Shown one piece after another: positions 1-64,000 of a DNA stretch of 64,000 nucleotides; position 1 is the stretch's first letter; each line of letters opens with the position of its first letter. Both the position numbers and the translations under genes were made by a program. The DNA lies in assembly GCA_937873155.1 (NCBI GenBank), contig CALMVZ010000039.1:1-64000 (forward strand), in the 5' to 3' direction. Source of the stretch: an uncultured Bacteroidota bacterium (GTDB taxonomy: Bacteria; Bacteroidota; Bacteroidia; B-17B0; Aurantibacillaceae). The notes under the pieces are model-generated. The model saw only the letters and a list, made by a program, of their open reading frames with translations, was not told where the DNA came from and ran no database searches.

Positions 1-6
1 CTACCA

Positions 7-34
7 AAAACCATCCGATCAGGGTGGTTTTTTT
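7..34 (+). terminator. Rho-independent terminator of a gene upstream of the window
   Basis: Bases 11-16 pair with 22-27 (one T-G wobble) around a short loop, followed by a run of T at 28-34. The gene it ends lies left of the window. Confidence 0.7.
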
Positions 35-137
35 GCTTTTAAACCGTTCAAAATGAATTGGTAACGGTGGTTGAGGAAGATTCGAGCACCCTCAGTGGTT
101 GAGCTGCAAAATGGTAGGCTTGTGTTGAAACCAGCCA

Positions 138-168
138 TAAAAAAAGCCCCTCCGTTTCCGAAGGGGCT
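138..168 (-). terminator. Terminator of the leftward T9SS cargo gene
   Basis: The arms AGCCCCT (145-151) and AGGGGCT (162-168) form a stem. Seven A at 138-144 read as a T-run on the minus strand. It sits 24 bases after the stop codon at 192. Confidence 0.8.
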
Positions 169-191
169 CCTATATTTTAATTTATAAAAGC

Positions 192-1880
192 TTATCGCTC
201 GATTACAAATTTAGTGTTACTTGTTTCTTTACCATTACTGATCTTCAAAATATAAACACCTTTCGAAAGGGTCGCAACGTTGATCTCAGTCTCAGTACCT
301 GTGATGTCTTGTGCACCAACCACAACTTGACCGATCGCATTGTAAACAGTAGCAGTAGCTTTGTCAGATACCGATCCTAATTTTACATTCAATACAGTTG
401 TTGCAGGGTTAGGGTAAACTAACAGGTTGTTATCAACTTTAGTAACGTTGTTAACGCCTAATGGACCACAAATACCAGCGAAACGTGCTGAGATACCGAA
501 CTGGCCTAAGTTAGTTCCTAATAAAGCTAATGTACCGCCACCGATAGCGTTAGTATAATAACTTGAGTTCAGGTAAGCACTTGTATAAGCGCCGAAAGGG
601 AAATAACCTGTTACAGTATTAGGCGTTTGAGCCATACCAATATACCAGGTTTGAGATGCAGTTACCGGAACAGCTGATGCAAACGAGAAGCTGTGGATAG
701 TATTTAAGTTACCGTTAGCAATTGTTAATGTATTTAAACTGGTTGCTAAAATTGTTCCTGTATTATCGAACATAACACCGTAAACATTGTTACCAACGTT
801 TGCTGTGTTCGAAGAAATAGCAACATCAACACCTGTGATAGATGCAGCAACCGGCAATTGAACCTGTGTAGATAAACATCCTGATACAGTGTTGAAACCA
901 ACAGACTGTAAATAAGAAGCAGGATCTTGTGCAAATCCACCTTTGTTACAGCTTACCATGTTCATGAAGTTTCTTGAGTTGTTACCATTGTTTTGGTCAG
1001 CCGGAACCGATACGTTAACAGTGCTTGCGCCTGCATTTGTACCATTCCAAGTACCAAAGTTAACTGTTGCAGTAGCACCTGCAGCAATCGAAGTAATAGT
1101 TTGCGTGTTAGCAAAGGTATTTGCACCTGTAATGTTAGCAGTAACAGGTACGTTAGTTAAAGCTCCGATAGAGTTGTTACGTACAATAGCAGTGATAGGC
1201 GTAGGTAAACCTAAGATCTGAGGTACACTTCCCATTGTGTTGATGTACTCGATCGACATATCGTTCGTCAATGCAGCAAAACCAAAACGGAAAGCTGGAC
1301 GGAAAGCAGTAGTTCCTAAAGTTGTTGGCGCAACAGATGTACTTGATGCAGATACACAACCTCCGGCTAAAGAAGAGTTTGCTCCGTAAGTAGCAGGTGT
1401 AGTAGAAGCAAATGGACCAGAACTGAAGAAATCGTAAGCAATATATACCGCACCACCTGTATAAACAAATGGTGTTGATAATACCAGGTCAACTGTTGTT
1501 GCAGTTGAAGGTACAGTATAAGCTCCTGAGTAAGCATTGGTCATACCGGTAGTAATAGTACCCCAGTTTGTTCCTTTGCTGAAAGTAACATCACTCGAAT
1601 TCTGTAAATAAACAGTCATTGTTCCGCTTACTGCCATATCAGCACCTGCAGTAGTAGTGAAACCGATCGATGTTAAAGTTGTTCCCGGAGGGATACCTGT
1701 TAATTCACTTGCAAGAACTAATGATGATGCTCTTAAATAAGCATGCGTGTTAAAACCATTCGGGGCGCGTACCTGAGTGGTGGTAATGTTGGTAGGTGCA
1801 GTTACATATGCGGTTTGTCCGAAGGCGTCAAACCCCATAGACATTGCCACAGCTGCAACAATTAAAGTAAATTTTTTCAT
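192..1880 (-). CDS. Secreted protein with T9SS type A sorting domain
   Basis: A 562-residue exported protein. It opens with a signal peptide (MKKFTLIVAAVAMSMGFDAF). Residues of about 25-205 are a Thr/Ser/Ala-rich beta region, and about 210-310 resemble a CARDB or Ig-like fold (spaced NN/VPV/ANITG segments). The last ~77 residues form a Por secretion tail, starting LLVYPNPATT, with a YNAIGQ turn and KGVYILKI strands, and ending in a basic residue. In the family this tail directs crossing of the outer membrane by T9SS and attachment or release at the surface. Nothing catalytic is visible, so an adhesin or matrix role is only a guess. The gene stands alone with its own terminator and diverges from the Rieske gene. 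Confidence 0.85.
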   Translation of the reverse strand: MKKFTLIVAAVAMSMGFDAFGQTAYVTAPTNITTTQVRAPNGFNTHAYLRASSLVLASELTGIPPGTTLTSIGFTTTAGADMAVSGTMTVYLQNSSDVTFSKGTNWGTITTGMTNAYSGAYTVPSTATTVDLVLSTPFVYTGGAVYIAYDFFSSGPFASTTPATYGANSSLAGGCVSASSTSVAPTTLGTTAFRPAFRFGFAALTNDMSIEYINTMGSVPQILGLPTPITAIVRNNSIGALTNVPVTANITGANTFANTQTITSIAAGATATVNFGTWNGTNAGASTVNVSVPADQNNGNNSRNFMNMVSCNKGGFAQDPASYLQSVGFNTVSGCLSTQVQLPVAASITGVDVAISSNTANVGNNVYGVMFDNTGTILATSLNTLTIANGNLNTIHSFSFASAVPVTASQTWYIGMAQTPNTVTGYFPFGAYTSAYLNSSYYTNAIGGGTLALLGTNLGQFGISARFAGICGPLGVNNVTKVDNNLLVYPNPATTVLNVKLGSVSDKATATVYNAIGQVVVGAQDITGTETEINVATLSKGVYILKISNGKETSNTKFVIER

Positions 1881-1969
1881 GAGTTTAAGTTTTATAAATT
1901 TATAGACTGTAAAAATAGTAAATAATCATTAGTATTTTTACATAAATTATTAAATTGTTTTAGGTTAAT

Positions 1970-2983
1970 ATGATCAAGCTTCCATTCTCAAAAAAGCTCT
2001 TTCCTTTCCCTGATGGATGGTACGTTTTGTTAAAATCCTCAGAGCTGGCTAGTGGACAATTATTACCTATAAAGTTTGCTGGTAAGGACTTAGTGGTATA
2101 TCGCACAAAGTCCGGAAGAGCCGCTGTGGCTGATGCCTATTGCCCCCACATGGGCGCCCATTTCGGCTACGGGGGTACAGTTGAAGGTGAAACCATCAAA
2201 TGCCCGTTCCATTATTTTTGTTTTGATACTGATGGCAACTGTGTAAGCACAGGTTACAATACTAAACCTCCTGCAAAAGCCATCTTAAAAATGTATACCA
2301 TTCGCGAGGTGAACGGCTTCATTATCGCCTGGCACCATTCTAAGAACGAACCGCCAATGTGGGAAGTTCCCGCTGCAGATAATAATGATTGGAGTGAAAT
2401 TTTAACAGCCGATTATCATCTCAATTCCCATCCCCAGGAAACAACGGAGAATTCAGTAGACATCGGGCACTTCGCAATAGTCCACAAATATTTTGATGTG
2501 AAGGAACTCCACGATTTGAATATTTCAGGGCCTTATTTAAATGCCAAATACGGTTTTAGCCGCAAAGGCGGGATCATGGGTAACGAAGACATCCGCGCTA
2601 ACATCAATATTCATGTGCATGGTTTAGGTTATTCTTTTGTTGAAGTTGATATTCCCCAATATAAGATCCAAACCCGTCAATATGTCTTCCCAACCCCAAT
2701 TGAGGATGGCAAAATAATTCTTAAAATAGGGATGTCAGTAAAGAAGATCACAAAACCTTCACAGGTAAATCCATTCCTGGCACTACTTCCAAAAAGCATG
2801 GTCAACAAGATCATCCTGAATAAAGCTTTCAAGGGCTATTGTCACGACGTAAGTCAGGATTTTGATGTCTGGCAGAATAAAGTATACATAGATAATCCAG
2901 CCCTCGCTTTAGGCGACGGCCCGATAGGCAAATACCGCCAATGGTGCCGCCAATTCTATTCCTCAGACGCAAATGGAATTTAA
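1970..2983 (+). CDS. Rieske [2Fe-2S] non-heme iron oxygenase, KshA/DAF-36-like
   Basis: A 337-residue oxygenase alpha subunit. Residues 15-125 are a Rieske domain whose cluster ligands are C58-P-H60 and C78-x2-H81. The catalytic half carries the mononuclear iron motif around D164, H167 and H172 (ENSVDIGHFAIVH). This layout is that of KshA and of the sterol desaturases DAF-36/Neverland, which use a separate reductase to oxidise steroid or other hydrophobic rings. The substrate cannot be read from sequence, and no ferredoxin or reductase gene is adjacent. There is no signal peptide, so it is cytoplasmic. The short run after the stop holds a palindromic repeat shared with the next intergenic space. 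Confidence 0.85.
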   Translation: MIKLPFSKKLFPFPDGWYVLLKSSELASGQLLPIKFAGKDLVVYRTKSGRAAVADAYCPHMGAHFGYGGTVEGETIKCPFHYFCFDTDGNCVSTGYNTKPPAKAILKMYTIREVNGFIIAWHHSKNEPPMWEVPAADNNDWSEILTADYHLNSHPQETTENSVDIGHFAIVHKYFDVKELHDLNISGPYLNAKYGFSRKGGIMGNEDIRANINIHVHGLGYSFVEVDIPQYKIQTRQYVFPTPIEDGKIILKIGMSVKKITKPSQVNPFLALLPKSMVNKIILNKAFKGYCHDVSQDFDVWQNKVYIDNPALALGDGPIGKYRQWCRQFYSSDANGI

Positions 2984-3002
2984 AAACGTGTTTTTCTTTT
3001 TT

Positions 3003-3049
3003 AAGGGGAGAACGTCAATTCCGCTTCAGTGGAATTGGCGAGAAGGGTC
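3003..3049. repeat. Palindromic intergenic repeat, copy 1
   Basis: The copy runs from GGGGAGAACGTCAATT to AATTGGCGAGAAGGG. Its inner arms CAATTCC and GGAATTG form a hairpin. It shares both outer blocks with the copy at 3112-3163 but differs in the hairpin core, as expected for a family of mobile or REP-like palindromes. Confidence 0.65.
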
Positions 3050-3111
3050 ACTAAACGCGCGTGTGTCAATTGCTCAAAACTCAATAAGAAACGGAATTTT
3101 TCTCCCCCCAC

Positions 3112-3163
3112 AGGGGAGACCGTCAATTATCCGCCAATGGCGGAGCAATTGGCGAGAGGGGTT
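3112..3163. repeat. Palindromic intergenic repeat, copy 2
   Basis: The outer blocks GGGGAGACCGTCAATT and AATTGGCGAGAGGGG enclose a different core hairpin, CCGCC/GGCGG. The start codon proposed for the next gene (TTG at 3162) touches the end of this copy. Confidence 0.65.
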
Positions 3164-3941
3164 GAAAGAAGTATGGACGATCCAACTCTGTACGATCGCC
3201 CTTCTAATGCACTCCGGTCTTCTTTTCTCCCAATCCTCCCTCGACAAAACTATAGATCTTTTCAACCACCGCCATGAAAAAGCAAACGGCCTGATCGCAG
3301 ATTCCACACATATCAACAAATGCATCTCCGCTTTTGAAAGCGAAATAAGAAAAGGAAATGTCACCGAAAAATGCGCTCTGTACTATTTACTTTCCCTCAA
3401 TTTCAAAGTACGCTTTGTCTATACAAATGAGAAGCAAAAAAGGAATTTACTCGATAGAACAATTGAACTTTCTGAAATGTACATGAAGAAATTCCCTTCA
3501 TTCGGACCGATCCTCTTCGAATATATCACAAGTGTCGGATTAAAAGCCGAACTAACCGGTGCATTCGCCAATGCAACAAACGGAGTAGTGGAGAAGATGC
3601 GCAAAAGCTCCCTCAAATTAATTCAATTAGATTCCATGTATTATTCATGCACAGGATGGAAAGTATTGGGAATTCTTAATTACAAAACACCGTATATTCC
3701 TCTTATTATCGATTGGCCAAGCAAAACAGAAGCAAAAAAAGTATTAGAAAAAGCGCTCAAATATTTCCCTACCGATATTGCCAATAATTTTTATTATGCT
3801 GAAGCGCTGAAAGAAAACAACGAGACCGAAAAAGCCCGCATTTATTTCAACCTCGTACTCAAACTCAAAAAAAGGGAAAATGCCGTTCTCGAAGACCTCG
3901 ATTTTCAGGCAAGAGCTAAAGAACATCTCAAAAGCCTGTAA
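3162..3941 (+). CDS. Secreted helical-repeat (TPR/TatT-like) protein
   Basis: The open frame extends back to 2973, but its first ~60 codons are only translated palindromic repeat. I therefore place the start at TTG 3162, which gives about 259 residues beginning [19 protein letters not shown], a plausible signal peptide ending at FSQ. An ATG inside that peptide is the alternative. The mature part is alpha-helical. The C-terminal half has a TPR-like unit ([30 protein letters not shown]) that recalls the TatT component proteins of TRAP transporter loci. No transporter is nearby and the role is unknown. It may be cotranscribed with the Rieske gene upstream. Confidence 0.65.
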
Positions 3942-4041
3942 AACAGTTCATAATTTTTTGTGTCTTTGCGCCTTTGCGAGATATAAATACATCAAAAAAG
4001 GCCTTATTTTACCTATATTAGTGCGCTATATTACAGTCCCG

Positions 4042-7000
4042 ATGGAAACGACCCCTTACCAATCAAAAAACAAGATCCGCATCGTAACAGCCGCTGCCCT
4101 TTTCGATGGCCATGATGCTGCTATAAATATCATGCGCCGTATCATTCAATCAAGCGGTGCAGAAGTGATTCACTTAGGCCACGACAGATCTGCACAGGAA
4201 GTTGTGAACTGCGCGATCCAGGAAGATGCAAATGCAATTGCTGTTACCTCATATCAGGGAGGACATGTAGAATATTTCAAATATATGTACGACTTACTAA
4301 AAGAAAAAGGTTGTACACACATAAAACTATTCGGTGGCGGAGGTGGAGTAATTCTCCCAACCGAAATAGATGAATTACACAAGTATGGTATCACAAGGAT
4401 TTATTCTCCCGACGACGGACGCTCCCTTGGTCTGCAGGGAATGATCAATGATCTCCTGAAACAATGTGATTTTGCTACTGGGAAGAATTTAAACGGTGAA
4501 GTTGCTCACGTAATTGAAAGGGATCATAAATCTATTGCAAGAATGATCTCTGCTGCTGAGAATTTCAACGAAGAAAGCACGGCAATGCTTAATAAAGTTC
4601 GCGAGAAAGCAAAAACATCTGCAACTCCTGTGTTAGGTATTACCGGAACAGGTGGGTCAGGAAAAAGTTCTTTGGTAGATGAATTGGTTCGCCGCTTTTT
4701 AGTTGATTTTAAAGACAAGCACATCGCTATCATATCTGTCGACCCGAGTAAACGTAAAACAGGCGGCGCTTTGTTAGGAGACAGGATCCGTATGAACGCT
4801 ATCCGTAACGATAGGGTTTACATGCGTTCACTTGCTACACGTCAGAGTAACTTAGCATTAAGTAAATATGTTCAGGATGCAGTTGATATTTGTAAAGCTG
4901 CCAACTTCGATCTTATTATTTTAGAAACATCGGGTATCGGACAAAGCGACACAGAAATTATTGAACATTCTACAATGAGTTTATATGTGATGACACCGGA
5001 ATACGGAGCGGCATCACAACTCGAAAAGATCGATATGTTGGATTTCGCCGACATCATTGCATTAAATAAATTCGACAAGCGTGGTGCATTAGATGCATTA
5101 CGAGATGTGAAGAAACAATACAAACGTAATCACAATTTATTTGAAGCAACCGATGATTCATTACCTGTTCACGGAACTATCGCTTCTCAATTCAATGATC
5201 CCGGCATGAACCGTTTGTATCGTGCTGTGATGGATAAGATGTATGAGAAAACCAGGAATGAGAAGTTGAAGTCGAATTTCGTTATCACTAACGAGATGAG
5301 CGAGAAGATCTACATCATTCCTCCTGCAAAAACACGTTATTTAAGCGAGATCAGCGAGAATAACCGCAACTACGACAAGAAATCAAAGGAACAATCACAG
5401 ATCGCGCAAAAACTATACGGTTTACAAATGTCGATCGAGACTTTGAAGACATCCAATGTTGAGGACAAGGACCGTTTGATAAAAGGTTTACAGGAAGCAT
5501 TTGAGAAAACAAAACTGGACCTCGATCCGCGTAACTTAAAAACAATTGAAGGATGGGAGGAGAAAAAGAAATTATACAGCAACGAGTTCTACATTTTTAA
5601 AGTTCGCGACAAAGAATTAAAAATTAAAACACATTACGAATCATTATCGCACACACAGGTTCCGAAGATAGCTTCTCCTAAATTCACGGCATGGGGCGAT
5701 ATTTTACAATGGAATTTACAGGAAAATTTCCCGGGAGAATTCCCTTACGCGGCAGGTATCTATCCGTTCAAACGCGAAGGTGAAGACCCAACACGTATGT
5801 TCGCAGGCGAAGGCGGGCCTGAAAGGACGAACAAACGGTTTCATTACGTAAGTAAAGGTTTACCGGCTGCCCGTTTAAGTACAGCATTCGATAGCGTAAC
5901 ACTTTATGGAAACGACCCTGATTACCGTCCGGATATTTACGGTAAGATCGGAAACTCAGGTGTTAGCATTTGTTGCCTGGATGACGCAAAGAAATTATAC
6001 AGCGGGTTCAATTTAGCAGACCCTAAAACATCTGTGTCTATGACCATCAATGGTCCGGCACCAACATTAGCGGCGTTCTTCATGAATGCTGCTATCGATC
6101 AGCAATGTGAATTATATATAAAAGAAAATAAATTAGAGAAAGAGATCGAGAAAAAGATAGAAGCTATCTATAAAACCAAAGGAACTAAACGACCAAAATA
6201 CCAGGGTGAACTTCCTGAAGGAAATGACGGTTTAGGTTTGATGTTATTAGGTGTAACCGGCGACCAGGTTCTTCCAAAAGATGTTTACGAAAAAATTAAA
6301 GCAAGTACATTATCACAAGTACGCGGAACTGTACAGGCAGATATTTTAAAAGAAGACCAGGCGCAAAACACATGTATCTTCAGTACAGAATTCTCTCTTC
6401 GAGTGATGGGAGATGTGCAGCAATATTTTATTGATAATAAAGTAAGGAACTTCTATTCTGTTTCTATTTCAGGTTACCATATAGCAGAAGCAGGTGCGAA
6501 TCCTATTTCTCAATTAGCATTCACGTTGGCAAACGGGTTTACATTCGTTGAATATTATTTAAGCCGTGGCATGCATATTGATGATTTTGCACCGAACTTA
6601 TCCTTCTTCTTTAGTAACGGGATCGATCCTGAGTATTCTGTGATCGGCCGCGTTTCGAGAAAGATCTGGGCAAAAGCAATGAAATTTAAATACGGCGGTA
6701 ACGAAAGAAGCCAGATGTTGAAATACCACATCCAAACATCCGGACGTTCTCTGCATGCACAGGAAATTGATTTCAACGATATCCGTACAACTTTGCAGGC
6801 ATTGTATGCAATTTATGATAATTGTAACTCCCTTCATACAAACGCGTATGACGAAGCGATCACAACTCCGACAGAAGAATCAGTTCGCAGAGCAATGGCA
6901 ATCCAGTTAATTATCAATCGTGAATTAGGTTTAGCCATGAATGAAAATCCATTGCAAGGCTCATTTATCATCGAAGAGTTAACCGACTTAGTTGAAGAAG

Positions 7001-7422
7001 CCGTATTAAGCGAATTCGATAAAATAACAGAACGAGGGGGGGTTCTCGGCGCAATGGAAACGATGTACCAGCGGGGAAAGATCCAGGAGGAGAGTTTGTA
7101 TTACGAAACATTGAAACACACGGGAGAATATCCGATCATCGGTGTAAACACATTTTTAAGCTCAAAAGGTTCTCCAACTATAATTCCAAAAGAGGTGATC
7201 CGTTCAACAACTGAAGAAAAAGAATACCAGATCAACATGCTGAAAGAATTGCATGCTACTCATAAAGAAAAAGCATCAGAGATCCTTAAACATTTACAGG
7301 AAACCGCTATCCAAAACAAAAATATTTTCGCCGATTTAATGGAAGCAGTAAAGTATTGTTCGCTTGGACAAATAACTTATTCGTTGTTTGAAGTTGGCGG
7401 TCAGTACAGAAGGAATATGTAA
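4042..7422 (+). CDS. icmF: Fused acyl-CoA mutase with G-protein chaperone (isobutyryl-CoA mutase IcmF)
   Basis: About 1126 residues, with three fused parts in IcmF order. First is a B12-binding Rossmann domain with D22-G-H24, where the histidine is the expected lower cobalt ligand. Next is a MeaB-type GTPase with P-loop GTGGSGKS at 202-209 and NKFD at 342-345. Last is a TIM-barrel mutase from about residue 560. The active-site loop reads YPFKR (574-578), where methylmalonyl-CoA mutases have a tyrosine, so a branched-chain substrate such as isobutyryl/n-butyryl-CoA or a relative (pivalyl/isovaleryl) fits better. I start at ATG 4042; a longer frame from 3880 overlaps the preceding gene and adds no domain. 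The built-in GTPase loads and protects the adenosylcobalamin. A TPR gene follows 2 bases after the stop. Confidence 0.9.
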
Positions 7423-7424
7423 GC

Positions 7425-8870
7425 ATGGACAGGGCGAGTAGTAAGTTTGTTTTAATTTTATTACTGTTCTCAGTGGTCGTATTAAGCAACGCACAAAGCC
7501 GGGCAATTGATTCCATTGAGAAAATAATCAAACTCGGAAAGAAAGATACCTCTGAAGTGATCGCTCTTACAGATCTGGCCAATCAATACATTAAAACAGG
7601 GAAAACGGAAGATGGTTTGAAGTTGTGTGAACATGCGATCGTACTTGGACAAAAACTAAAATTTATAAGGGGCGAAGCTCTAGGAAATTATTACGCTGCC
7701 AAAGCCTGCATCTATCTTTCTCAGAACGAAAAAGGAATTGCCTTTGCTGAGAAAGCTATTGCTCTTACAGATAAAACAGACTTCGATAAGGTACGTGCTT
7801 CTTCTTTCATAATAAAAGGAAATATCCTGATGCGTGAAGGAAATTACACGAAAGCAATGGAAGCCTTGTATAGCGGATTGAACACTTCTGAAAAATTAAA
7901 AGATACTATCGGGATGATCAACACCCGTGGTATTATTGGGAATGTGCTGGCCAAATTAAATGAATTTGACAAAGCGTTAGAACAATACCATTATTGCAGG
8001 GATATGGCAATCCGGGTTAATTATAAGGCGGGGATATCCGCATCTTATATCAACCTTGGGAATTTGTTCGGTGGCACTAATCAGCCTGATTCAGCAATAG
8101 TATATCTTAAAAGATCATTGCCGGTTCTGTTGAGGAAGAACGATAAGTTCAATCTTTCAGTGGTTTACGGAAGTTTAGCGGTGAATTACAATGCTGTTAA
8201 TGTTCCGGATACAGCAAAAAAATACATTATGCTCAGTATTGCAATGAAACGGGAGATCGGGCACACGGAAGGGGTTATTGATGCTTATATGACACTTGCG
8301 GAAATATTTGTTAAGACAGGAAAATACAAGCAGGCTAAATTATACACCGATAGTGTGATCGTTTTACTCAAAGATAATCCTTCTAAGGTCAGCGAAAGGG
8401 AGCTCCGCAATGTGCTTTACATGTTGTACAAAAAAACAGGCGAGTATGAAAAAGCATTAAATAATTACGAATTGTTTGTAAAGATCAATAGCGAATTGGT
8501 GAATGAAGATAACCGTAAAGAGATCCAGCGCAAGGAAATGGAATTTGAATTCGAGAAAAAAGAGGCGGAGATAAAATTAAAACGGGAAAAAGCGGACCTT
8601 TTAGCGGAGGAAGAAAAACGGAAGCAACAATATATTATTTACGCGGTTTCAGCAGGTTTCGGGATGATGCTCATCTTATTAGTTGTTATCATCCGGAGTT
8701 TGAGAATAAACAAAAAGAAGAACAAGATCATATCCGAACAAAAAAATATTGTGGAAGAGAAACAAAAAGAGATCATAGATAGCATTAAATACGCCAAACG
8801 TATCCAGATGAGTTTACTCGCTTCCGATAAATACATTGAGCGCTCGATCGAAAAACTAAAAAAGAAATAA
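7425..8870 (+). CDS. TPR protein with one membrane helix and a phosphatase-linker tail
   Basis: 481 residues. A signal-type N-terminus (SKFVLILLLFSVVVLSNAQ) precedes about 340 residues of TPR helices. A charged coil, a single membrane span at about 401-422 and a second coil follow. The end, DSIKYAKRIQMSLLASDKYI plus about ten residues, matches the linker that in other Bacteroidota proteins leads into a SpoIIE/PP2C phosphatase; compare DSLNYASRIQ in the phosphatase at 32271-33650. Here the protein stops instead. The topology suggests a periplasmic TPR sensor with a short cytoplasmic coil. It starts 2 bases after icmF and could be cotranscribed. The protein at 12248-13663 is a close architectural paralogue. 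Function unknown. Confidence 0.8.
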   Translation: MDRASSKFVLILLLFSVVVLSNAQSRAIDSIEKIIKLGKKDTSEVIALTDLANQYIKTGKTEDGLKLCEHAIVLGQKLKFIRGEALGNYYAAKACIYLSQNEKGIAFAEKAIALTDKTDFDKVRASSFIIKGNILMREGNYTKAMEALYSGLNTSEKLKDTIGMINTRGIIGNVLAKLNEFDKALEQYHYCRDMAIRVNYKAGISASYINLGNLFGGTNQPDSAIVYLKRSLPVLLRKNDKFNLSVVYGSLAVNYNAVNVPDTAKKYIMLSIAMKREIGHTEGVIDAYMTLAEIFVKTGKYKQAKLYTDSVIVLLKDNPSKVSERELRNVLYMLYKKTGEYEKALNNYELFVKINSELVNEDNRKEIQRKEMEFEFEKKEAEIKLKREKADLLAEEEKRKQQYIIYAVSAGFGMMLILLVVIIRSLRINKKKNKIISEQKNIVEEKQKEIIDSIKYAKRIQMSLLASDKYIERSIEKLKKK

Positions 8871-8874
8871 GTTT

Positions 8875-11658
8875 TTACTTATAAGTCAGTATCTTCTTTT
8901 GTATCAGAATTTCGTGACCTGAAACAACCAACTGGTAGCAGCCGTTTACGATATCCCTCACATCAACTACAAAACGTTCGTTCTTAATTAAGTTCACACC
9001 GTGGGCCGTTTTGATCTTCTTGCCCATTGCATCTAAGATATCAATGGTTACATTGGTCAGATCCTTTTCGCTGGTAATATAAACTTCGTTACTCGATGGA
9101 TTAGGGAAAATATCGAGTGTGTAATTCTTTTTATTACACAAAACTGAGACAATTTCTCCTACGTCGTTTTCTGTACTGTTTAGATCTGTTTGCCGCAAAC
9201 GGTAATAATAGGTTTTCCCTGCTTGAACATTTTTGTCGGAATAACTGTAGCGCTTCGGGCTGTTGCTATTGATGGCTCCTGCTACTACCGCAACCACTTC
9301 AAAGAAAACACCATCTTCTGAACGTAATATTGTAAAATGTTTATTATTCTTTTCAGATGCAGTTTCCCAACTAACATCGATCATATTGTTGTTGCAGGTT
9401 GTATTGAGATACATCAATTCTATTGGTAAAAAACAATTATTCACTGTTACCTGCATGGTTGCAGAAGCACAGCACCCGTTAGTGAAACAAGCGTCGAAAT
9501 AATAAACTCCTGATGAGGATAGCTGGATATTAGGTGTGACCGGCCCTGTAATATTTCCAGCATACCAGGTGAACGGACCGTTGTACCAATACGAACCACC
9601 GGGATAATTGATTGTATTACCCGGACTAATATTCACTGTGTATTGTGCGGTTTGCCCGATACAATACGGACCATTATTTGAAATTGTAACCACAGGTTGA
9701 CCTGTCATATTCAAACTTACAGTACGTGTAACGCTGCAACCGTTGTTATTGGCAGTTATGGTATAGACCCCGTTATTAATGGGTTGAAAATTATTGATGG
9801 TGGTTGTTCCGCCTCCAACAGCAGTATAACTATTCGGTCCTGTCCATGTTAAACTACCCGGTCCTCCGCTGGCTGTTAGTGTTGCCGAACCTCCTGCACA
9901 ACCGGGAGCAGTACCACTTGCTACACTGATAGTAGGTGTAGGACTCACAACAATTACAGATGAAGCCGCTGTAACACATCCGGCTGAATTCACAGTATGT
10001 GTAACCGTATAGCTGCCTGCGGCTGTAAAATTCACGGGGCCATAATTTGCAGTGTTACCTGTGGCAGGGGCACCAGTAGTTGGAAAGAAATTATAAGTGT
10101 GGGTTCCTGCAGCTGTTGTTGCAGTAAAAGTAAATGCATTGCCTGTGAGACATTGCGTGAACGATGGCTGTGATGTAAATGTAGGCGAAGGCCCTGCAGG
10201 TGTTGTGACGACCTGCGATGTTGTAGTATAACATCCGGCAGCATTGGTAATGGTTTGATAGAACGTATAAGTTGTGGATGGGGCCAGGTTGACGACTGAT
10301 GTCGGAGAGGTTGTCGTAAATGTTGGCGGTCCTCCGGGTCCGACTATGGAATAGGTTTGTACTGCAGGTGACGGTGATCCCGTATTAGTAAGCGTATAAG
10401 TAGTACAAGTGTTAGGCCGAGTAAATCCTCCGGTTGGAAATGTACTGAATGCCAAACTCACTGTTTTAGTTATTGGTGAGCAAAGACCGGGAGGGCTCAT
10501 CACTAAAGTATAATTTCCTGCAACAGTTGTATTAACTGCTTGATTGGTATTACTTGATATTCCGCTTGCGGGTGGTCCTGTCCATGAATACGGACCCATG
10601 CCTGCAGGAGCTACAAGTGAAGCCGTTAAAACACCGCAAGCTGCAACAGCAATTACGGGAGTACCTGCCGGGAATACTAAATTATTAACGCCAATGGTCA
10701 TAGGTTTACAAACACAATCAACAAATGCCATTCCGTAATGTGCCCATCCGTCACAATCACCAACTGTGATCTTTACTGTTATGCAGGTTCCTAAATATGG
10801 CGAGAGATCAATCGATTTAATGATCCAGCTTGGTGTATACGAAATGTTTAAGGTATTTGTGGCCCAGCCGCTTGATGTTACTGTTGCGCAGGAAGGACCC
10901 GGAGGTGTAATAGTAACGATAGGACAAGCTAATGGAGTATTCATGCAATCCTGTAATTCAATTCTCATGTAAGGTTGATCACAACATGCATGGCCTGCAC
11001 CATCCATCATCGCCATATATGCAAATTGGAACAAAGCATTCGTTGCAGTTACCGGAAACGTTTGCTGGATCCGGACAATCTCTCCTTGCGCCCAAATATT
11101 ATCATTCATTTGTAAAACCTTAGTCCCACCTAATGGTGAATTTGGTATGACACCAAGCGGCGCCGGTGCAGTGTAAGGCGTGGTTCTTACCCATGCATCG
11201 TTCGTTCCGACAGTCGGACAACATCCGCTTTGCAGGCAAGATCCATTGGGCCATTGGTTCTGCCCTGAGGTAACGACCCATCCTGCTAAAGCGTTTCCAA
11301 TAGAAGTGGCGGCAGTAGTACCTGTTGTGCTTGCTGATGCTTCAAAATCTTCATTAACGCAAGGCGCCGCATTGATGGCAGGCAGCGTATTCTTATTTGC
11401 GTGAGAATTAAAATTGTTTGGAATTGAATAACCGTATTTTTTATTAATGAAATTACGCTTGGCCTGGTACATTACCACTTTATATTCTATACCAAAAAAT
11501 CCGCCTGCCAAAGCTTGTGCCTGTGCGCCGGCCTCATCAAAACCTAAAAGCGAATCGTTGGGAAAAACATAATTTAAATATTTTAAATTAACGGTTTGTC
11601 CGTATGAAAAGAGAGTAGCAAATAAGAAAAATAAAAAAGAACACCTTTTAATTTTCAT
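8875..11658 (-). CDS. Large secreted T9SS cargo with jelly-roll-like and Ig/PKD-type repeats
   Basis: 927 residues. It opens with a signal peptide (CSFLFFLFATLFSYGQ). A Cys-rich region of about 95-320 (CVNEDFEAS, then paired Cys) looks like a carbohydrate-binding or MAM-like jelly roll. From about 330 to 760 follow several PKD/Ig-like modules of the SprB-type adhesin style, each with a Gly/Thr-rich edge and paired cysteines. The final ~75 residues are a T9SS sorting tail (LDIFPNPSSNEVYI, with ILDAMGKKI). The family role is display on the cell surface; adhesion is inferred. It converges with the TPR gene on its left, with 4 bases between stops. Confidence 0.8.
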   Translation of the reverse strand: MKIKRCSFLFFLFATLFSYGQTVNLKYLNYVFPNDSLLGFDEAGAQAQALAGGFFGIEYKVVMYQAKRNFINKKYGYSIPNNFNSHANKNTLPAINAAPCVNEDFEASASTTGTTAATSIGNALAGWVVTSGQNQWPNGSCLQSGCCPTVGTNDAWVRTTPYTAPAPLGVIPNSPLGGTKVLQMNDNIWAQGEIVRIQQTFPVTATNALFQFAYMAMMDGAGHACCDQPYMRIELQDCMNTPLACPIVTITPPGPSCATVTSSGWATNTLNISYTPSWIIKSIDLSPYLGTCITVKITVGDCDGWAHYGMAFVDCVCKPMTIGVNNLVFPAGTPVIAVAACGVLTASLVAPAGMGPYSWTGPPASGISSNTNQAVNTTVAGNYTLVMSPPGLCSPITKTVSLAFSTFPTGGFTRPNTCTTYTLTNTGSPSPAVQTYSIVGPGGPPTFTTTSPTSVVNLAPSTTYTFYQTITNAAGCYTTTSQVVTTPAGPSPTFTSQPSFTQCLTGNAFTFTATTAAGTHTYNFFPTTGAPATGNTANYGPVNFTAAGSYTVTHTVNSAGCVTAASSVIVVSPTPTISVASGTAPGCAGGSATLTASGGPGSLTWTGPNSYTAVGGGTTTINNFQPINNGVYTITANNNGCSVTRTVSLNMTGQPVVTISNNGPYCIGQTAQYTVNISPGNTINYPGGSYWYNGPFTWYAGNITGPVTPNIQLSSSGVYYFDACFTNGCCASATMQVTVNNCFLPIELMYLNTTCNNNMIDVSWETASEKNNKHFTILRSEDGVFFEVVAVVAGAINSNSPKRYSYSDKNVQAGKTYYYRLRQTDLNSTENDVGEIVSVLCNKKNYTLDIFPNPSSNEVYITSEKDLTNVTIDILDAMGKKIKTAHGVNLIKNERFVVDVRDIVNGCYQLVVSGHEILIQKKILTYK

Positions 11659-11787
11659 TATGTGTGGGATTGAGGCATAAAAGAAAGTAATATAGATGAG
11701 AATAGCTAATTGTTTAATAGTTTATATAACGGTTTCACGGGTTTTAAATTGATTTAGAGTTGTTTAGTCTTTTTAGTATTTTTTACT

Positions 11788-11803
11788 GAAAACTTAAGTT
11801 TTC
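11788..11803. promoter_or_regulatory. 16-bp perfect palindrome upstream of the small kinase gene
   Basis: GAAAACTTAAGTTTTC is a perfect palindrome. It lies just before a weak -7-like TATATTCA (11806-11813) and the ATG at 11818, in a divergent intergenic region. It could be an operator; chance cannot be excluded in AT-rich DNA. Confidence 0.35.
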
Positions 11804-11817
11804 GTTATATTCACCCA

Positions 11818-12219
11818 ATGAATTCACTGATCCTTCTCCGCGGGCTTCCCGGCTCAGGCAAAACAACTTTAGCAAAAGAGTTGAGTGAGAATGGAAAGTA
11901 TCCTGTGTTCTCGGTTGATGATTTTTTTACTTCCCCGAACGGGGATTACAAATTCGAATTTGATAAAAATCATTTGGCTTATAAGCATTGTGAGGAGAAT
12001 GCAAAAGTATCCATGCAAAAAGGAACATCAAAGATCTTTATCGATAATGTATTTTCAATCGAATGGGAAATGGAACCTTATTTTAAACTAGCGTCAGAAT
12101 TCAAATACAAAATTTTTGTTCTAACAGTTGAAAACCGTCACAAAGGCCATAACATTCATGGAATTTCCGACGAACAGATCCGGAAAATGGCTGAAAAATA
12201 TAAAGTAGTTCTGTATTAA
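11818..12219 (+). CDS. Small P-loop kinase, N4BP2/AAA_33-like
   Basis: 133 residues with a Walker A GLPGSGKTT at the very N-terminus and a following acidic strand (VFSVDDFF). This resembles the polynucleotide-kinase-like ATPases known as NEDD4-binding protein 2-like or AAA_33. Members phosphorylate nucleic-acid or small-molecule hydroxyls, but this branch has no known substrate. The protein is short for a full kinase and lacks an obvious lid beyond DEQIRKMAEKY. It stands alone, cytoplasmic, ahead of a TPR gene that has its own promoter. Confidence 0.7.
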   Translation: MNSLILLRGLPGSGKTTLAKELSENGKYPVFSVDDFFTSPNGDYKFEFDKNHLAYKHCEENAKVSMQKGTSKIFIDNVFSIEWEMEPYFKLASEFKYKIFVLTVENRHKGHNIHGISDEQIRKMAEKYKVVLY

Positions 12220-12223
12220 ATTT

Positions 12224-12231
12224 TATATTTG
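12224..12231 (+). promoter_or_regulatory. -7 box (TATATTTG) of the TPR gene
   Basis: A perfect match to the Bacteroidota -7 consensus TAnnTTTG, 16 bases before the GTG start at 12248 and just after the preceding stop. Confidence 0.55.
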
Positions 12232-12247
12232 TATAAACCCCTTTTTT

Positions 12248-13663
12248 GTGAAGAACGCGTACTTGTTATTTTCTTTTTTCTGTTTCTTCAATTTGTTCTC
12301 CCAGAACGATGATACTTTGGGTTATTTTAAAAGTCTCAAAGAAGCCACTACCGATGAAGAAAGAATAAAGATCAATATTCAACTTGCTAAACATTTCTGG
12401 GCTATCGATCCGCCAAGATCCCTCCGATATTCTTCTAAAGCGGAAGAATTGTCGCGGTCTATCAACGACAAAAAACATCTTGCTGATGCGCTTTGTGCCA
12501 AGGGCGAATCTAATTTCGATATGCAGAACTTCGATAAGGCCGAAAGTAATTTCACTGAGGCGTTGCTCAATTATGATAGGAATAAAACACCTGTAGGGAC
12601 AGGTGAAGCTTTGCAGGGTTTGGGAAAAGTGGCTTATGCCAAAAATGATCTGCGGGCGGCACTTACACATTACAGCGAAGCGCTGAAGATCTTCGAAAAA
12701 GAAAATTATAAGGATGGTTTACCGGGACTGTACATTAATTTAGGTTTGTTGTATGAGGACGGCAGTAACTTCGACCAGGCGATCGATTTTTATAAAAAAG
12801 GATTAAGGATCGCGCATGAAACGAATGATGTTGACGCGGAATCCAGTTGTTATACTAATCTCGGAAATATCTTTACCGGCCGTAAAGATTATAAGCAGGC
12901 CATTGATTTTCTTGAAAAGTCATTGGAGATCAAACGAAAGATCGGAAACAAAAAAGGGGAAGGTACTTCCTTGAATAATCTCGGATATACATATTATGAA
13001 ATGGGGGATGAGGAAAAAGCGCTTTCGTATTTTCAGCAGGCTTATAACTTGTATATTGAGATCGACGATAAAAAAAGTATTTTTCCTGCCTGCAATAATA
13101 TCGGGTCGATCTATCACGAAAAAAAGGAATACGCTAAAGCTCTTGAATACTACGATAAGTCTTATGCTATTTCAAATCATCTTGGATCACTTTCCAAAAA
13201 GATAGTAAGTCTTGAAAATCTTACATTACTGCATAAGGATATGAAGAATTTCGAAAAGGCGGTTGAGTACAGTGTATTGTGCTGGCAATTAAAAGATACT
13301 TTGTATAATAAAGACCAGGCGCAGATAAATTCGGAGATGCAAACCCGTTTTGCCACAGAAAAAAAGGAACAGGAAAATGCATTGTTGAATTTACAGGTGA
13401 AAAGTGAATCGTTAATGAAAACGATCTTCATTATTGTAGCCTGTTTGATGATCGTGATCGCCTTGTTTATTTTCAGGGGATTTCGCCAGAAGCATAAGAT
13501 GAATGTTGCGCTGGAGGAAAAGAACCAGATCATTGAAGAACAGCAACGCGAAGTACTCGATAGCATCCATTATGCCAAACGGATCCAGCAAAGTTTACTG
13601 GCCACCGAAAAATATATCCAACGGAATATAGAACGACTTAAGGCAGAAAGTAAAGAAAAATAA
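12248..13663 (+). CDS. TPR protein with one membrane helix and a phosphatase-linker tail (paralogue)
   Basis: 471 residues from a GTG start. A signal peptide (NAYLLFSFFCFFNLFSQ) is followed by about eight TPR units with typical A/G/Y/A spacing (YINLGLLYEDGSNFDQAIDF, YTNLGNIFTGRKDYKQAIDF). A membrane helix lies near 395-412, then a coil ending DSIHYAKRIQQSLLATEKYI, and the protein stops about 15 residues later. The tail is nearly the same as that of the protein at 7425-8870, so the ending is a conserved form and not a local truncation. A periplasmic sensing role with an intracellular coil is inferred. No partner kinase or phosphatase is adjacent. Confidence 0.8.
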   Translation: MKNAYLLFSFFCFFNLFSQNDDTLGYFKSLKEATTDEERIKINIQLAKHFWAIDPPRSLRYSSKAEELSRSINDKKHLADALCAKGESNFDMQNFDKAESNFTEALLNYDRNKTPVGTGEALQGLGKVAYAKNDLRAALTHYSEALKIFEKENYKDGLPGLYINLGLLYEDGSNFDQAIDFYKKGLRIAHETNDVDAESSCYTNLGNIFTGRKDYKQAIDFLEKSLEIKRKIGNKKGEGTSLNNLGYTYYEMGDEEKALSYFQQAYNLYIEIDDKKSIFPACNNIGSIYHEKKEYAKALEYYDKSYAISNHLGSLSKKIVSLENLTLLHKDMKNFEKAVEYSVLCWQLKDTLYNKDQAQINSEMQTRFATEKKEQENALLNLQVKSESLMKTIFIIVACLMIVIALFIFRGFRQKHKMNVALEEKNQIIEEQQREVLDSIHYAKRIQQSLLATEKYIQRNIERLKAESKEK

Positions 13664-13791
13664 GCTTCTATAGTTAAAGCCTGTTAATAACCCCTGTTTT
13701 TGTTAATCAAATTCGACTAATAAGGGTGCCCCTGAGAGCATAAAACCGTAAATTTAACCCGTTTTAAAATCCATTTAGAATTTACAATATT

Positions 13792-14967
13792 ATGAAGGAA
13801 GTATATATAGTTTCTGCAGTAAGAACGGCGATGGGATCGTTTGGCGGAACATTAGCAGGTGTACCTGCTACAAAATTAGGAGCAGCAGCAATTAAAGGCG
13901 CAATGGACAGGATTAACCTGGATCCAAAGCATGTCACTGAAGTTTATATGGGATCTGTTATGCAGGCGAACCTCGGTCAGGCTCCGGCTCGCCAGGCTGC
14001 AAAATTTGCGGGTTTACCGGATAGCGTGCATTGTACAACTGTAAATAAAGTTTGTGCATCAGGAATGAAAGCAATCATGTTAGGTGCTCAAAGTATAATG
14101 TTAGGTGATAACGATGTTGTTATTGCAGGCGGAATGGAGAACATGAGCCAGGTTCCATATTATTTAGAGAACAACCGCTGGGGCGCGAAATACGGCCACG
14201 GACAAGTAGTAGATGGCTTAGCAAAAGATGGCTTAACTGATGTTTATGGGAATTTTCCAATGGGAAATTGTGCTGAGCTTTGTGCTAAAGAAAAAAATAT
14301 CACACGTGAGCAACAAGATGCATTTGCAATTGAATCGTACAAACGTTCGGCTGCTGCATGGAGTGCGGGAAAATTCAATGATGAGATCGTTCCGTTAGTT
14401 GTAAAAACAAAAAAAGGAGACGTTGAATTTAAGGAAGACGAAGAATACAAAAATGTGAATTTCGAAAAGATCCCTGCTTTGAAACCGGTATTTATTAAAG
14501 ACGGAACTGTAACTGCAGCTAACGCTTCAACAATGAATGATGGGGCTGCGGCTGTGATCTTAATGAGTAAAGAAAAAGCAGATGCTTTAGGAATAAAACC
14601 AATTGCAAAGATCAAAAGTTATGCCGATGCTGAACAGGCGCCTGAGTGGTTCACAACAACACCAAGTTTAGCTGTGCCGCGTGCAATTGAAAAAGCAGGG
14701 TTAAAACAAAGTGATATTTCTTTTTATGAATTAAATGAAGCATTCGCCGTAGTTGGAATTGTAAATACACAACTCATGAAATTAGATGCTTCAAAAGTGA
14801 ATGTGAATGGCGGGGCAGTTTCTTTAGGACATCCTTTAGGAGCTTCAGGAGCGCGTATCATTTGCACATTAATAAATGTATTAAAACAAAATAAAGGAAA
14901 ATACGGCGCAGCCGGCATCTGTAACGGTGGAGGCGGTGCAAGCGCAATGGTGATCGAAGCAATGTAA
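13792..14967 (+). CDS. atoB: Acetyl-CoA C-acetyltransferase (thiolase II)
   Basis: 391 residues, the normal thiolase length. The nucleophile C88 sits in VNKVCASGMKA, H347 in SLGHPLGASGAR and the second cysteine C377 in CNGGGGAS, so all three catalytic positions are present. The enzyme condenses or cleaves acetoacetyl-CoA in the cytoplasm, feeding short-chain acyl-CoA metabolism. It could act upstream of the IcmF mutase encoded earlier in the window, though the two are 6 kb apart and not in one operon. The strong terminator at 15023-15058 follows. Confidence 0.92.
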   Translation: MKEVYIVSAVRTAMGSFGGTLAGVPATKLGAAAIKGAMDRINLDPKHVTEVYMGSVMQANLGQAPARQAAKFAGLPDSVHCTTVNKVCASGMKAIMLGAQSIMLGDNDVVIAGGMENMSQVPYYLENNRWGAKYGHGQVVDGLAKDGLTDVYGNFPMGNCAELCAKEKNITREQQDAFAIESYKRSAAAWSAGKFNDEIVPLVVKTKKGDVEFKEDEEYKNVNFEKIPALKPVFIKDGTVTAANASTMNDGAAAVILMSKEKADALGIKPIAKIKSYADAEQAPEWFTTTPSLAVPRAIEKAGLKQSDISFYELNEAFAVVGIVNTQLMKLDASKVNVNGGAVSLGHPLGASGARIICTLINVLKQNKGKYGAAGICNGGGGASAMVIEAM

Positions 14968-14991
14968 TCCTTTCATAAGAAAAGCACGTTA

Positions 14992-15020
14992 TGCTGCCCG
15001 CCATAGGCGAATGCAGCATC
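14992..15020. repeat. Imperfect palindrome after the thiolase gene
   Basis: The arms ATGCTGC and GCAGCAT enclose CGCC/GGCG. It may be a small palindromic element distinct from the pair at 3.0-3.2 kb. Only one copy was seen here. Confidence 0.4.
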
Positions 15021-15022
15021 TC

Positions 15023-15058
15023 AAAAAAGCCCCCAACAATTCTGTTGGGGGCTTTTTT
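15023..15058 (+). terminator. Terminator of the thiolase gene
   Basis: A 16-bp stem, AAAAAAGCCCCCAACA with TGTTGGGGGCTTTTTT, around a 4-base loop. It is symmetric, so it can work in both directions. It lies inside an upstream extension of the next reading frame, which argues for that gene starting at 15075. Confidence 0.9.
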
Positions 15059-15074
15059 GTTGTATCTTAGTAGT

Positions 15075-16808
15075 ATGTGGAGATGTAGTTTCCTTTTATT
15101 ATTTTCATTAGTACTTAATGCTCAACCGTACGGACAATTCAAATATTCGCATGCAGGGGTATTTATGACCAATGCATTTGTAACCGCATTAAACTCGAAA
15201 GGTCATTTATTAGTAGGTCATAAACCAAATAGCTTAAGCGGAACCTATAATTTTTGCATTGACAAAACAAACACATCAGGCGGTTTTACTTCAGCTGCAT
15301 TTTCATTTAAAAAAGAATATCAGTTACTGATCACACCTTCATGTACAAGTGTTAATCCTAATCAGATCTTAAATTGCGCAGGCGTTTCAGCAATAGAAAC
15401 CAGCGCTCCGGGAAATCCAAAAGCATGGTATGCATTAACCGGGGCGTATGATGAAGGATGTTTTTTTGCAACCTTAGATAGTTTAGGTTCACCTATAAAT
15501 TATAAAGCGTATACATTTCCTTATATAAATCCATTCTCAAACGTCAAAACTTATATTACTGAATCGGTTTCTTCTCCCGGGGAATATTATATAACAGGCA
15601 CTCATGATTCAACTGTATTTGTTTTAAATGTCAACGCTTCAGGAAATGTTCTGTGGTCAAACTATTATCATAGTGGTACAGCTTTCTTCAATGCTTCCGG
15701 GATCATGGATTGTCCGTTCACCGGCGATATTCTTGTAATAGGTTCTGTAAATCCTCCCGCTCCCTGGAGTACAGGAACGGATGGTTTTATTTTACGTCTC
15801 GATAGAAATAACGGCAACGTGAATTTTTACAAAACTTATACCATGAAGTCCGGGGCATGTCAATTGTTTACTTCTATAAAACCTTCTTATTCTAATACGG
15901 GAGGTCAGGGATATATTATCGGTGGATCAACCGATATTTACCCCGCATTACCATGGATGTTAAAAGTAGGTGTAGGAGGAAATATTATTTGGACAACGGT
16001 GATAATGCCATCAAGCGATCCGGGAGCTTCGACAGTTACTGATGTCATTGAAAGATCTATCGGTTCAACGTATGAATATTACGGATCAATAAGATCAAAT
16101 GTAGCGGGAATGATAGTTGTTAAACTGAATGACAACGGATCTCCAATGGCTACTGTAAATAACGAGTTTGTATTTAATACTACTGCAAGCGTTGTGGCAT
16201 CTTCGTGTAACCTGGATTTTGAAAACCCGGGACCGAACATCGCATTGACTTCTTACGGAACAGTTGACCAGGTAAATGGCGGAGAAATGTATATGGTTCG
16301 CTCTTATTTCAATGGTAAATCAGGTTGCAATGAAACAGGTACTGTTGTGAGTAATTATTATGCCGGTCCTGATACTGTTATTACTCCGTGGATCATGAAA
16401 TACGGCTCCTTAACTGCCTGCAATATGTTCTCGATCGCCGAAACAACTGTAACAAATCTAGCGGTAGTTCTTTGCAGCAGCACAGTTATTGCCGGAGGAA
16501 GTAATTCGGGAGTCGCAACGGCAATAAAAGAGTTGTATGAAGACGATAACGGAGTAAAAGTAGTTCCGAATCCAACAGATGGTATCGCAGGTTTAAATTT
16601 CGAACTCAGGGCAAAGGCAAAAGTTGAAATCAGTATCCTGAATAGTTTAGGACAGAATTTAAAAATTGTTTTAGATTCTGAATTAGAAAACGGGAAATAC
16701 AAAGCTGTAATTGATCTCGATGAACTTAAGATCCCGAATGGCATGTATTTTATCAGGTTCAATACGGAAGGTGAAAGCAGGTCTTACAAGGTTATTTACA
16801 CTAAGTGA
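15075..16808 (+). CDS. Secreted T9SS cargo protein, beta-rich
   Basis: About 577 residues. The start is ATG 15075, giving the signal peptide MWRCSFLLLFSLVLNAQ; the longer frame from 14991 would run through a terminator. The body (about 20-480) is a beta-rich region with repeated FITGTHDST/ILVIGS/YIIGGSTD-like strands, probably a propeller-type fold as in Kelch- or SBBP-like proteins. The last ~80 residues are a T9SS tail (KVVPNPTDGIAGLNFEL, SILNSLGQN, NGMYFIRF). No catalytic motif is visible. It is likely a surface or released protein of unknown function. Confidence 0.8.
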   Translation: MWRCSFLLLFSLVLNAQPYGQFKYSHAGVFMTNAFVTALNSKGHLLVGHKPNSLSGTYNFCIDKTNTSGGFTSAAFSFKKEYQLLITPSCTSVNPNQILNCAGVSAIETSAPGNPKAWYALTGAYDEGCFFATLDSLGSPINYKAYTFPYINPFSNVKTYITESVSSPGEYYITGTHDSTVFVLNVNASGNVLWSNYYHSGTAFFNASGIMDCPFTGDILVIGSVNPPAPWSTGTDGFILRLDRNNGNVNFYKTYTMKSGACQLFTSIKPSYSNTGGQGYIIGGSTDIYPALPWMLKVGVGGNIIWTTVIMPSSDPGASTVTDVIERSIGSTYEYYGSIRSNVAGMIVVKLNDNGSPMATVNNEFVFNTTASVVASSCNLDFENPGPNIALTSYGTVDQVNGGEMYMVRSYFNGKSGCNETGTVVSNYYAGPDTVITPWIMKYGSLTACNMFSIAETTVTNLAVVLCSSTVIAGGSNSGVATAIKELYEDDNGVKVVPNPTDGIAGLNFELRAKAKVEISILNSLGQNLKIVLDSELENGKYKAVIDLDELKIPNGMYFIRFNTEGESRSYKVIYTK

Positions 16809-16854
16809 TGTGGATAAAAACGCCCGGTACTTTACTATTTTAAAGTATTAAGCT

Positions 16855-16862
16855 TAATTTTG
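16855..16862 (+). promoter_or_regulatory. -7 box (TAATTTTG) six bases before the NlpC/P60 start
   Basis: A perfect TAnnTTTG match. Only six bases separate it from ATG 16869, so transcription would be expected to begin at or next to the start codon. Confidence 0.55.
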
Positions 16863-16868
16863 CATAGT

Positions 16869-17645
16869 ATGTATAACGGAATCTGTTTATTAAGCGCTGT
16901 ACCTTGCCGGAAAGAAGCATCGAGCACTTCTGAAATGGTGACCCAGCTTTTATTCGGCGATCATTACACTGTTAAAGAACAAACCGAAAATTGGGTACAG
17001 ATCGTTACCGCTTATGATAATTACGAATGCTGGATCAACCGCCAGCAACATAATAAAATTTCTGAAGCAACATTTAAAAAGATCGGCACCGAAAATACCT
17101 TAATGAATGCTGATCTTATCGGGATGATCACTAACAAATCCACAGGAGTAAAATTCCCTATTCCAATGGGAGCTACCTTGCCCGGTTATTCGAATAAAGA
17201 ATGCAAGATAGATGACAAGGTATTTATTTTTGAAGGAAATGCATCATCACCGGGGGTTAAGAAGACCAGCGATGAAATTATACAAACAGCAAAACAATTC
17301 CTTAATGCACCTTATTTGTGGGGAGGAAAAACGTTTATGGGAATCGATTGTTCAGGCTTCACTCAAATAGTTTACAAATTGAATGGGTACAAATTACCTC
17401 GTGATGCCTATCAGCAGGCGGAATCAGGCCATCCTTTAAGTTTTGTGGAAGAAGCGCAAGCCGGCGATCTCGCTTTTTTCGATAATGAAGAAGGAAAGAT
17501 CATTCACGTGGGAATTATTGTGAATAGTACAGAGATCATTCACGCTTCAGGACAGGTCCGTATCGATAAATTCGATCACTATGGTATTTTCCATTCGGAG
17601 AATAAGAAGTATTCTCATATGTTAAGAGTGATCAAGAGAATTTAA
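16869..17645 (+). CDS. NlpC/P60 (C40) cell-wall peptidase with N-terminal SH3-like domain
   Basis: 258 residues. The N-terminal ~120 residues are SH3b-like (TQLLFGDHYTVKEQTENWVQ). A C40 peptidase domain follows with C161 in GIDCSGFTQ, H213 in IIHVGIIV and H225 in IIHASG, a complete Cys-His-His set. Family members cut D-Glu-gamma-diamino acid bonds in murein peptides. There is no clear signal peptide, which suits a cytoplasmic role in murein peptide recycling like the YkfC group. A TTG three codons upstream is possible, but it lies inside the promoter box, so ATG 16869 is preferred. Confidence 0.88.
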   Translation: MYNGICLLSAVPCRKEASSTSEMVTQLLFGDHYTVKEQTENWVQIVTAYDNYECWINRQQHNKISEATFKKIGTENTLMNADLIGMITNKSTGVKFPIPMGATLPGYSNKECKIDDKVFIFEGNASSPGVKKTSDEIIQTAKQFLNAPYLWGGKTFMGIDCSGFTQIVYKLNGYKLPRDAYQQAESGHPLSFVEEAQAGDLAFFDNEEGKIIHVGIIVNSTEIIHASGQVRIDKFDHYGIFHSENKKYSHMLRVIKRI

Positions 17646-17676
17646 TTTTTCTTAACTTTATCTAAACTATTTTATC

Positions 17677-18822
17677 ATGAGTGAGAAATTACCAAGGCGG
17701 AATTTTATTTCGAAGTTTGCGCTTGCTTTAACTTCAGCAATGGCTGCGTCTACAGAAGGATTCAGTAATTCATTCAGGAAAGCCTATAACTTAAATACTA
17801 CAACTATGAACCCGATCTTAAATATAAAACCTTTAGGTTTCCAATGGGATACTTTAGATCCCTTCTTATTTTGTGTGCACCATGAAGATAATTTTCCGAA
17901 AGGAAATGAATTAATGGGGCCTTCCCAGGATCATTTAAATGGCCGTCACATGGGCGATGATTTTATTATTAAAGATGGTTTCAGGATGTATCATGGAAAA
18001 GTTGTTCCCGGTTTTCCCGGACATCCTCACCGTGGTTTTGAAACAATCACAGTTGTACGGAAAGGGATTGTTGATCACGCCGATTCAATGGGGGCTTCCG
18101 GTCGTTATGGTGATGGTGATGTACAATGGATGACTGCAGGGAAGGGCGTGCAGCATTCAGAAATGTTCCCCTTGATCAGTACAGAGAAAGAAAATCCAAT
18201 GGAGTTATTCCAGATCTGGTTAAATCTTCCTAAGAAAGATAAGATGGTAGAACCGCATTTTAAAATGTTATGGCGTGATTCTATTCCAAGATATCTTCAT
18301 AAAGATGATAAAGGAAAAACCACAACTGTTGAAGTTATTGCAGGAAAAATTGAGGATACAAAAGCACCAGGTCCGCCACCGGATTCGTGGGCTGCACCTG
18401 TGCAAAATGAAGTTGCTGTTTGGAATATTAAAATGCAGGCAGGAGCAAAGTGGATCTTACCAAAAGCAAGTGAAGGTATTAACCGTATGGTTTATTTTTA
18501 CGAGGGCGATAATTTGAATTTGGCCGGAACGAAGATCACTAAATACAATGCGATCGAAGTAAAGGCAAATATTGAAATTACGTTAGAGGCATCCACTGAG
18601 ACAAGTATTCTGGTTCTCCAGGGAAAACCGATCAATGAACCTGTGATGCAATACGGTCCGTTTGTTATGAATACAAAAGAAGAGATCCAGCAGGCATTTG
18701 AAGATTACCATAAAACACAATTCGGAGGTTGGCCATGGCCAAAAGCTGATCAGGTTCACGACCGAAAAAAACCGCGCTTTGCTAAACATGCGGATGGGAA
18801 AGAAGAGATTAAAACCAGTTAG
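17677..18822 (+). CDS. Pirin family protein with Tat-like leader
   Basis: 381 residues. The N-terminus has a twin-arginine stretch (LPRRNFISKFALALTSAMAA). The cupin region carries the metal ligand pattern H116, H118, H160 and E162 (GHPHRGFET and GVQHSEM), with the spacing of human pirin. Pirins bind Fe and may be quercetinase-like dioxygenases or redox sensors. The substrate is unknown. The Tat-like leader is unusual, because most pirins are cytoplasmic; a start at M44 (MNPILNIKPLGF) would remove it. It converges with the SBBP gene, with 2 bases between the stops. Confidence 0.85.
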   Translation: MSEKLPRRNFISKFALALTSAMAASTEGFSNSFRKAYNLNTTTMNPILNIKPLGFQWDTLDPFLFCVHHEDNFPKGNELMGPSQDHLNGRHMGDDFIIKDGFRMYHGKVVPGFPGHPHRGFETITVVRKGIVDHADSMGASGRYGDGDVQWMTAGKGVQHSEMFPLISTEKENPMELFQIWLNLPKKDKMVEPHFKMLWRDSIPRYLHKDDKGKTTTVEVIAGKIEDTKAPGPPPDSWAAPVQNEVAVWNIKMQAGAKWILPKASEGINRMVYFYEGDNLNLAGTKITKYNAIEVKANIEITLEASTETSILVLQGKPINEPVMQYGPFVMNTKEEIQQAFEDYHKTQFGGWPWPKADQVHDRKKPRFAKHADGKEEIKTS

Positions 18823-18824
18823 CC

Positions 18825-20525
18825 TTACTCTTTAACTATTTTAGTAATATATTGTTTTCCTTCCTGGATTATTTTTACGAAGTAAATTCCGTTAGATTGA
18901 TCTTGCAGATCTATTGTTTGTTTGCCTGAATTTCTTTTTTCATTTAATATTTCCTGGCCTAAAACATTAGTGATTACAATTCCAGAATATAAATCTAATT
19001 CAAAATAAAATGTCCCGTTAGCCGGATTGGGATAGATATTTAAAAAAGAAGAACTAAAATCTTTATTAATACCTGTTGAACCCTGATTCATTTTATGAAT
19101 AAAAATATCTTCGTTGCCATTTGACATGACAGTGAAGGTAGAGGCTGTAGGGTCAAAATCACATGTTCCTATAAACCGGCCGGTGGTGTATACCCTTCCT
19201 GCCGCATCAACCGCTATTCCTTTTGCTTCATCGGTAAGTCCGCCACCCATTCTTGCAGCCCAAATATAATTACCTGAAGCATCTAATTTGCTTACAAAAA
19301 TATCCGGTGTTCCGCCTTGAGCTGTGAAGTTTGCAACTGCAGGTCCAGGATCGAAATCACCTGGCATACTTTGAAAATAACCTGTAGTGTAACAATTACC
19401 GGCTACATCAAGCGTAATTGCATTACCGCGGTCGAACGCCAATCCGCCAAGTTGTTTCGCCCAAACAAAATTTCCTGAGGCATCAAGTTTGCTTATGAAG
19501 ATATCTTCACTGCCAAAAACGCCCATTGTGAACGTAGAAACCCCGGGATCAAAATCAGCATTGGTTTGAAAATATCCTGTTGTATAGACATCTCCTGAAC
19601 CATCAACTGTAATGCCACTTCCTTGATCATCAAGTGTGCCGCCAATACTTTTGGCCCATGAAAAATTCCCTGATACATCCAGTTTACTTATAAAAACATC
19701 AAATTGACCAATAGGGCTTAAAGTAAAAGTTCCTGTACCGGGATCAAAGTCGGCAGCTGTGCTTTGATAATAACCGGTAGTGTAAACATTTCCCGGATTA
19801 TCTACAGCAATTCCGTAACAATAATCCTGAGTTGCACCTCCAAATGATCTGGCCCAAACGAAATTTCCTGAATTGTCAAGTTTGCTGATATAAACATCAT
19901 TACCTCCCGCGGTGGATAAAGTATAAGTTCCCGGTCCCGGATCAAAATCAGCGTTAAAACTTGTGAAATAGCCTGCGGTATAAACATTATTACTGCCATC
20001 AAGGGCAACAGCGTATGCATAATCAATTGCAAAACCGCCTAGTTTTTTCGCCCAAATAAAATTTCCATTAGCATCAAGTTTGCACACAAAGCCATCACTT
20101 GAGGCGTAAGGGCTCATAGTAAAGGTAGTGGCATTCGGATCAAAATCCGTGTTTAAACTATTGAAATAACCGGCAATATAAATATTAGCTGAAGGATCTA
20201 ACGCAATTGAAAAGCCTACGTCATTTTGTCCCCCTCCGATCTGTTTTGCCCAAATGAAATTACCGGATGGATCAAACTTGCTTATAAAAAGATCAATAAA
20301 TCCATTGCTGGTAAGTGAAAATGTGCCAGGGCCGGGATCGAAATCGGCAGCTCCGCTGAAACTTCCGGTAACGTAAACATTTCCCGCCGCATCTACTGCA
20401 ACATCATTCGCCTGTTCATTGCTAGTGGATCCAATATTTTTTACCCACTGAAGACTTGGCGCCTGAGAACTGGAAGTAAAAGCAATAAAAAAAAGTAAAG
20501 CTGAAAAGATTGCTGTTTTTTTCAT
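18825..20525 (-). CDS. SBBP-repeat beta-propeller protein with T9SS tail
   Basis: 566 residues with a signal peptide (KTAIFSALLFFIAFTSSSQ). Seven SBBP-type repeats follow, each about 62 residues with AVDxxGNVYxTGYF, a DFDPGxxTFTL acidic loop and ISKLDxSGNFxWAK. Seven units suit a closed propeller. The final ~75 residues are a T9SS tail (LNIYPNPANGTFYFEL, NGIYFVKI). The DxDxG-like loops may bind calcium. The role is probably as a surface protein; no enzyme motif is seen. Confidence 0.88.
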   Translation of the reverse strand: MKKTAIFSALLFFIAFTSSSQAPSLQWVKNIGSTSNEQANDVAVDAAGNVYVTGSFSGAADFDPGPGTFSLTSNGFIDLFISKFDPSGNFIWAKQIGGGQNDVGFSIALDPSANIYIAGYFNSLNTDFDPNATTFTMSPYASSDGFVCKLDANGNFIWAKKLGGFAIDYAYAVALDGSNNVYTAGYFTSFNADFDPGPGTYTLSTAGGNDVYISKLDNSGNFVWARSFGGATQDYCYGIAVDNPGNVYTTGYYQSTAADFDPGTGTFTLSPIGQFDVFISKLDVSGNFSWAKSIGGTLDDQGSGITVDGSGDVYTTGYFQTNADFDPGVSTFTMGVFGSEDIFISKLDASGNFVWAKQLGGLAFDRGNAITLDVAGNCYTTGYFQSMPGDFDPGPAVANFTAQGGTPDIFVSKLDASGNYIWAARMGGGLTDEAKGIAVDAAGRVYTTGRFIGTCDFDPTASTFTVMSNGNEDIFIHKMNQGSTGINKDFSSSFLNIYPNPANGTFYFELDLYSGIVITNVLGQEILNEKRNSGKQTIDLQDQSNGIYFVKIIQEGKQYITKIVKE

Positions 20526-20585
20526 GAGGATAGAATTTAGGTATGCAATTTAAAAGATTAAGGTAGTAAAAAAAACTTTGATAAA

Positions 20586-23500
20586 CTACCGGTTCAAATA
20601 CTGTTGTGATTCAGCGTAAGAAAGCTTCTTTCCATTCTGGTAAACACTCACAAAAGCATCACCGATTCCTAAACCGATCATCTGATCTTTTAATTGTTTA
20701 GCGAATTTCACATCCGTGAAATTACCTACTGTATAAATGTAAAGCGCGTTGATAAGTTTATTATCCACGGGCCATTCTTTGATCTTTTGGAAGTTAGCAG
20801 CGATCTCAGCAGGGACCTGGTTCTTGTAAGCACCAATTTGTACCCTGAACGAAAGGCCTTCCTCACCAACTTTAACACCATTCTCAGCAGTAGGAGCAGG
20901 GCCCGTAGTAACTCCATTACTAAAAGGTGTAACCGCCGGAGTAACGGCTCCTGTTGTATTGTTTGCAGGAAGAGTTTCAGCAGCGGCAGGGAATACGATC
21001 GGATTCTCAGTTTCCATTTTCAGGTTCACACTGTCGTTCTTGATCTGCTCGGCCTGGGTGAAGGTAATTCTTTTACCATTATAATAAGCAGAAGAAAATG
21101 CATCTTTAATTCCAATTCCATTTACTTTCGCTCTGTCAGTACTTAAATGATCTTTTACATTGTAAATACCCGCTGTATAACGGTAAAGACCGCTAGGCAA
21201 TTTTTCTGTAAAGATCGGGCTCAGATTATACAATTGTCCGCGTGTAACTTGTCTTGAATACACACCGATCTGCACCGTAAATAACAAACCGTTTATTTGT
21301 TCTAATTCTTTGGTTACAACTGCAGGTTCGGTATTTGTAGTTAATGGATTCGTATTTACAGGGGCTACGACAGTGTTCTTTGGGATATTATTGTTTGCGC
21401 TGATACCGGCAGATTTGTTTGGGGTAAGGTCAACTTCTTTTCCTTCGTTCTTCAAAATAGTAAGCGCTTCATTCATTGAGATCCTTCTTCCTTCATAGAA
21501 CCCTACTACGAATGCATCCTGGTAACCTAAATTGCGCAGGTCGTTTTTAACGGCATTCGCATCTTCGAATTTATCAAAGTTACCTGCTGTGTAGCGGATG
21601 TAGCCGTTAGGCGTTGTTTCTCCGTTCACAGGTGTTAAACCACCGAAAGCATTATTGGGAACAGGCGCCTTAAATGCCCCGATCTGTACACGGAAAACCA
21701 AACCTGCAGGAACTTTTGCGTCGACAGGAATAGGGTTGTTGCCGGAGTAAGCATTGTTTGTTTTTACTTCAACACCTGCAGCTTTAAATGGAACAGCATT
21801 CACATTTGGTATATTGTTATTTGCCGCTACATTATTGTTCGCGTTATTTCTTGGATTAGTATTATTTCCTCCGGTAGTATTATTCGTATTATTGCGTGGA
21901 TTAGTATTGTTTCCTCCGGTGTTGTTGTTCGCGTTGTTACGCGGATTATTATTAGTGTTTGCCGCTACATTATTGTTACCGCCTGTATTGTTATTCGCGT
22001 TATTGCGCGGATTTGTATTGTTTCCTGCTGTATTATTATTAGCAGCTGTATTGTTATTTCCACCCGTATTATTATTAGCAGCAACAGTTGGAGTAACAGC
22101 AGTTTTAGCTTCTGTAACCGGGTTGACTGTTACGACAGGGGTTTTAACAGCGTATTCTGTGTCGTACTGTTTCAGCATGTTGATCACATCGTACTGGCGT
22201 AGCTGTATCTCCGCTTCTTTTTCTTCTGCATTACTTAACCCGCCTAATTTAGCAGAGTTATTTGTTGATGCATTTGCTTCACTACGGATATCATTAGCTT
22301 GTTTCTTATTAGTGGTGATCATATTGATCAGTTCTTCAGCGTTGGCAACATCCACGCCTTTTGCTTTTGCTTTCTCCACGTAATTCGCAATTGCTTCATT
22401 CAGATTATTGTACTGAGCTTCGTTCAGGTCTTTTTGAATGGATGAAGCCTGTAATTTAGTGTTTATAGATTTAGTCTCTAATGCTTTTGCTTTATTGATA
22501 AGATCTGTTTTTTCAGGACCAGTCTTTGTAGCGGCATCTTTACGGAGAGCAGAAGCTTCACTCGCATAACTGTCAGCTTCAGTAGTTAAGTTGTCAATTT
22601 TTGTTTTCGCTTCATCAGGCGTGGTTTGATAAGTAGTCGTAGTAACGGCATCAACAGTATTAGTTGTTGCGGCGTTATTATTTGTGTTATCTGTTGTATT
22701 GTTTCCTGTAGTGTTATTATTAGAGGCATTAGTTGTCTCAGGGGTGTTTGTAGCAACAGCAGTAGTATTTGAGTTAACCGAGTTATTATTAAGTGTATTA
22801 TTTGTTTCAGGCGTATTAGTCGCAACTGCGGTGGTATTTGTATTAGCGGTATTGTTCTTATTTCCGCTTGTGTTATTATCATTACCCGAAGTATTGGTAT
22901 TCCCGGTGTTATTATTTATATCCGTTGAATTATTGTTATTGCCGGTATTGTTATTGTCAATTGCAGTTGAATTATTATTTCCTGTATTGTTGTTAGTGGC
23001 GATCGCATTACTTTTAGAAGCTTCATCAGCCTGGTTTAAAGTACTAAGTGCTTCTACTTCTTTTTTATTCGCCTCTAATAATAAATTCTGTTTAGCGCCC
23101 GCATCAGTAACAGTCAAAGCCTGGCTGATCAAAGCAAGCGCTTCTTTATTTAAAGCCTCTGCTTGTTTTTTCAGATTAGCTGATTCTGAATTAGTGGTTT
23201 TTATTTTTGCACTTTGTGATTTGTATTCGTTCTGGTTCGCTTTGCTTAAGGCCATGTAAGCGTCCAGTTTATCTTTATTAAGTTTATCGTTCTGTTGCTT
23301 AACGTTATTTAAAACAAGGCTATTATCAGGCGCTGCGCCATCTGCTTTTTTCAGATCAAATCCGGCATTAGCTTTCATTAATAATTCTATTGCTTTATTT
23401 TGTTTTGCTAAAGCTTCAGCTTCTTTTTCTTCCGCATTACTGATGGTTCCTAATTTGGCAGCATCGCTTCCTAAAGTATTTGCTTCTGCGCGAATAGCAG

Positions 23501-26500
23501 TTGCCTGTTTAAAGGCTGTTGCTGCTTCATTGTTCAGTTTTTTTGCTTCGCTAAGGTCATCGCCGCCTGATTTACCGGTTTTGATAAGATTATCAATATT
23601 CTCTTTGTTAACAGTAAACTCACTATTGTTTTGATTTTTTGTTACTTCTGTTGCTTCTAAATATTTTTTATTGGCTTGCGCGTCAAGATCCCTTGCCTCA
23701 TCCAGTAATCTCTGTTTTTCCTCACCCTCTTTATTCGCTGCCTGGTTACGTTTATCTTTTGCTTTGCCACTCAGGTCATCACCTTCTTCATTTAATTTAT
23801 CTTTTGATGGACCCGCGGTTGTTGGCGCGCCGTTATTATTCTTAATACTTTCTTCGGCTTTTGCAATGCTGGTCAACAGATCGCTTTTAGTTGTATTCGC
23901 GATTGCTAATTTATCTTCGGCAGTTTTTTTAAGATTAACAGAATTCGGGTTTTTATAATCATTATAAGCGAAGGCAGGATTGTTGGTATTATCAACCTGG
24001 TTCTTTAAAGCAATTAATTTATTGTTATCGTCTGCGTTATTGGTTGGAGTAAGGTCAATTGGAGTGTACGGTGTTGAAGTGTTATTCGTGTTCGTATTGA
24101 TATTGTTGCCGCTTGTGTTAGCTGTTGTATTTGTATTAGCCGCAATATTACTTCCGCCGTCAAGTTCCCGGATCTTAGAATTGTTTGCAGCGATCTTCTC
24201 TTCATTTATCCCTTTTTGTTTCTCAAGCTTGCTGATCTCGTTAATGTATTTTTGTTTGTCATTGTTGTTAGTTGCAGCTTTAATGTCAACCCGGTTCAGA
24301 GCGATCAGGTCATCTAATTCTTTATTGTACTCGTTTAAAATAGTATTCTGTTTGGTATACTCATTTTTATCGTTGGTGTTCTGTATCGGCTGAATTTTGT
24401 CGTTATATTTTGAAGCAATGCTTTCAGGTGTTAAATTATTAGTGGGAGTAGAGTTATTCGTTGTTGAATTGTTGGTTATCGTTGTATTAGTTGTTGTAGG
24501 ATTAGAAGCCGTGTTAGTATTATTGATCGCAACAGCAGTTTTAGAATCTGTTGTTTTGATAGTATTCACAATGTCGTTAATGGAATTGCTTTGATCTTTC
24601 AATCTTGCAATGTTCTTTTCGTTTGCTGCTAATTCGGTATTCTTCTTATCCAGATCTGTTTTTAATTCGGTGTTCTGGGCTGTTAAATTCTTTTTAATGG
24701 ATTTATCTTTGGTGTTATTGATCTCGGTTTCATTGATACTGATCTCTTTATTGATCTCACTGATCTCATTCTTCAAAGCAGATGACTTCTCTTCAGCTTT
24801 TGCGATCTCCGTTTGTTTCTGATCTGAATCCGTTTTTATAGCAGCATAAACATCATCCGATGCTTTTTTCTGTTTTGTAATGATCTCTAATTCTTTTTGT
24901 ATTTCATCCAACTTAGCTGCGGCTATTTTATCTTTCTTATTCTTCGCGACTTTCTCTAACTGGTCCGCATATTGTTGATTCAGGTCTGCTTCTTTTTGTT
25001 TGTTATTTGCATCATCCTGCATTTTTTTGCCCAGATCAATAATCGTACTCGCCACTTTCGCTGCATCATCGGCCTGGTTCTTTATTTCAGTTGCTTTTTC
25101 CAGTGCGTCTTTCTTTTTCGTTTCATCCGTTATAGCATTTGCTGCTGTGAATGCATCATCGGCTTCTTTTTGCAATTTGTCCGCTTCAATTTTTTTAGCC
25201 TCACCAATTTCGTTGGCATCCCATGCGTCTTGTTTTATTTTCTGAGCTTCAACATTTGCTTCCTTTGCATCTTCTTTTGCAATGTTCAGTAATTGCTCAT
25301 TGGTCAGGTTCGCTTTGTTTGGTGTAACTGAATTCGTGTTTGCCGCGGTTGTATTGTTAGCATTTGCATTTGCATTATTGTTATTACTATCCGAAACAAT
25401 AGTTGGATTATTTGTACTTACGGCATTTGTAGTGTTAGACGTTGCAGCTTCTATAGTCGGATTGTTCTTAACTTCATTCTCATTAACTTCAAGCTTAGCT
25501 TTTTTCTCTATCAGCTCTAAATACTTCAGATAACTCAGATCATCCGGTGGTGTATCAAAGTAATTCAGGATCTTTAACACTTTATTATCGTAAGAAATAG
25601 ATTGTTTGAAAGGAGAAAGTGAAGTTGCAACAGGCAGAACAACTTTATCAGATTGGGTTGGAATGTTCGGTGTTTCAACTGTAAAGATAAATTTCCCGCC
25701 GTTCGGTAACTCCATGTAATAATCACCATTATCTTTCGCGTAATAAGTACCTACGATCTGGCCGTTATCCATATTCTTAACTGTTATTTTAGAATCTAAA
25801 CGTTGCGCTGCATTTTCTTTTACAACAGTTCCTTTCAAAACAGCAATGGCCATCGGCTTACGTTCTGTATTTACTTTTAATACATCAATTTTCCCGGGAG
25901 GACTTTGACGGCCGGTTGAGAAGTAAGCGATCTTTCCTGCTTCATCAGTAACGAATAAATAATCATCATCAGGCGAGTTGATAGGGAATTCCATGTTAAC
26001 CGGTTGCGACCATGTATTTGTTTCCTGATCGTATTCAGATTTAAAAATATCATACCCCCCCATGCTGTTAAAGCCTTTTGAGCTGAAGTAAAGTGTTTTG
26101 CCGTCCGGGTGAAGAAAAGGATAATCTTCATCGTACTCCGTATTCACGCCCGTGATCTTTTGTGGTTTACTGAAATTACCATCCGATAAACGGTTCCTGT
26201 AGTATATATCCCGGCCGTTATCTCCGTTATCCCCATAACTCGAATAATATATCCTGTCTCCAACCTGCGGGAGATACATTACCGATTTGTCTTTCTTACG
26301 TTTGTCGTAACCACTTTTGAATTCTTCCGGCTTCACTAATAGTTTTCCTCCAATGCTGGAAAGGTCATAACTCCTGAAATAATCAGCTTCATTCAATTGT
26401 TTTTTGTTGATCACCACCAATTCCGACATGGTAGCTAACAAACGTTTACCGTTCTGACAGGCTTTGATCTCTTTATCTACCTGCAGTCGTTTTTGCTGTG

Positions 26501-26900
26501 AAGAAGAACCGATCTTTTTATAATCTTCGTAATACTTCAGGGCCTCATCGAACTGGTAATTGATGTGATAAGCTTTTCCGAGATAGAAGGTCGCGTCCTT
26601 TGGAGCATCTTTTGGATGGTTAGCGGCTATCTTCAGGTAAGAAAAACATTTCTTTTTGTTGGGTTCAGAGTATAACATACAAACCCCCAGATGGTAATTG
26701 AGATCGGGATCAGTTCCGTGATTAGATACTAATTGGGCATATAAGGGATAAGCTTTTGTGAACTCATCCTCTTCAAACAAGCGTTCAGCTTCTTTTCTCA
26801 GTTCCTCTTCGTTCTTGAATTGCTGAGCATTTAAATTATTGAAAAACAATAAGTTAAATATAAATAAGAGCACGGTAAATTTAACGGGCCAAACGCGCAT
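20586..26900 (-). CDS. Giant envelope protein: TPR, PD40 propeller, Asn/Thr-rich coil body, three SPOR-like repeats
   Basis: About 2104 residues from ATG 26900. The frame runs 16 codons further to a TTG, but that TTG lies inside a -7 box. The signal peptide ends at NNLNAQ. In order there are TPR helices (about 25-185), PD40/WD40-like blades (about 205-345, with YPFLHPDGKTLYFSSKGF and DIYYRNR), a carboxypeptidase-regulatory-like beta domain (about 350-435), a long Lys/Glu/Ala coiled-coil body broken by Asn/Thr-rich linkers (about 500-1720), and three SPOR-like repeats starting near 1732, 1870 and 2010 (each FRVQIGAYK-like, ending DAFVxxYxNGKxxS). The TPR-PD40-CRD order is that of the T9SS protein PorE, but SPOR repeats, which bind denuded peptidoglycan, replace the OmpA-like end. 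It is probably periplasmic or outer-membrane linked. Confidence 0.82.
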   Translation of the reverse strand: MRVWPVKFTVLLFIFNLLFFNNLNAQQFKNEEELRKEAERLFEEDEFTKAYPLYAQLVSNHGTDPDLNYHLGVCMLYSEPNKKKCFSYLKIAANHPKDAPKDATFYLGKAYHINYQFDEALKYYEDYKKIGSSSQQKRLQVDKEIKACQNGKRLLATMSELVVINKKQLNEADYFRSYDLSSIGGKLLVKPEEFKSGYDKRKKDKSVMYLPQVGDRIYYSSYGDNGDNGRDIYYRNRLSDGNFSKPQKITGVNTEYDEDYPFLHPDGKTLYFSSKGFNSMGGYDIFKSEYDQETNTWSQPVNMEFPINSPDDDYLFVTDEAGKIAYFSTGRQSPPGKIDVLKVNTERKPMAIAVLKGTVVKENAAQRLDSKITVKNMDNGQIVGTYYAKDNGDYYMELPNGGKFIFTVETPNIPTQSDKVVLPVATSLSPFKQSISYDNKVLKILNYFDTPPDDLSYLKYLELIEKKAKLEVNENEVKNNPTIEAATSNTTNAVSTNNPTIVSDSNNNNANANANNTTAANTNSVTPNKANLTNEQLLNIAKEDAKEANVEAQKIKQDAWDANEIGEAKKIEADKLQKEADDAFTAANAITDETKKKDALEKATEIKNQADDAAKVASTIIDLGKKMQDDANNKQKEADLNQQYADQLEKVAKNKKDKIAAAKLDEIQKELEIITKQKKASDDVYAAIKTDSDQKQTEIAKAEEKSSALKNEISEINKEISINETEINNTKDKSIKKNLTAQNTELKTDLDKKNTELAANEKNIARLKDQSNSINDIVNTIKTTDSKTAVAINNTNTASNPTTTNTTITNNSTTNNSTPTNNLTPESIASKYNDKIQPIQNTNDKNEYTKQNTILNEYNKELDDLIALNRVDIKAATNNNDKQKYINEISKLEKQKGINEEKIAANNSKIRELDGGSNIAANTNTTANTSGNNINTNTNNTSTPYTPIDLTPTNNADDNNKLIALKNQVDNTNNPAFAYNDYKNPNSVNLKKTAEDKLAIANTTKSDLLTSIAKAEESIKNNNGAPTTAGPSKDKLNEEGDDLSGKAKDKRNQAANKEGEEKQRLLDEARDLDAQANKKYLEATEVTKNQNNSEFTVNKENIDNLIKTGKSGGDDLSEAKKLNNEAATAFKQATAIRAEANTLGSDAAKLGTISNAEEKEAEALAKQNKAIELLMKANAGFDLKKADGAAPDNSLVLNNVKQQNDKLNKDKLDAYMALSKANQNEYKSQSAKIKTTNSESANLKKQAEALNKEALALISQALTVTDAGAKQNLLLEANKKEVEALSTLNQADEASKSNAIATNNNTGNNNSTAIDNNNTGNNNNSTDINNNTGNTNTSGNDNNTSGNKNNTANTNTTAVATNTPETNNTLNNNSVNSNTTAVATNTPETTNASNNNTTGNNTTDNTNNNAATTNTVDAVTTTTYQTTPDEAKTKIDNLTTEADSYASEASALRKDAATKTGPEKTDLINKAKALETKSINTKLQASSIQKDLNEAQYNNLNEAIANYVEKAKAKGVDVANAEELINMITTNKKQANDIRSEANASTNNSAKLGGLSNAEEKEAEIQLRQYDVINMLKQYDTEYAVKTPVVTVNPVTEAKTAVTPTVAANNNTGGNNNTAANNNTAGNNTNPRNNANNNTGGNNNVAANTNNNPRNNANNNTGGNNTNPRNNTNNTTGGNNTNPRNNANNNVAANNNIPNVNAVPFKAAGVEVKTNNAYSGNNPIPVDAKVPAGLVFRVQIGAFKAPVPNNAFGGLTPVNGETTPNGYIRYTAGNFDKFEDANAVKNDLRNLGYQDAFVVGFYEGRRISMNEALTILKNEGKEVDLTPNKSAGISANNNIPKNTVVAPVNTNPLTTNTEPAVVTKELEQINGLLFTVQIGVYSRQVTRGQLYNLSPIFTEKLPSGLYRYTAGIYNVKDHLSTDRAKVNGIGIKDAFSSAYYNGKRITFTQAEQIKNDSVNLKMETENPIVFPAAAETLPANNTTGAVTPAVTPFSNGVTTGPAPTAENGVKVGEEGLSFRVQIGAYKNQVPAEIAANFQKIKEWPVDNKLINALYIYTVGNFTDVKFAKQLKDQMIGLGIGDAFVSVYQNGKKLSYAESQQYLNR
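21795..22085. repeat. Coding minisatellite, Asn/Pro/Arg/Gly linker
   Basis: It encodes tandem units of the type NNTNPRNNxNNxTGG, 15 residues (45 bases), in the linker before the first SPOR repeat. Units differ at third positions (NPRNN encoded in several ways), so the array is old enough to have drifted or is kept by selection on the protein. Confidence 0.75.
22660..22995. repeat. Second Asn/Thr/Gly-rich low-complexity coding region
   Basis: Irregular repeats of NNNTGNNNST and NTTAVATNTPE-like units in the same giant gene. The reverse strand reads as Leu/Val-rich open frames, which are artefacts. Confidence 0.65.
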
Positions 26901-26945
26901 ACCGCTTATACGGAAGGATAATAGAATATGATACAAAAATTTAAA

Positions 26946-26953
26946 CAAATTTA
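26946..26953 (-). promoter_or_regulatory. -7 box (TAAATTTG) of the giant SPOR gene
   Basis: A minus-strand TAnnTTTG 45 bases before ATG 26900. It overlaps the TTG that would otherwise be the first start codon, so that TTG is unlikely to be used. Confidence 0.5.
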
Positions 26954-27160
26954 CGCTTTGCCATTTATATTAAGATGCTAGTTACCTATTTTTTTCACAC
27001 CCAAAACCAATGAAATAAATAGTTTTTACCCAGTATTTGTTAATTTAAAGCGGGGAGTTTTCCTGTAGAAATTTCATTGCAAAATTCCATTCCGATTTTA
27101 AGTTTTTTTAGTAATTCATAATGGCACCGGCCAGTCATTTTCTTTCAAAGTCCTTATCAA

Positions 27161-28003
27161 ATGCCTATTTTTGCATTGCGTTTGAAAAACACATTAAAAT
27201 ATACTCTTGTTGTTCTTGCTCTTTCATTCCTGGCAACCTCGTGTGACAGGTTCAACAAACTAATGAAAAGCTCTGATTATGACCTGAAACTAAAACGCGC
27301 GGGAGAGTATTATGCAAAGGGAAATTACATAAAAGCAGAGCAGCTTTATGCAGAGATCATCCCTTATTTCAAGAGCACAGAAAAGGCTGAAGAGATCTAT
27401 TATTACTTTGCTTATTGCAATTATTACATGAATGATTTTTCATTGGCTCAATACCATTTTAAAAATTATTCAAGACAATTCCCGACAAGTAAGCACACAG
27501 AAGAGTGTCTTTTCATGAATGCTTATTGTTATTATCTTACCTCTCCTTATTACACCTTAGATCAAACCGACACTAAAAATGCAATTAAAGAATTCCAGTC
27601 ATTTGTGGATGAATATCCTGAAAGCCAACGTATCGATTCTTGTAACAAGCTCGTTGATATTCTAAGATTCAAGTTGGAACGTAAGGATTACGACCAGATC
27701 AAGCAATACTTTAATCTGGCGGACTATTTTAATGATTATAAGGCAGTTATAGTGGCTTCTACCAATTTCTTTAAGGAATTTCCAGATTCAAGATATGTTC
27801 AGGAAGTACATTATCTGAAGATCAATTCGTACTATTTAATGGCTATGAAAAGCTATCCTGAGAAAAAGGTGGAAAGATTGGACGGGGCTATAGAAAGTTA
27901 CTTAAAATTCGTAGATTTGTACCCCAAAAGTGAATTTTTGGTCAGGGCTGAATCAGTTTATTCCAGCGCTGTGAAAGAGAAACAAAATATACTAAAAAAA
28001 TAA
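27161..28003 (+). CDS. bamD: Outer-membrane assembly lipoprotein BamD
   Basis: 280 residues from ATG 27161. The lipobox LATSC puts the lipidated cysteine at C28. About five TPR units follow (YAKGNYIKAEQLYAEIIPYF, FAYCNYYMNDFSLAQYHFKN), as in BamD/YfiO. The protein works with BamA in the periplasm to insert outer-membrane beta-barrels. A promoter-like box inside the first codons suggests the true start may be TTG 27182, giving MKNTLKYTLVVLALSFLATSC, a more typical lipoprotein leader. It is followed 4 bases later by rpoZ, the usual order in Bacteroidota. Confidence 0.88.
   Translation: MPIFALRLKNTLKYTLVVLALSFLATSCDRFNKLMKSSDYDLKLKRAGEYYAKGNYIKAEQLYAEIIPYFKSTEKAEEIYYYFAYCNYYMNDFSLAQYHFKNYSRQFPTSKHTEECLFMNAYCYYLTSPYYTLDQTDTKNAIKEFQSFVDEYPESQRIDSCNKLVDILRFKLERKDYDQIKQYFNLADYFNDYKAVIVASTNFFKEFPDSRYVQEVHYLKINSYYLMAMKSYPEKKVERLDGAIESYLKFVDLYPKSEFLVRAESVYSSAVKEKQNILKK
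27166..27173 (+). promoter_or_regulatory. -7 box (TATTTTTG) at the bamD start
   Basis: A perfect TAnnTTTG that falls just after the ATG at 27161. If it is used, translation must start downstream, at TTG 27176 or 27182. Confidence 0.45.
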
Positions 28004-28007
28004 AAAA

Positions 28008-28334
28008 ATGGATTTTAAAAAAACGAACGCCGAACTAAGTACTGTAACCCGTGATATCAGAAGGTTTGACAGCCAAACCGGAAATATCTACGAGGCGGTT
28101 TCTATCATGAGCAAACGTGCTAACCAGATCAGCACTGAAATGAAAGAAGAGTTATCGGCTAAGTTACAGGAGTTCTCCAGCCACTCTGATAATTTAGAAG
28201 AGATATTCGAGAACCGTGAGCAAATTGAAATTTCTAAGTTCTACGAAAAATTACCTAAACCATCTTTAATTGCAGTTCAGGAATTTTTAGAAGAGAAGGT
28301 TTACTACCGTAACCCGACCAAAACTACTGAATAA
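28008..28334 (+). CDS. rpoZ: RNA polymerase omega subunit, Bacteroidota type
   Basis: 108 residues. It shows the omega core in RRFDSQTGNIYEAVSIMSKR followed by ANQIS, with the long C-terminal extension found in Bacteroidota (FYEKLPKPSLIAVQEF). Omega helps fold the beta-prime subunit and assemble RNA polymerase. It lies between bamD and coaBC, and a hairpin terminator at 28354-28385 partly separates it from coaBC. Confidence 0.85.
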   Translation: MDFKKTNAELSTVTRDIRRFDSQTGNIYEAVSIMSKRANQISTEMKEELSAKLQEFSSHSDNLEEIFENREQIEISKFYEKLPKPSLIAVQEFLEEKVYYRNPTKTTE

Positions 28335-28353
28335 TAAAAAAACGCATTATATG

Positions 28354-28385
28354 AAAAGGCAGTTGGCATCCGCACACTGCCTTTT
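28354..28385 (+). terminator. Hairpin between rpoZ and coaBC
   Basis: The 10-bp arms AAAAGGCAGT and ACTGCCTTTT enclose a 12-base loop, with a T-rich trail. It probably ends the bamD-rpoZ message. A promoter-like TATTTTTA for coaBC follows at 28387-28394. Confidence 0.75.
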
Positions 28386-28399
28386 GTATTTTTAGCAAG

Positions 28400-29602
28400 G
28401 TGTTACGCAATAAAAAAATACTACTCGGGATCACAGGAGGCATTGCAGCTTATAAATGCGCGCAATTGGTGCGTTTGTTCATAAAAGCAGGTGCTGAAGT
28501 GAAAGTGGTAATGACACCTTCCGCAACTCAATTTGTAACACCTGAAACTCTTTCTGTATTAAGTAAAAATCCGGTTGTAAGCGACTTCTTTGAAAAGCCA
28601 ACACACGAGTGGAATAACCACGTACATTTAGCCGAATGGGCCGATCTTTTTGTGATCGCTCCTGCAACAGCAAATACTTTGGCAAAATTCACCTCCGGCG
28701 TTTGCGATAATATGGTGATGGCTTGTTATCTATCGGCAAGATCAAAGGTGTTCATTGCTCCGGCAATGGATCTTGATATGTACAAACATCCAACCACAAA
28801 AGAAAATTTAAAAAAACTGGAAGGTTTCGGGAACATCATTATTCCTGCTGAAACAGGAGAATTAGCCAGTGGTTTAACAGGTGAAGGACGGATGGCGGAA
28901 CCTGAGAACATTGTTTCTTTCATTGAAAAATATCTCTCATCAGGTTTACCTTTTTCCGGAAAAAAAGTTTTAGTGAATGCCGGCCCCACTTACGAAGCAA
29001 TTGACCCGGTTCGTTTTATTGGTAACAGAAGCTCCGGTAAAACAGGAGTGCTTTTAGCGGATGAATTTTGTGACCAGGGTGCAGAAGTTACTTTGATATT
29101 GGGACCTTCATCACATAAACCAAAGAACGCTTCAGTAAAAGTCATAAATATCGAAACAGCCGAAGAAATGTTCAATAATTGTGTTGAAGTGTTTAAGTCG
29201 GTTGATATTGCTGTACTTTCTGCTGCTGTTGCGGATTATAAACCGAAAGAGGCGAGTGGAAGCAAGATCAAAAAATCAAACACTGAGATCAACCTGGAGC
29301 TGACCAAAACAAAAGATATTCTTGGAGAATTAGGAAAGCAAAAAAGCAAGCAAGTGTTAATTGGTTTCGCCCTGGAAACGGAGAATGCGATCGAATACGC
29401 TAAAGAAAAGATAAAAAAGAAAAATCTCGATCTGATAGTGGTTAATACCACTTCCGAAAGTAATCCGGCGTTTGGAAGCGATTTTAATACGGTGAGCATT
29501 ATTGATAAACACAATAAATTAGTTAATTTTGAGTTTAAATCTAAAGCGGATATCGCTAAAGATATTATAGAAGCCATTAAAGTATTTATGGCTAAAAAAT
29601 AA
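28400..29602 (+). CDS. coaBC: CoaBC: phosphopantothenoylcysteine decarboxylase / phosphopantothenate-cysteine ligase
   Basis: 400 residues from a GTG start. The N-terminal flavin decarboxylase half shows LLGITGGIAAYK, the catalytic-histidine region NHVHLAEW and VIAPATANTLAKF. The C-terminal CTP-dependent ligase half shows GPTYEAIDPVRFIGNRSSG and AAVADYKP. The bifunctional enzyme makes 4-phosphopantetheine from 4-phosphopantothenate and cysteine for coenzyme A. The GTG lies 5 bases after a TATTTTTA box, so the leader would be very short. porD starts one base after its stop. Confidence 0.93.
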   Translation: MLRNKKILLGITGGIAAYKCAQLVRLFIKAGAEVKVVMTPSATQFVTPETLSVLSKNPVVSDFFEKPTHEWNNHVHLAEWADLFVIAPATANTLAKFTSGVCDNMVMACYLSARSKVFIAPAMDLDMYKHPTTKENLKKLEGFGNIIIPAETGELASGLTGEGRMAEPENIVSFIEKYLSSGLPFSGKKVLVNAGPTYEAIDPVRFIGNRSSGKTGVLLADEFCDQGAEVTLILGPSSHKPKNASVKVINIETAEEMFNNCVEVFKSVDIAVLSAAVADYKPKEASGSKIKKSNTEINLELTKTKDILGELGKQKSKQVLIGFALETENAIEYAKEKIKKKNLDLIVVNTTSESNPAFGSDFNTVSIIDKHNKLVNFEFKSKADIAKDIIEAIKVFMAKK

Positions 29603-29603
29603 A

Positions 29604-30506
29604 ATGATCAAACGTCTTTTCATAATTCTGTTCTTCGCTTCTCTGGGTAAATTTTCTTTCTGTCAGGAATTCAATTGCCAGGTCACTATTAACAGCAATC
29701 AGATCCAGGGTACTGACAAAAAACAGATCTTCGATCAGATGCAAAAAGCCATCCTTGAATTTGTTAATAACCGGCGTTGGACCAGTGATGTGTATACAGC
29801 GCAGGAACGTTTGGAATGTTCTTTCCTGATCAATGTTACCCAAGCAGTAGGAACTGATGAATATTTAGGAACACTTCAGATCCAAAGCCGCCGCCCGGTT
29901 TTTAAAAGTTCATTCAATGCCCCATTATTCAATTATATTGATGAGAATTTCCAGTTCAAATTCCAGCAGTTCTCTCAATTAGAATTTAACGATAATACCT
30001 TCCAGAACAATTTAACTTCTGTGATCGCTTTTTATTGTTATGTGATGTTAGCTCTTGATTACGACAGTTTTTCTCCTTTAGGTGGAACGCCATATTGGCA
30101 AAAGGCTCAGGCAGTTGTTCAAAATGCACAGACCGCTTCAGAGAAAGGCTGGAAGTCGAATGAAGGGAATAAGAACAGGTATTGGCTGATCGAAAATCAA
30201 ATGCAGCCTGTGTTCCAGGGCATACGTGATTGCCTTTATAAATATCACCGCGAAGGTTTGGATATCATGAGTGAAAAACCAAGCGAAGGGAGGGCGAAGA
30301 TCTTAGAAGCGCTTCAGTTATTACTTCCGGTGTATAATAATCGTCCCGCATCTTTCAACATGCAAATTTTCTTTAACGCAAAACAAACGGAGATCGTAAA
30401 CGTATTTTCCCAGGGGACCGCCGAAGAGAAAACCAAAGCTGTTGATCTTTTAATGAAGGTTGACCCTGCTAATACCACCAAATACCTCAAAATTCAGGGG
30501 AATTAG
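29604..30506 (+). CDS. porD: DUF4835 family protein, T9SS-associated PorD
   Basis: 300 residues with a signal peptide (RLFIILFFASLGKFSFCQ). The family signature FNCQVTINSNQIQGTDK is right after it, with NRRWTSDVY and YCYVMLALDYDSFSPLGGT further on. This is DUF4835, to my knowledge now named PorD and linked with the T9SS translocon; the exact role is unsettled. Its place after coaBC is conserved in Bacteroidota. In many relatives recN follows next; here a peptide-binding lipoprotein gene does instead. Confidence 0.8.
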   Translation: MIKRLFIILFFASLGKFSFCQEFNCQVTINSNQIQGTDKKQIFDQMQKAILEFVNNRRWTSDVYTAQERLECSFLINVTQAVGTDEYLGTLQIQSRRPVFKSSFNAPLFNYIDENFQFKFQQFSQLEFNDNTFQNNLTSVIAFYCYVMLALDYDSFSPLGGTPYWQKAQAVVQNAQTASEKGWKSNEGNKNRYWLIENQMQPVFQGIRDCLYKYHREGLDIMSEKPSEGRAKILEALQLLLPVYNNRPASFNMQIFFNAKQTEIVNVFSQGTAEEKTKAVDLLMKVDPANTTKYLKIQGN

Positions 30507-30590
30507 TCATTCATGGCTTTTCACAGCCAACTGTGCATAAAACAAAAGCTATTTTCGTAAAACAGGCCTGCTATTTTTAATATTTGTAGT

Positions 30591-32243
30591 ATGCGTAATT
30601 CCCTACTAATATTTGCTGCGTGCGGGCTTTTGGCTTTTTCATGCGGCGGCGGCCATAACAGTGATAGTTCAAAAACTGTTTTTAATACCAACGAGATGAA
30701 TGGGATCACTTCCCTTGATCCGGCAGCCTCGAGCAGTTTTGAGAATATTGAGGCGGTTAATCAATTATTCAACGGACTTGTTCAAACTGATGACGACCTG
30801 AATGTAATTCCTTGTATCGCGCATACTTTTAAAATAAGTGAAGATGGATTGAAGTACACTTTCCTTTTACGTAATGATGTTTATTTCCACGATAACGAAG
30901 CATTTGAGAATGGAAAAGGACGTAAGGTAATTGCTAAAGATTTTGAAATGTCGTTCAACCGTTTGTATGATAGCCGTGTGAGCAGCGCGATGAGTTTGTT
31001 AACTTATGTGGATCGCTCGGAAAAAACAGGTTACAAAGGATTTGTTGCAGTGAATGATTCAGTGTTTGAGATCCATTTAAAAGAGCCTTTCAGTGCGTTC
31101 CTGAATATTTTAACTATGAAATATTTTTCGGTGGTGCCTTATGAAGCGATCGATAAATACCAGCAGGATTTCAGAAGGAACCCGGTTGGAACGGGTCCAT
31201 TCAAGTTCAAGATGTGGGAAGAGGGAGCGAAGCTGATCATGATCAAGAATGAGAATTATTTCGAGAAAGACGAAAAAGGTGTTCGCTTACCATATTTAGA
31301 TGCGGTTTCAATTTCATTCGCGAAAGATAAAGAAACTGCATTCATGGAATTATTGAGCGGTAAATTTGATATGCTTAGTGGGGTAGATGCATTCAACATC
31401 AATGAAGTGTTGGATAAGAACGGAAACCTGAACAGCGCTTACTCTAAAAAATTTTATCTCCAAACAAAAAGCTTTTTGAAAACAGATTATATCGGTATTT
31501 TAATTGATGAAAATATTGAATCAGTTAAAATTTCACCACTCCGATTAAAAGCTGTGAGAAAAGCCATTAATTATGCATTCGACCGTGAAAAAATGATCAA
31601 GTTCCATATGAATAATACCGGGGAAGCGGCAACCGCAGGATTTATCCCTCCCGGTTTAAGGTCATATGATCCGAATAAAGTAAAAGGTTATAAATACGAT
31701 CCGGATAAAGTAAGACAATTATTAATGGAAGCCGGTTTCCCGGATGGAAAGGGATTACCTGAGATCACATTACATACAGTAGATAATTATAAAGAGCAGG
31801 TTGAATTCATCCAGTCACAATTAGGTGAAAATAACATTAAATTAAAGATCAGTATTGATAAACCGGCAGTATTACGCCAGGCCGTTGCAGCGTGTGAATA
31901 CAATATGTTCCGAAAATCTTGGGTTGGTGATTATGCTGATGAAGAGAATTTCATGAGCCTATTTTACAGCAAGAATTTCTCGCCGGCCGGGTTCAATTTC
32001 ACGCACTACAAGAACACTGATTTCGATGTATTATTCGAAAAAGCATTAAAAGAAAATAATGATAGCGTTAAAGTCGACCTTTACCAGCAAATGGACAGAA
32101 TGTTAATAGATGATGCTCCCGTTATCCCTCTATACTACGCTAAAGTGATCCGTTTAGTTAGCCATAACATCAAGGGTTTCAATACTAATCCTATGAATCT
32201 TTTGAACCTAAAAACAGTTAAAAAGGAAGTGCCTCTCGATTAA
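30591..32243 (+). CDS. Peptide/solute-binding lipoprotein, ABC transporter family 5 (DppA/OppA-like)
   Basis: 550 residues. The lipobox LAFSC places the lipid anchor at C18. The SBP family 5 fold is shown by SLDPAASSSFENIEAVNQLF, YTFLLRNDVYFHDNEAF, RNPVGTGPFKFKMWEEG, RKAINYAFDRE and a C-terminal DDAPVIPLYY. It binds di/oligopeptides or similar solutes outside the inner membrane for an ABC importer. No permease or ATPase gene is next to it, so it may serve a transporter encoded elsewhere. The start ATG follows a near-consensus -7 box (AATATTTG) by 4 bases. Confidence 0.88.
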   Translation: MRNSLLIFAACGLLAFSCGGGHNSDSSKTVFNTNEMNGITSLDPAASSSFENIEAVNQLFNGLVQTDDDLNVIPCIAHTFKISEDGLKYTFLLRNDVYFHDNEAFENGKGRKVIAKDFEMSFNRLYDSRVSSAMSLLTYVDRSEKTGYKGFVAVNDSVFEIHLKEPFSAFLNILTMKYFSVVPYEAIDKYQQDFRRNPVGTGPFKFKMWEEGAKLIMIKNENYFEKDEKGVRLPYLDAVSISFAKDKETAFMELLSGKFDMLSGVDAFNINEVLDKNGNLNSAYSKKFYLQTKSFLKTDYIGILIDENIESVKISPLRLKAVRKAINYAFDREKMIKFHMNNTGEAATAGFIPPGLRSYDPNKVKGYKYDPDKVRQLLMEAGFPDGKGLPEITLHTVDNYKEQVEFIQSQLGENNIKLKISIDKPAVLRQAVAACEYNMFRKSWVGDYADEENFMSLFYSKNFSPAGFNFTHYKNTDFDVLFEKALKENNDSVKVDLYQQMDRMLIDDAPVIPLYYAKVIRLVSHNIKGFNTNPMNLLNLKTVKKEVPLD

Positions 32244-32270
32244 AATTTGCTTATATTGCATTAGCTATTT

Positions 32271-33650
32271 ATGAGCGAAGTAATAAGCATACCAAAAGAA
32301 GTAGTAGAAAAAGAATTCTACCGGTCTACAGAAAAATTCCATGTCATAGCCTGTTGGGTTGGTGTGGTTTTAAATTTAGTGTGGTTTATTGGCGATTATT
32401 TTGTTTTGCCTGATCACTGGATTCCCTTCTTAATGTTCAGGGCTTGCGTTTCAGGAATCACAGTTTTGTTATTGATCACAAAAAGACTTACAAGTTTTAG
32501 TATTTACACTATCTGTTTTGTCCTGGTTCTTGGTATAGCGGTTCAAAACGCCTATATGTGGAGTGTTATGGACTTGGCGCATTTGCAAAAGCATACTTTC
32601 GCATACATGGCATTATTCATTGGAGTAGGGATGCTTATCCTTTGGGATATCTGGTACTCGATAATAATAGTTGTAGCTACTGTCATCAGCAATATTATTT
32701 TTTATAAGATCAATAGTCCGCTTACTGTCGATGAATTTTTAATTAATGGCGGCTTGCTTATTCTGACTGTAGCCATCTTTTGCATCTTCCTTATCCGTAC
32801 AAGATATAATTTAACTGTTAGTGAGATCCGCAGCCGTTTAGAATTAGAACAATCAAAACATATTATCGAAGAAGAGCGGAATATCATTCAAAGAAAGAAC
32901 CGCGAGATCACCGATAGTTTGAATTATGCTTCACGGATCCAAAAAGCTGTTATTCCGGCTGAAAGTGAATTCACCAAAGCGTTTAAAGAAAGTTTTGTAT
33001 TGTTCAAACCGCGTGATATTGTTAGCGGTGATTTTTATTGGATAACAGAGATCGATAATAAAGTGTATTACGCAACAGCGGATTGTACAGGCCATGGCGT
33101 GCCCGGGGGCTTTGTTACCATGTTAGGCTTATCTTTTTTAGAAGAGATATTTTTGATCTTAAAGATCACAAGACCCGATGAAGCTTTGAATGTTCTGCGT
33201 GATAAAATAATTAATTCCTCGAAAACAAGTGTTGAGAACAGTCAGGATGGAATGGATATTACTTTGTGTTGTATCGATAAAAAAACAAATAAGCTGACCT
33301 ATGCAGCTGCAAACAATTCATTCTTTGTATTGCGAAACAATGAATTGATCGAATTAAAAGCAGATAAACAACCTTGTGGACTGTTCTTTAAAGCAAAACC
33401 ATTTACCTACAATGAATTTCAATTGAACAAAGGTGATTGCGTTTATACATTTACTGATGGATACGCTGATCAGTTTGGCGGACCAAACGGAAAGAAATTC
33501 TTATATAAACAATTTGAAGACGTACTTTTGAAGAATCACACTAAAGATTTTACCATTCAGAAACAACTTCTCGAATCTGAGATCGATAAATGGAGAGGTA
33601 AAGAGGAGCAGGTAGATGATATATTGGTAATTGGAGTGAAGATCAGTTAG
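32271..33650 (+). CDS. Membrane SpoIIE/PP2C-type serine phosphatase
   Basis: 459 residues. About six membrane helices fill residues 20-190. A coil (EEERNIIQRKNREITDSLNY) leads into a SpoIIE domain with the metal-binding motifs SGDFYW, ADCTGHGVPGGF, FTDGYADQFGG and DDILVIGV. The phosphatase is cytoplasmic and would dephosphorylate a serine, perhaps on an anti-sigma antagonist; no such partner is adjacent. Its linker is the same one that ends the two TPR proteins at 7425-8870 and 12248-13663, which makes it the intact comparator. The stop overlaps the convergent DUF6702 gene by 8 bases. Confidence 0.87.
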   Translation: MSEVISIPKEVVEKEFYRSTEKFHVIACWVGVVLNLVWFIGDYFVLPDHWIPFLMFRACVSGITVLLLITKRLTSFSIYTICFVLVLGIAVQNAYMWSVMDLAHLQKHTFAYMALFIGVGMLILWDIWYSIIIVVATVISNIIFYKINSPLTVDEFLINGGLLILTVAIFCIFLIRTRYNLTVSEIRSRLELEQSKHIIEEERNIIQRKNREITDSLNYASRIQKAVIPAESEFTKAFKESFVLFKPRDIVSGDFYWITEIDNKVYYATADCTGHGVPGGFVTMLGLSFLEEIFLILKITRPDEALNVLRDKIINSSKTSVENSQDGMDITLCCIDKKTNKLTYAAANNSFFVLRNNELIELKADKQPCGLFFKAKPFTYNEFQLNKGDCVYTFTDGYADQFGGPNGKKFLYKQFEDVLLKNHTKDFTIQKQLLESEIDKWRGKEEQVDDILVIGVKIS

Positions 33651-34143
33651 TAATTGTGAACTTTATCTCTTTATCCGGATTGCTGACCTTTGAACTTTGT
33701 TTATTTCCGCCAACTTCAAAGCTTACTAAATTTATTTGTTCCTTTAAAAAATCATAAAGTAAACTTGTGGTGATATTCAGTTGTTTTGGTTTCTCGCACT
33801 TCTCAATTTCCATATAAGTCCATACAACATCATCTTCCTTTTCGAAGCCGATACACTTTAAAGTTCTTGGTTTTCCGTTGAGGTTAATATTTAAACGTTT
33901 GGTAATGTAATCGAAAATTATCTTCTCCGTTTCTTTTTTGTTTTTAGGGTTGATCAGGTCAACACTTGTTTTTGTCGTCCGTTTTAAAGCATCTTCAAGA
34001 TCGTTTGTAAACATTTTACAGGCGATCTCCATCGACTTATTCTTGTCATTGTATTTAATATCAGTAATACTCAAATAAAAAGGATGAGGTTTTCCGGCGT
34101 ACAGAAAAAAACAAACCAGGATTATGTTTTTCAGGAATAACAT
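33643..34143 (-). CDS. DUF6702 family exported protein
   Basis: 166 residues with a hydrophobic leader (FLKNIILVCFFLYAGKPHPF). The family signature HPFYLSITDIKYNDKNKSME, then CKMFTNDLEDAL, follows it. The function is unknown. In Bacteroidota this family is commonly found beside an HupE/UreJ-like membrane protein and an M1 peptidase, as it is here in divergent orientation, so a shared envelope role is likely. Confidence 0.8.
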   Translation of the reverse strand: MLFLKNIILVCFFLYAGKPHPFYLSITDIKYNDKNKSMEIACKMFTNDLEDALKRTTKTSVDLINPKNKKETEKIIFDYITKRLNINLNGKPRTLKCIGFEKEDDVVWTYMEIEKCEKPKQLNITTSLLYDFLKEQINLVSFEVGGNKQSSKVSNPDKEIKFTITN

Positions 34144-34249
34144 TAAACCGTAAATTTACGAAATAGTCATGCTCCTGAAACAAAATCATAAATAAAGATG
34201 AAATGACTATTCCAAATGGCCTCTAAAAACAAATTATCTGCATTTGAAA

Positions 34250-34840
34250 ATGAATGACGCGCAAATATGGTTTAGTACAGGTATAGAACATATACTTGAT
34301 CTTAACGGCTACGATCATATGTTATTTATCGGCTTATTAGTTTTCGCGTATCCGGTTACAGAGTGGAAAAAGCTATTACTGCTTATTACTGCATTCACTG
34401 TTGGTCATTCTTTGACACTGGCTTTAAGTGTTACCGATGTTGTTAAAGTCCCTCAGAAATACACCGAATTACTCATTATTCTCACCATTATTTTCACAGC
34501 AATTTACCTGTTATTTACCTCTAAAAACCCCGCAAAAGGGGGGAGCGTAATTTACCTTATAATTTGTTGCTTTGGATTAGTACACGGCTTGGGTTTTTCC
34601 TATCTCCTGAAAGCCATGTTAGGCAATAGCGACGGTATTTTAATTCCTTTGTTAATGTTTAATGTTGGTTTGGAGGTCGGACAAATTGTAGTGGTAATCT
34701 TAATGGTAGTTGTATTGCTCCTAATAGGTAAATGCGCGAAGTCCATCGAAAGGCCCCTGAAACTAAGTTGTATTAGTATTATTTTAGGCGTTTCTCTTTT
34801 TTTATGTTACTCACGAATATTAAATATCATACACGAATGA
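34250..34840 (+). CDS. HupE/UreJ-like membrane protein
   Basis: About 197 residues with five or six membrane helices. The signature starts GIEHILDLNGYDHMLFIGLL, and FTVGHSLTLALS, LVHGLGFSYLL and FNVGLEVGQ follow, placing His and acidic residues in the membrane as in HupE/UreJ nickel or cobalt permeases. The ion, if any, is not known for this branch. I start at ATG 34250, because the TTG two codons earlier is part of the TGCATTTG box. The stop overlaps the M1 peptidase start (ATGA), which indicates translational coupling. Confidence 0.85.
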   Translation: MNDAQIWFSTGIEHILDLNGYDHMLFIGLLVFAYPVTEWKKLLLLITAFTVGHSLTLALSVTDVVKVPQKYTELLIILTIIFTAIYLLFTSKNPAKGGSVIYLIICCFGLVHGLGFSYLLKAMLGNSDGILIPLLMFNVGLEVGQIVVVILMVVVLLLIGKCAKSIERPLKLSCISIILGVSLFLCYSRILNIIHE

Positions 34841-37179
34841 AAAATGTAGTCCTGGTTTTAGTAATGATCTTGTCGCTTACTTTAAATGCGCAGAACATTC
34901 AGAACAACCCAACATCAAATCATGGTAATAAATTCGAACAATTAGGAACGATATTACAAAGCCCGAATGAATACCGTATAGCTTCAGGTGCTCCCGGTTC
35001 AAAATACTGGCAGCAAAAAGCAGATTATGATATTGATGTGACCCTGGATGAAAAGAATCTTACGTGTATTGGCAGCGAAACAATAACGTATTCAAATAAT
35101 TCTCCTGATAAATTAGATTATTTATGGTTACAGTTAGATGAGAACCAACACGACGCAAACAACCCTGCCAATTACTGGGATGAGAACAGGTTGGATGCCC
35201 CGGTTACACAAGGTGAATTAAAAGGATTGCTGACCAAAGAAGTATTAACGCAATTAGATATGGGCGATAAAATTCTGGAAGTTAGTGATGAAACGGGAAA
35301 GCCTTTAAAATACACCATCAATACAACGATGATGCGTATCGATCTGCCTAAAACTTTAAATCCGGGAGGCAAAGTAAAATTCAGGGTGAAATGGAAGTAT
35401 AAATTAAGCAACCGTATGGAGACCGGTGGGCGTGGCGGTTACGAATATTTTCCTGAGGATGGTAATCATTTATTTACCATGACACAATGGTACCCGCGTA
35501 TGTGTGTGTATAGCGATTTTCAAGGTTGGCAGCATAAACAATTTACCGGCCGTGGTGAATTCGCTTTAGCATTCGGGAATTTTAAAGTGAAAATGACAGT
35601 TCCTTCTGATCACGTGGTTTGTTCAACAGGGGAAATTCAAAATGCAGCACAGGTTTTATCTGCAGCGCAATTAGCGCGATGGAATAAAGCTCAAACTGCA
35701 AAAGAAGTAACTGAAGTTGTAACTCTTGAAGAGGCTACAGCAGCTGAAAAAAATAAAGCGACCACAACTAAAACCTGGATCTTTAAAGCAGACAGTGTCC
35801 GTGATTTTGCCTGGGGAACATCGCGTAAATTTGTTTGGGATGCAATGCCGGCTTTTGTAGGAAAGCATAAAACGATGTGTATGAGTTTTTATGGTAAGGA
35901 AGCTTATCCTTTGTACAGAAAGTATTCTACAAAAACTGTAGCGCACACAATTAAAACATATTCTAAATTCACTATTGATTATCCTTATCCTGTAGCTCAA
36001 AGTATCGAAGCGGCAAACGGCATGGAGTATCCGATGATCTGTTTTAATTTCGGACGTGCTGAAAAAGACGGAACGTATACAGAAGGAAGTAAAAACGGAA
36101 TGTTACTAGTGATCATTCACGAAGTAGGGCATAACTTTTTTCCTATGATCATCAATAGCGATGAACGTCAATGGAGTTGGTTAGATGAAGGTTTAAATAC
36201 ATTCGTTCAATTTTTAACCGAGCAGGAATTCGATAATAATTTCCCTTCGCAACGCGGACCGGCGCACAAGATGATTGATTATATGCGTTTACCAAAAGAT
36301 CAGTTAGAACCGATCATGACCAATAGCGAGAACATCATTCATTTTGGTCCGAATGCTTATGGAAAACCGGCAACTGCTTTAAATATTTTGCGTGAAACGG
36401 TCATGGGGCGTGAATTGTTTGATTTTGCTTTCAAAACATATTGTACGCGTTGGGCTTTCAAACATCCTCAACCCGCTGATTTTTTCAGGAGCATGGAAGA
36501 CGCATCCGGTGTTGACCTGGACTGGTTCTGGAGATCATGGTTCTATGATATCACTCCGGTTGATATTGCCTTAGATTCGGTGAAAGCTTATAGTTTAGAA
36601 AATGGTAAGAAATTACCTCTTAAAATGGATACGATCATTAATCGTCCGGCTCCAAAACCTTTCGAACATTTAACCAAGATCCGTAATAAAGAATCAGGAA
36701 TGAAATTTTTGGTAGATGTGGATACAACTTTACGTGATTTTTATTATTACTATGTTCCGGAAAAAGAAGTTACTAAGGAAGTAAAGAACCGTTACGAGAA
36801 TTTTGAATTCATGACCGACAGCGCGTTTGAAAAAGTAAAAGAAAAATATGTTTACGAATTGCATTTTACTAATAAGGGCGGAACAGTTATGCCGGTGATC
36901 ATTCAATGGAACTACAGTGACGGAAGTTCTGAGATTGACAGGCTTCATGCTTATGTGTGGCGGAAGAATGAAAAAGATTTTTATAAGACCTTCATGAAGA
37001 ACAAAAAAGTTGTTTCTATTCAGTTAGATCCTTACAGGGAAACCTGTGATATCAATGAAAAGAACAATATTTGGAATATTATACCTGAACCTTCGAAGTT
37101 CGAAGTGTTCAAAACCAGGAACGCGGTCAGAGGACAAAGTACAGGCGAAAATCCTATGCAGAAAGCGAAGAAGAAATAG
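34837..37179 (+). CDS. Exported M1 family zinc metallopeptidase
   Basis: About 780 residues from ATG 34837, giving the signal peptide MKNVVLVLVMILSLTLNAQ; a frame from 34804 only adds residues overlapping the previous gene. The M1 zinc site is complete: HEVGHNFF, with the third ligand in WLDEGLNTF 18 residues later. The N-terminal beta domain (to about 330) and the C-terminal region fit aminopeptidase N relatives of Bacteroidota. It is expected in the periplasm or on the outer membrane. The start overlaps the HupE-like stop by 4 bases. A strong terminator follows at 37202. Confidence 0.9.
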   Translation: MKNVVLVLVMILSLTLNAQNIQNNPTSNHGNKFEQLGTILQSPNEYRIASGAPGSKYWQQKADYDIDVTLDEKNLTCIGSETITYSNNSPDKLDYLWLQLDENQHDANNPANYWDENRLDAPVTQGELKGLLTKEVLTQLDMGDKILEVSDETGKPLKYTINTTMMRIDLPKTLNPGGKVKFRVKWKYKLSNRMETGGRGGYEYFPEDGNHLFTMTQWYPRMCVYSDFQGWQHKQFTGRGEFALAFGNFKVKMTVPSDHVVCSTGEIQNAAQVLSAAQLARWNKAQTAKEVTEVVTLEEATAAEKNKATTTKTWIFKADSVRDFAWGTSRKFVWDAMPAFVGKHKTMCMSFYGKEAYPLYRKYSTKTVAHTIKTYSKFTIDYPYPVAQSIEAANGMEYPMICFNFGRAEKDGTYTEGSKNGMLLVIIHEVGHNFFPMIINSDERQWSWLDEGLNTFVQFLTEQEFDNNFPSQRGPAHKMIDYMRLPKDQLEPIMTNSENIIHFGPNAYGKPATALNILRETVMGRELFDFAFKTYCTRWAFKHPQPADFFRSMEDASGVDLDWFWRSWFYDITPVDIALDSVKAYSLENGKKLPLKMDTIINRPAPKPFEHLTKIRNKESGMKFLVDVDTTLRDFYYYYVPEKEVTKEVKNRYENFEFMTDSAFEKVKEKYVYELHFTNKGGTVMPVIIQWNYSDGSSEIDRLHAYVWRKNEKDFYKTFMKNKKVVSIQLDPYRETCDINEKNNIWNIIPEPSKFEVFKTRNAVRGQSTGENPMQKAKKK

Positions 37180-37201
37180 TTCTTCGGTATAATAACATTT
37201 T

Positions 37202-37232
37202 AAAGCCTTTCCATTTCTTATGGAAAGGCTTT
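37202..37232 (+). terminator. Terminator after the M1 peptidase gene
   Basis: The 13-bp arms AAAGCCTTTCCAT and ATGGAAAGGCTTT enclose a 5-base loop, followed by T. It is the last ordinary feature before the island-like segment. Confidence 0.9.
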
Positions 37233-37329
37233 TTATATGATTCAAAAAATGCCACGAATCTTAGTAATAGAAGAAAAAAGAGTAGATTTGGTAATACCCA
37301 TAGGATGGTAAACATCAGCCAATATGGGA

Positions 37330-37349
37330 GTTAGCAGTAATGCTGGCAG
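37330..37349. repeat. Left boundary sequence of the 37.3-39.3 kb block
   Basis: The reverse complement, CTGCCAGCATTACTGCTAAC, matches TTGCCAGCACATACTGCTAAC at 39212-39232 with one substitution cluster and one inserted base. Each copy lies just past the stop codon of the outermost gene of the block. Confidence 0.6.
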
Positions 37350-37371
37350 ACGAAATTTCCTCGGATAAATT

Positions 37372-37947
37372 TCATTCAAATAGTTTTCTTCCTTTTAGAC
37401 AAATGTCATAGTTGACAAATGCTTTTCTATTATCGCTATATCCTTCATGTTGAATTGCTACAAATGGATTACAGACAATAAATTTTCCTTTATTTGCGAG
37501 TGACCTATCAATATCTCTTTCTTCATTAACTGACAAAAACGTGTCATAAAATTTTTCATGGATTTTATATAACATTGTTCCAGCAAAGTCAGACACAGAA
37601 TTATCCTCTTTAATCTTTCCATAATAAACTCCTCCTAAATACAAATCATATTGAGTTGGTTCATTTTTCAAAAAATAATTAAACGCTCCTTTCGCAGTAA
37701 ATTTGATATCATCTTCTGCTATCATCACCGACTTCAAATTTTCTCTTTTTGCCCAAGCTACAATTTGCTTATGAGCCTTAGATATTCCTTTTGCAGTATT
37801 GCTTTGATCGACTATTCCTTCCCAAAGTTTATAGGCGTTAATTTCCTGTATAGTAAGCTGATTCTTAAGTAATTCTAATCGATCTTGTCTTTGACTTAAA
37901 TGGATGATATTCAGCGTATTAGTACAAATATACGAATTTTTATCCAT
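37372..37947 (-). CDS. GT25-type glycosyltransferase
   Basis: About 191 residues from ATG 37947; the open frame continues to 38082, but that extension runs through the divergent promoter and gene. The N-terminus NTLNIIHLSQRQDRLELLKN and the acidic IAEDDIKF motif (metal/nucleotide-sugar binding) are those of GT25 family glycosyltransferases (LPS/LOS galactosyltransferase type). YLGGVYYG and the C-terminal FVAIQHEGYSDN fit as well. It is short for the family. The acceptor is unknown. It is an unusual neighbour for a toxin-antitoxin-like pair and may be cassette cargo. Confidence 0.75.
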   Translation of the reverse strand: MDKNSYICTNTLNIIHLSQRQDRLELLKNQLTIQEINAYKLWEGIVDQSNTAKGISKAHKQIVAWAKRENLKSVMIAEDDIKFTAKGAFNYFLKNEPTQYDLYLGGVYYGKIKEDNSVSDFAGTMLYKIHEKFYDTFLSVNEERDIDRSLANKGKFIVCNPFVAIQHEGYSDNRKAFVNYDICLKGRKLFE

Positions 37948-37958
37948 TTTATTCCTCG

Positions 37959-37975
37959 TTTCGCGATTTGCGAAA
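37959..37975. promoter_or_regulatory. Operator-like inverted repeat TTTCGC-N5-GCGAAA
   Basis: Perfect 6-bp arms with a 5-base spacer. The TTTG at 37967-37970, inside it, is the -33 element of the downstream promoter. It is placed as an autoregulatory operator for the winged-helix gene, and it also lies upstream of the divergent GT25 gene. Confidence 0.65.
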
Positions 37976-37997
37976 TGAGAAAATATCCTTACATTTG
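37967..37997 (+). promoter_or_regulatory. Consensus promoter TTTG-N19-TACATTTG
   Basis: The -33 TTTG (37967-37970) and -7 TACATTTG (37990-37997) are 19 bases apart, the Bacteroidota consensus spacing. ATG 38002 follows after four bases. Confidence 0.7.
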
Positions 37998-38001
37998 TAA
38001 T

Positions 38002-38517
38002 ATGAGAAAGCACAATGGCATGAGGCCACAAGATATCGCTATACTGGTTAAAATTATTTCGTTTAGGGATGAGGCTTGGCAATTATCGACGCTCTCCTCT
38101 TCATTATTTATTAGTATCTCCGAAGTTTCTGAATCGCTTAACAGAAGCAGACTTGCAAAACTAATCGACTATGAAAAAAAGAAAATCAATCGGCAGAACT
38201 TAATGGAGTTTTTAGAACATGGAATTAAATATGTTTTTCCTCAACAACCAGGCTCAATGGTCAGAGGAATACCTACTGCACATTCACATCCATTTCTTAA
38301 AAAGTATTTTATAAGCGAAATGAATTTTGTATGGCCCGATCCTAAAGGAGAAATAATGGGACTATTAATTGAACCTTTATATCCTAAACAAATTCACGCT
38401 GCTAAAAGCGACGATGACTTTTATAAGTTAATGTCTTTAATAGATGTTATAAGAGTAGGGAAAATAAGAGAAACTAAATTCGCAATAACAGAACTTAAAA
38501 AACAAATTGCGGGATGA
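38002..38517 (+). CDS. Winged-helix regulator, putative antitoxin
   Basis: 171 residues from ATG 38002; an ATG six codons later is possible. Residues 7-55 form a helix-turn-helix of the type RPQDIAILVKIISF ... LFISISEVSESLNRSRLAKL. The rest, with PTAHSHPFLKKYF and a Pro-rich WPDPKGEI, resembles proteins found as a pair with a nucleotidyltransferase gene. Here that gene overlaps it by 4 bases (ATGA). The likely job is to bind the inverted repeat at 37959-37975, repress the operon and neutralise its partner, as AbiEi does for AbiEii. This is inference from architecture only. Confidence 0.7.
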   Translation: MRKHNGMRPQDIAILVKIISFRDEAWQLSTLSSSLFISISEVSESLNRSRLAKLIDYEKKKINRQNLMEFLEHGIKYVFPQQPGSMVRGIPTAHSHPFLKKYFISEMNFVWPDPKGEIMGLLIEPLYPKQIHAAKSDDDFYKLMSLIDVIRVGKIRETKFAITELKKQIAG

Positions 38518-39206
38518 ACCACCATAAAAACACAGTAAGAATTAAAGCTGTACATAATAATCTTGCCGACCTCAAAGACAAAGTTGTGTATGTCGGCGGA
38601 GCCACTATTTCTTTATACTCCGACAGAGACACATTAGAAGTAAGGCCAACGGACGACATAGATGTAATAGTTGAAATTTTAAGTTACAATGAGCGCTCGA
38701 AGTTAGAGCAGAAACTAAGATCAATAGGTTTTCAAAACGACATGGAATCAAGTGTTGTTTGTAGATACAAAATTCAAGGTATCATCGTTGACATTATGCC
38801 AACCGCTGATGAATCAATCGGTTTTAAAAACATTTGGTATCCTGAAGGATTTAAAAACGCGATAGACTACAAAATTGACAATAGAACCAAAGTGAAAATA
38901 CTAAGCGCACCCTATTTTATCGCAACTAAATTGGAAGCGTTTAAAGGACGAGGCCGTGGTGATGGAAGAACTAGTCACGACTTTGAAGATATAGTTTATA
39001 TTTTAGAAAACAGACAAACAATATGGGACGAGCTTCGTAACACATCCGGAGAACTTAAAAAATACTTCATCGATGAGCTCAAAAAATTAAAAGAAAATCC
39101 AAGCTTATTTGAATGGATTGACTGCCATGTCGATTATGGGTCACCTCCTGCTAGTTATTTCATCATGCAGGAAATCGAACAATTTATAAATGATTACTCA
39201 GCTTAA
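38514..39206 (+). CDS. Nucleotidyltransferase, putative AbiEii-like toxin
   Basis: 230 residues with a DNA-polymerase-beta-type nucleotidyltransferase core: G28-G29 in YVGGATISLY, the metal pair D48-I-D50 in RPTDDIDVIVE, and a third acidic residue D93 in IIVDIMP. The later TKLEAFKGRGRGDGRTSHDF is similar in kind to the K/D-containing motif of AbiEii/MenT toxins, which transfer nucleotides to tRNA or proteins. The start overlaps the upstream stop (ATGA), so the two are translationally coupled. An alternative is a housekeeping or antibiotic-modifying nucleotidyltransferase, but the operon and its boundaries favour a mobile stress or defence module. Confidence 0.72.
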   Translation: MNHHKNTVRIKAVHNNLADLKDKVVYVGGATISLYSDRDTLEVRPTDDIDVIVEILSYNERSKLEQKLRSIGFQNDMESSVVCRYKIQGIIVDIMPTADESIGFKNIWYPEGFKNAIDYKIDNRTKVKILSAPYFIATKLEAFKGRGRGDGRTSHDFEDIVYILENRQTIWDELRNTSGELKKYFIDELKKLKENPSLFEWIDCHVDYGSPPASYFIMQEIEQFINDYSA

Positions 39207-39211
39207 CTGTG

Positions 39212-39232
39212 TTGCCAGCACATACTGCTAAC
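39212..39232. repeat. Right boundary sequence of the 37.3-39.3 kb block
   Basis: TTGCCAGCACATACTGCTAAC, the inverted counterpart of 37330-37349. It begins 6 bases after the nucleotidyltransferase stop. Confidence 0.6.
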
Positions 39233-39317
39233 AGCACCTACTTGAAATTTTTGCGGGTTAATGCTCAAATATGTAAGTGGACATTAGCAAAAACTACAAG
39301 TAGCTTCAAATCGTTAG
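39228..39317. other. attC-like nested hairpin
   Basis: Three sets of arms nest in order: CTAAC (39228-39232) with GTTAG (39313-39317), CTACTTG (39238-39244) with CAAGTAG (39297-39303), and TAATG (39259-39263) with CATTA (39282-39286). Unequal gaps between arms leave bulges. The outer AAC/GTT pair and the 90-base size are like an integron attC site, although the R boxes do not fully match the consensus. A short plus-strand frame here (39209-39391) shows no protein-like features. Confidence 0.5.
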
Positions 39318-39480
39318 TCGTAATTGTTGAGATCCGGTATGCGCAGCCTGAAATTTCAACCGACTTGTTTTATTTTAATACAAAATCCTGATAAATCTTA
39401 CATATGAAGCTAATTACTAAAATGGTTTTATTTAAATTGTATTAAAGTTCATAATTTTACTGCCCCATACGCTAGAACTC

Positions 39481-41070
39481 ATGACTGGAAAGCTAATTTT
39501 TTGCCTAACATTAATAATATTAAATGTAACCAGTGTAAAAGCCCAACAACTTCAAATAGTAATAGATTCTTTACAACGAAAGCTTGAGTCGTGTAAAACA
39601 GATACCTCCAAAATTAAAATTCTCGATGCATTATCGTTTAGCCTTTCTAAAATTGATCCGAACAAGGGCTTGACTTTTGCAATTCGTTTAAAGGAACTTG
39701 CAACCACCATTAACAATAGACACGGTTTAGCAGCGGCTTATTCTAACTTAGGCTTAAACTATACTGCAAAATGCGAATATAAACAAGCAATACCTTGTTA
39801 TTTAAATTCTATAAAAGTGTTTAAAAACTTAGGAAATAAGAAAGGTGAAGGTACTGTCCTTTCAAACTTAAGCCTTTTGTTTTTAAATCAAAGTGAATAT
39901 GTTAAATCATTAGAATATGCTTTTAATGCTCTTGCAATTCTTGAAAGCATTAATGACCACAGTACCATAGCCCTTGTGCAGGAAAACATTGGCACTGTTT
40001 ACCTGGAGCAAAAACAATTTCAAAAAGCACTTTATTTCTATTCTCTTGCATATAAGAATTACCAAAAAAATTCAGATTTGGCTAAAATGGCCAGGGTTAT
40101 TGGGAATAAAGGTATTATTTTGAACGAAAAGGGTGAATATACAGGCGCCTTAAAATGCCACTTCTTGGCGCTAAAAAATAACCAGATAAAAGGACTTAAA
40201 AGATCTGAGCAAATAAATCTTGCAAATATAGCCATTACCTATGATCACCTCAAATGTTATGATAAAGCTATTGATTATCATTTAAAGGCACTGAAAATTA
40301 GTAAGCAACTCAAAGATAAAAAAAGTATCAGTATTAATTCAGGAAACACAGGCGAGGTATATTTGAAAATTGCTTCTCAAACTAAAAACTTACAATCAAG
40401 AAATGTAAATTTGAAGAAAGGGATTACATTTCTAAAAAACGCGATAAATATCTGTAGGGAGATTAATTTTAAAGGCCCACTGATTGAATTTAATAAGTAC
40501 TTATCTGATGCGTACGCCATGGTAGGCATGTATAAACCGGCATTAAATGAATATAAAGAGTTTACCAGGATTAAAGACTCCGCTTATGCTAAAGAAACGG
40601 CGATGGAAATCGCTTCGCTTGAAACAAAAAGAGAGTTGGAATTAAAAAATAAAGAAATTACTTTAAATAAACAGCAAAAAGAGATCTTATTGCTGGAAGC
40701 TAAAAACAAAAAAAATGAGAAAATCATTTATTTAATAGGTATAGGCTTTCTCTCGACATTGGTATTTATTATGTTTACTTTTATTCGCCAGCGCTTGCAA
40801 GCGCACCGTAAAGTACTACGTGATATTGCTTACACTCAAAGCCATGTGGTGAGAGCACCTCTTGCAAGGATTTTGGGGTTAATTAATGTTATCGATTATG
40901 CGAATCCCTCTGATAAAGACAATGAAATAATTCTTAAATATATTAGAGACTCTGCTATTGAGCTTGATGTAGTGATAAATAATATTGTTAATAAATCATC
41001 TCTGCAACCAACCGAAAAAGAACAAAACTTTAATTTCTCAAATATATTCGCAAGCAATTCGCAATGCTAA
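39481..41070 (+). CDS. TPR sensor with membrane helix and HisKA-like domain, no ATPase domain
   Basis: 529 residues. A signal peptide (KLIFCLTLIILNVTSVKAQQ) is followed by about eight TPR units (to ~370), a coil, one membrane helix at about 418-437 and a HisKA-like helix pair. H455 sits in AYTQSHVVRAPLARILGLIN. No N, G1 or G2 box of a histidine-kinase ATPase follows; the protein ends about 65 residues later. In Bacteroidota many sensor proteins end in this QSHxVRAPLARI module. Whether it is phosphorylated by a partner or only dimerises is unknown. An alternative frame past 41047 stays open for about 23 codons, so a recent frameshift near the end is possible. Base composition is richer in A/T than most of the window. 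Confidence 0.78.
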   Translation: MTGKLIFCLTLIILNVTSVKAQQLQIVIDSLQRKLESCKTDTSKIKILDALSFSLSKIDPNKGLTFAIRLKELATTINNRHGLAAAYSNLGLNYTAKCEYKQAIPCYLNSIKVFKNLGNKKGEGTVLSNLSLLFLNQSEYVKSLEYAFNALAILESINDHSTIALVQENIGTVYLEQKQFQKALYFYSLAYKNYQKNSDLAKMARVIGNKGIILNEKGEYTGALKCHFLALKNNQIKGLKRSEQINLANIAITYDHLKCYDKAIDYHLKALKISKQLKDKKSISINSGNTGEVYLKIASQTKNLQSRNVNLKKGITFLKNAINICREINFKGPLIEFNKYLSDAYAMVGMYKPALNEYKEFTRIKDSAYAKETAMEIASLETKRELELKNKEITLNKQQKEILLLEAKNKKNEKIIYLIGIGFLSTLVFIMFTFIRQRLQAHRKVLRDIAYTQSHVVRAPLARILGLINVIDYANPSDKDNEIILKYIRDSAIELDVVINNIVNKSSLQPTEKEQNFNFSNIFASNSQC

Positions 41071-41352
41071 AAGGGTTAATATTCAGGTGGAGTTGAATAA
41101 TAGATCCTGCGTTTCCCTTTAGTGAAGTAAGCATGTTATGAAACGCAACATATAAGAAAGTTTTATCTGTTCTTTACTCCTATTACCGAAACATTATCGG
41201 TTTGCTCATTACCTTGTTTCCAATCTATGAATGTTTGGCTTAAAATCTCTTTTTGTGTATCTGGTTAAAGGCCGGCTATAGTCTTCAAGAGTTTCCTAAA
41301 ACGCATTCCTCTAAATTCCTTACCCATGAAAGATTGTATATTACTGAAACTG
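41071..41352. other. Intergenic region without a recognised gene
   Basis: 282 bases, AT-rich, between two convergent genes. I see no RNA gene, hairpin terminator or plausible small protein. The first ~30 bases may be the out-of-frame end of the preceding TPR gene. Confidence 0.4.
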
Positions 41353-42885
41353 TTAACTCTGCACCACATTCTTCCTGTGTCTCAACATAGTTTTAATAGC
41401 GAGTTGTACGCGGGATGTATCGGTTTTAGAAGATAAACCACTTACAAACTGGAAGAATTTTCCGGGATGTCTTAAAAAGGAAACAGAGTAGAACATCGCA
41501 AAACCAAATAGAACATAAAAACTCAATTCGAATGAACTGAATTTCTTATTAGCTTTTCTCCAATCTTCCATTTTTAATGAGTGCCCGAAAAGCGGGATCA
41601 TGTAAAAACTATCACCGATATTTTTAGCCCAGTCTTTTTCAAATTCTTTTTGCAATTGTTCTGTTCCGGGTAAAGGCATATAATGGTTCATCCCAACATC
41701 CTGAACACCCATCCATGCCATTTTAGCTACCATTTTAATTGTTTTCCAAATATCCTTTCGTGTTTCTTTCGGAAAACCGACAATAAAAAATACCTGCACT
41801 TTTAATTTATGTTTAATGGCTGAGCGTACACTTGAATAGAGATTGGCCGCATTTACTTTTTTCTTAATGTCCTTACGGATAATATCACTTCCTGATTCGG
41901 GAGCATAACCCATTTCTTTCATCCCTGATCTGAATAACAGGTCAGCCACTTCATCATCGATAACTTCAGAGCGCGTACCTGAAGGTAATTGCCAGCTTAT
42001 TTTAAGATCCCGTTTTATTATTTCTTCGCAAAAAGCAACTATCCATTTTTTTTGAATGATCGCCGTAAGATCCTGGAAAGGAAAATTGGTTACACCATAT
42101 GTTTTTACATTATACTCCAATTCATCAACCACCAATTCCGGTTTGCGTGTAATGTATTTCGTAGTCCACATATTGGGCGATGTACAAAATGTACATGAAT
42201 AAGGGCAACCTCTTGTCGCCAACATAGGCATTATAGCTTGAGCATCTTCTATCCGAAAACCACTTTCAAACTGATTTTCTTTATAAACATCAATATTAAA
42301 TAAATGCCAGGCTGGTAGAGGAATGTCATCGATGGCTAATATACGGTCGCGTTTAGTTGTTTTTATTACCTGGCCGTTCTTCCTGAACATGATGCCGTTA
42401 ATATTTTCGAGTTCAGGTGAGGCGGATGAAAATGCTTTAGCCAATTCTATAATAGTTTCTTCTCCTTCACCGGTGGCCAGAACGTCTATAGGCGTTTCTT
42501 CAAAACAAATTTCCGGCATAGCAGTTGCAAATTCACCGCCAATTACCAATGGAGTAGCAGGGTATTTTTGTTTTATTTTTCTGAGTAATTCACGTACATG
42601 CGGCCAATTATGTGAGAACATGATACTAACGCCGATCATTCCAGCTGCAGGATCTATGGTATCTATGATCCCGTTTTGACCAAGCCCCAGTAACCTTACT
42701 TTTTTATTAAAGAACAATTCGTAATTATCAGGCGCTAGTCCAACCGAATCAATGACCTGTACTTCAAAATCTGATCTAAGTATTGAAGCTGCGAGGTACG
42801 CCACCCCTAAAGGAAGTATGGGTTTATTACAGGAAGCGGAGTTTAAGGCAATGGCTTCCTGTGGCCGGATCAAACAAACTTTCAT
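41353..42885 (-). CDS. B12-binding-domain radical SAM enzyme
   Basis: 510 residues. Residues 1-150 form a B12-binding Rossmann domain (IGVSIMFSHNWPHVRELL, PLVIGGEFATAMPE, ATGEGEETI). The radical SAM core has the cluster motif C227-P-Y-S-C231-T-F-C234. The C-terminal ~80 residues hold a hydrophobic segment (SFYVLFGFAMFYSVSFL) that may touch the membrane. Relatives include hopanoid/lipid-modifying methylases (HpnR/HpnJ-like) and methyltransferases of natural products; the substrate cannot be assigned. The gene is monocistronic. Confidence 0.87.
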   Translation of the reverse strand: MKVCLIRPQEAIALNSASCNKPILPLGVAYLAASILRSDFEVQVIDSVGLAPDNYELFFNKKVRLLGLGQNGIIDTIDPAAGMIGVSIMFSHNWPHVRELLRKIKQKYPATPLVIGGEFATAMPEICFEETPIDVLATGEGEETIIELAKAFSSASPELENINGIMFRKNGQVIKTTKRDRILAIDDIPLPAWHLFNIDVYKENQFESGFRIEDAQAIMPMLATRGCPYSCTFCTSPNMWTTKYITRKPELVVDELEYNVKTYGVTNFPFQDLTAIIQKKWIVAFCEEIIKRDLKISWQLPSGTRSEVIDDEVADLLFRSGMKEMGYAPESGSDIIRKDIKKKVNAANLYSSVRSAIKHKLKVQVFFIVGFPKETRKDIWKTIKMVAKMAWMGVQDVGMNHYMPLPGTEQLQKEFEKDWAKNIGDSFYMIPLFGHSLKMEDWRKANKKFSSFELSFYVLFGFAMFYSVSFLRHPGKFFQFVSGLSSKTDTSRVQLAIKTMLRHRKNVVQS

Positions 42886-43018
42886 TATCAGAAGGAAAAT
42901 ATAAGCAAGTTAATGATTTTTAGCAAAAATGACCTTTCTTTTACTAATTATATAATGATGTAACTAATTGGAATAATAGTGTAAAGTATAAAGAACCCTT
43001 GTGTCATAGTTTTAAGTT

Positions 43019-43882
43019 GTGAAAACTAAACACGTTCTGATCATCTTTCTTGTTTTACTTATTTTAAGCGGAACTATACTTGTCATTTTCAAAGACAGGC
43101 TCATTGAACATTATAAACCTGATATCGAACAATTAGGAACTATCTCAGTTATTATGAAAAATGATACATCCTATGTAAGATCAGCACTTATTGTCACTAA
43201 TAAATTGTTTTTTAAAATAGATGTTGATTCAATAAAATATAAGGTAGAGTGGTTCGGTAAAACCTATATAAAAGATGAAGCGTTTTTAGGACTGGAACTG
43301 CCTGCAAATGGAAGCGATACAATTCCATTTTCCTTAAAGATACCCTATGTTGCAATAATGCATGATTTCAGGAAACGGGGAGAAAAAGAAGATAGCGTTG
43401 AGTATTCAGTTAATATGTCGTTAAAATATGCTACCCGGTTCTGGAGTGCAGAAAAACCCATTAACAAAACAGATAGGATCCGGATGCCTCGTCCCCCTGA
43501 ATTTAAATTAGAAGATATCAATTGGAGCAAGTTAGGTTTACGGTCATTGCTGGCTGAAGCTTCGCTGAAAATAATCAACGAAAACCCTGTTGGTTTTCTT
43601 ATCAAAGATCTTTCTTACAATATGAAAATAGCAGGCCGGGGTAATATGAAAGGAAATTACGGGAAGCCAATAACTATTGAACCGAATTCAGTGGAAATCA
43701 TTAAAGTACCAATAGAGATCCAGACTCAGAATCTGGGGAAGACCTTGGTCGATATCTTAAAAGATAAAGACCGGTATAATTATGTATTGGATATGAACCT
43801 GGATCTAAAATCAACCGAAACAGAGGATAAAACCTTTAATATCGACCTAAAAAAAGCAGGGATTTTAGAGTTAAGAAAGTAA
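43019..43882 (+). CDS. Membrane-anchored LEA14/WHy-like protein
   Basis: 287 residues from a GTG start. A single N-terminal membrane helix (HVLIIFLVLLILSGTILVIF) is followed by two beta-sandwich repeats of LEA type 2/WHy kind. The first spans about 40-145 (IVTNKLFFKIDVDSIKYKV, LELPANGSDTIPFSLKI), the second about 170-285 (LKIINENPVGFLIKDLSYNM, ITIEPNSVEIIKVPIEI). Proteins of this fold are linked to stress tolerance; no molecular activity is known here. It precedes a T9SS cargo gene that has its own promoter. Confidence 0.7.
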   Translation: MKTKHVLIIFLVLLILSGTILVIFKDRLIEHYKPDIEQLGTISVIMKNDTSYVRSALIVTNKLFFKIDVDSIKYKVEWFGKTYIKDEAFLGLELPANGSDTIPFSLKIPYVAIMHDFRKRGEKEDSVEYSVNMSLKYATRFWSAEKPINKTDRIRMPRPPEFKLEDINWSKLGLRSLLAEASLKIINENPVGFLIKDLSYNMKIAGRGNMKGNYGKPITIEPNSVEIIKVPIEIQTQNLGKTLVDILKDKDRYNYVLDMNLDLKSTETEDKTFNIDLKKAGILELRK

Positions 43883-43915
43883 TAACTGGCTATTCCGGAT
43901 TGAATTTATATTCAT

Positions 43916-43923
43916 TATATTTG
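43916..43923 (+). promoter_or_regulatory. -7 box (TATATTTG) of the choice-of-anchor B gene
   Basis: A perfect TAnnTTTG, 24 bases before ATG 43948. It rules out the upstream in-frame TTG at 43900 as the start. Confidence 0.6.
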
Positions 43924-43947
43924 ATAGGCATCAAAAGCCCGTTTATA

Positions 43948-46233
43948 ATGAATAAAGTTATACCCTCATTAATTTTAGCATTCGTATTTTGTTTCGCTAA
44001 AGCACAAGGCCCTTACCCAAGTTCAAATATCAATTTGATCGGATTCATAAATCCAGAAACTGTATCAACGTCAGGTGGCGTTAAGTATTCAGGTTGTTGG
44101 GGATATAATCAAACTGCAAAGAATAAGGAGTACGCAATAGTTGGTTCAAGCAGGGGAACGTATTTCATCGATATCACGGCACCCGCTACACCTACAGTTT
44201 GTGATTATGTTCAGGGAACATCAAGCCCCGGTGTATGGCGTGAAGTGAATGTTTATCAGAATTACGCGTATGTTGTTAGCGATAATTCACCTCCGAATAG
44301 TTTCCAGATCATCGACATGCAGTATTTACCGGATTCAGTACACGTGGTTCACAATAGCGGTACAACTTATTTCGAGCGCGGACACCAGGTGTATGTTGAC
44401 GGAAATAAATTATATGTTGCAGGTATCAGGTTCCAGGGAAGCGGAAATGCTCCAATGAGAGTCTACAGTCTGGCAACACCAAGCGCCCCTGTATTATTGC
44501 GTACTCTAAGTCAGGATTACCCTTCGATCACTTATGTTCATGATATGTTCGTCCGCAGGGATACTGTATACGCCCATTGCGGCAACCAGGGATTACATGT
44601 ATACAGGTTAACAGCAAGTAATACATTTAGCGCAATAGGTTCTCTTACCGGCTATACTGATGCAGGGTATTGCCACAGTGGTTCTATCACTAATGACGGA
44701 AAAACATATATTATGTGCGATGAAGTTCCAACCGGATTGCGTATTAAAAGTTTAGATGTAAGTAACCTGAGTAATATTACAATGAACGCTCTGTTCAGAC
44801 CTAATACTTTTTCACAATTTGTCGGGCACAATCCTTACGTAGTCGGGAATAAGTATGCATTTGTTTCCTGTTACCAGGATGGTCTGTACTTGTATGATAT
44901 TTCAAGTCCGGCCACCCCGACAATAGCCGGTTTTTTTGATACACATCCACAGGGCGGTGCTAACGTCAGCAATTATGGCTCTACTTCATACGATGGTAAC
45001 TGGGGCGCATTCCCTTATTTTAAAAGCGGATTGATACTCGCTTGTGATATGCAAAATGGCGTTTTCATTTTAGGAGCAACGGCTTTTGCACCGGCAGCGA
45101 ATTTTGCTTCACCGGCTTCTATTTGCAGCGGAACAGCTTTTTCATTCACCAATACATCAACTAATACGCCAACTTCTTATAACTGGAACATGCCAGGCGC
45201 ATCCATAACAACTTCTACTTTACAGAATCCTACAGTTTCATATGCAACAGGCGGCGTTTACAATGCAACTTTAATTGCGGCTAATGCGAGCGGAACAAAT
45301 TCAATTGTGAAATCAATCACAGTAACTGCCAGCCCGGTTGTTTCGGTTGGAAATTCGACTATATGCCCGGGAAATACATCAACACTAACTGCATCAGGCG
45401 CTACAACTTATTCGTGGAATACAGGCGCTACAACAGCGCAAATAGCAGTTACGCCGTCAGTAACTACGGTCTATACTGTTACCGGAACCAATGGTTCTTG
45501 TTCCAATACAAAAACAGTTTCAGTTACACTTAGTAATACTTTGGCTGTTAATGCAACGGCAAGTAATAGCGTTATTTGTTCAGGTTCTACAACTACACTC
45601 ACCGGCGCAGGAGCTACATCTTATTCATGGAGTACAGGAGGCACCACATCACAAATTTCCGTTTCTCCAACTGTAACAACAGTTTATACTGTTACGGGTA
45701 CAACCGGCTCTTGCTCTAATACAAAAACAGTTTCTGTTGCTGTAAACGCAGCGCCTGTTGTGAATGTAGCTTCAACTTCAACTTTATTATGCAGCGGGCA
45801 GTCTGTTACTTTAACAGGCAGCGGAGCGGTGTCTTATACATGGATGCCCGGAAGTATTACCGGAAATCCTATTGCACTATCTCCAACCGTTACAACTTCT
45901 TATAGCGCAACCGGAACGGGAACTAACAGCTGTACCAAAACAACTGTAATAACAGTGTCGGTTTCCGCTTGTACAGGTATCACATCTGCGAATGGTACTC
46001 CGGCGAATTCTGATATCATTCCAAATCCTAATAATGGTAATTTTATTATCAGAAGCGGGACTACTGAAGCGTTTGATATCAAAGTATTCAATGCACTCGG
46101 ACAGGAGATCAGATCTGCCAGTGGCAATCTTTCAGAAGTGAATGTCGATGTAAGTGAAGAAGGAAAAGGAATGTACTTTGTATTGATCAGCATCAACGGA
46201 ACCTCTAAGAACCTAAAAGTTATTGTTGAATAA
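43948..46233 (+). CDS. Choice-of-anchor B family protein with PKD/Ig repeats and T9SS tail
   Basis: About 761 residues, signal peptide MNKVIPSLILAFVFCFAKAQ. Residues of about 20-380 are the choice-of-anchor B domain, a propeller of LVIVP-like blades (YAIVGSSRGTYFIDITAPAT, VYQNYAYVVSDN, PYVVGNKYAFVSCYQDGLYL). A PKD domain follows (TSYNWNMPGASITTSTLQNP), then three Ig-like repeats of the CSGSTTTLTGAGATSYSWSTG type, and a final T9SS tail (DIIPNPNNGNFIIRSG, VFNALGQEI). The protein would be exported and attached outside. It converges with a histidine-kinase gene over a shared palindromic terminator. Confidence 0.87.
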   Translation: MNKVIPSLILAFVFCFAKAQGPYPSSNINLIGFINPETVSTSGGVKYSGCWGYNQTAKNKEYAIVGSSRGTYFIDITAPATPTVCDYVQGTSSPGVWREVNVYQNYAYVVSDNSPPNSFQIIDMQYLPDSVHVVHNSGTTYFERGHQVYVDGNKLYVAGIRFQGSGNAPMRVYSLATPSAPVLLRTLSQDYPSITYVHDMFVRRDTVYAHCGNQGLHVYRLTASNTFSAIGSLTGYTDAGYCHSGSITNDGKTYIMCDEVPTGLRIKSLDVSNLSNITMNALFRPNTFSQFVGHNPYVVGNKYAFVSCYQDGLYLYDISSPATPTIAGFFDTHPQGGANVSNYGSTSYDGNWGAFPYFKSGLILACDMQNGVFILGATAFAPAANFASPASICSGTAFSFTNTSTNTPTSYNWNMPGASITTSTLQNPTVSYATGGVYNATLIAANASGTNSIVKSITVTASPVVSVGNSTICPGNTSTLTASGATTYSWNTGATTAQIAVTPSVTTVYTVTGTNGSCSNTKTVSVTLSNTLAVNATASNSVICSGSTTTLTGAGATSYSWSTGGTTSQISVSPTVTTVYTVTGTTGSCSNTKTVSVAVNAAPVVNVASTSTLLCSGQSVTLTGSGAVSYTWMPGSITGNPIALSPTVTTSYSATGTGTNSCTKTTVITVSVSACTGITSANGTPANSDIIPNPNNGNFIIRSGTTEAFDIKVFNALGQEIRSASGNLSEVNVDVSEEGKGMYFVLISINGTSKNLKVIVE

Positions 46234-46244
46234 AAATTTTATTC
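46228..46244. terminator. Bidirectional AT palindrome spanning both stop codons
   Basis: GAATAAAAATTTTATTC is a perfect 17-base palindrome. It covers the TAA of the cargo gene and the stop of the convergent kinase gene, so one hairpin can serve both messages. Confidence 0.45.
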
Positions 46245-47687
46245 TTCGTGCTCGACCGGTAGTTGAATTGTGAATTCAGTGCCTTTTTTAGGTTCGCTTT
46301 TAAAATGAATAGTGCCTTCCAGTTTGTCTACAATGTTCTTTACAATGTAGAGGCCAAGTCCTGAACCTTTTGAATTTTGATTGGCTTTATAGAACATATT
46401 AAAGATATGTTCCTGGAATTCCTGCGGGATACCTGCACCGTTATCCTTAACAGTTATTTTAACAAAGTCTTCGGTATCCCTTACTATAACTTCAACGTAA
46501 GGATTTTGTGAATTTCTGTAAGTTACAGAGTTATTAATGAGATTGTAAAGTATACTTTGTATGGCAGCTTCGTTACTGTAAAAATCTTTCTTTAACGAAA
46601 CATCTATTTTAAACTCAACCTTTGATGTTTCCGGGTTGTTCTTATAGAATTGAATGATACGATATACAAGGATATTAAAATCGATAAGGTTCACGATGTT
46701 GATCATCGAGTCTGATTTGATCAGTTCAATAATGCCGTTCAGGATCTTGTCGAGATTACTGTTCGACTGCTCTATCATTTTTAAATATTTTGAAGCGGTC
46801 GGGTCTTTAACTTCGCTCTTCGAAATATTTATTAATCCCATTGTTGACGTAACAGGTCCTTTAAGATCGTGGGATAAACGATACATTAAAGTACTTAACT
46901 CATTGCATTTTGATTCCAGGTTTTTTTCGGCAACTTTCCTTGAACTAATATCCGAACTAACACCATCTATCCTTATCAGTTGTCCCTTATTGTCGAGGGT
47001 AGGTACAAGTTTTGTTTGTATCCAGCCGGTTGAGCCATCTGGTTTGAGGATGCGGTATTCCGCCATTACGCTTTGATTATCCATTAAAGCACCTGTCTTC
47101 TCGTGTACCATTTCATCTTCAGGATGTACAACGTCTAACCATAGGTCAGCTTTATTGTAAAATGCATCAGTTTTAATACCGTAAACTTTCTCGCAGGCAT
47201 CTGAGATCAATAAGAATTTGTTATTCATAACATCGATCGAGAAAAAAACTTCATCAATGTTCCTGAATAATAATTCTAAATTATCGTTTGCTTTTTGTTT
47301 TTCTTTTTCAGTTTGTTTTTCTTTTAAGCAGCGTTGTATTGCATTCGGTAATCTTACAAGATTATCTTTCAATAAATAATCGTCGGCCCCTTCTTTTAAG
47401 ATCTTCACAGCGAATTCTTCTGATACAGCTCCTGTTACTAATATGAAAGGGATGTTTAATTTATTCTCTTTGAATATCCTTAATGCTTCCAGCGAATCAA
47501 ATTGACCCATGGAATGATCAGATAATATAAGATCCGGTTTGTATTCTTTAAGTCCTTTTACATAATCAGAAGAATTACTTACGATCTGCCATTCGAAATT
47601 GATATTATTCTTTTTCAGAACATATTCAACCAACCCGGCATCATCAGCCGAATCTTCCAAATAGAGTATTTTTAATTTTTCAATCAA
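46239..47687 (-). CDS. Hybrid histidine kinase: REC-PAS-HisKA-HATPase, soluble
   Basis: 482 residues without membrane helices. The receiver domain comes first, with phospho-acceptor D57 in LILSDHSMG. A PAS domain (about 136-255) follows, with PAC-type GWIQTKLVPTLDNKGQLIRI. HisKA carries H273 in RLSHDLKGPVT, and the ATPase shows NLINNSVTYR, DNGAGIP and GSGLGLYIVKN, so the kinase is complete. An N-terminal receiver suggests it takes a phosphoryl group from another kinase. It diverges from the DUF7793-kinase-regulator operon across a region with an 18-bp direct repeat. Confidence 0.9.
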   Translation of the reverse strand: MIEKLKILYLEDSADDAGLVEYVLKKNNINFEWQIVSNSSDYVKGLKEYKPDLILSDHSMGQFDSLEALRIFKENKLNIPFILVTGAVSEEFAVKILKEGADDYLLKDNLVRLPNAIQRCLKEKQTEKEKQKANDNLELLFRNIDEVFFSIDVMNNKFLLISDACEKVYGIKTDAFYNKADLWLDVVHPEDEMVHEKTGALMDNQSVMAEYRILKPDGSTGWIQTKLVPTLDNKGQLIRIDGVSSDISSRKVAEKNLESKCNELSTLMYRLSHDLKGPVTSTMGLINISKSEVKDPTASKYLKMIEQSNSNLDKILNGIIELIKSDSMINIVNLIDFNILVYRIIQFYKNNPETSKVEFKIDVSLKKDFYSNEAAIQSILYNLINNSVTYRNSQNPYVEVIVRDTEDFVKITVKDNGAGIPQEFQEHIFNMFYKANQNSKGSGLGLYIVKNIVDKLEGTIHFKSEPKKGTEFTIQLPVEHEE

Positions 47688-47750
47688 AATAATATGGTAT
47701 CAATATAATAATTATAAATATTAGCCTCTCCTAAAATAATACTAATTAGG

Positions 47751-47790
47751 TATAAATACCTATAAAAACATGTATAAATACCTATAAAAA
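47751..47790. repeat. Perfect 18-bp direct repeat in a divergent promoter region
   Basis: TATAAATACCTATAAAAA occurs at 47751-47768 and again at 47773-47790, a 22-base period (two helical turns). The first copy also forms AGGTAT-AA-ATACCT with the three bases before it. The pair is suited to cooperative binding by a dimeric regulator, with both flanking operons signalling genes. Confidence 0.65.
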
Positions 47791-47934
47791 AAGTAATAAT
47801 TATGTAAATTTTGCATTTATCCCCTATTTATTTACATTTTATAAAACAAGAAAGAGCTTTTTTATTTATTTTTATTAAAAGTGTTATTTAGCTGCGTAAA
47901 TTCTATGTTTCCGGCGCTAATTTAATCTAAAACT

Positions 47935-48345
47935 GTGAGTATGGAAATTCCAAAAGGGGTAAAAACATATGAGATGACCTCGTCTATCATATGGATCAAT
48001 GAGGAAGGTATTTTATTCTCTGTTCCTAAGCCGGGACTACCGCCTGATTTAAATATCGATGAGATAGATAAGGAAATGGAAAAGTTCCGGGCCATTATAG
48101 GAAATAAAAAGATCTGTATTGTGTCAGAGGCTAACCCGCAATCACGCCCGCCAACAAAAAGTGAGCGCGATTTTATTGCCAGTGTAATTAATGATGTAAC
48201 AAAAGCTATGGCGGTTGTTACCACCTCTCCTGTTGCACGTATGATAGCGAATTTGTTTTTCGGATTAAAGCCGCCGCCGTATCCGGCTAAAATGTTCAGT
48301 AATGAAAAAGAGGCGGTTGAATGGATCAGGCAATTCAATAAATAG
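47935..48345 (+). CDS. DUF7793/SpoIIAA-like small protein
   Basis: 136 residues from GTG 47935, or 134 from ATG 47941. The pattern (SIIWINEEGILFSVPKPG, GNKKICIVSEANPQSRPPTKS, VARMIANLFFGLKPPPYPAK, EKEAVEWIRQF) is that of STAS/SpoIIAA-like proteins which in Bacteroidota sit next to histidine kinases. It probably acts as a non-catalytic partner or scaffold. Its end overlaps an upstream start option of the next gene, and the operon continues with a kinase and a response regulator. Confidence 0.75.
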   Translation: MSMEIPKGVKTYEMTSSIIWINEEGILFSVPKPGLPPDLNIDEIDKEMEKFRAIIGNKKICIVSEANPQSRPPTKSERDFIASVINDVTKAMAVVTTSPVARMIANLFFGLKPPPYPAKMFSNEKEAVEWIRQFNK

Positions 48346-49825
48346 TTTGGAAGCTAGCGATATATTAAAGAAAGACGTAAGGGTAGAAAAGATCCTGAAC
48401 CTGTTGTTGAAATATACACTGGGCGATTATTCTGTGCGGGAAACTGTTTCTGAGAAAGGCGATGAACTGGATGCGATCATTATTGGATTGAATACACTCG
48501 GTGAGGAAGCTGAGGCTTCAGGAAAAATTGTCCGCGATTTTGAAAGCCGGGTAACAAATATCATGAGTGTCTTGTTGAAGTACACTTTATTCGATTTCTC
48601 TGAAAAAGTAGCTATCGGCGGCGTTGGTGATGAATTAGATGCCATAGCTATAGGATTAAATACGATGGCAGAAGAATTGCAGTCGGCTCGTGAAACAGAA
48701 ACTGCACATTTAAATAAAATAGAAGATACGAACCGTTTTTTGGATACTATACTCGAAAATATCCCGAACATGGTTTTTGTTAAGGAAGCCAAAGAACTTC
48801 GTTTTGTAAGATTCAATAAGGCGGCTGAAGATCTGTTAGGGTATAAAAAAGAAGACATGATCGGGAAGAACGATTATGATTTTTTTCCAAAGGAACAGGC
48901 TGATTTTTTTACTTCTAAAGACCGTGAAGCTTTAAGTAAGGAAGGAGTTACAGACATTACTGAAGAGTTGATAGAAACTGCTAATGGTCCGAAATGGCTT
49001 CACACCAAAAAGATCCCTTTAATAGGAAGTGACGGTAAGCCGGCCTATCTGTTAGGAATTTCTGAAGATATAACTCGTCGTAAAAGCAGCGAGGATAAAA
49101 TTAAAAAACTGAATTCCGAATTACAGAACAGCATTAACCAATTGGAGAGTACCAATAACGAATTAGAAGCTTTCACTTATTCAGTTTCACATGACTTAAG
49201 GGCGCCCTTGAGAGCGATCCATGGTTATACCAATATCATTGAAAAAGAATATGGGGATAAGCTCGAAGGAGAAGCGAAAAAAATGATGGCTTCCGTGATG
49301 GCGAATGCTATTAAAATGGGACAATTGATCGATGATCTTCTGGCTTTATCACGGTTAGGAAAAAAAGAATTACAAAAGCGAGAAGTTGACATGACCGATA
49401 TGGTCAATCAATGTATTGACGAATTGAAACGTTCTGTTAAATTCCCTAATGCTAAGATAACCGTTGAGCCATTACATAAAATAACTGTCGATCCGGCGTT
49501 GATGTTCCAGGTGTTCTTTAACCTGGTTTCAAATGCTGTCAAGTATTCTTCTTTGAAAGAAAAACCGGTTATTCATATAAGTTCAGTTAAAGACGGAGAT
49601 GAAGTTATCTATATGGTGAGAGATAACGGTACCGGATTTGACATGAGATATTATAATAAGTTATTTGGAGTTTTCCAGCGTTTGCACGATGCCAGTGAAT
49701 TTGAGGGAACTGGCGTTGGCCTGGCTTTGGTAAAACGGATTGTAACAAAACATAACGGCCGTGTATGGGCCGAAGGAGAAGTTGATAAAGGCGCCTCCTT
49801 TTATATAGCCCTAAAAATAAATTAA
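48302..49825 (+). CDS. Soluble histidine kinase with tandem HAMP-like repeats and PAS domain
   Basis: 507 residues from ATG 48302, but the first 15 overlap the previous gene and look unrelated. TTG 48347, two bases after the previous stop, is the better start. Residues 36-70 and 91-125 are close copies (LLKYTLGDYS ... GDELDAIIIGLNTLGEE and LLKYTLFDFS ... GDELDAIAIGLNTMAEE), a HAMP-like pair without any membrane helix. A PAS domain (about 144-260) follows, then HisKA with H297 in SVSHDLRAPLRA and an ATPase with NLVSNAVKYS, DNGTGFDM and GTGVGLALVKR. It is probably a cytosolic sensor that phosphorylates the response regulator encoded next. Confidence 0.9.
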   Translation: MKKRRLNGSGNSINSLEASDILKKDVRVEKILNLLLKYTLGDYSVRETVSEKGDELDAIIIGLNTLGEEAEASGKIVRDFESRVTNIMSVLLKYTLFDFSEKVAIGGVGDELDAIAIGLNTMAEELQSARETETAHLNKIEDTNRFLDTILENIPNMVFVKEAKELRFVRFNKAAEDLLGYKKEDMIGKNDYDFFPKEQADFFTSKDREALSKEGVTDITEELIETANGPKWLHTKKIPLIGSDGKPAYLLGISEDITRRKSSEDKIKKLNSELQNSINQLESTNNELEAFTYSVSHDLRAPLRAIHGYTNIIEKEYGDKLEGEAKKMMASVMANAIKMGQLIDDLLALSRLGKKELQKREVDMTDMVNQCIDELKRSVKFPNAKITVEPLHKITVDPALMFQVFFNLVSNAVKYSSLKEKPVIHISSVKDGDEVIYMVRDNGTGFDMRYYNKLFGVFQRLHDASEFEGTGVGLALVKRIVTKHNGRVWAEGEVDKGASFYIALKIN

Positions 49826-49843
49826 CCTTTTAAAATTAAAATT

Positions 49844-50284
49844 ATGAATCCAACCGAGATAGAGATCATCTTAGTAGAAGACAACCAGGACGACGCTGCT
49901 TTGACCATCAGGGCACTCAGATCAAAAAATCTGTTCAACAACATCCTTCATCTTAAAAACGGGCAAGAAGCACTTGACTATGTTTATAACGGGACTGAGT
50001 TTGATGGAAAAAAATTCAATGATAATCCGAAAGTGGTGCTGTTGGATCTTAAAATGCCAAAGGTGAATGGTATTGAAGTTTTGGAACAATTAAAGGGCAA
50101 CGAAAAAACTAAAACTATCCCTGTTGTTGTATTAACATCATCAGCTGAAGATCCGGACATTAAAAAATGTTATGAGCTTGGTGCGAATAGTTACATTGTA
50201 AAGCCGGTTGGATTCGATAATTTTTCGAAAACAGTTGTTGATCTTGGCATGTATTGGTTAGTGATGAATCAGCCCCAGAAGTAA
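49844..50284 (+). CDS. Rcp1-like single-domain response regulator
   Basis: 146 residues. The receiver has D13, acceptor D68 in VVLLDLKMP, T98 in VVVLTSS and K120 in IVKPVG. There is no output domain. The sequence type (LVEDNQDDAALTIRAL, long insertion GTEFDGKKFNDNP) is that of phytochrome Rcp1-like relays. It starts 18 bases after the kinase stop and is its likely partner; it may pass the phosphoryl group on to the divergent hybrid kinase's own relay. Confidence 0.92.
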   Translation: MNPTEIEIILVEDNQDDAALTIRALRSKNLFNNILHLKNGQEALDYVYNGTEFDGKKFNDNPKVVLLDLKMPKVNGIEVLEQLKGNEKTKTIPVVVLTSSAEDPDIKKCYELGANSYIVKPVGFDNFSKTVVDLGMYWLVMNQPQK

Positions 50285-50286
50285 AG

Positions 50287-51354
50287 TTACTGCACTATAA
50301 CTTTAAATGTTTTGCTCTTCGAATTATTCAGTTTTGCACGAATAAAGTACAATCCTTTGGTTTGTGAATTCAGATCGCATTTAAATGAATGTTGATAAAG
50401 ATCATTGCCTGATAAAATTAGTTTGCCGGTCAGATCAAAAACATTTACTTCTATTATATTTTCTTCCGAATTAATTTCAAATTGATTTGAATTCGCAGAT
50501 AGTGTAATTTCTTTTTCATTTGAAGTTAAAGTGCTGATCGCATTGGTCTGGCAAGGACTGCCGGGTGTACATGAAAATCCTGAAACTACGCCTCCGGGTG
50601 TTGTCCAGTTAGAAGTTGCTCCGTTTAAAGAGAAACTAACCAAAGTGCCGTTATTTGCATTAGAAGTTAGGTCAGGAAGAGTTATTACAGAAGAATTGTT
50701 TGCAGAAGCCATACCTTGGTTAAAACGGTAATAAGCAACAAGACCAAATTCTGAACCTGTAAGTTCACAATTCATGGTTGCCATTATTTCGGGTTGGCAT
50801 AATACTTTATCCCATACTCTTAATTCATCGATATCTCCGCGGAAATTAGATAAACCTTCGTTATCATAAGAATTGCCAATGTGAACAGATCCGGCTGAAT
50901 TCATGGCGCCCTCTCCGGAAATATTAACAGTACCTTCCATTACCGCATCCAGGTATAAAATGGCAACTGAACCATTAATAACTCCTGTTGCCTGGTGCCA
51001 TTGATTGTCTCCTCTTATGTTAGTAGTCCCTGTTATTGCAATTCCTGAAGGAAGAATGCCATCGCTTAATTCAAATCTTAAGAACGGAGAGCCTGAAGCA
51101 TAACCGAACCAAATACCTGTGGTCCAGTTAGCTGTTCCGGTAGAAAAAATTCTGACATGAGACCCTTGTGTACTCGTGTTCTTAAACCATACCTGGAAAG
51201 TTTTAACATGAGAGGCAGAGACGTCAAAAGGTGCATTTACATTTGGGAGGTTAACATAATCATTAAGACCATCGAAATTCAAAGCAGCGCCGGGCTGACT
51301 AAATCCCAAAAAAGATAATGTTGCGAAAAATAAGGCAAGTAAACGTTTTTTCAT
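50287..51354 (-). CDS. LamG-domain protein with T9SS tail
   Basis: About 355 residues from ATG 51354, with signal peptide MKKRLLALFFATLSFLGFSQ; a longer frame from 51399 adds a non-signal extension. The LamG/concanavalin-like domain is shown by ALNFDGLNDYVNLPN, TFQVWFKNTS, WHQATGVINGSVAILYLD, HIGNSYDNEGLSNFRGDIDE and VWDKVL. A T9SS tail ends the protein (NVFDLTGKLI, KGLYFIRAKL). LamG domains bind glycans, so it is probably a surface lectin-like protein. It lies directly against the response-regulator gene, convergent. Confidence 0.87.
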   Translation of the reverse strand: MKKRLLALFFATLSFLGFSQPGAALNFDGLNDYVNLPNVNAPFDVSASHVKTFQVWFKNTSTQGSHVRIFSTGTANWTTGIWFGYASGSPFLRFELSDGILPSGIAITGTTNIRGDNQWHQATGVINGSVAILYLDAVMEGTVNISGEGAMNSAGSVHIGNSYDNEGLSNFRGDIDELRVWDKVLCQPEIMATMNCELTGSEFGLVAYYRFNQGMASANNSSVITLPDLTSNANNGTLVSFSLNGATSNWTTPGGVVSGFSCTPGSPCQTNAISTLTSNEKEITLSANSNQFEINSEENIIEVNVFDLTGKLILSGNDLYQHSFKCDLNSQTKGLYFIRAKLNNSKSKTFKVIVQ

Positions 51355-51437
51355 TTGAATAATTTTAATGAAGGTAGTCAAAAAAACGCCGCCGCCCAAA
51401 TGCCAGGATAAGCTTGTAAGGATGAATCTGAATAAAT

Positions 51438-53135
51438 TTAGCTCTTTCTTTCAAAGATCATCACGTAGGTTTGGGACTTTGGCTGATACCGTTGTGCGCT
51501 TTCATCAAAAACATAATTAGCGCGCTGTCCTTCTATCATATCAACAATACCGATCATCTTATAGCCTTCCTGTATATATTTATTAGCCCATTGGAATACG
51601 TATTGATCTGTATTCGGCTGAATAAATAATGAGATCTGATGATTGAAGAAAATAAAATATTTTGGTTTTGCTTTTTCTACATCCGCCACAAATTCGCGCT
51701 GCCACACTTTATGCTCCGGCACATTATCAACGATCGCTGCGAAGTAGGCGTGACGGGAAGGGCATTTCTTTTTAGTGTAAAAATAAATTTGTGGTTCAGA
51801 ACCCATCACGACCAATTGATCCTCGGGTTTTGCAATACGGTTAATGTAATTACTGATCTCCATCGCTTCAGGAAAAGGATTACCGCCATAAACCGAACGC
51901 ATCACTTGTTCGTAGTTCGGATGAAAATAATAATTCTTTAATTTATCACTGTGCATGAAAACAAGAATGCCAAAAAGCCCGAGATAAGCGTATTTTAAAT
52001 TCGGTGATTTAATATTCAAAGTGTCTTTTGCAATGCTCATGATACTGAAATAAGTTAAGCCCGATAAGATCGATAGTGCAGGTAAGAGCTGGATCCAATA
52101 GTGACCGTAAAAATAGAATCCGGGGAAAATTGTTGCTGAAGAGAAGGCGATCAATACGAAAGCGAATACTTTAGTCCTTAATTCAACAGCTTTTGCAAAT
52201 AAACAGGCAACAAGTGCAACAAAAGCGTGACGCCAGAATAATTTGTAATCATTAGTGATAGCTAAATATGAATATTCGAAGTACTGTTTACCTTGTTCCC
52301 ATGGAATTTTAGCAACGTATTTCTTTGGAATTTCATAGGTCCAGAAGATCATATCGCCAAAAGCACCTTTCATATAAATGATAAAGAACATTGTAGCTAC
52401 TACAAAAGCAGCACCACCTCCATAAATGAAAGCTGTTTTAAATAATTCTTTAAAGTCTTTTTTTCCTTTCGTGAAAAAGAAATCAGTGATGATCGTTATT
52501 CCGCCGGCTGCCACAAAGAAGATACCGCTGGTCTTTGTCATAAATGCAGCACCTAATCCCAGGCCCATCAGTAAATAATATTTCCAGCTTCCTGACAAGC
52601 GCGCAAGCGAATAAAATAGAAAGCCAAGACTCGCAAAGAAAATAACCGCATGTTCGCCCTGTACAGTAAACCCGCTTAAGCTTGGTGTCATGGAAACGAA
52701 TACAAAAGTTGCTGCTGAAACAACACCTGCAAAAGCCGAGAATAAATTGCGTGAGGTAAAATAGATAAAGATCATAGTAATGATATTTACCCACATGAAT
52801 CCTTTATGCATACCCGCAACTGTGTCTCCGAAAAAGTTAACTATGAATGCGTAGAAATAAAATAAACCGGGGAATTTTTGTTCGTAGAAATCTTTATACG
52901 GGATCTTGCCTTCCAGTAATAATTTTCCGTAGTAAGAATAAGCGCCTTCATCACGTTCAAAAGGAATATTATAAAAGTTTGAACGGATACTAACTGTGAT
53001 GAAGGTAAGAATCAACAATAATCCTAAACCTATCTTGTCTTCCTGTGACAGGTTCTTGAATTTTCCAATAAAATCGAACTTGCCTGTTGGTGGCGTTACT
53101 TTTATTGTTTTTTCTTTTGCAACGGTCTTACTCAT
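51438..53135 (-). CDS. GT39-type membrane glycosyltransferase (ArnT/PMT-like)
   Basis: 565 residues with about ten membrane helices. Near the N-terminus, the first periplasmic loop carries FERDEGAYSYYGKLLLEGK, the acidic motif characteristic of GT39/GT83 enzymes that use polyprenyl-phosphate sugars. The soluble C-terminal part (about 400-565) faces the periplasm. It would move a sugar from undecaprenyl-phosphate onto a lipid or glycan outside the inner membrane, which matches the GT2 gene two places upstream. It is the last gene of the leftward operon, its ATG sharing one base with the preceding stop. Confidence 0.85.
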   Translation of the reverse strand: MSKTVAKEKTIKVTPPTGKFDFIGKFKNLSQEDKIGLGLLLILTFITVSIRSNFYNIPFERDEGAYSYYGKLLLEGKIPYKDFYEQKFPGLFYFYAFIVNFFGDTVAGMHKGFMWVNIITMIFIYFTSRNLFSAFAGVVSAATFVFVSMTPSLSGFTVQGEHAVIFFASLGFLFYSLARLSGSWKYYLLMGLGLGAAFMTKTSGIFFVAAGGITIITDFFFTKGKKDFKELFKTAFIYGGGAAFVVATMFFIIYMKGAFGDMIFWTYEIPKKYVAKIPWEQGKQYFEYSYLAITNDYKLFWRHAFVALVACLFAKAVELRTKVFAFVLIAFSSATIFPGFYFYGHYWIQLLPALSILSGLTYFSIMSIAKDTLNIKSPNLKYAYLGLFGILVFMHSDKLKNYYFHPNYEQVMRSVYGGNPFPEAMEISNYINRIAKPEDQLVVMGSEPQIYFYTKKKCPSRHAYFAAIVDNVPEHKVWQREFVADVEKAKPKYFIFFNHQISLFIQPNTDQYVFQWANKYIQEGYKMIGIVDMIEGQRANYVFDESAQRYQPKSQTYVMIFERKS

Positions 53136-54061
53136 TAATTCTGTTTTTGTGAATTAGCTTTAATGTATGAATAGGTTTGGGCAATGCCTTTTGTTATAGC
53201 TGTGAATTTAAACGCCGGAACCGCTTTTTTGATCTTGCTATTATCAAGATCGATCGCAGAATTGTCGCTTAAACGGGTCTCTTCATTTATAATTTCAAAC
53301 TTTTCGCTTACAGTATTCTTGATGATATCAACGATCTGGTTAATGGTTAAACTGTCATCAGAAGAAATATTATAAGTTGAAGATGAAGTAATATCAGAGG
53401 TCGCCGACAAACTAAGTAATTCAGCAACGTCTTTCACATAAATGTAATTACGAAGGGTTTCGCCGTTTCCGAATACTTTTATTTTTCCTTCGATAATGAT
53501 TTTTTCAAGTAAAGTGTTTATCAAACCTAAACCCTTCGAAGTATTTTGCCCTTCACCGTAAACATTTGAAATACGGTATATATCGTAATTAATTCCATTA
53601 CGGGTCTTAAAATACCGTAAAAAATTCTCAATAGTAAGTTTAACGATCCCATATGGTGAAAAAGGATTCTTGTCGGAAGTTTCATCAACTTTTTGTGTAG
53701 TTGAACCATAAATAGTCCCGGCGCTTGATAAAAAAACTATCTTCTTAACTTTTAACTTCGAAACAGTATAACCAAAATTCAGGAACGGTACTAAATTATC
53801 TTCTAATTCTATGTGGGCATTATTCCAACTTGTTGCCGGTATAGTTGCAGACGCTAAATAATAGACAAGATCAATGTTCGCGAAGTCAGCATGTACCTTT
53901 TCGGGATCAGCCAGATCATTCTTCTTATAAGGTATTTTGGGATCTACAGAACTTTTATCTGAAATATCAAAAGCGAATACGTTCACACTTTGTAAAGAAG
54001 ATAACCTGGCTACAAGATGTTTTCCTATAAAACCATTTGCACCTATTACAGCTATGTTCAT
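53135..54061 (-). CDS. NAD-dependent sugar epimerase/dehydratase
   Basis: 308 residues of the extended SDR class: NAD-binding GANGFIGKHL at the N-terminus, LYYLASATIP, active-site serine strand FLSSAGTIYG, and Y-x3-K in SPYGIVKL. Members act on UDP- or dTDP-hexoses (GalE/WbpP-like); the specific sugar is unknown. The start overlaps the upstream GT2 stop by 4 bases (ATGA) and the stop overlaps the GT39 start (TAATG), so the four-gene operon is tightly coupled. Confidence 0.87.
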   Translation of the reverse strand: MNIAVIGANGFIGKHLVARLSSLQSVNVFAFDISDKSSVDPKIPYKKNDLADPEKVHADFANIDLVYYLASATIPATSWNNAHIELEDNLVPFLNFGYTVSKLKVKKIVFLSSAGTIYGSTTQKVDETSDKNPFSPYGIVKLTIENFLRYFKTRNGINYDIYRISNVYGEGQNTSKGLGLINTLLEKIIIEGKIKVFGNGETLRNYIYVKDVAELLSLSATSDITSSSTYNISSDDSLTINQIVDIIKNTVSEKFEIINEETRLSDNSAIDLDNSKIKKAVPAFKFTAITKGIAQTYSYIKANSQKQN

Positions 54062-54984
54062 AGATTGATGGTCCTTTCAATTACCGTATATGGACGATTG
54101 CGTACTTCATCGTATATACGAACGATATACTCACCGATAATTCCCAAACAAATTAAAATAAGTGAACTGAAAAATGAAATGATGATGGTCAATGTAGCAA
54201 AACCTTTTACATCGAGATTACCGATCAGTTTATTGTAAATAACATATGCAGAGTATACACAAGAGAAAATAAATCCAATTGTTCCGAGCAAAGTAATTAA
54301 ACGGATAGGAGCCGTTGAGAAGGAGAAGATGCCATCCATCGCGATCTTCAATAATTTTTTTAATGTATAACCTGATTTTCCATCGAAGCGAGCATGCCTT
54401 TCAAATTCTACACCAATTTGTTTAAAGCCAACCCATGCCCTTATACCACGCAGGAAAGGATTTTGTTCCTGTAACTTCAGCATATTATCCAGCACTTGTT
54501 TCTTCATCACGCAAAAATCGCCGCTGTCGATAGGGATGTGAATGTCACTCATAGCCTTTAGTATTTTATAAAAGCTATTGTAAGCCATTCGTTTTATCAA
54601 TGATTCTTTCCTGTTCTTACGGATCCCATATGCAACATCGTAACCTTCATCCAGGTATTTAAAGAAGCCGGGTAATTGTGAAGGCGGATCCTGCAGATCA
54701 TCATCAATAATCGCAATGTAATCACCGGTTGCATGGGCCATGGCTGTTTTAACTGCTATCTGGTGACCGAAATTCTTAGAGAGTTTTATGCCTTTGATGT
54801 ATGGATATATTTTCGAAAGCTCTTCAATTTTTTCAAAGCTTTTATCTTTACTGCCATCATCCACCAATACTAATTCTAAATTCCAATTCTGGGCAACGCG
54901 TTCCGTTTCGATCGCTTCAAGCAATTTGTTCATGAACCTGGAGGAATTGTAAATCGGGACAAGTATGGTGATCTTTTTGCTCAT
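54058..54984 (-). CDS. GT2 polyprenyl-phosphate glycosyltransferase (GtrB/DPM1-like)
   Basis: 308 residues. The GT2 domain holds ILVPIYNSS, LELVLVDDGSKD, the metal motif IDDDLQDPP and SGDFCVMKK. Two C-terminal membrane helices (about 232-253 and 267-290) follow, the DPM1/GtrB layout. It would charge undecaprenyl phosphate with a sugar on the cytoplasmic face; the GT39 enzyme of the same operon would use that product after flipping. It starts one base after the upstream stop. Confidence 0.9.
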   Translation of the reverse strand: MSKKITILVPIYNSSRFMNKLLEAIETERVAQNWNLELVLVDDGSKDKSFEKIEELSKIYPYIKGIKLSKNFGHQIAVKTAMAHATGDYIAIIDDDLQDPPSQLPGFFKYLDEGYDVAYGIRKNRKESLIKRMAYNSFYKILKAMSDIHIPIDSGDFCVMKKQVLDNMLKLQEQNPFLRGIRAWVGFKQIGVEFERHARFDGKSGYTLKKLLKIAMDGIFSFSTAPIRLITLLGTIGFIFSCVYSAYVIYNKLIGNLDVKGFATLTIIISFFSSLILICLGIIGEYIVRIYDEVRNRPYTVIERTINL

Positions 54985-54985
54985 T

Positions 54986-55810
54986 TTATTTCAAAACGTA
55001 TTTGTATAAGATCTTCTTTGCTTCAGTTAAGGCAAATGACTTAAAAAGGCCGATCTTACGACTTAGCCAAGATAGCTGATATTCTTTATTTAAGTAAATT
55101 TTATTGATAAAATTTGTCATATCCTCCCGCTGTTTTTTCACCACATTAACACTTGCCGAGCTTTTAGAAACGCGGAATGAACTTACAATGTCAGGTAGGG
55201 CGTGATAATTCCCGTGAAGCAATATCTTATACCATAGATCCAGATCGAGCACATAAAAAATATCTGAAGTGAAATTTCCTGTTTTCAGAAGTATGCTTTT
55301 TCTAAAAATAATAGCACCCCCTTCGCCAAGGATATTTCCTCCTGAACGCACATTTTTATTGATGGCCGCAAAACCGGATACTTCACATTCTGACTTAGAA
55401 AAACCGCGGTTGAATAATATTTTCCCTGTATCGTCAATGATATTTCTTCTGCCGCCAACCATCGCGATCTTTTCGTTGGTATCTGCCTCCATTACTTTAA
55501 CCTGTTTCTCGAGACAACCCGGATAAATAAAATCATCGGCAGGCAATATTTTTATATACTTACCTATTGCGTGTTCCATTGCTTTATTCCAGTTCGGGAT
55601 CATTCCTATATTGGTATCATTTACAAATAATTTGATCCGCGGATCGCGGTAAGATCTTACTACTTCGCGCGTGTTATCAGTCGATTGATTATCAACCACA
55701 ACTATTTCGAAGTCTTTGAAACTTTGGCTTAGGATCGAATCAATGGTTTCTTTAATGAACTCTGCACCGTTGTAAACAGGAATACAAACACTTAATTTAG
55801 GGGCAGTCAT
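54986..55810 (-). CDS. GT2 family glycosyltransferase
   Basis: 274 residues. It has an N-terminal GT-A fold with LSVCIPVYNGAEFI, VVVDNQSTDNT and an LPADDFIYP motif for the nucleotide sugar and metal. No membrane helices are obvious. It is probably a cytoplasmic enzyme extending a lipid-linked glycan. It is the first gene of the leftward operon, about 70 bases from the shared palindromic promoter at 55877-55892. Confidence 0.88.
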   Translation of the reverse strand: MTAPKLSVCIPVYNGAEFIKETIDSILSQSFKDFEIVVVDNQSTDNTREVVRSYRDPRIKLFVNDTNIGMIPNWNKAMEHAIGKYIKILPADDFIYPGCLEKQVKVMEADTNEKIAMVGGRRNIIDDTGKILFNRGFSKSECEVSGFAAINKNVRSGGNILGEGGAIIFRKSILLKTGNFTSDIFYVLDLDLWYKILLHGNYHALPDIVSSFRVSKSSASVNVVKKQREDMTNFINKIYLNKEYQLSWLSRKIGLFKSFALTEAKKILYKYVLK

Positions 55811-55876
55811 TTTTATTTAAACATTTAAAATTCTGGCTACCAATGTTATACGGCTCTATAACATAGTATTCTAACA

Positions 55877-55892
55877 CAAATATATATATTTG
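55877..55892. promoter_or_regulatory. Palindrome of two overlapping -7 boxes, divergent promoter
   Basis: CAAATATATATATTTG is a perfect 16-base palindrome that contains TATATTTG on each strand. One box serves the leftward glycosyltransferase operon, the other the rightward CDP-sugar operon. A second plus-strand box, TAATTTTG, lies at 55922-55929. Confidence 0.6.
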
Positions 55893-55945
55893 AGATATAT
55901 AAAACTACTGGTCAAATACCTTAATTTTGACAGGTACAGAACCCT

Positions 55946-56494
55946 ATGATCTCAAAGATAAAAGAGTCGAAAATACAAGGCTGCAAACAAATTGTTTTAA
56001 ATCAGTTCACCGATAAGCGGGGTACGTTCACAAAAGTTTTTCATGAAGAAATTTTTAATGGAGCAGGAATTAATATGCATGTTGCAGAAGAATATTTTAC
56101 TTCTTCCGTGAAAAATGTATTCAGAGGCATGCATTTCCAGGTTCCTCCTGCAGACCATGGAAAAATAGTGTATTGTAATATTGGAACGATCACTGATTTT
56201 GTGGTGGATCTGAGAGTAGGTTCTCCAACCTACGGACAATACGATGCATTCGAATTAGATGGAGAAAAACCAACTTTAGTTTATATCCCGACAGGATTAG
56301 CTCACGGATTTTTTGTTCATTCTGCATTGGCGGTTATGCAATATAAAGTGTCGACAGTTTACGACCTTAAATGTGATACGGGTCTATTGTATTCATCGTT
56401 TGATTTTGGAAAAGACATCCGTAACGCGATAGTTTCAGATAGAGATCTGGGCTTTCAACCATTTGAGAATTTTAAAAGTCCGTTTAAATTTTAA
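55946..56494 (+). CDS. RmlC-like sugar 3,5-epimerase (candidate AscE)
   Basis: 182 residues, the usual RmlC length. The cupin carries the catalytic H63 in FRGMHFQ, K73, H120 in IPTGLAHGF and Y133 in VMQYK, the RmlC positions. The classical substrate is dTDP-4-keto-6-deoxyglucose. Here, however, no RmlA, RmlB or RmlD follows; instead the operon holds CDP-glucose enzymes. That points to the ascarylose-type epimerase which acts on a CDP-3,6-dideoxy-4-hexulose. This reading depends on context. It is the first gene of the rightward operon. Confidence 0.82.
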   Translation: MISKIKESKIQGCKQIVLNQFTDKRGTFTKVFHEEIFNGAGINMHVAEEYFTSSVKNVFRGMHFQVPPADHGKIVYCNIGTITDFVVDLRVGSPTYGQYDAFELDGEKPTLVYIPTGLAHGFFVHSALAVMQYKVSTVYDLKCDTGLLYSSFDFGKDIRNAIVSDRDLGFQPFENFKSPFKF

Positions 56495-56496
56495 GC

Positions 56497-57348
56497 ATGC
56501 GGGTTTTAGTTACAGGGGCAACAGGTGGTTTAGGAGAGTTAGTGATCCGGGAATTACTTCAGCAAAATATTAAGGTGGTTGCTACTTCCAGGAATCCTGA
56601 AAAAGCCAGGGCGTGCGATTTTTACAGTAAAGTAACCTATGTTCCATTCGATATTTATACTCAAAGCAAATCCGATCTGTTTTCTTTTTTTCATAAACCT
56701 GATGCAGTAATTCATTTGGCATGGGAGAAATTAGATGAATACAAGAACGAAGCACACACGACTTCGATCTTAGAGAACCACAAGAGATTTCTTTTCAATT
56801 TAATTGATAAAGGATTAAAAGATCTGACTGTTGTAGGTACGTGTTATGAATATGGTTTGCAAGAGGGAGTTTTAAAAGAGAATATGCCTTCAAAACCCGT
56901 TCTGCCATATCCTGAAGGAAAAAATTTGCTTCGTGAATTCCTGGAAACCAAACAGAAAATAAAACCATTCTCTTTAAAATGGCCACGCGTATTTTATGTA
57001 TTCGGAGAAGTAAAAGGCCGGAAAAATCTGTACACACATTTAATGAACGCCTTAAAAAATAAAGAAGAATCATTCAATATGTCAGGAGGAGAACAGGTAA
57101 GGGATTTTTTAAGTCCGCAGGAGATAGCGCAGCTGATCGTGAGAATTGCTCTTCAAAATAAAGTGACCGGAATTGTCAATTGTTGCAGCGGAAAACCTGT
57201 TAAACTGAAAGAGTTTGTGACCGATTTTCTAAATAAAAATAATTATAAAATAAAGCTCAATTTAGGTGTTTATCCTTACGTAGATTACGAACCAATGGAG
57301 ACGTGGGGTGATATTGAGAAACTTAAGAGTGTTCCGGAGCTGAAATAG
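56497..57348 (+). CDS. SDR sugar reductase/epimerase (candidate AscF)
   Basis: 283 residues. GATGGLGELV at residues 7-16 binds NAD(P), and Y138-P-E-G-K142 gives the SDR catalytic pair. The enzyme starts 2 bases after the RmlC-like stop. In an ascarylose-type pathway the last step, reduction of the C4 ketone, is done by an SDR of this kind. A different role (UDP-hexose epimerase) cannot be excluded. The gene ends 132 bases before rfbF, with an inverted repeat between. Confidence 0.8.
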   Translation: MRVLVTGATGGLGELVIRELLQQNIKVVATSRNPEKARACDFYSKVTYVPFDIYTQSKSDLFSFFHKPDAVIHLAWEKLDEYKNEAHTTSILENHKRFLFNLIDKGLKDLTVVGTCYEYGLQEGVLKENMPSKPVLPYPEGKNLLREFLETKQKIKPFSLKWPRVFYVFGEVKGRKNLYTHLMNALKNKEESFNMSGGEQVRDFLSPQEIAQLIVRIALQNKVTGIVNCCSGKPVKLKEFVTDFLNKNNYKIKLNLGVYPYVDYEPMETWGDIEKLKSVPELK

Positions 57349-57405
57349 CCCTTTTTATGTTAAAAATAATTCCTAAATTCAAGGTTTGAAATAAGCTTAT
57401 ATGAA

Positions 57406-57450
57406 ATACCCACATCTTGCTATGTTTAAATCTAAAAAAGGTGGGTATTC
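57406..57450. promoter_or_regulatory. Inverted repeat upstream of rfbF
   Basis: AATACCCAC (57406-57414) pairs with GTGGGTATT (57442-57450) across 27 bases. The right arm can alternatively join a shorter hairpin (AAAGGT with ACCTTT). It may be an RNA element or a binding site; there is no proper T-run after it. Confidence 0.4.
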
Positions 57451-57480
57451 CATATTACCTTTAAAAAGAAATTTTTCAAT

Positions 57481-58257
57481 ATGAAAGTTGTAATTCTTGC
57501 GGGCGGTTTAGGCACCCGTTTATCTGAAGAAACTGATATCCGTCCGAAACCAATGGTTGAAATTGGCGGCAAACCAATTTTATGGCATATAATGAAAATA
57601 TATTCCCATTATGGATTTAATGAGTTCATCGTTTGCCTGGGTTACAAAGGACATGTGATAAAAGAATACTTCGCTAACTTTTTCCTGCATCATTCTGATG
57701 TTACGGTGGATGTCAGCAACGGAAAATTAACGATGCATAAAACCGGAAAGGAAAATTGGAAGATCACTTTAGTGGATACCGGAAAAGATTCTATGACCGG
57801 AGGACGTGTTCGTCGTATTAAGGAGTATATCAATAATAAACCTTTTATGTTGACCTATGGTGATGGCGTTAGCAATATCAATATTAAAAAATTAGTTGAT
57901 TTTCATAAGCAGCATAAAAAATTAGTTACTGTTACAGCAGTGCAGCCGGATAGCAGATTTGGAGTTTTAGATATCAGCGAAACGAACCAGGTAAAGTCAT
58001 TCATGGAAAAGCCGAAAGGTGAAGCAGGATGGATCAACGGTGGGTTCTTTGTTTGCGAGCCGGGGATCTTCAAATATCTAAAAGATGATTCTACTATTTG
58101 GGAGCGCGATCCATTGGAAAAAATTGCGAAGGCAGGACAGTTAGTTGCTTTCCGTCACCGTGGTTTCTGGAAACCAATGGATACCTTGAAAGATAAGCAA
58201 GACTTAAATAAAGTTTGGGATAACGGAACTGCAGAGTGGAAACTTTGGAAGAAGTAA
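57481..58257 (+). CDS. rfbF: Glucose-1-phosphate cytidylyltransferase
   Basis: 258 residues, full length for RfbF/DdhA. The nucleotidyl-binding start is LAGGLGTRLSEETDIRPKPM, followed by EIGGKPILWHIMKIYSHYG, LTYGDGVSNI and FHKQHKKLVTVTAVQPDSRF, all very close to known RfbF. It makes CDP-glucose from CTP and glucose-1-phosphate in the cytoplasm, the first step of CDP-3,6-dideoxyhexose synthesis. rfbG follows after 7 bases. Confidence 0.95.
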   Translation: MKVVILAGGLGTRLSEETDIRPKPMVEIGGKPILWHIMKIYSHYGFNEFIVCLGYKGHVIKEYFANFFLHHSDVTVDVSNGKLTMHKTGKENWKITLVDTGKDSMTGGRVRRIKEYINNKPFMLTYGDGVSNINIKKLVDFHKQHKKLVTVTAVQPDSRFGVLDISETNQVKSFMEKPKGEAGWINGGFFVCEPGIFKYLKDDSTIWERDPLEKIAKAGQLVAFRHRGFWKPMDTLKDKQDLNKVWDNGTAEWKLWKK

Positions 58258-58264
58258 AAAGAAA

Positions 58265-59353
58265 ATGAGCATCGATCTGTTTCAATCCATTTACAAAGAC
58301 AAAAAAGTGTTGGTGACCGGCGATACCGGTTTCAAAGGCTCGTGGATGTGTATCTGGCTGAAAGAATTAGGTGCCGATGTATATGGTTATGCACTTCCTC
58401 CTCTTACAAAACAAGATAATTATGTTACAACAGGATTGTCTTCAAAAATAAATCACATTGATGGCGATGTCCGCGACAAAGAAAAATTGCAAGCCTATTT
58501 CAATAAGGTGCAACCTGAATTTGCTTTTCATTTAGCTGCTCAGCCTTTAGTAATTGATTCTTACCATAATCCACATTATAATTTCGAAACGAATTTAATG
58601 GGGACAGTTAATTTTTTTGAAGCTGTCCGTCATTGTCCGAGTGTAAAAGTTGCAGTAAATGTGACAACTGACAAATGTTATAAGAATAACGAGATCGATT
58701 ACGCTTACAAAGAAACTGATCCGATGGGAGGAGATGACCCTTACAGCGCATCGAAAGGCTGTTCTGAATTGATCACTTCTTCATATTTAAAATCATTCTT
58801 CAGTAAAGAAGGAACTGCAAATATTGCTTCGGGCAGGGCAGGAAATGTAATTGGTGGTGGTGATTGGGCCGATAACAGGATCATACCTGATATCATCCGT
58901 GCTTATAAAAGTGATAAAGATCTTGTTGTACGTAATCCAACTTCAGTTCGTCCATGGCAATTTGTTTTGGAACCCGTTTACGGATATTTAAAATTGGGAG
59001 AAAAACTTTATACGAAGGGAAAAGAATTTTCAGGCGGTTGGAATTTTGGTCCTGTGCCTGATGAAACTTATAACGTTAATCAGGTTGTGACTGAAGTCAG
59101 AAAGTTAATGCCGAATGTAAAAGTAACTTCTCCTGAGAATAAAGAGAAATTACACGAAGCAGGATTGCTTCAGTTGGATATCACAAAAGCAATCATGCAA
59201 TTGGATTGGAAACCGAGATTGAATTTTGAAAAGACAATTTCATTTACGATCACTGGCTATTTGCAGGAAATGAAACCGGAAACTGATGTTTACGCAGCGA
59301 GATTAGAACAATTAAAACAATATTGCTCCGAGGGAGTTCATAAGAACAGTTAA
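58265..59353 (+). CDS. rfbG: CDP-glucose 4,6-dehydratase
   Basis: 362 residues. NAD binding at VTGDTGFKGSW, the serine/threonine strand VNVTTDKCYKN, and Y-x3-K in DPYSASKGCSEL are those of RfbG/DdhB. AGNVIGGGDWADNRIIPDII is diagnostic of this family. It converts CDP-glucose to CDP-4-keto-6-deoxyglucose. It lies between rfbF and rfbH with 7 and 1 base gaps. Confidence 0.95.
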   Translation: MSIDLFQSIYKDKKVLVTGDTGFKGSWMCIWLKELGADVYGYALPPLTKQDNYVTTGLSSKINHIDGDVRDKEKLQAYFNKVQPEFAFHLAAQPLVIDSYHNPHYNFETNLMGTVNFFEAVRHCPSVKVAVNVTTDKCYKNNEIDYAYKETDPMGGDDPYSASKGCSELITSSYLKSFFSKEGTANIASGRAGNVIGGGDWADNRIIPDIIRAYKSDKDLVVRNPTSVRPWQFVLEPVYGYLKLGEKLYTKGKEFSGGWNFGPVPDETYNVNQVVTEVRKLMPNVKVTSPENKEKLHEAGLLQLDITKAIMQLDWKPRLNFEKTISFTITGYLQEMKPETDVYAARLEQLKQYCSEGVHKNS

Positions 59354-59354
59354 T

Positions 59355-60662
59355 ATGTCGAAAGCACTTGAAATAAAAAATAAGATCCATGCTTTAATTG
59401 AAGAATATCATAAAGAGATGTTCAAGGAAAAGGCATTTGTACCCGGGGAATCTTCTGTTCCCGTTAGTGGAAAAGTATTTGATCATAAGGAAATGCAATA
59501 CATTGCCGATTCAGGAATGGATGCGTGGTTCACAACAGGGCGTTTCAATACTGAGTTTGAAAAGAAATTAGCGAAGTACATCAATGTAAAATCAGTTCTT
59601 ACTGTTAACTCCGGTTCATCAGCGAACTTAGTCGCGTTCTCAGCTTTAACAGCGCACGAATTAGGTGACAGAGCGATAAAGCCCGGAGATGAAGTTATAA
59701 CTGTTGCTGCATCTTTCCCCACTACAATAAACCCGATGTTACAGTATGGTGTGGTTCCTGTTTTCTTAGATATCAATATCCCATCGTATGAAATGGATGT
59801 AGCGCATTTGGAAAAAGCTGTTAGTCCGAAAACAAAAGCGGTAATGATGGCCCATACTTTAGGAAATACATTTGATCTTGGTGCTGTTAAAGCATTTTGC
59901 GATAAATATAAATTATGGCTGATAGAAGATTGTTGTGATGCATTAGGTGCCCGCTACAATGGAAAACACGTTGGTACATTTGGAGATATTGGGACCTTAA
60001 GTTTTTATCCTGCACATCATATCACGATGGGTGAGGGTGGAGCTGTTTTTACAAGCAACGCGAAATTAAAAAAGATCATGGAATCTTTCCGTGACTGGGG
60101 ACGTGATTGTTGGTGTGAGACCGGAAAAGATAATACATGCGGTAAGCGTTTCACGCAGCAGTTGGGCGATCTTCCTTATGGTTACGATCATAAGTACACT
60201 TATTCACGCCAGGGATTCAATTTAAAGATCACTGATATGCAGGCCGCTTTAGGTTTAGCGCAATTGGAAAAATTAGATTCTTTTGTTGAGACCCGCCGCC
60301 ATAATTTCAGAATGCTGACCGAGGTTTTAGCAAAACATACTGATAAAATTATTTTACCTCAAGCCACTCCAAATTCTGATCCATCGTGGTTTGGTTATTT
60401 GATCACCGTAAAGAAAGAAGCAGGAATTACCCGCGATCAGTTAACCCAAAAGCTGAACGAGAAAAAAATAAACACCCGTTTATTATTTGCAGGTGATATC
60501 CGTAAACAACCTTATTTTTCAGATTATGAATACCGTGTCGTAGGAGATCTTCCGAATACTGAGACCGTAATGAACGATACTTTCTGGATCGGAGTGACGC
60601 CCATGATCAATGATGAGATGATCGAGTACATGGGAAGGTGTTTTGATGAAATTCTGAAATAG
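59355..60662 (+). CDS. rfbH: CDP-4-keto-6-deoxyglucose-3-dehydrase (E1)
   Basis: 435 residues of the DegT/DnrJ fold. The lysine that binds PLP in aminotransferases is replaced by H221 in SFYPAHHITMGEGGA, the hallmark of E1 dehydrases. Cysteines C252, C254 and C262 (RDCWCETGKDNTCGKRF) fit the [2Fe-2S] cluster of this enzyme. With PMP and a reductase (E3) it removes the C3 hydroxyl to give the 3,6-dideoxy sugar. No E3 (RfbI/AscD-like) gene is within the window. It ends 4 bases from the convergent GIN-domain gene. Confidence 0.95.
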   Translation: MSKALEIKNKIHALIEEYHKEMFKEKAFVPGESSVPVSGKVFDHKEMQYIADSGMDAWFTTGRFNTEFEKKLAKYINVKSVLTVNSGSSANLVAFSALTAHELGDRAIKPGDEVITVAASFPTTINPMLQYGVVPVFLDINIPSYEMDVAHLEKAVSPKTKAVMMAHTLGNTFDLGAVKAFCDKYKLWLIEDCCDALGARYNGKHVGTFGDIGTLSFYPAHHITMGEGGAVFTSNAKLKKIMESFRDWGRDCWCETGKDNTCGKRFTQQLGDLPYGYDHKYTYSRQGFNLKITDMQAALGLAQLEKLDSFVETRRHNFRMLTEVLAKHTDKIILPQATPNSDPSWFGYLITVKKEAGITRDQLTQKLNEKKINTRLLFAGDIRKQPYFSDYEYRVVGDLPNTETVMNDTFWIGVTPMINDEMIEYMGRCFDEILK

Positions 60663-60666
60663 AGCC

Positions 60667-61416
60667 TTAATCTTTGATAAGATCACCCTTGCTGTAACGG
60701 ACGAAATCTATTTGGCCGGGATCTCCTTTGTAATGTACGTTTCCTTTTTCCCAGATCTCTATTTTCATAAATCCGCCGTTTGGTGCGTTGATGTAACAGT
60801 CTCCGATAGTATAGGTGTTGATGTCTATCCGTGATTGAACCGTCATGTTCTGTAACCTGATATAATTTGTGCCGTTTGAATAATGGGTACTGTAAACCAC
60901 ATTTCCGGCACCGTAAAGATCTCCGTTACCATGTGTACTTGTTGCCATGAAATTCACATTCACATTAAAATGCACATCACCGGAATTAGCTATACGGATA
61001 TCCAATGAATCCTGGGTGAATTGATTCCGGAAATAAACAGTTCCTGTTCCGGCATTACGAACCATCCTTAAATAAGGCAATGTTACGTAAGCAATGATCT
61101 TCTTTTTAGGGCTACGGACGAAATTACACTTGTTGACATTATCGATCGTCAAAGTGCCATTACTTACGGTTGTTTTAATATTCATGAACAAATTCTTTCC
61201 GGCTTCGAGTTTCATTTCAAAATTTGGACCCTGAGTTAAATAAAGATCGATCTTATCATTCACAACCACTTTATCAAAACCGGATACTTCAATGATCCGT
61301 GTTTCAATAGTGCCCGTTCCTTTGAAACAATCGCCAAGGTTTTCCTTTTTGCAGGAGTTAACTACAAAAGCAATAACAGTTAATATGACTATGACTATGA
61401 ATCTAATCTTTAACAC
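60667..61416 (-). CDS. GIN-domain (DUF2807) lipoprotein
   Basis: 249 residues with a lipobox ending at C22 (VVNSC). The DUF2807/GIN domain is a right-handed beta-solenoid, seen as repeated strands (FDKVVVNDKIDLYLTQG, TVSNGTLTIDNVNKC, ADSGDVHFNV-like turns, GNGDLYGAGNV). The family is described as a putative adhesin head; the function in Bacteroidota is not settled. It overlaps the upstream PagL-like gene by 14 bases and is expected to be cotranscribed with it. Confidence 0.82.
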   Translation of the reverse strand: MLKIRFIVIVILTVIAFVVNSCKKENLGDCFKGTGTIETRIIEVSGFDKVVVNDKIDLYLTQGPNFEMKLEAGKNLFMNIKTTVSNGTLTIDNVNKCNFVRSPKKKIIAYVTLPYLRMVRNAGTGTVYFRNQFTQDSLDIRIANSGDVHFNVNVNFMATSTHGNGDLYGAGNVVYSTHYSNGTNYIRLQNMTVQSRIDINTYTIGDCYINAPNGGFMKIEIWEKGNVHYKGDPGQIDFVRYSKGDLIKD

Positions 61417-62569
61417 TTTTCTTTTTCTTTAATGGTATTCTGTATCCTGCTCCAAGATCAAAATGATAAGCAATGGCCCAATGTGATTTTAAAGCGAACT
61501 GTAACATTAGTCCTTTTTTTCCTGTATATCTCACACCAAAGCGATGGAAGATAGGTCCGTCCTCATTTTTTTTCGAATGCACATAAACGCCCATTTCAAT
61601 TGGCAAACTCATTCTTCCGAAATTATAGGAATAACAGAACTTCGCGCCAATTCTCACTTGATCTAAAGCTGTTGAATACGGAATAAAATATTGCCTTAAT
61701 TCACTTAAATAACTTTCTTCATAGTAAACATCAGCACCAACCCCGAATTTACTGGTATTCCTCATGTTGTAACTGTAGTTGAACGAGAAAGTATAGGCAT
61801 TCATTTTACTATTACCCGGCGGATAATTATCATTCAGGCCATATCCTCCCCAAACTAAAAGTTCATGACGTGACGGGACAATAGTAGAAGAATCGATCAC
61901 CATTTTCTCACATTTATTATCAACCAATTTATAAGTTAAACCCATATTCAGAGAAACCAGGTTCAAACCTAAATTCGGCACCTGGAAACGTCCGTTACTA
62001 ACATGGCTTATTCCTAAACCCGGCTCCAGCCTGAATTTATCAGAAAGGTTAATATGCCAAAGCAAACGGTATTGCACAAATGCGTTCCAATGGCTACCAA
62101 TAGCAATGTTCTTATGATTATCTACAATGTCAAATTTCCTGGTCACATAAGCTAATCCCCAGCTTACTCTTACAATCGGAACCGATGCCCTTTGTTTTGA
62201 TCTTAAAGGGATCTCAATGAAAGGTGAAATAGAAATACTGGAACCTAACGTTTTCGGATTTCCAAAATCCATATAGGTGGCACATATGCCAAAGTCAGGT
62301 TTATTATTCTCACAATGCCATAATTTACAGCCATCAGTTGCCTTTACGAGGTTTAATTCGGCCATAGGAACGTACCCTGTGATCAAATGCCCGATAGAAG
62401 CACGATGCTGCATAATAAAACCATAGTTAACCCCCGGCTTTATGTACCATTTTCGGCTGCAGCTTTTATCCTGGGCAATTAAAGACAAAGAACACAGAAC
62501 AGCAATAGAACTGATGAATATGGATCGGAAACTCTTAATAGTTTTTTGATAATATAACAGTAACTGCAA
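61403..62569 (-). CDS. PagL-like acyloxyacyl hydrolase (lipid A 3-O-deacylase family)
   Basis: Up to 388 residues. A signal peptide (KSFRSIFISSIAVLCSLSLIAQ) precedes an eight-strand-like outer-membrane barrel. GLGISHVSNGRFQVPNLGL holds the His-x-Ser pair of the PagL active site. The long form and the C-terminal MLQFALKSHWAIAYHFD strands fit the Bacteroidota branch. PagL removes the 3-O acyl chain of lipid A. The outermost start (TTG 62567-62569) is inside a -7 box, so the real start is lower: CTG 62560 or ATT 62539 (MKSFRSIF...) are the only good options, no ATG being in frame there. Confidence 0.75.
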   Translation of the reverse strand: MQLLLYYQKTIKSFRSIFISSIAVLCSLSLIAQDKSCSRKWYIKPGVNYGFIMQHRASIGHLITGYVPMAELNLVKATDGCKLWHCENNKPDFGICATYMDFGNPKTLGSSISISPFIEIPLRSKQRASVPIVRVSWGLAYVTRKFDIVDNHKNIAIGSHWNAFVQYRLLWHINLSDKFRLEPGLGISHVSNGRFQVPNLGLNLVSLNMGLTYKLVDNKCEKMVIDSSTIVPSRHELLVWGGYGLNDNYPPGNSKMNAYTFSFNYSYNMRNTSKFGVGADVYYEESYLSELRQYFIPYSTALDQVRIGAKFCYSYNFGRMSLPIEMGVYVHSKKNEDGPIFHRFGVRYTGKKGLMLQFALKSHWAIAYHFDLGAGYRIPLKKKKSVKD

Positions 62570-62574
62570 ATATA
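62567..62574 (-). promoter_or_regulatory. -7 box (TATATTTG) of the PagL-like gene
   Basis: A perfect TAnnTTTG on the minus strand that includes the outermost possible start codon of the gene. It faces the mazG box 16 bases away. Confidence 0.5.
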
Positions 62575-62590
62575 ATAATAAGAAACTGTT

Positions 62591-62598
62591 TAAATTTG
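62591..62598 (+). promoter_or_regulatory. -7 box (TAAATTTG) six bases before mazG
   Basis: A perfect TAnnTTTG; ATG 62605 follows after six bases, the same spacing as at 16855-16869. The in-frame TTG at 62596 is part of the box. Confidence 0.55.
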
Positions 62599-62604
62599 CC
62601 TTAT

Positions 62605-63375
62605 ATGGAAGAAAAACTAAAGGCTTTTGAACGGCTTTTAAATATTATGGACGACCTGAGGGAGAAATGCCCCTGGGACAAGAAACAAACCATAGAAAGT
62701 CTAAGGCATTTAACAATTGAGGAGACCTATGAGCTGAGTGATGCCATTCTGAAAAACAGCAGCGAAGAACTTAAAAAAGAACTTGGTGATATTTTACTTC
62801 ACATTGTATTCTACGCCCGTATTGCCAGTGAAACGAATGCATTCAATATTGCAGATGTAATGAATTCGCTTTGTGATAAATTGATCTTCAGACACCCTCA
62901 TATTTACGGGGATGTGAAAGTCAATAATGAAGATGATGTGAAACAGAATTGGGAAAAATTAAAGCAAAAAGAAAAAGGAGGGAATACTTCGGTATTGAGC
63001 GGCGTTCCTAATAGTATGCCTGCTTTATTAAAAGCTTACCGTATCCAGGAAAAAGCCCGCGCAGTTGGTTTCGACTGGGATCAGCCTGAACAAGTGTTTG
63101 AAAAAGTCCGGGAAGAAATTGAAGAATTGAACACAGAGGTAAAAAAAGGGAATATTTTGAAAATTGAAGACGAGTTTGGAGATGTGTTATTCGCTTTGAT
63201 CAATTATGGCCGTTTTATAAATGTGAATGCGGAAGATGCATTAGAGAGAACCAATAAAAAATTCATTAAGCGCTTCAATTACATGGAAGAAAAAATAAAA
63301 GCACAGGGAAAACAATTAGCAGATTGTACCCTTGCTGAAATGGATGTATTCTGGAACGAAGCCAAAAAATTATAG
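62605..63375 (+). CDS. mazG: MazG nucleoside triphosphate pyrophosphohydrolase
   Basis: 256 residues with two MazG domains. The first has CPWDKKQTIESLRHLTIEET, then YELSDAI and ELGDILLHIVFYARIA; the second has IEDEFGDVLFALINYGRFIN. The paired E-E-x2-E and E/D-x2-D sites bind Mg and the triphosphate. It hydrolyses non-canonical or excess NTPs in the cytoplasm. The start is ATG 62605. Its stop shares one base with the GTG of the next gene. Confidence 0.93.
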   Translation: MEEKLKAFERLLNIMDDLREKCPWDKKQTIESLRHLTIEETYELSDAILKNSSEELKKELGDILLHIVFYARIASETNAFNIADVMNSLCDKLIFRHPHIYGDVKVNNEDDVKQNWEKLKQKEKGGNTSVLSGVPNSMPALLKAYRIQEKARAVGFDWDQPEQVFEKVREEIEELNTEVKKGNILKIEDEFGDVLFALINYGRFINVNAEDALERTNKKFIKRFNYMEEKIKAQGKQLADCTLAEMDVFWNEAKKL

Positions 63376-64000
63376 TGAAAGAATTCTTAAAAAATAACGC
63401 CATTTATCTTACTCTGTATTTAGGGGCTTTGATAACCGCTGCTTATTTTTTGTTGAGCTATAATAAGATCCTGATCCACGAGATGTGTAATTACTGGGTA
63501 TGTAACCCGGGAGTAAGTACTTTCTATAAATATTTTACGCATGTTGGTGATGGTCTTTTTGTAATGGGTCTGGGTATTCTTGTTTTGTTCTTTAACCGAA
63601 AAAGGGGAGTTTATGTTTTGCTGGCATATGTTTTTGCAGGAGTGACTTCATCTATAATCAAATACTTTTTCAATTACGTCCGTCCATTCCATTATTTCGT
63701 TTATTACCGCAAACATTACACTTTAAACCTTGTAGATGGTGTTGATATGTTAGGGGAGAGGAGTTTTCCTAGCGGACATTCAACTGCGGCATTTGTTGTT
63801 TTCTCGGCTTTAGCTTTTAGTACTGAGAATAAGATGGCAAAGGTTGTTTTTTTTATCATTGCCATTAACGCCGCATTCAGCAGGATGTATTTGTCGCAGC
63901 ACTGGTTGGTGGATATTACTTTTGGCTCTTTGGTTGGGGTCACGTATGCGATCATTATGTATTTCGCTTTCTATAAATCAGACCGGTTCAATATGAATCT
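63375..64000 (+). CDS. PAP2 superfamily phosphatase (3' end beyond the window)
   Basis: Partial; GTG 63375 to the window end, 208 codons. Four or more membrane helices surround the PAP2 motifs: K-x6-RP in IKYFFNYVRP, PSGHSTAAF, and SRMYLSQHWLVD with the catalytic histidine. Enzymes of this type remove phosphate from undecaprenyl-pyrophosphate or phosphatidylglycerol-phosphate, or modify lipid A. The GTG overlaps the mazG stop, so it is cotranscribed. Confidence 0.85.
   Translation, partial: MKEFLKNNAIYLTLYLGALITAAYFLLSYNKILIHEMCNYWVCNPGVSTFYKYFTHVGDGLFVMGLGILVLFFNRKRGVYVLLAYVFAGVTSSIIKYFFNYVRPFHYFVYYRKHYTLNLVDGVDMLGERSFPSGHSTAAFVVFSALAFSTENKMAKVVFFIIAINAAFSRMYLSQHWLVDITFGSLVGVTYAIIMYFAFYKSDRFNMN

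Follow-up and report, generated by a model that had tools for sequence, protein, structure and literature searches.

The giant gene, its N-terminus and its head

One single open frame occupies positions 20586–26948 on the minus strand of the window, that is, the whole 64,000-nucleotide stretch of DNA that was analysed; all features described below lie on this strand. The frame encodes 2120 aa when read from a TTG codon and 2104 aa when read from the ATG at 26900, and the ATG was judged the likelier start. Position 26900 is also the coordinate given in an earlier note on this DNA. The encoded protein, hereafter the giant, was compared with 35 orthologues that were picked via their tails, and a head, a long linker and a tail were found in all 36 proteins. 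Tail alignment A1 holds 29 and head alignment A2 holds 30 of the 36, and 47 of 80 loci were taken to give alignments A3 (43 rows) and A4 (46 rows), the window being counted in each.

The giant begins with a signal-peptide-like N-terminus (MRVWPVKF...NLNAQ, 26823–26900) in which a lipobox is absent. Hydropathy analysis found a hydrophobic N-terminal segment in 35 of the 36 proteins, the exception being L081, which lies near the start of its contig. A2 shows Ala-Gln or Ser-Gln behind this segment in 26 of its 30 rows (manual count), which we take to be a cleavage site of this phylum; the giant would be a protein exported to the periplasm. A loose lipobox pattern matched 7 of the 36 proteins; a lipoprotein anchor of the giant was rejected, since the window protein has no lipobox, while for L056, L057 and L076, which carry a Cys inside the hydrophobic segment, a lipid anchor is possible judging from their sequences. 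As a hydropathy window also detected no transmembrane segment in the body of any of the 36 proteins, the suggestion of the earlier note that the protein could span from the outer membrane is not supported.

The head consists of three domains. An eight-helix TPR domain (26439–26810) was seen in the AlphaFold2 model and matched TPR chains at VIA-align Z 14–15, with a weak Pfam TPR match below the cut-off. It is followed by a PD40/TolB-type propeller of ~190 aa (25854–26426), supported by an above-cut-off Pfam PD40 match (4.2e-5), by the strands of the model and by Foldseek matches to TolB propellers (probability up to 1.00, TM low); the propeller type is thus shared with TolB of the Tol-Pal system, and Pfam reported no TolB N-terminal domain in the giant. 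The third is a CRD-like beta domain (25557–25847), recognized from the model strands, from the alignment of the giant head to the PorE profile up to position 475, and from a Pfam CarboxypepD_reg match (E 0.003, below the cut-off) at the CRD place of one orthologue, L066; in L073 and L075, the BLAST match of the head ends ahead of the CRD. The head model reached a pLDDT of 85.7 and a pTM of 0.78. PorE (PG1058) of Porphyromonas gingivalis is described as composed of TPR, propeller (residues 167–433) and CRD, and then a peptidoglycan-binding end (PMC5053529). Pfam PD40, AlphaFold2, Foldseek and VIA-align together therefore bear out the PorE-like order TPR, propeller, CRD read from the letters by the earlier note; the CRD is its weakest part, with a below-cut-off Pfam match in a single orthologue.

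The linker and the three SPOR domains

Behind the head lies a long linker (21711–25463) of ~1,250 residues, in which, by composition, helical segments alternate with Asn/Thr-rich stretches; Asn and Thr made up at least half of the residues in 24% of its 20-residue windows. Within BLAST limits, the linker measures 982–2014 aa across the 36 proteins. Two copies of a module of ~137 aa were found in it, copy 1 at 23385–23795, helical-looking from its composition, and copy 2 at 22179–22589, 37% identical to copy 1. A profile based solely on the two copies of the window protein detected the module in 18 of the 36 proteins in the first round and, after iteration, one to three copies in 30 of 36, compared with 0 of 72 shuffled sequences. 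No convincing solved relative of the module was found, the best being a naphthalenediimide-binding protein at E 0.037. Linker segments h1 and h3 were not accepted as clear repeats of the module, the pairs h1–h4 and h2–h3 scoring just modestly above 200 shuffles. The earlier note described the linker as ~1300 residues of coiled coil and Asn/Thr-rich sequence; beyond such sequence, it also contains this conserved module. The linker is far longer than the periplasm needs and varies about twofold in length, so it is no ruler.

The tail comprises SPOR domain 1 (21438–21707), SPOR domain 2 (21030–21296) and SPOR domain 3 (20592–20864), which are mutually 34–36% identical (E 1e-13 to 1e-16). Pfam SPOR (PF05036) was detected in the window protein at 1.1e-4 and 22.9 bits versus a cut-off of 21, in repeat 1 only and over the second half of the profile only, whereas a whole-genome scan of the SPOR family at E 0.01 reported four other places and not the giant gene. 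In two orthologues, the Pfam match reached 35.8 and 47.5 bits. From the repeats of 43 relatives, the window counted among them, we built a SPOR profile, which matched all three repeats, as it must by construction, and also paralogues outside its training set. With a simple pattern, three SPOR motifs were counted in 32 and two in 4 of the 36 proteins.

The AlphaFold2 model of the tail had a pLDDT of 85.4 and a pTM of 0.40, indicating good predicted domains whose mutual arrangement is not fixed. Its best match among solved structures was the SPOR domain of CwlC (Foldseek probability 1.00, target TM 0.71, E 6e-3), with nothing under E 0.001; a phmmer search of the whole giant against solved structures returned nothing under E 0.45. 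VIA-align scored the tail against the SPOR domains of RlpA, DamX, DedD and FtsN at Z 6.8, 5.4, 4.6 and 3.9, respectively, with repeat 3 matching CwlC (Z 7.5) and RlpA (Z 6.8) and repeat 1 matching DedD (Z 4.6), although values of 5–8 can reflect a common arrangement by themselves. The SPOR fold of repeats 1 and 3 is thus supported by models and by solved-structure matches at moderate scores, while repeat 2 is a predicted SPOR domain from its sequence and the similar strand and helix order in its model. Taken together, the three SPOR-like C-terminal repeats proposed in the earlier note were confirmed by Pfam for repeat 1, by the profile, and by the folds of repeats 1 and 3.

The glycan-contact residues of SPOR domains are reported as RlpA Q270 and RlpA R309/FtsN R285 (PMC6895207). 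At the place of Q270, Gln was found in all 43 aligned sequences in each of the three repeats. The residue placed by eye at R309/R285 was Arg in 43/43 in repeats 1 and 2, and Ile, Val or Leu in 43/43 in repeat 3, which therefore, lacking a basic residue there, may not bind glycan. The conserved residues suggest that the tail binds glycan. The giant shares its tail fold and the contact Gln with RlpA, FtsN, DamX, DedD and CwlC; SPOR proteins of division and the wall usually have a single SPOR domain and lack a TPR-propeller head.

Relation to PorE and CHU_0125, and distribution

The head alone scored 78.5 bits against the PorE model NF052230, far from its cut-off of 600, and the whole giant gave no match at E 1; the 600-bit cut-off is strict, being exceeded by any protein in only 14 of 149 genomes. 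Against the CHU_0125 model NF053607, the head scored 89.3 bits (cut-off 620). A whole-protein NCBIfam scan found nothing, perhaps due to the linker. Neither Pfam nor a profile search matched OmpA in the giant, and the SPOR domains stand in its place. Further, the genome encodes a separate PorE homologue (G000:C13:205048-206898) of 486 bits, itself below 600, that has an OmpA end and clusters with above-cut-off PorE proteins.

A tree was built from 44 heads, of which 19 were taken from the 36 giants, 23 from paralogues encoded in the genome and two from PorE references; the listed ORFs L082 and L178 were omitted, having no head match. The giant heads formed their own clade on one side of a 100/100 branch, and the two PorE references clustered (99/97) with L177 of this genome. 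Three shorter paralogues of 668–718 aa (L009, L015 and L170) combine, like the giant, a PorE-like head with a SPOR end, but have one SPOR domain by our profile and no giant linker; Pfam at E 0.01 called no SPOR in L009 or L015, the two scanned. They fell on another branch than the giants, the fork between being weakly supported (82/85). These results indicate that the giant is a separate branch within the PorE superfamily, not PorE itself: its domain order is PorE-like and closes with an end of a wall-binding type, but this end consists of three SPOR domains, set behind a linker of > 1,000 aa, while PorE ends in OmpA. The lipobox, absent from the window giant, was by eye also absent from the PorE homologues L168 and L177. 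The earlier note's view that SPOR repeats take the place of the OmpA end holds in that the SPOR domains are real and OmpA is absent; the exchange is not special to the giant, as the three short paralogues show it likewise by our profile.

The slightly higher score with the CHU_0125 model leads to an alternative, that the giant, like CHU_0125 of Cytophaga hutchinsonii, acts in outer-membrane integrity, its wall anchor being SPOR instead of OmpA. The head domains are alike, and the chu_0125 mutant is reported to be more sensitive to harmful compounds and to release sixfold more vesicles (PMC5891637). However, the score is far below the model cut-off, an outer-membrane anchor was not found in the window protein, and CHU_0125 belongs to an OmpA-like family by model name whose model has 639 positions and therefore no giant linker; we consider this role rather doubtful.

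Tail matches at E ≤ 1e-40, a count that disregards heads, were found in 62 of the 149 genomes of a sample of one class (Bacteroidia), the matching open frame being 1,500 aa or longer in 57 of them and shorter in 5; nine genomes with a tail E between 1e-40 and 1e-20 were scored as without the giant. A phylum sample held 2 giants in 148 genomes, or 2 in at least 37 genomes of the class, so the share depends on the families drawn, and with 2 giants this sample is of little use for co-occurrence. Within the family, one near-complete genome (G043, 99%) showed no close tail match, so the giant is dispensable to some. Replacement of PorE by the giant was rejected, since 58 of the 62 giant-bearing genomes also matched the PorE model at E 1e-110, all except G142 and the less complete G084, G167 and G192.

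The PorE-type domain order could also mean that the giant is an accessory T9SS part doing a PorE-like job of coupling secretion or gliding to the wall. PorE matches are indeed commoner with the giant than among the other genomes (59/87; Fisher p 1e-4, relatedness ignored), and SprA occurs in 61 of the 62 giant-bearing class genomes. However, SprA also occurs in 82 of the 87 genomes without the giant (p 0.40), so that 82 of 143 SprA-bearing class genomes have no tail match at E 1e-40, and the giant is absent from 115 of the 117 SprA-bearing genomes of the phylum sample; in contrast to what is expected of a core T9SS component, it is not present wherever the translocon is. The cluster bamD-rpoZ-coaBC-porD adjoins the giant at 5 of the 36 loci, window included, but all five come from two genera within a single family, while other orthologues stand beside clpS, an M48 peptidase, a G3P acyltransferase or floA. 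With the separate PorE homologue also present, we regard an accessory T9SS role as unlikely. The distribution does not support a requirement for the giant in T9SS secretion, and the link to a T9SS-like machine drawn in the earlier note is weak. Around the 36 loci, some of which end at contig ends, the wider neighbours were clpS (13), M48 peptidase (12), G3P acyltransferase (7), CofH/MqnC-like radical SAM (6), floA (5) and NfeD-like (5). They point to no common pathway, and the neighbourhood was rejected as a functional clue.

Proposed role of the giant

With moderate confidence, we propose that the giant is a secreted scaffold of the periplasm, with envelope partners docked on its head and held at amidase-trimmed peptidoglycan. 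The SPOR triplet would hold it on glycan strands stripped of peptides by amidases, for which two Amidase_3 genes of the genome could be responsible, and with three SPOR domains in tandem it would bind strongly or engage several strands. Denuded strands are described as enriched at the septum (PMC6895207). The TPR-propeller-CRD head would dock the partner proteins; carried on a long and flexible linker that includes the modules, it would reach far past the anchoring site. We infer where the giant sits, its partnership with envelope proteins and what it does in the cell; a septal wall location is plausible from SPOR biology and the kept binding residues.

Two other readings are much less probable than such a scaffold. 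A single chain replacing part of Tol-Pal in a set of Bacteroidia lineages, with the TolB-like head at the outer membrane or its machines and the triple SPOR tail on the septal wall, would agree with the finding that no protein of the genome exceeded the TolB cut-off, but is very unlikely; if this stand-in were real, it would draw the outer membrane inward as the cell divides. FtsN-type proteins have an N-terminal inner-membrane anchor. If the giant were likewise bitopic, in the manner of FtsN, DamX or DedD, with an uncleaved anchor in the inner membrane and a septum-seeking tail, this would agree with the hydrophobic segment and the SPOR end, but such a topology would place the large head at the membrane and conflicts with the presumed cleavage site; it is equally improbable.

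No description of the giant was found among the matches listed in the open-licence PMC literature, and within the open-access literature searched it appears undescribed. It is a conserved envelope giant whose scaffold head is of secretion type and whose tail is made of three domains of a wall-binding type. The findings suggest that the PorE superfamily swaps wall anchors inside one genome, its members ending in OmpA, in SPOR or in neither of the two; domain order alone is therefore unfit for assigning a protein to the T9SS. Should the tail be septal, the giant would offer a handle on the coupling of the outer envelope to division in these bacteria.

Gene, domains and predicted folds

The giant ORF (20586-26948, minus strand) codes for a protein of 2120 aa if read from a TTG codon, or of 2104 aa if read from the ATG at 26900. 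Two Pfam families exceeded their cut-offs, PD40 and, over part of its profile, a single SPOR; TPR was weak, and the protein was absent from the SPOR-family match list of a whole-genome scan at E 0.01. Its three C-terminal repeats were mutually homologous (34–36% identity, E 1e-13 to 1e-16). In its essentials, the architecture described in the earlier note was borne out. A head followed by a long linker was found in 36/36 proteins (35 orthologues, picked by their tails, plus the window protein), and a simple pattern detected three SPOR motifs in 32 of them and two in 4. The linkers, delimited by BLAST matches, measured 982–2014 aa. A linker module of ~137 aa was detected in 18/36 proteins in the first round and, in 1–3 copies, in 30/36 after iteration, vs. 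0/72 shuffled sequences; the two copies in the window protein scored 233, whereas shuffles reached at most 85. Asn/Thr-rich stretches lie between the modules.

The AlphaFold2 head model (alignment of 46 heads; pLDDT 85.7, pTM 0.78) predicted eight TPR helices, then a series of strands of propeller type and finally a beta domain. Solved TPR relatives matched at Z 14–15, and TolB propellers with Foldseek probabilities up to 1.00 and low TM; the lowest E-values in the Foldseek search were those of unrelated beta-rich proteins, with low TM. The tail model (43 tails; pLDDT 85.4, pTM 0.40) comprised three SPOR-like units with flexible joins, and its top Foldseek match was the CwlC SPOR domain (probability 1.00, TM by target 0.71, E 6e-3). 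VIA-align, with the majority of its tail rows on repeat 3, further matched RlpA with bound glycan (Z 6.8), DamX (5.4), DedD (4.6), and FtsN (3.9), while its best row was 6ozd (Z 7.7), from Burkholderia, annotated as a putative exported protein and without SPOR in its name; Z 5.2 was also scored by a chain of photosystem I. The earlier assignment of the repeats to SPOR agrees with the models, which predict SPOR-like units and have solved SPOR domains among their matches.

According to PMC6895207, RlpA contacts glycan through the highly conserved Q270 and R309, equivalent to Q251 and R285 of FtsN. In the alignment of 43 tails, the contact Gln was invariant (43/43) in all three repeats. Read by eye, the contact Arg was present in 43/43 for repeats 1 and 2, and Ile, Val or Leu took its place in repeat 3. 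Because all three repeats keep the Gln and only repeats 1 and 2 the Arg, the first two look competent for glycan binding and repeat 3 is altered.

Relation to PorE and other SPOR proteins

Against the PorE model (cut-off 600) the giant head reached 78.5 bits, and against the CHU_0125 model (cut-off 620) 89.3 bits. Among the 44 heads placed in a tree, the giants formed a single clade (100/100), which sets them apart from PorE itself. The earlier note asked whether the genome also has a canonical PorE; L177 is a separate homologue (486 bits to PorE) with an OmpA end, clustering with two above-cut-off PorE proteins (99/97). Other PorE-like heads are greatly expanded in this genome, with 23 ORFs within L006-L016 and L169-L181; by our searches, 11 have an OmpA end, 3 have a SPOR end, and the remaining 9 have neither. 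SPOR in place of OmpA was indeed seen in the giant, but since 3 of these 23 paralogues also end in SPOR by the profile made here, the swap is probably not specific to it. These three are L009, L015 and L170; a Pfam scan of the first two at E 0.01 detected SPOR in neither.

In the PG1058 study, a similar order of domains was reported for 424 proteins of Bacteroidetes, with extensions on some homologues, and word counts of its main text gave zero words starting with 'spor' (PMC5053529). No description of a SPOR-ended giant was found in the open-access literature searched, where this form of the PorE-like plan is apparently undescribed. Another multi-SPOR candidate in the same genome, L082:3669-6800 (C10; 1043 aa), has PKD domains and PD40 just below cut-off. 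Our own profile detects three SPOR-like repeats in it, whereas Pfam, at E 0.1, reports none. L084:2756-5470, from the same genus, combines PKD domains, a weak, below-cut-off SPOR, and an OmpA end in a single chain of 904 aa. At L083 (C13:82000-92000, own genome), SPOR proteins of 447 and 745 aa lie side by side, and our profile picks out three SPOR-like stretches in the longer one.

Distribution and gene neighbourhood

The tail was matched in 47/49 genomes of the window's own family (E <= 1e-28), one of the two exceptions being 99% complete (G043), and in 62/149 genomes of the class sample (E <= 1e-40). The phylum sample, with at least 37 members of the class, had it in only 2/148 genomes, both of them from the class. 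In named genomes there were at least 522 tail relatives, perhaps including other SPOR proteins; of the 80 retained, 77 carry Bacteroidota titles, two just 'bacterium', and one Saccharibacteria. An orthologous tail (50% identity over query residues 1-379) lies on L133, a contig labelled Candidatus Saccharibacteria, which we suspect is a mis-binned Bacteroidota contig.

The window giant adjoins bamD, an omega-like gene (under cut-off), coaBC, and porD (369.5 bits, cut-off 170). Two T9SS type A sorting-domain proteins lie nearby, one with SBBP-like repeats just downstream (18825-20525, minus strand) and one at 14991-16808 (plus strand). In five loci (5/36; L069:9689-14206 and four similar), a ~1,500-aa protein is encoded two genes upstream of the giant; the one scanned had no Pfam match at E 0.001. 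PorE matches were enriched with the giant (58/62 vs. 59/87 genomes, p 1e-4, relatedness not corrected for). The T9SS link proposed earlier is weak, as SprA occurred at similar frequency in giant-bearing and other class genomes (61/62 vs. 82/87, Fisher p 0.40), 115/117 SprA-bearing genomes of the phylum sample lacked the giant, and the bamD/omega-like/coaBC/porD order was common to just 5/36 loci. The evidence does not establish the giant as a T9SS part.

A probable periplasmic scaffold

No lipobox was found in the window protein, and a hydropathy window detected no body transmembrane segments in the 36 proteins. Amidase_3 had two matches above cut-off in the genome. In our reading, the giant is most likely a periplasmic scaffold, whose SPOR tail would hold it on wall trimmed by amidases, while its head would dock partner proteins.
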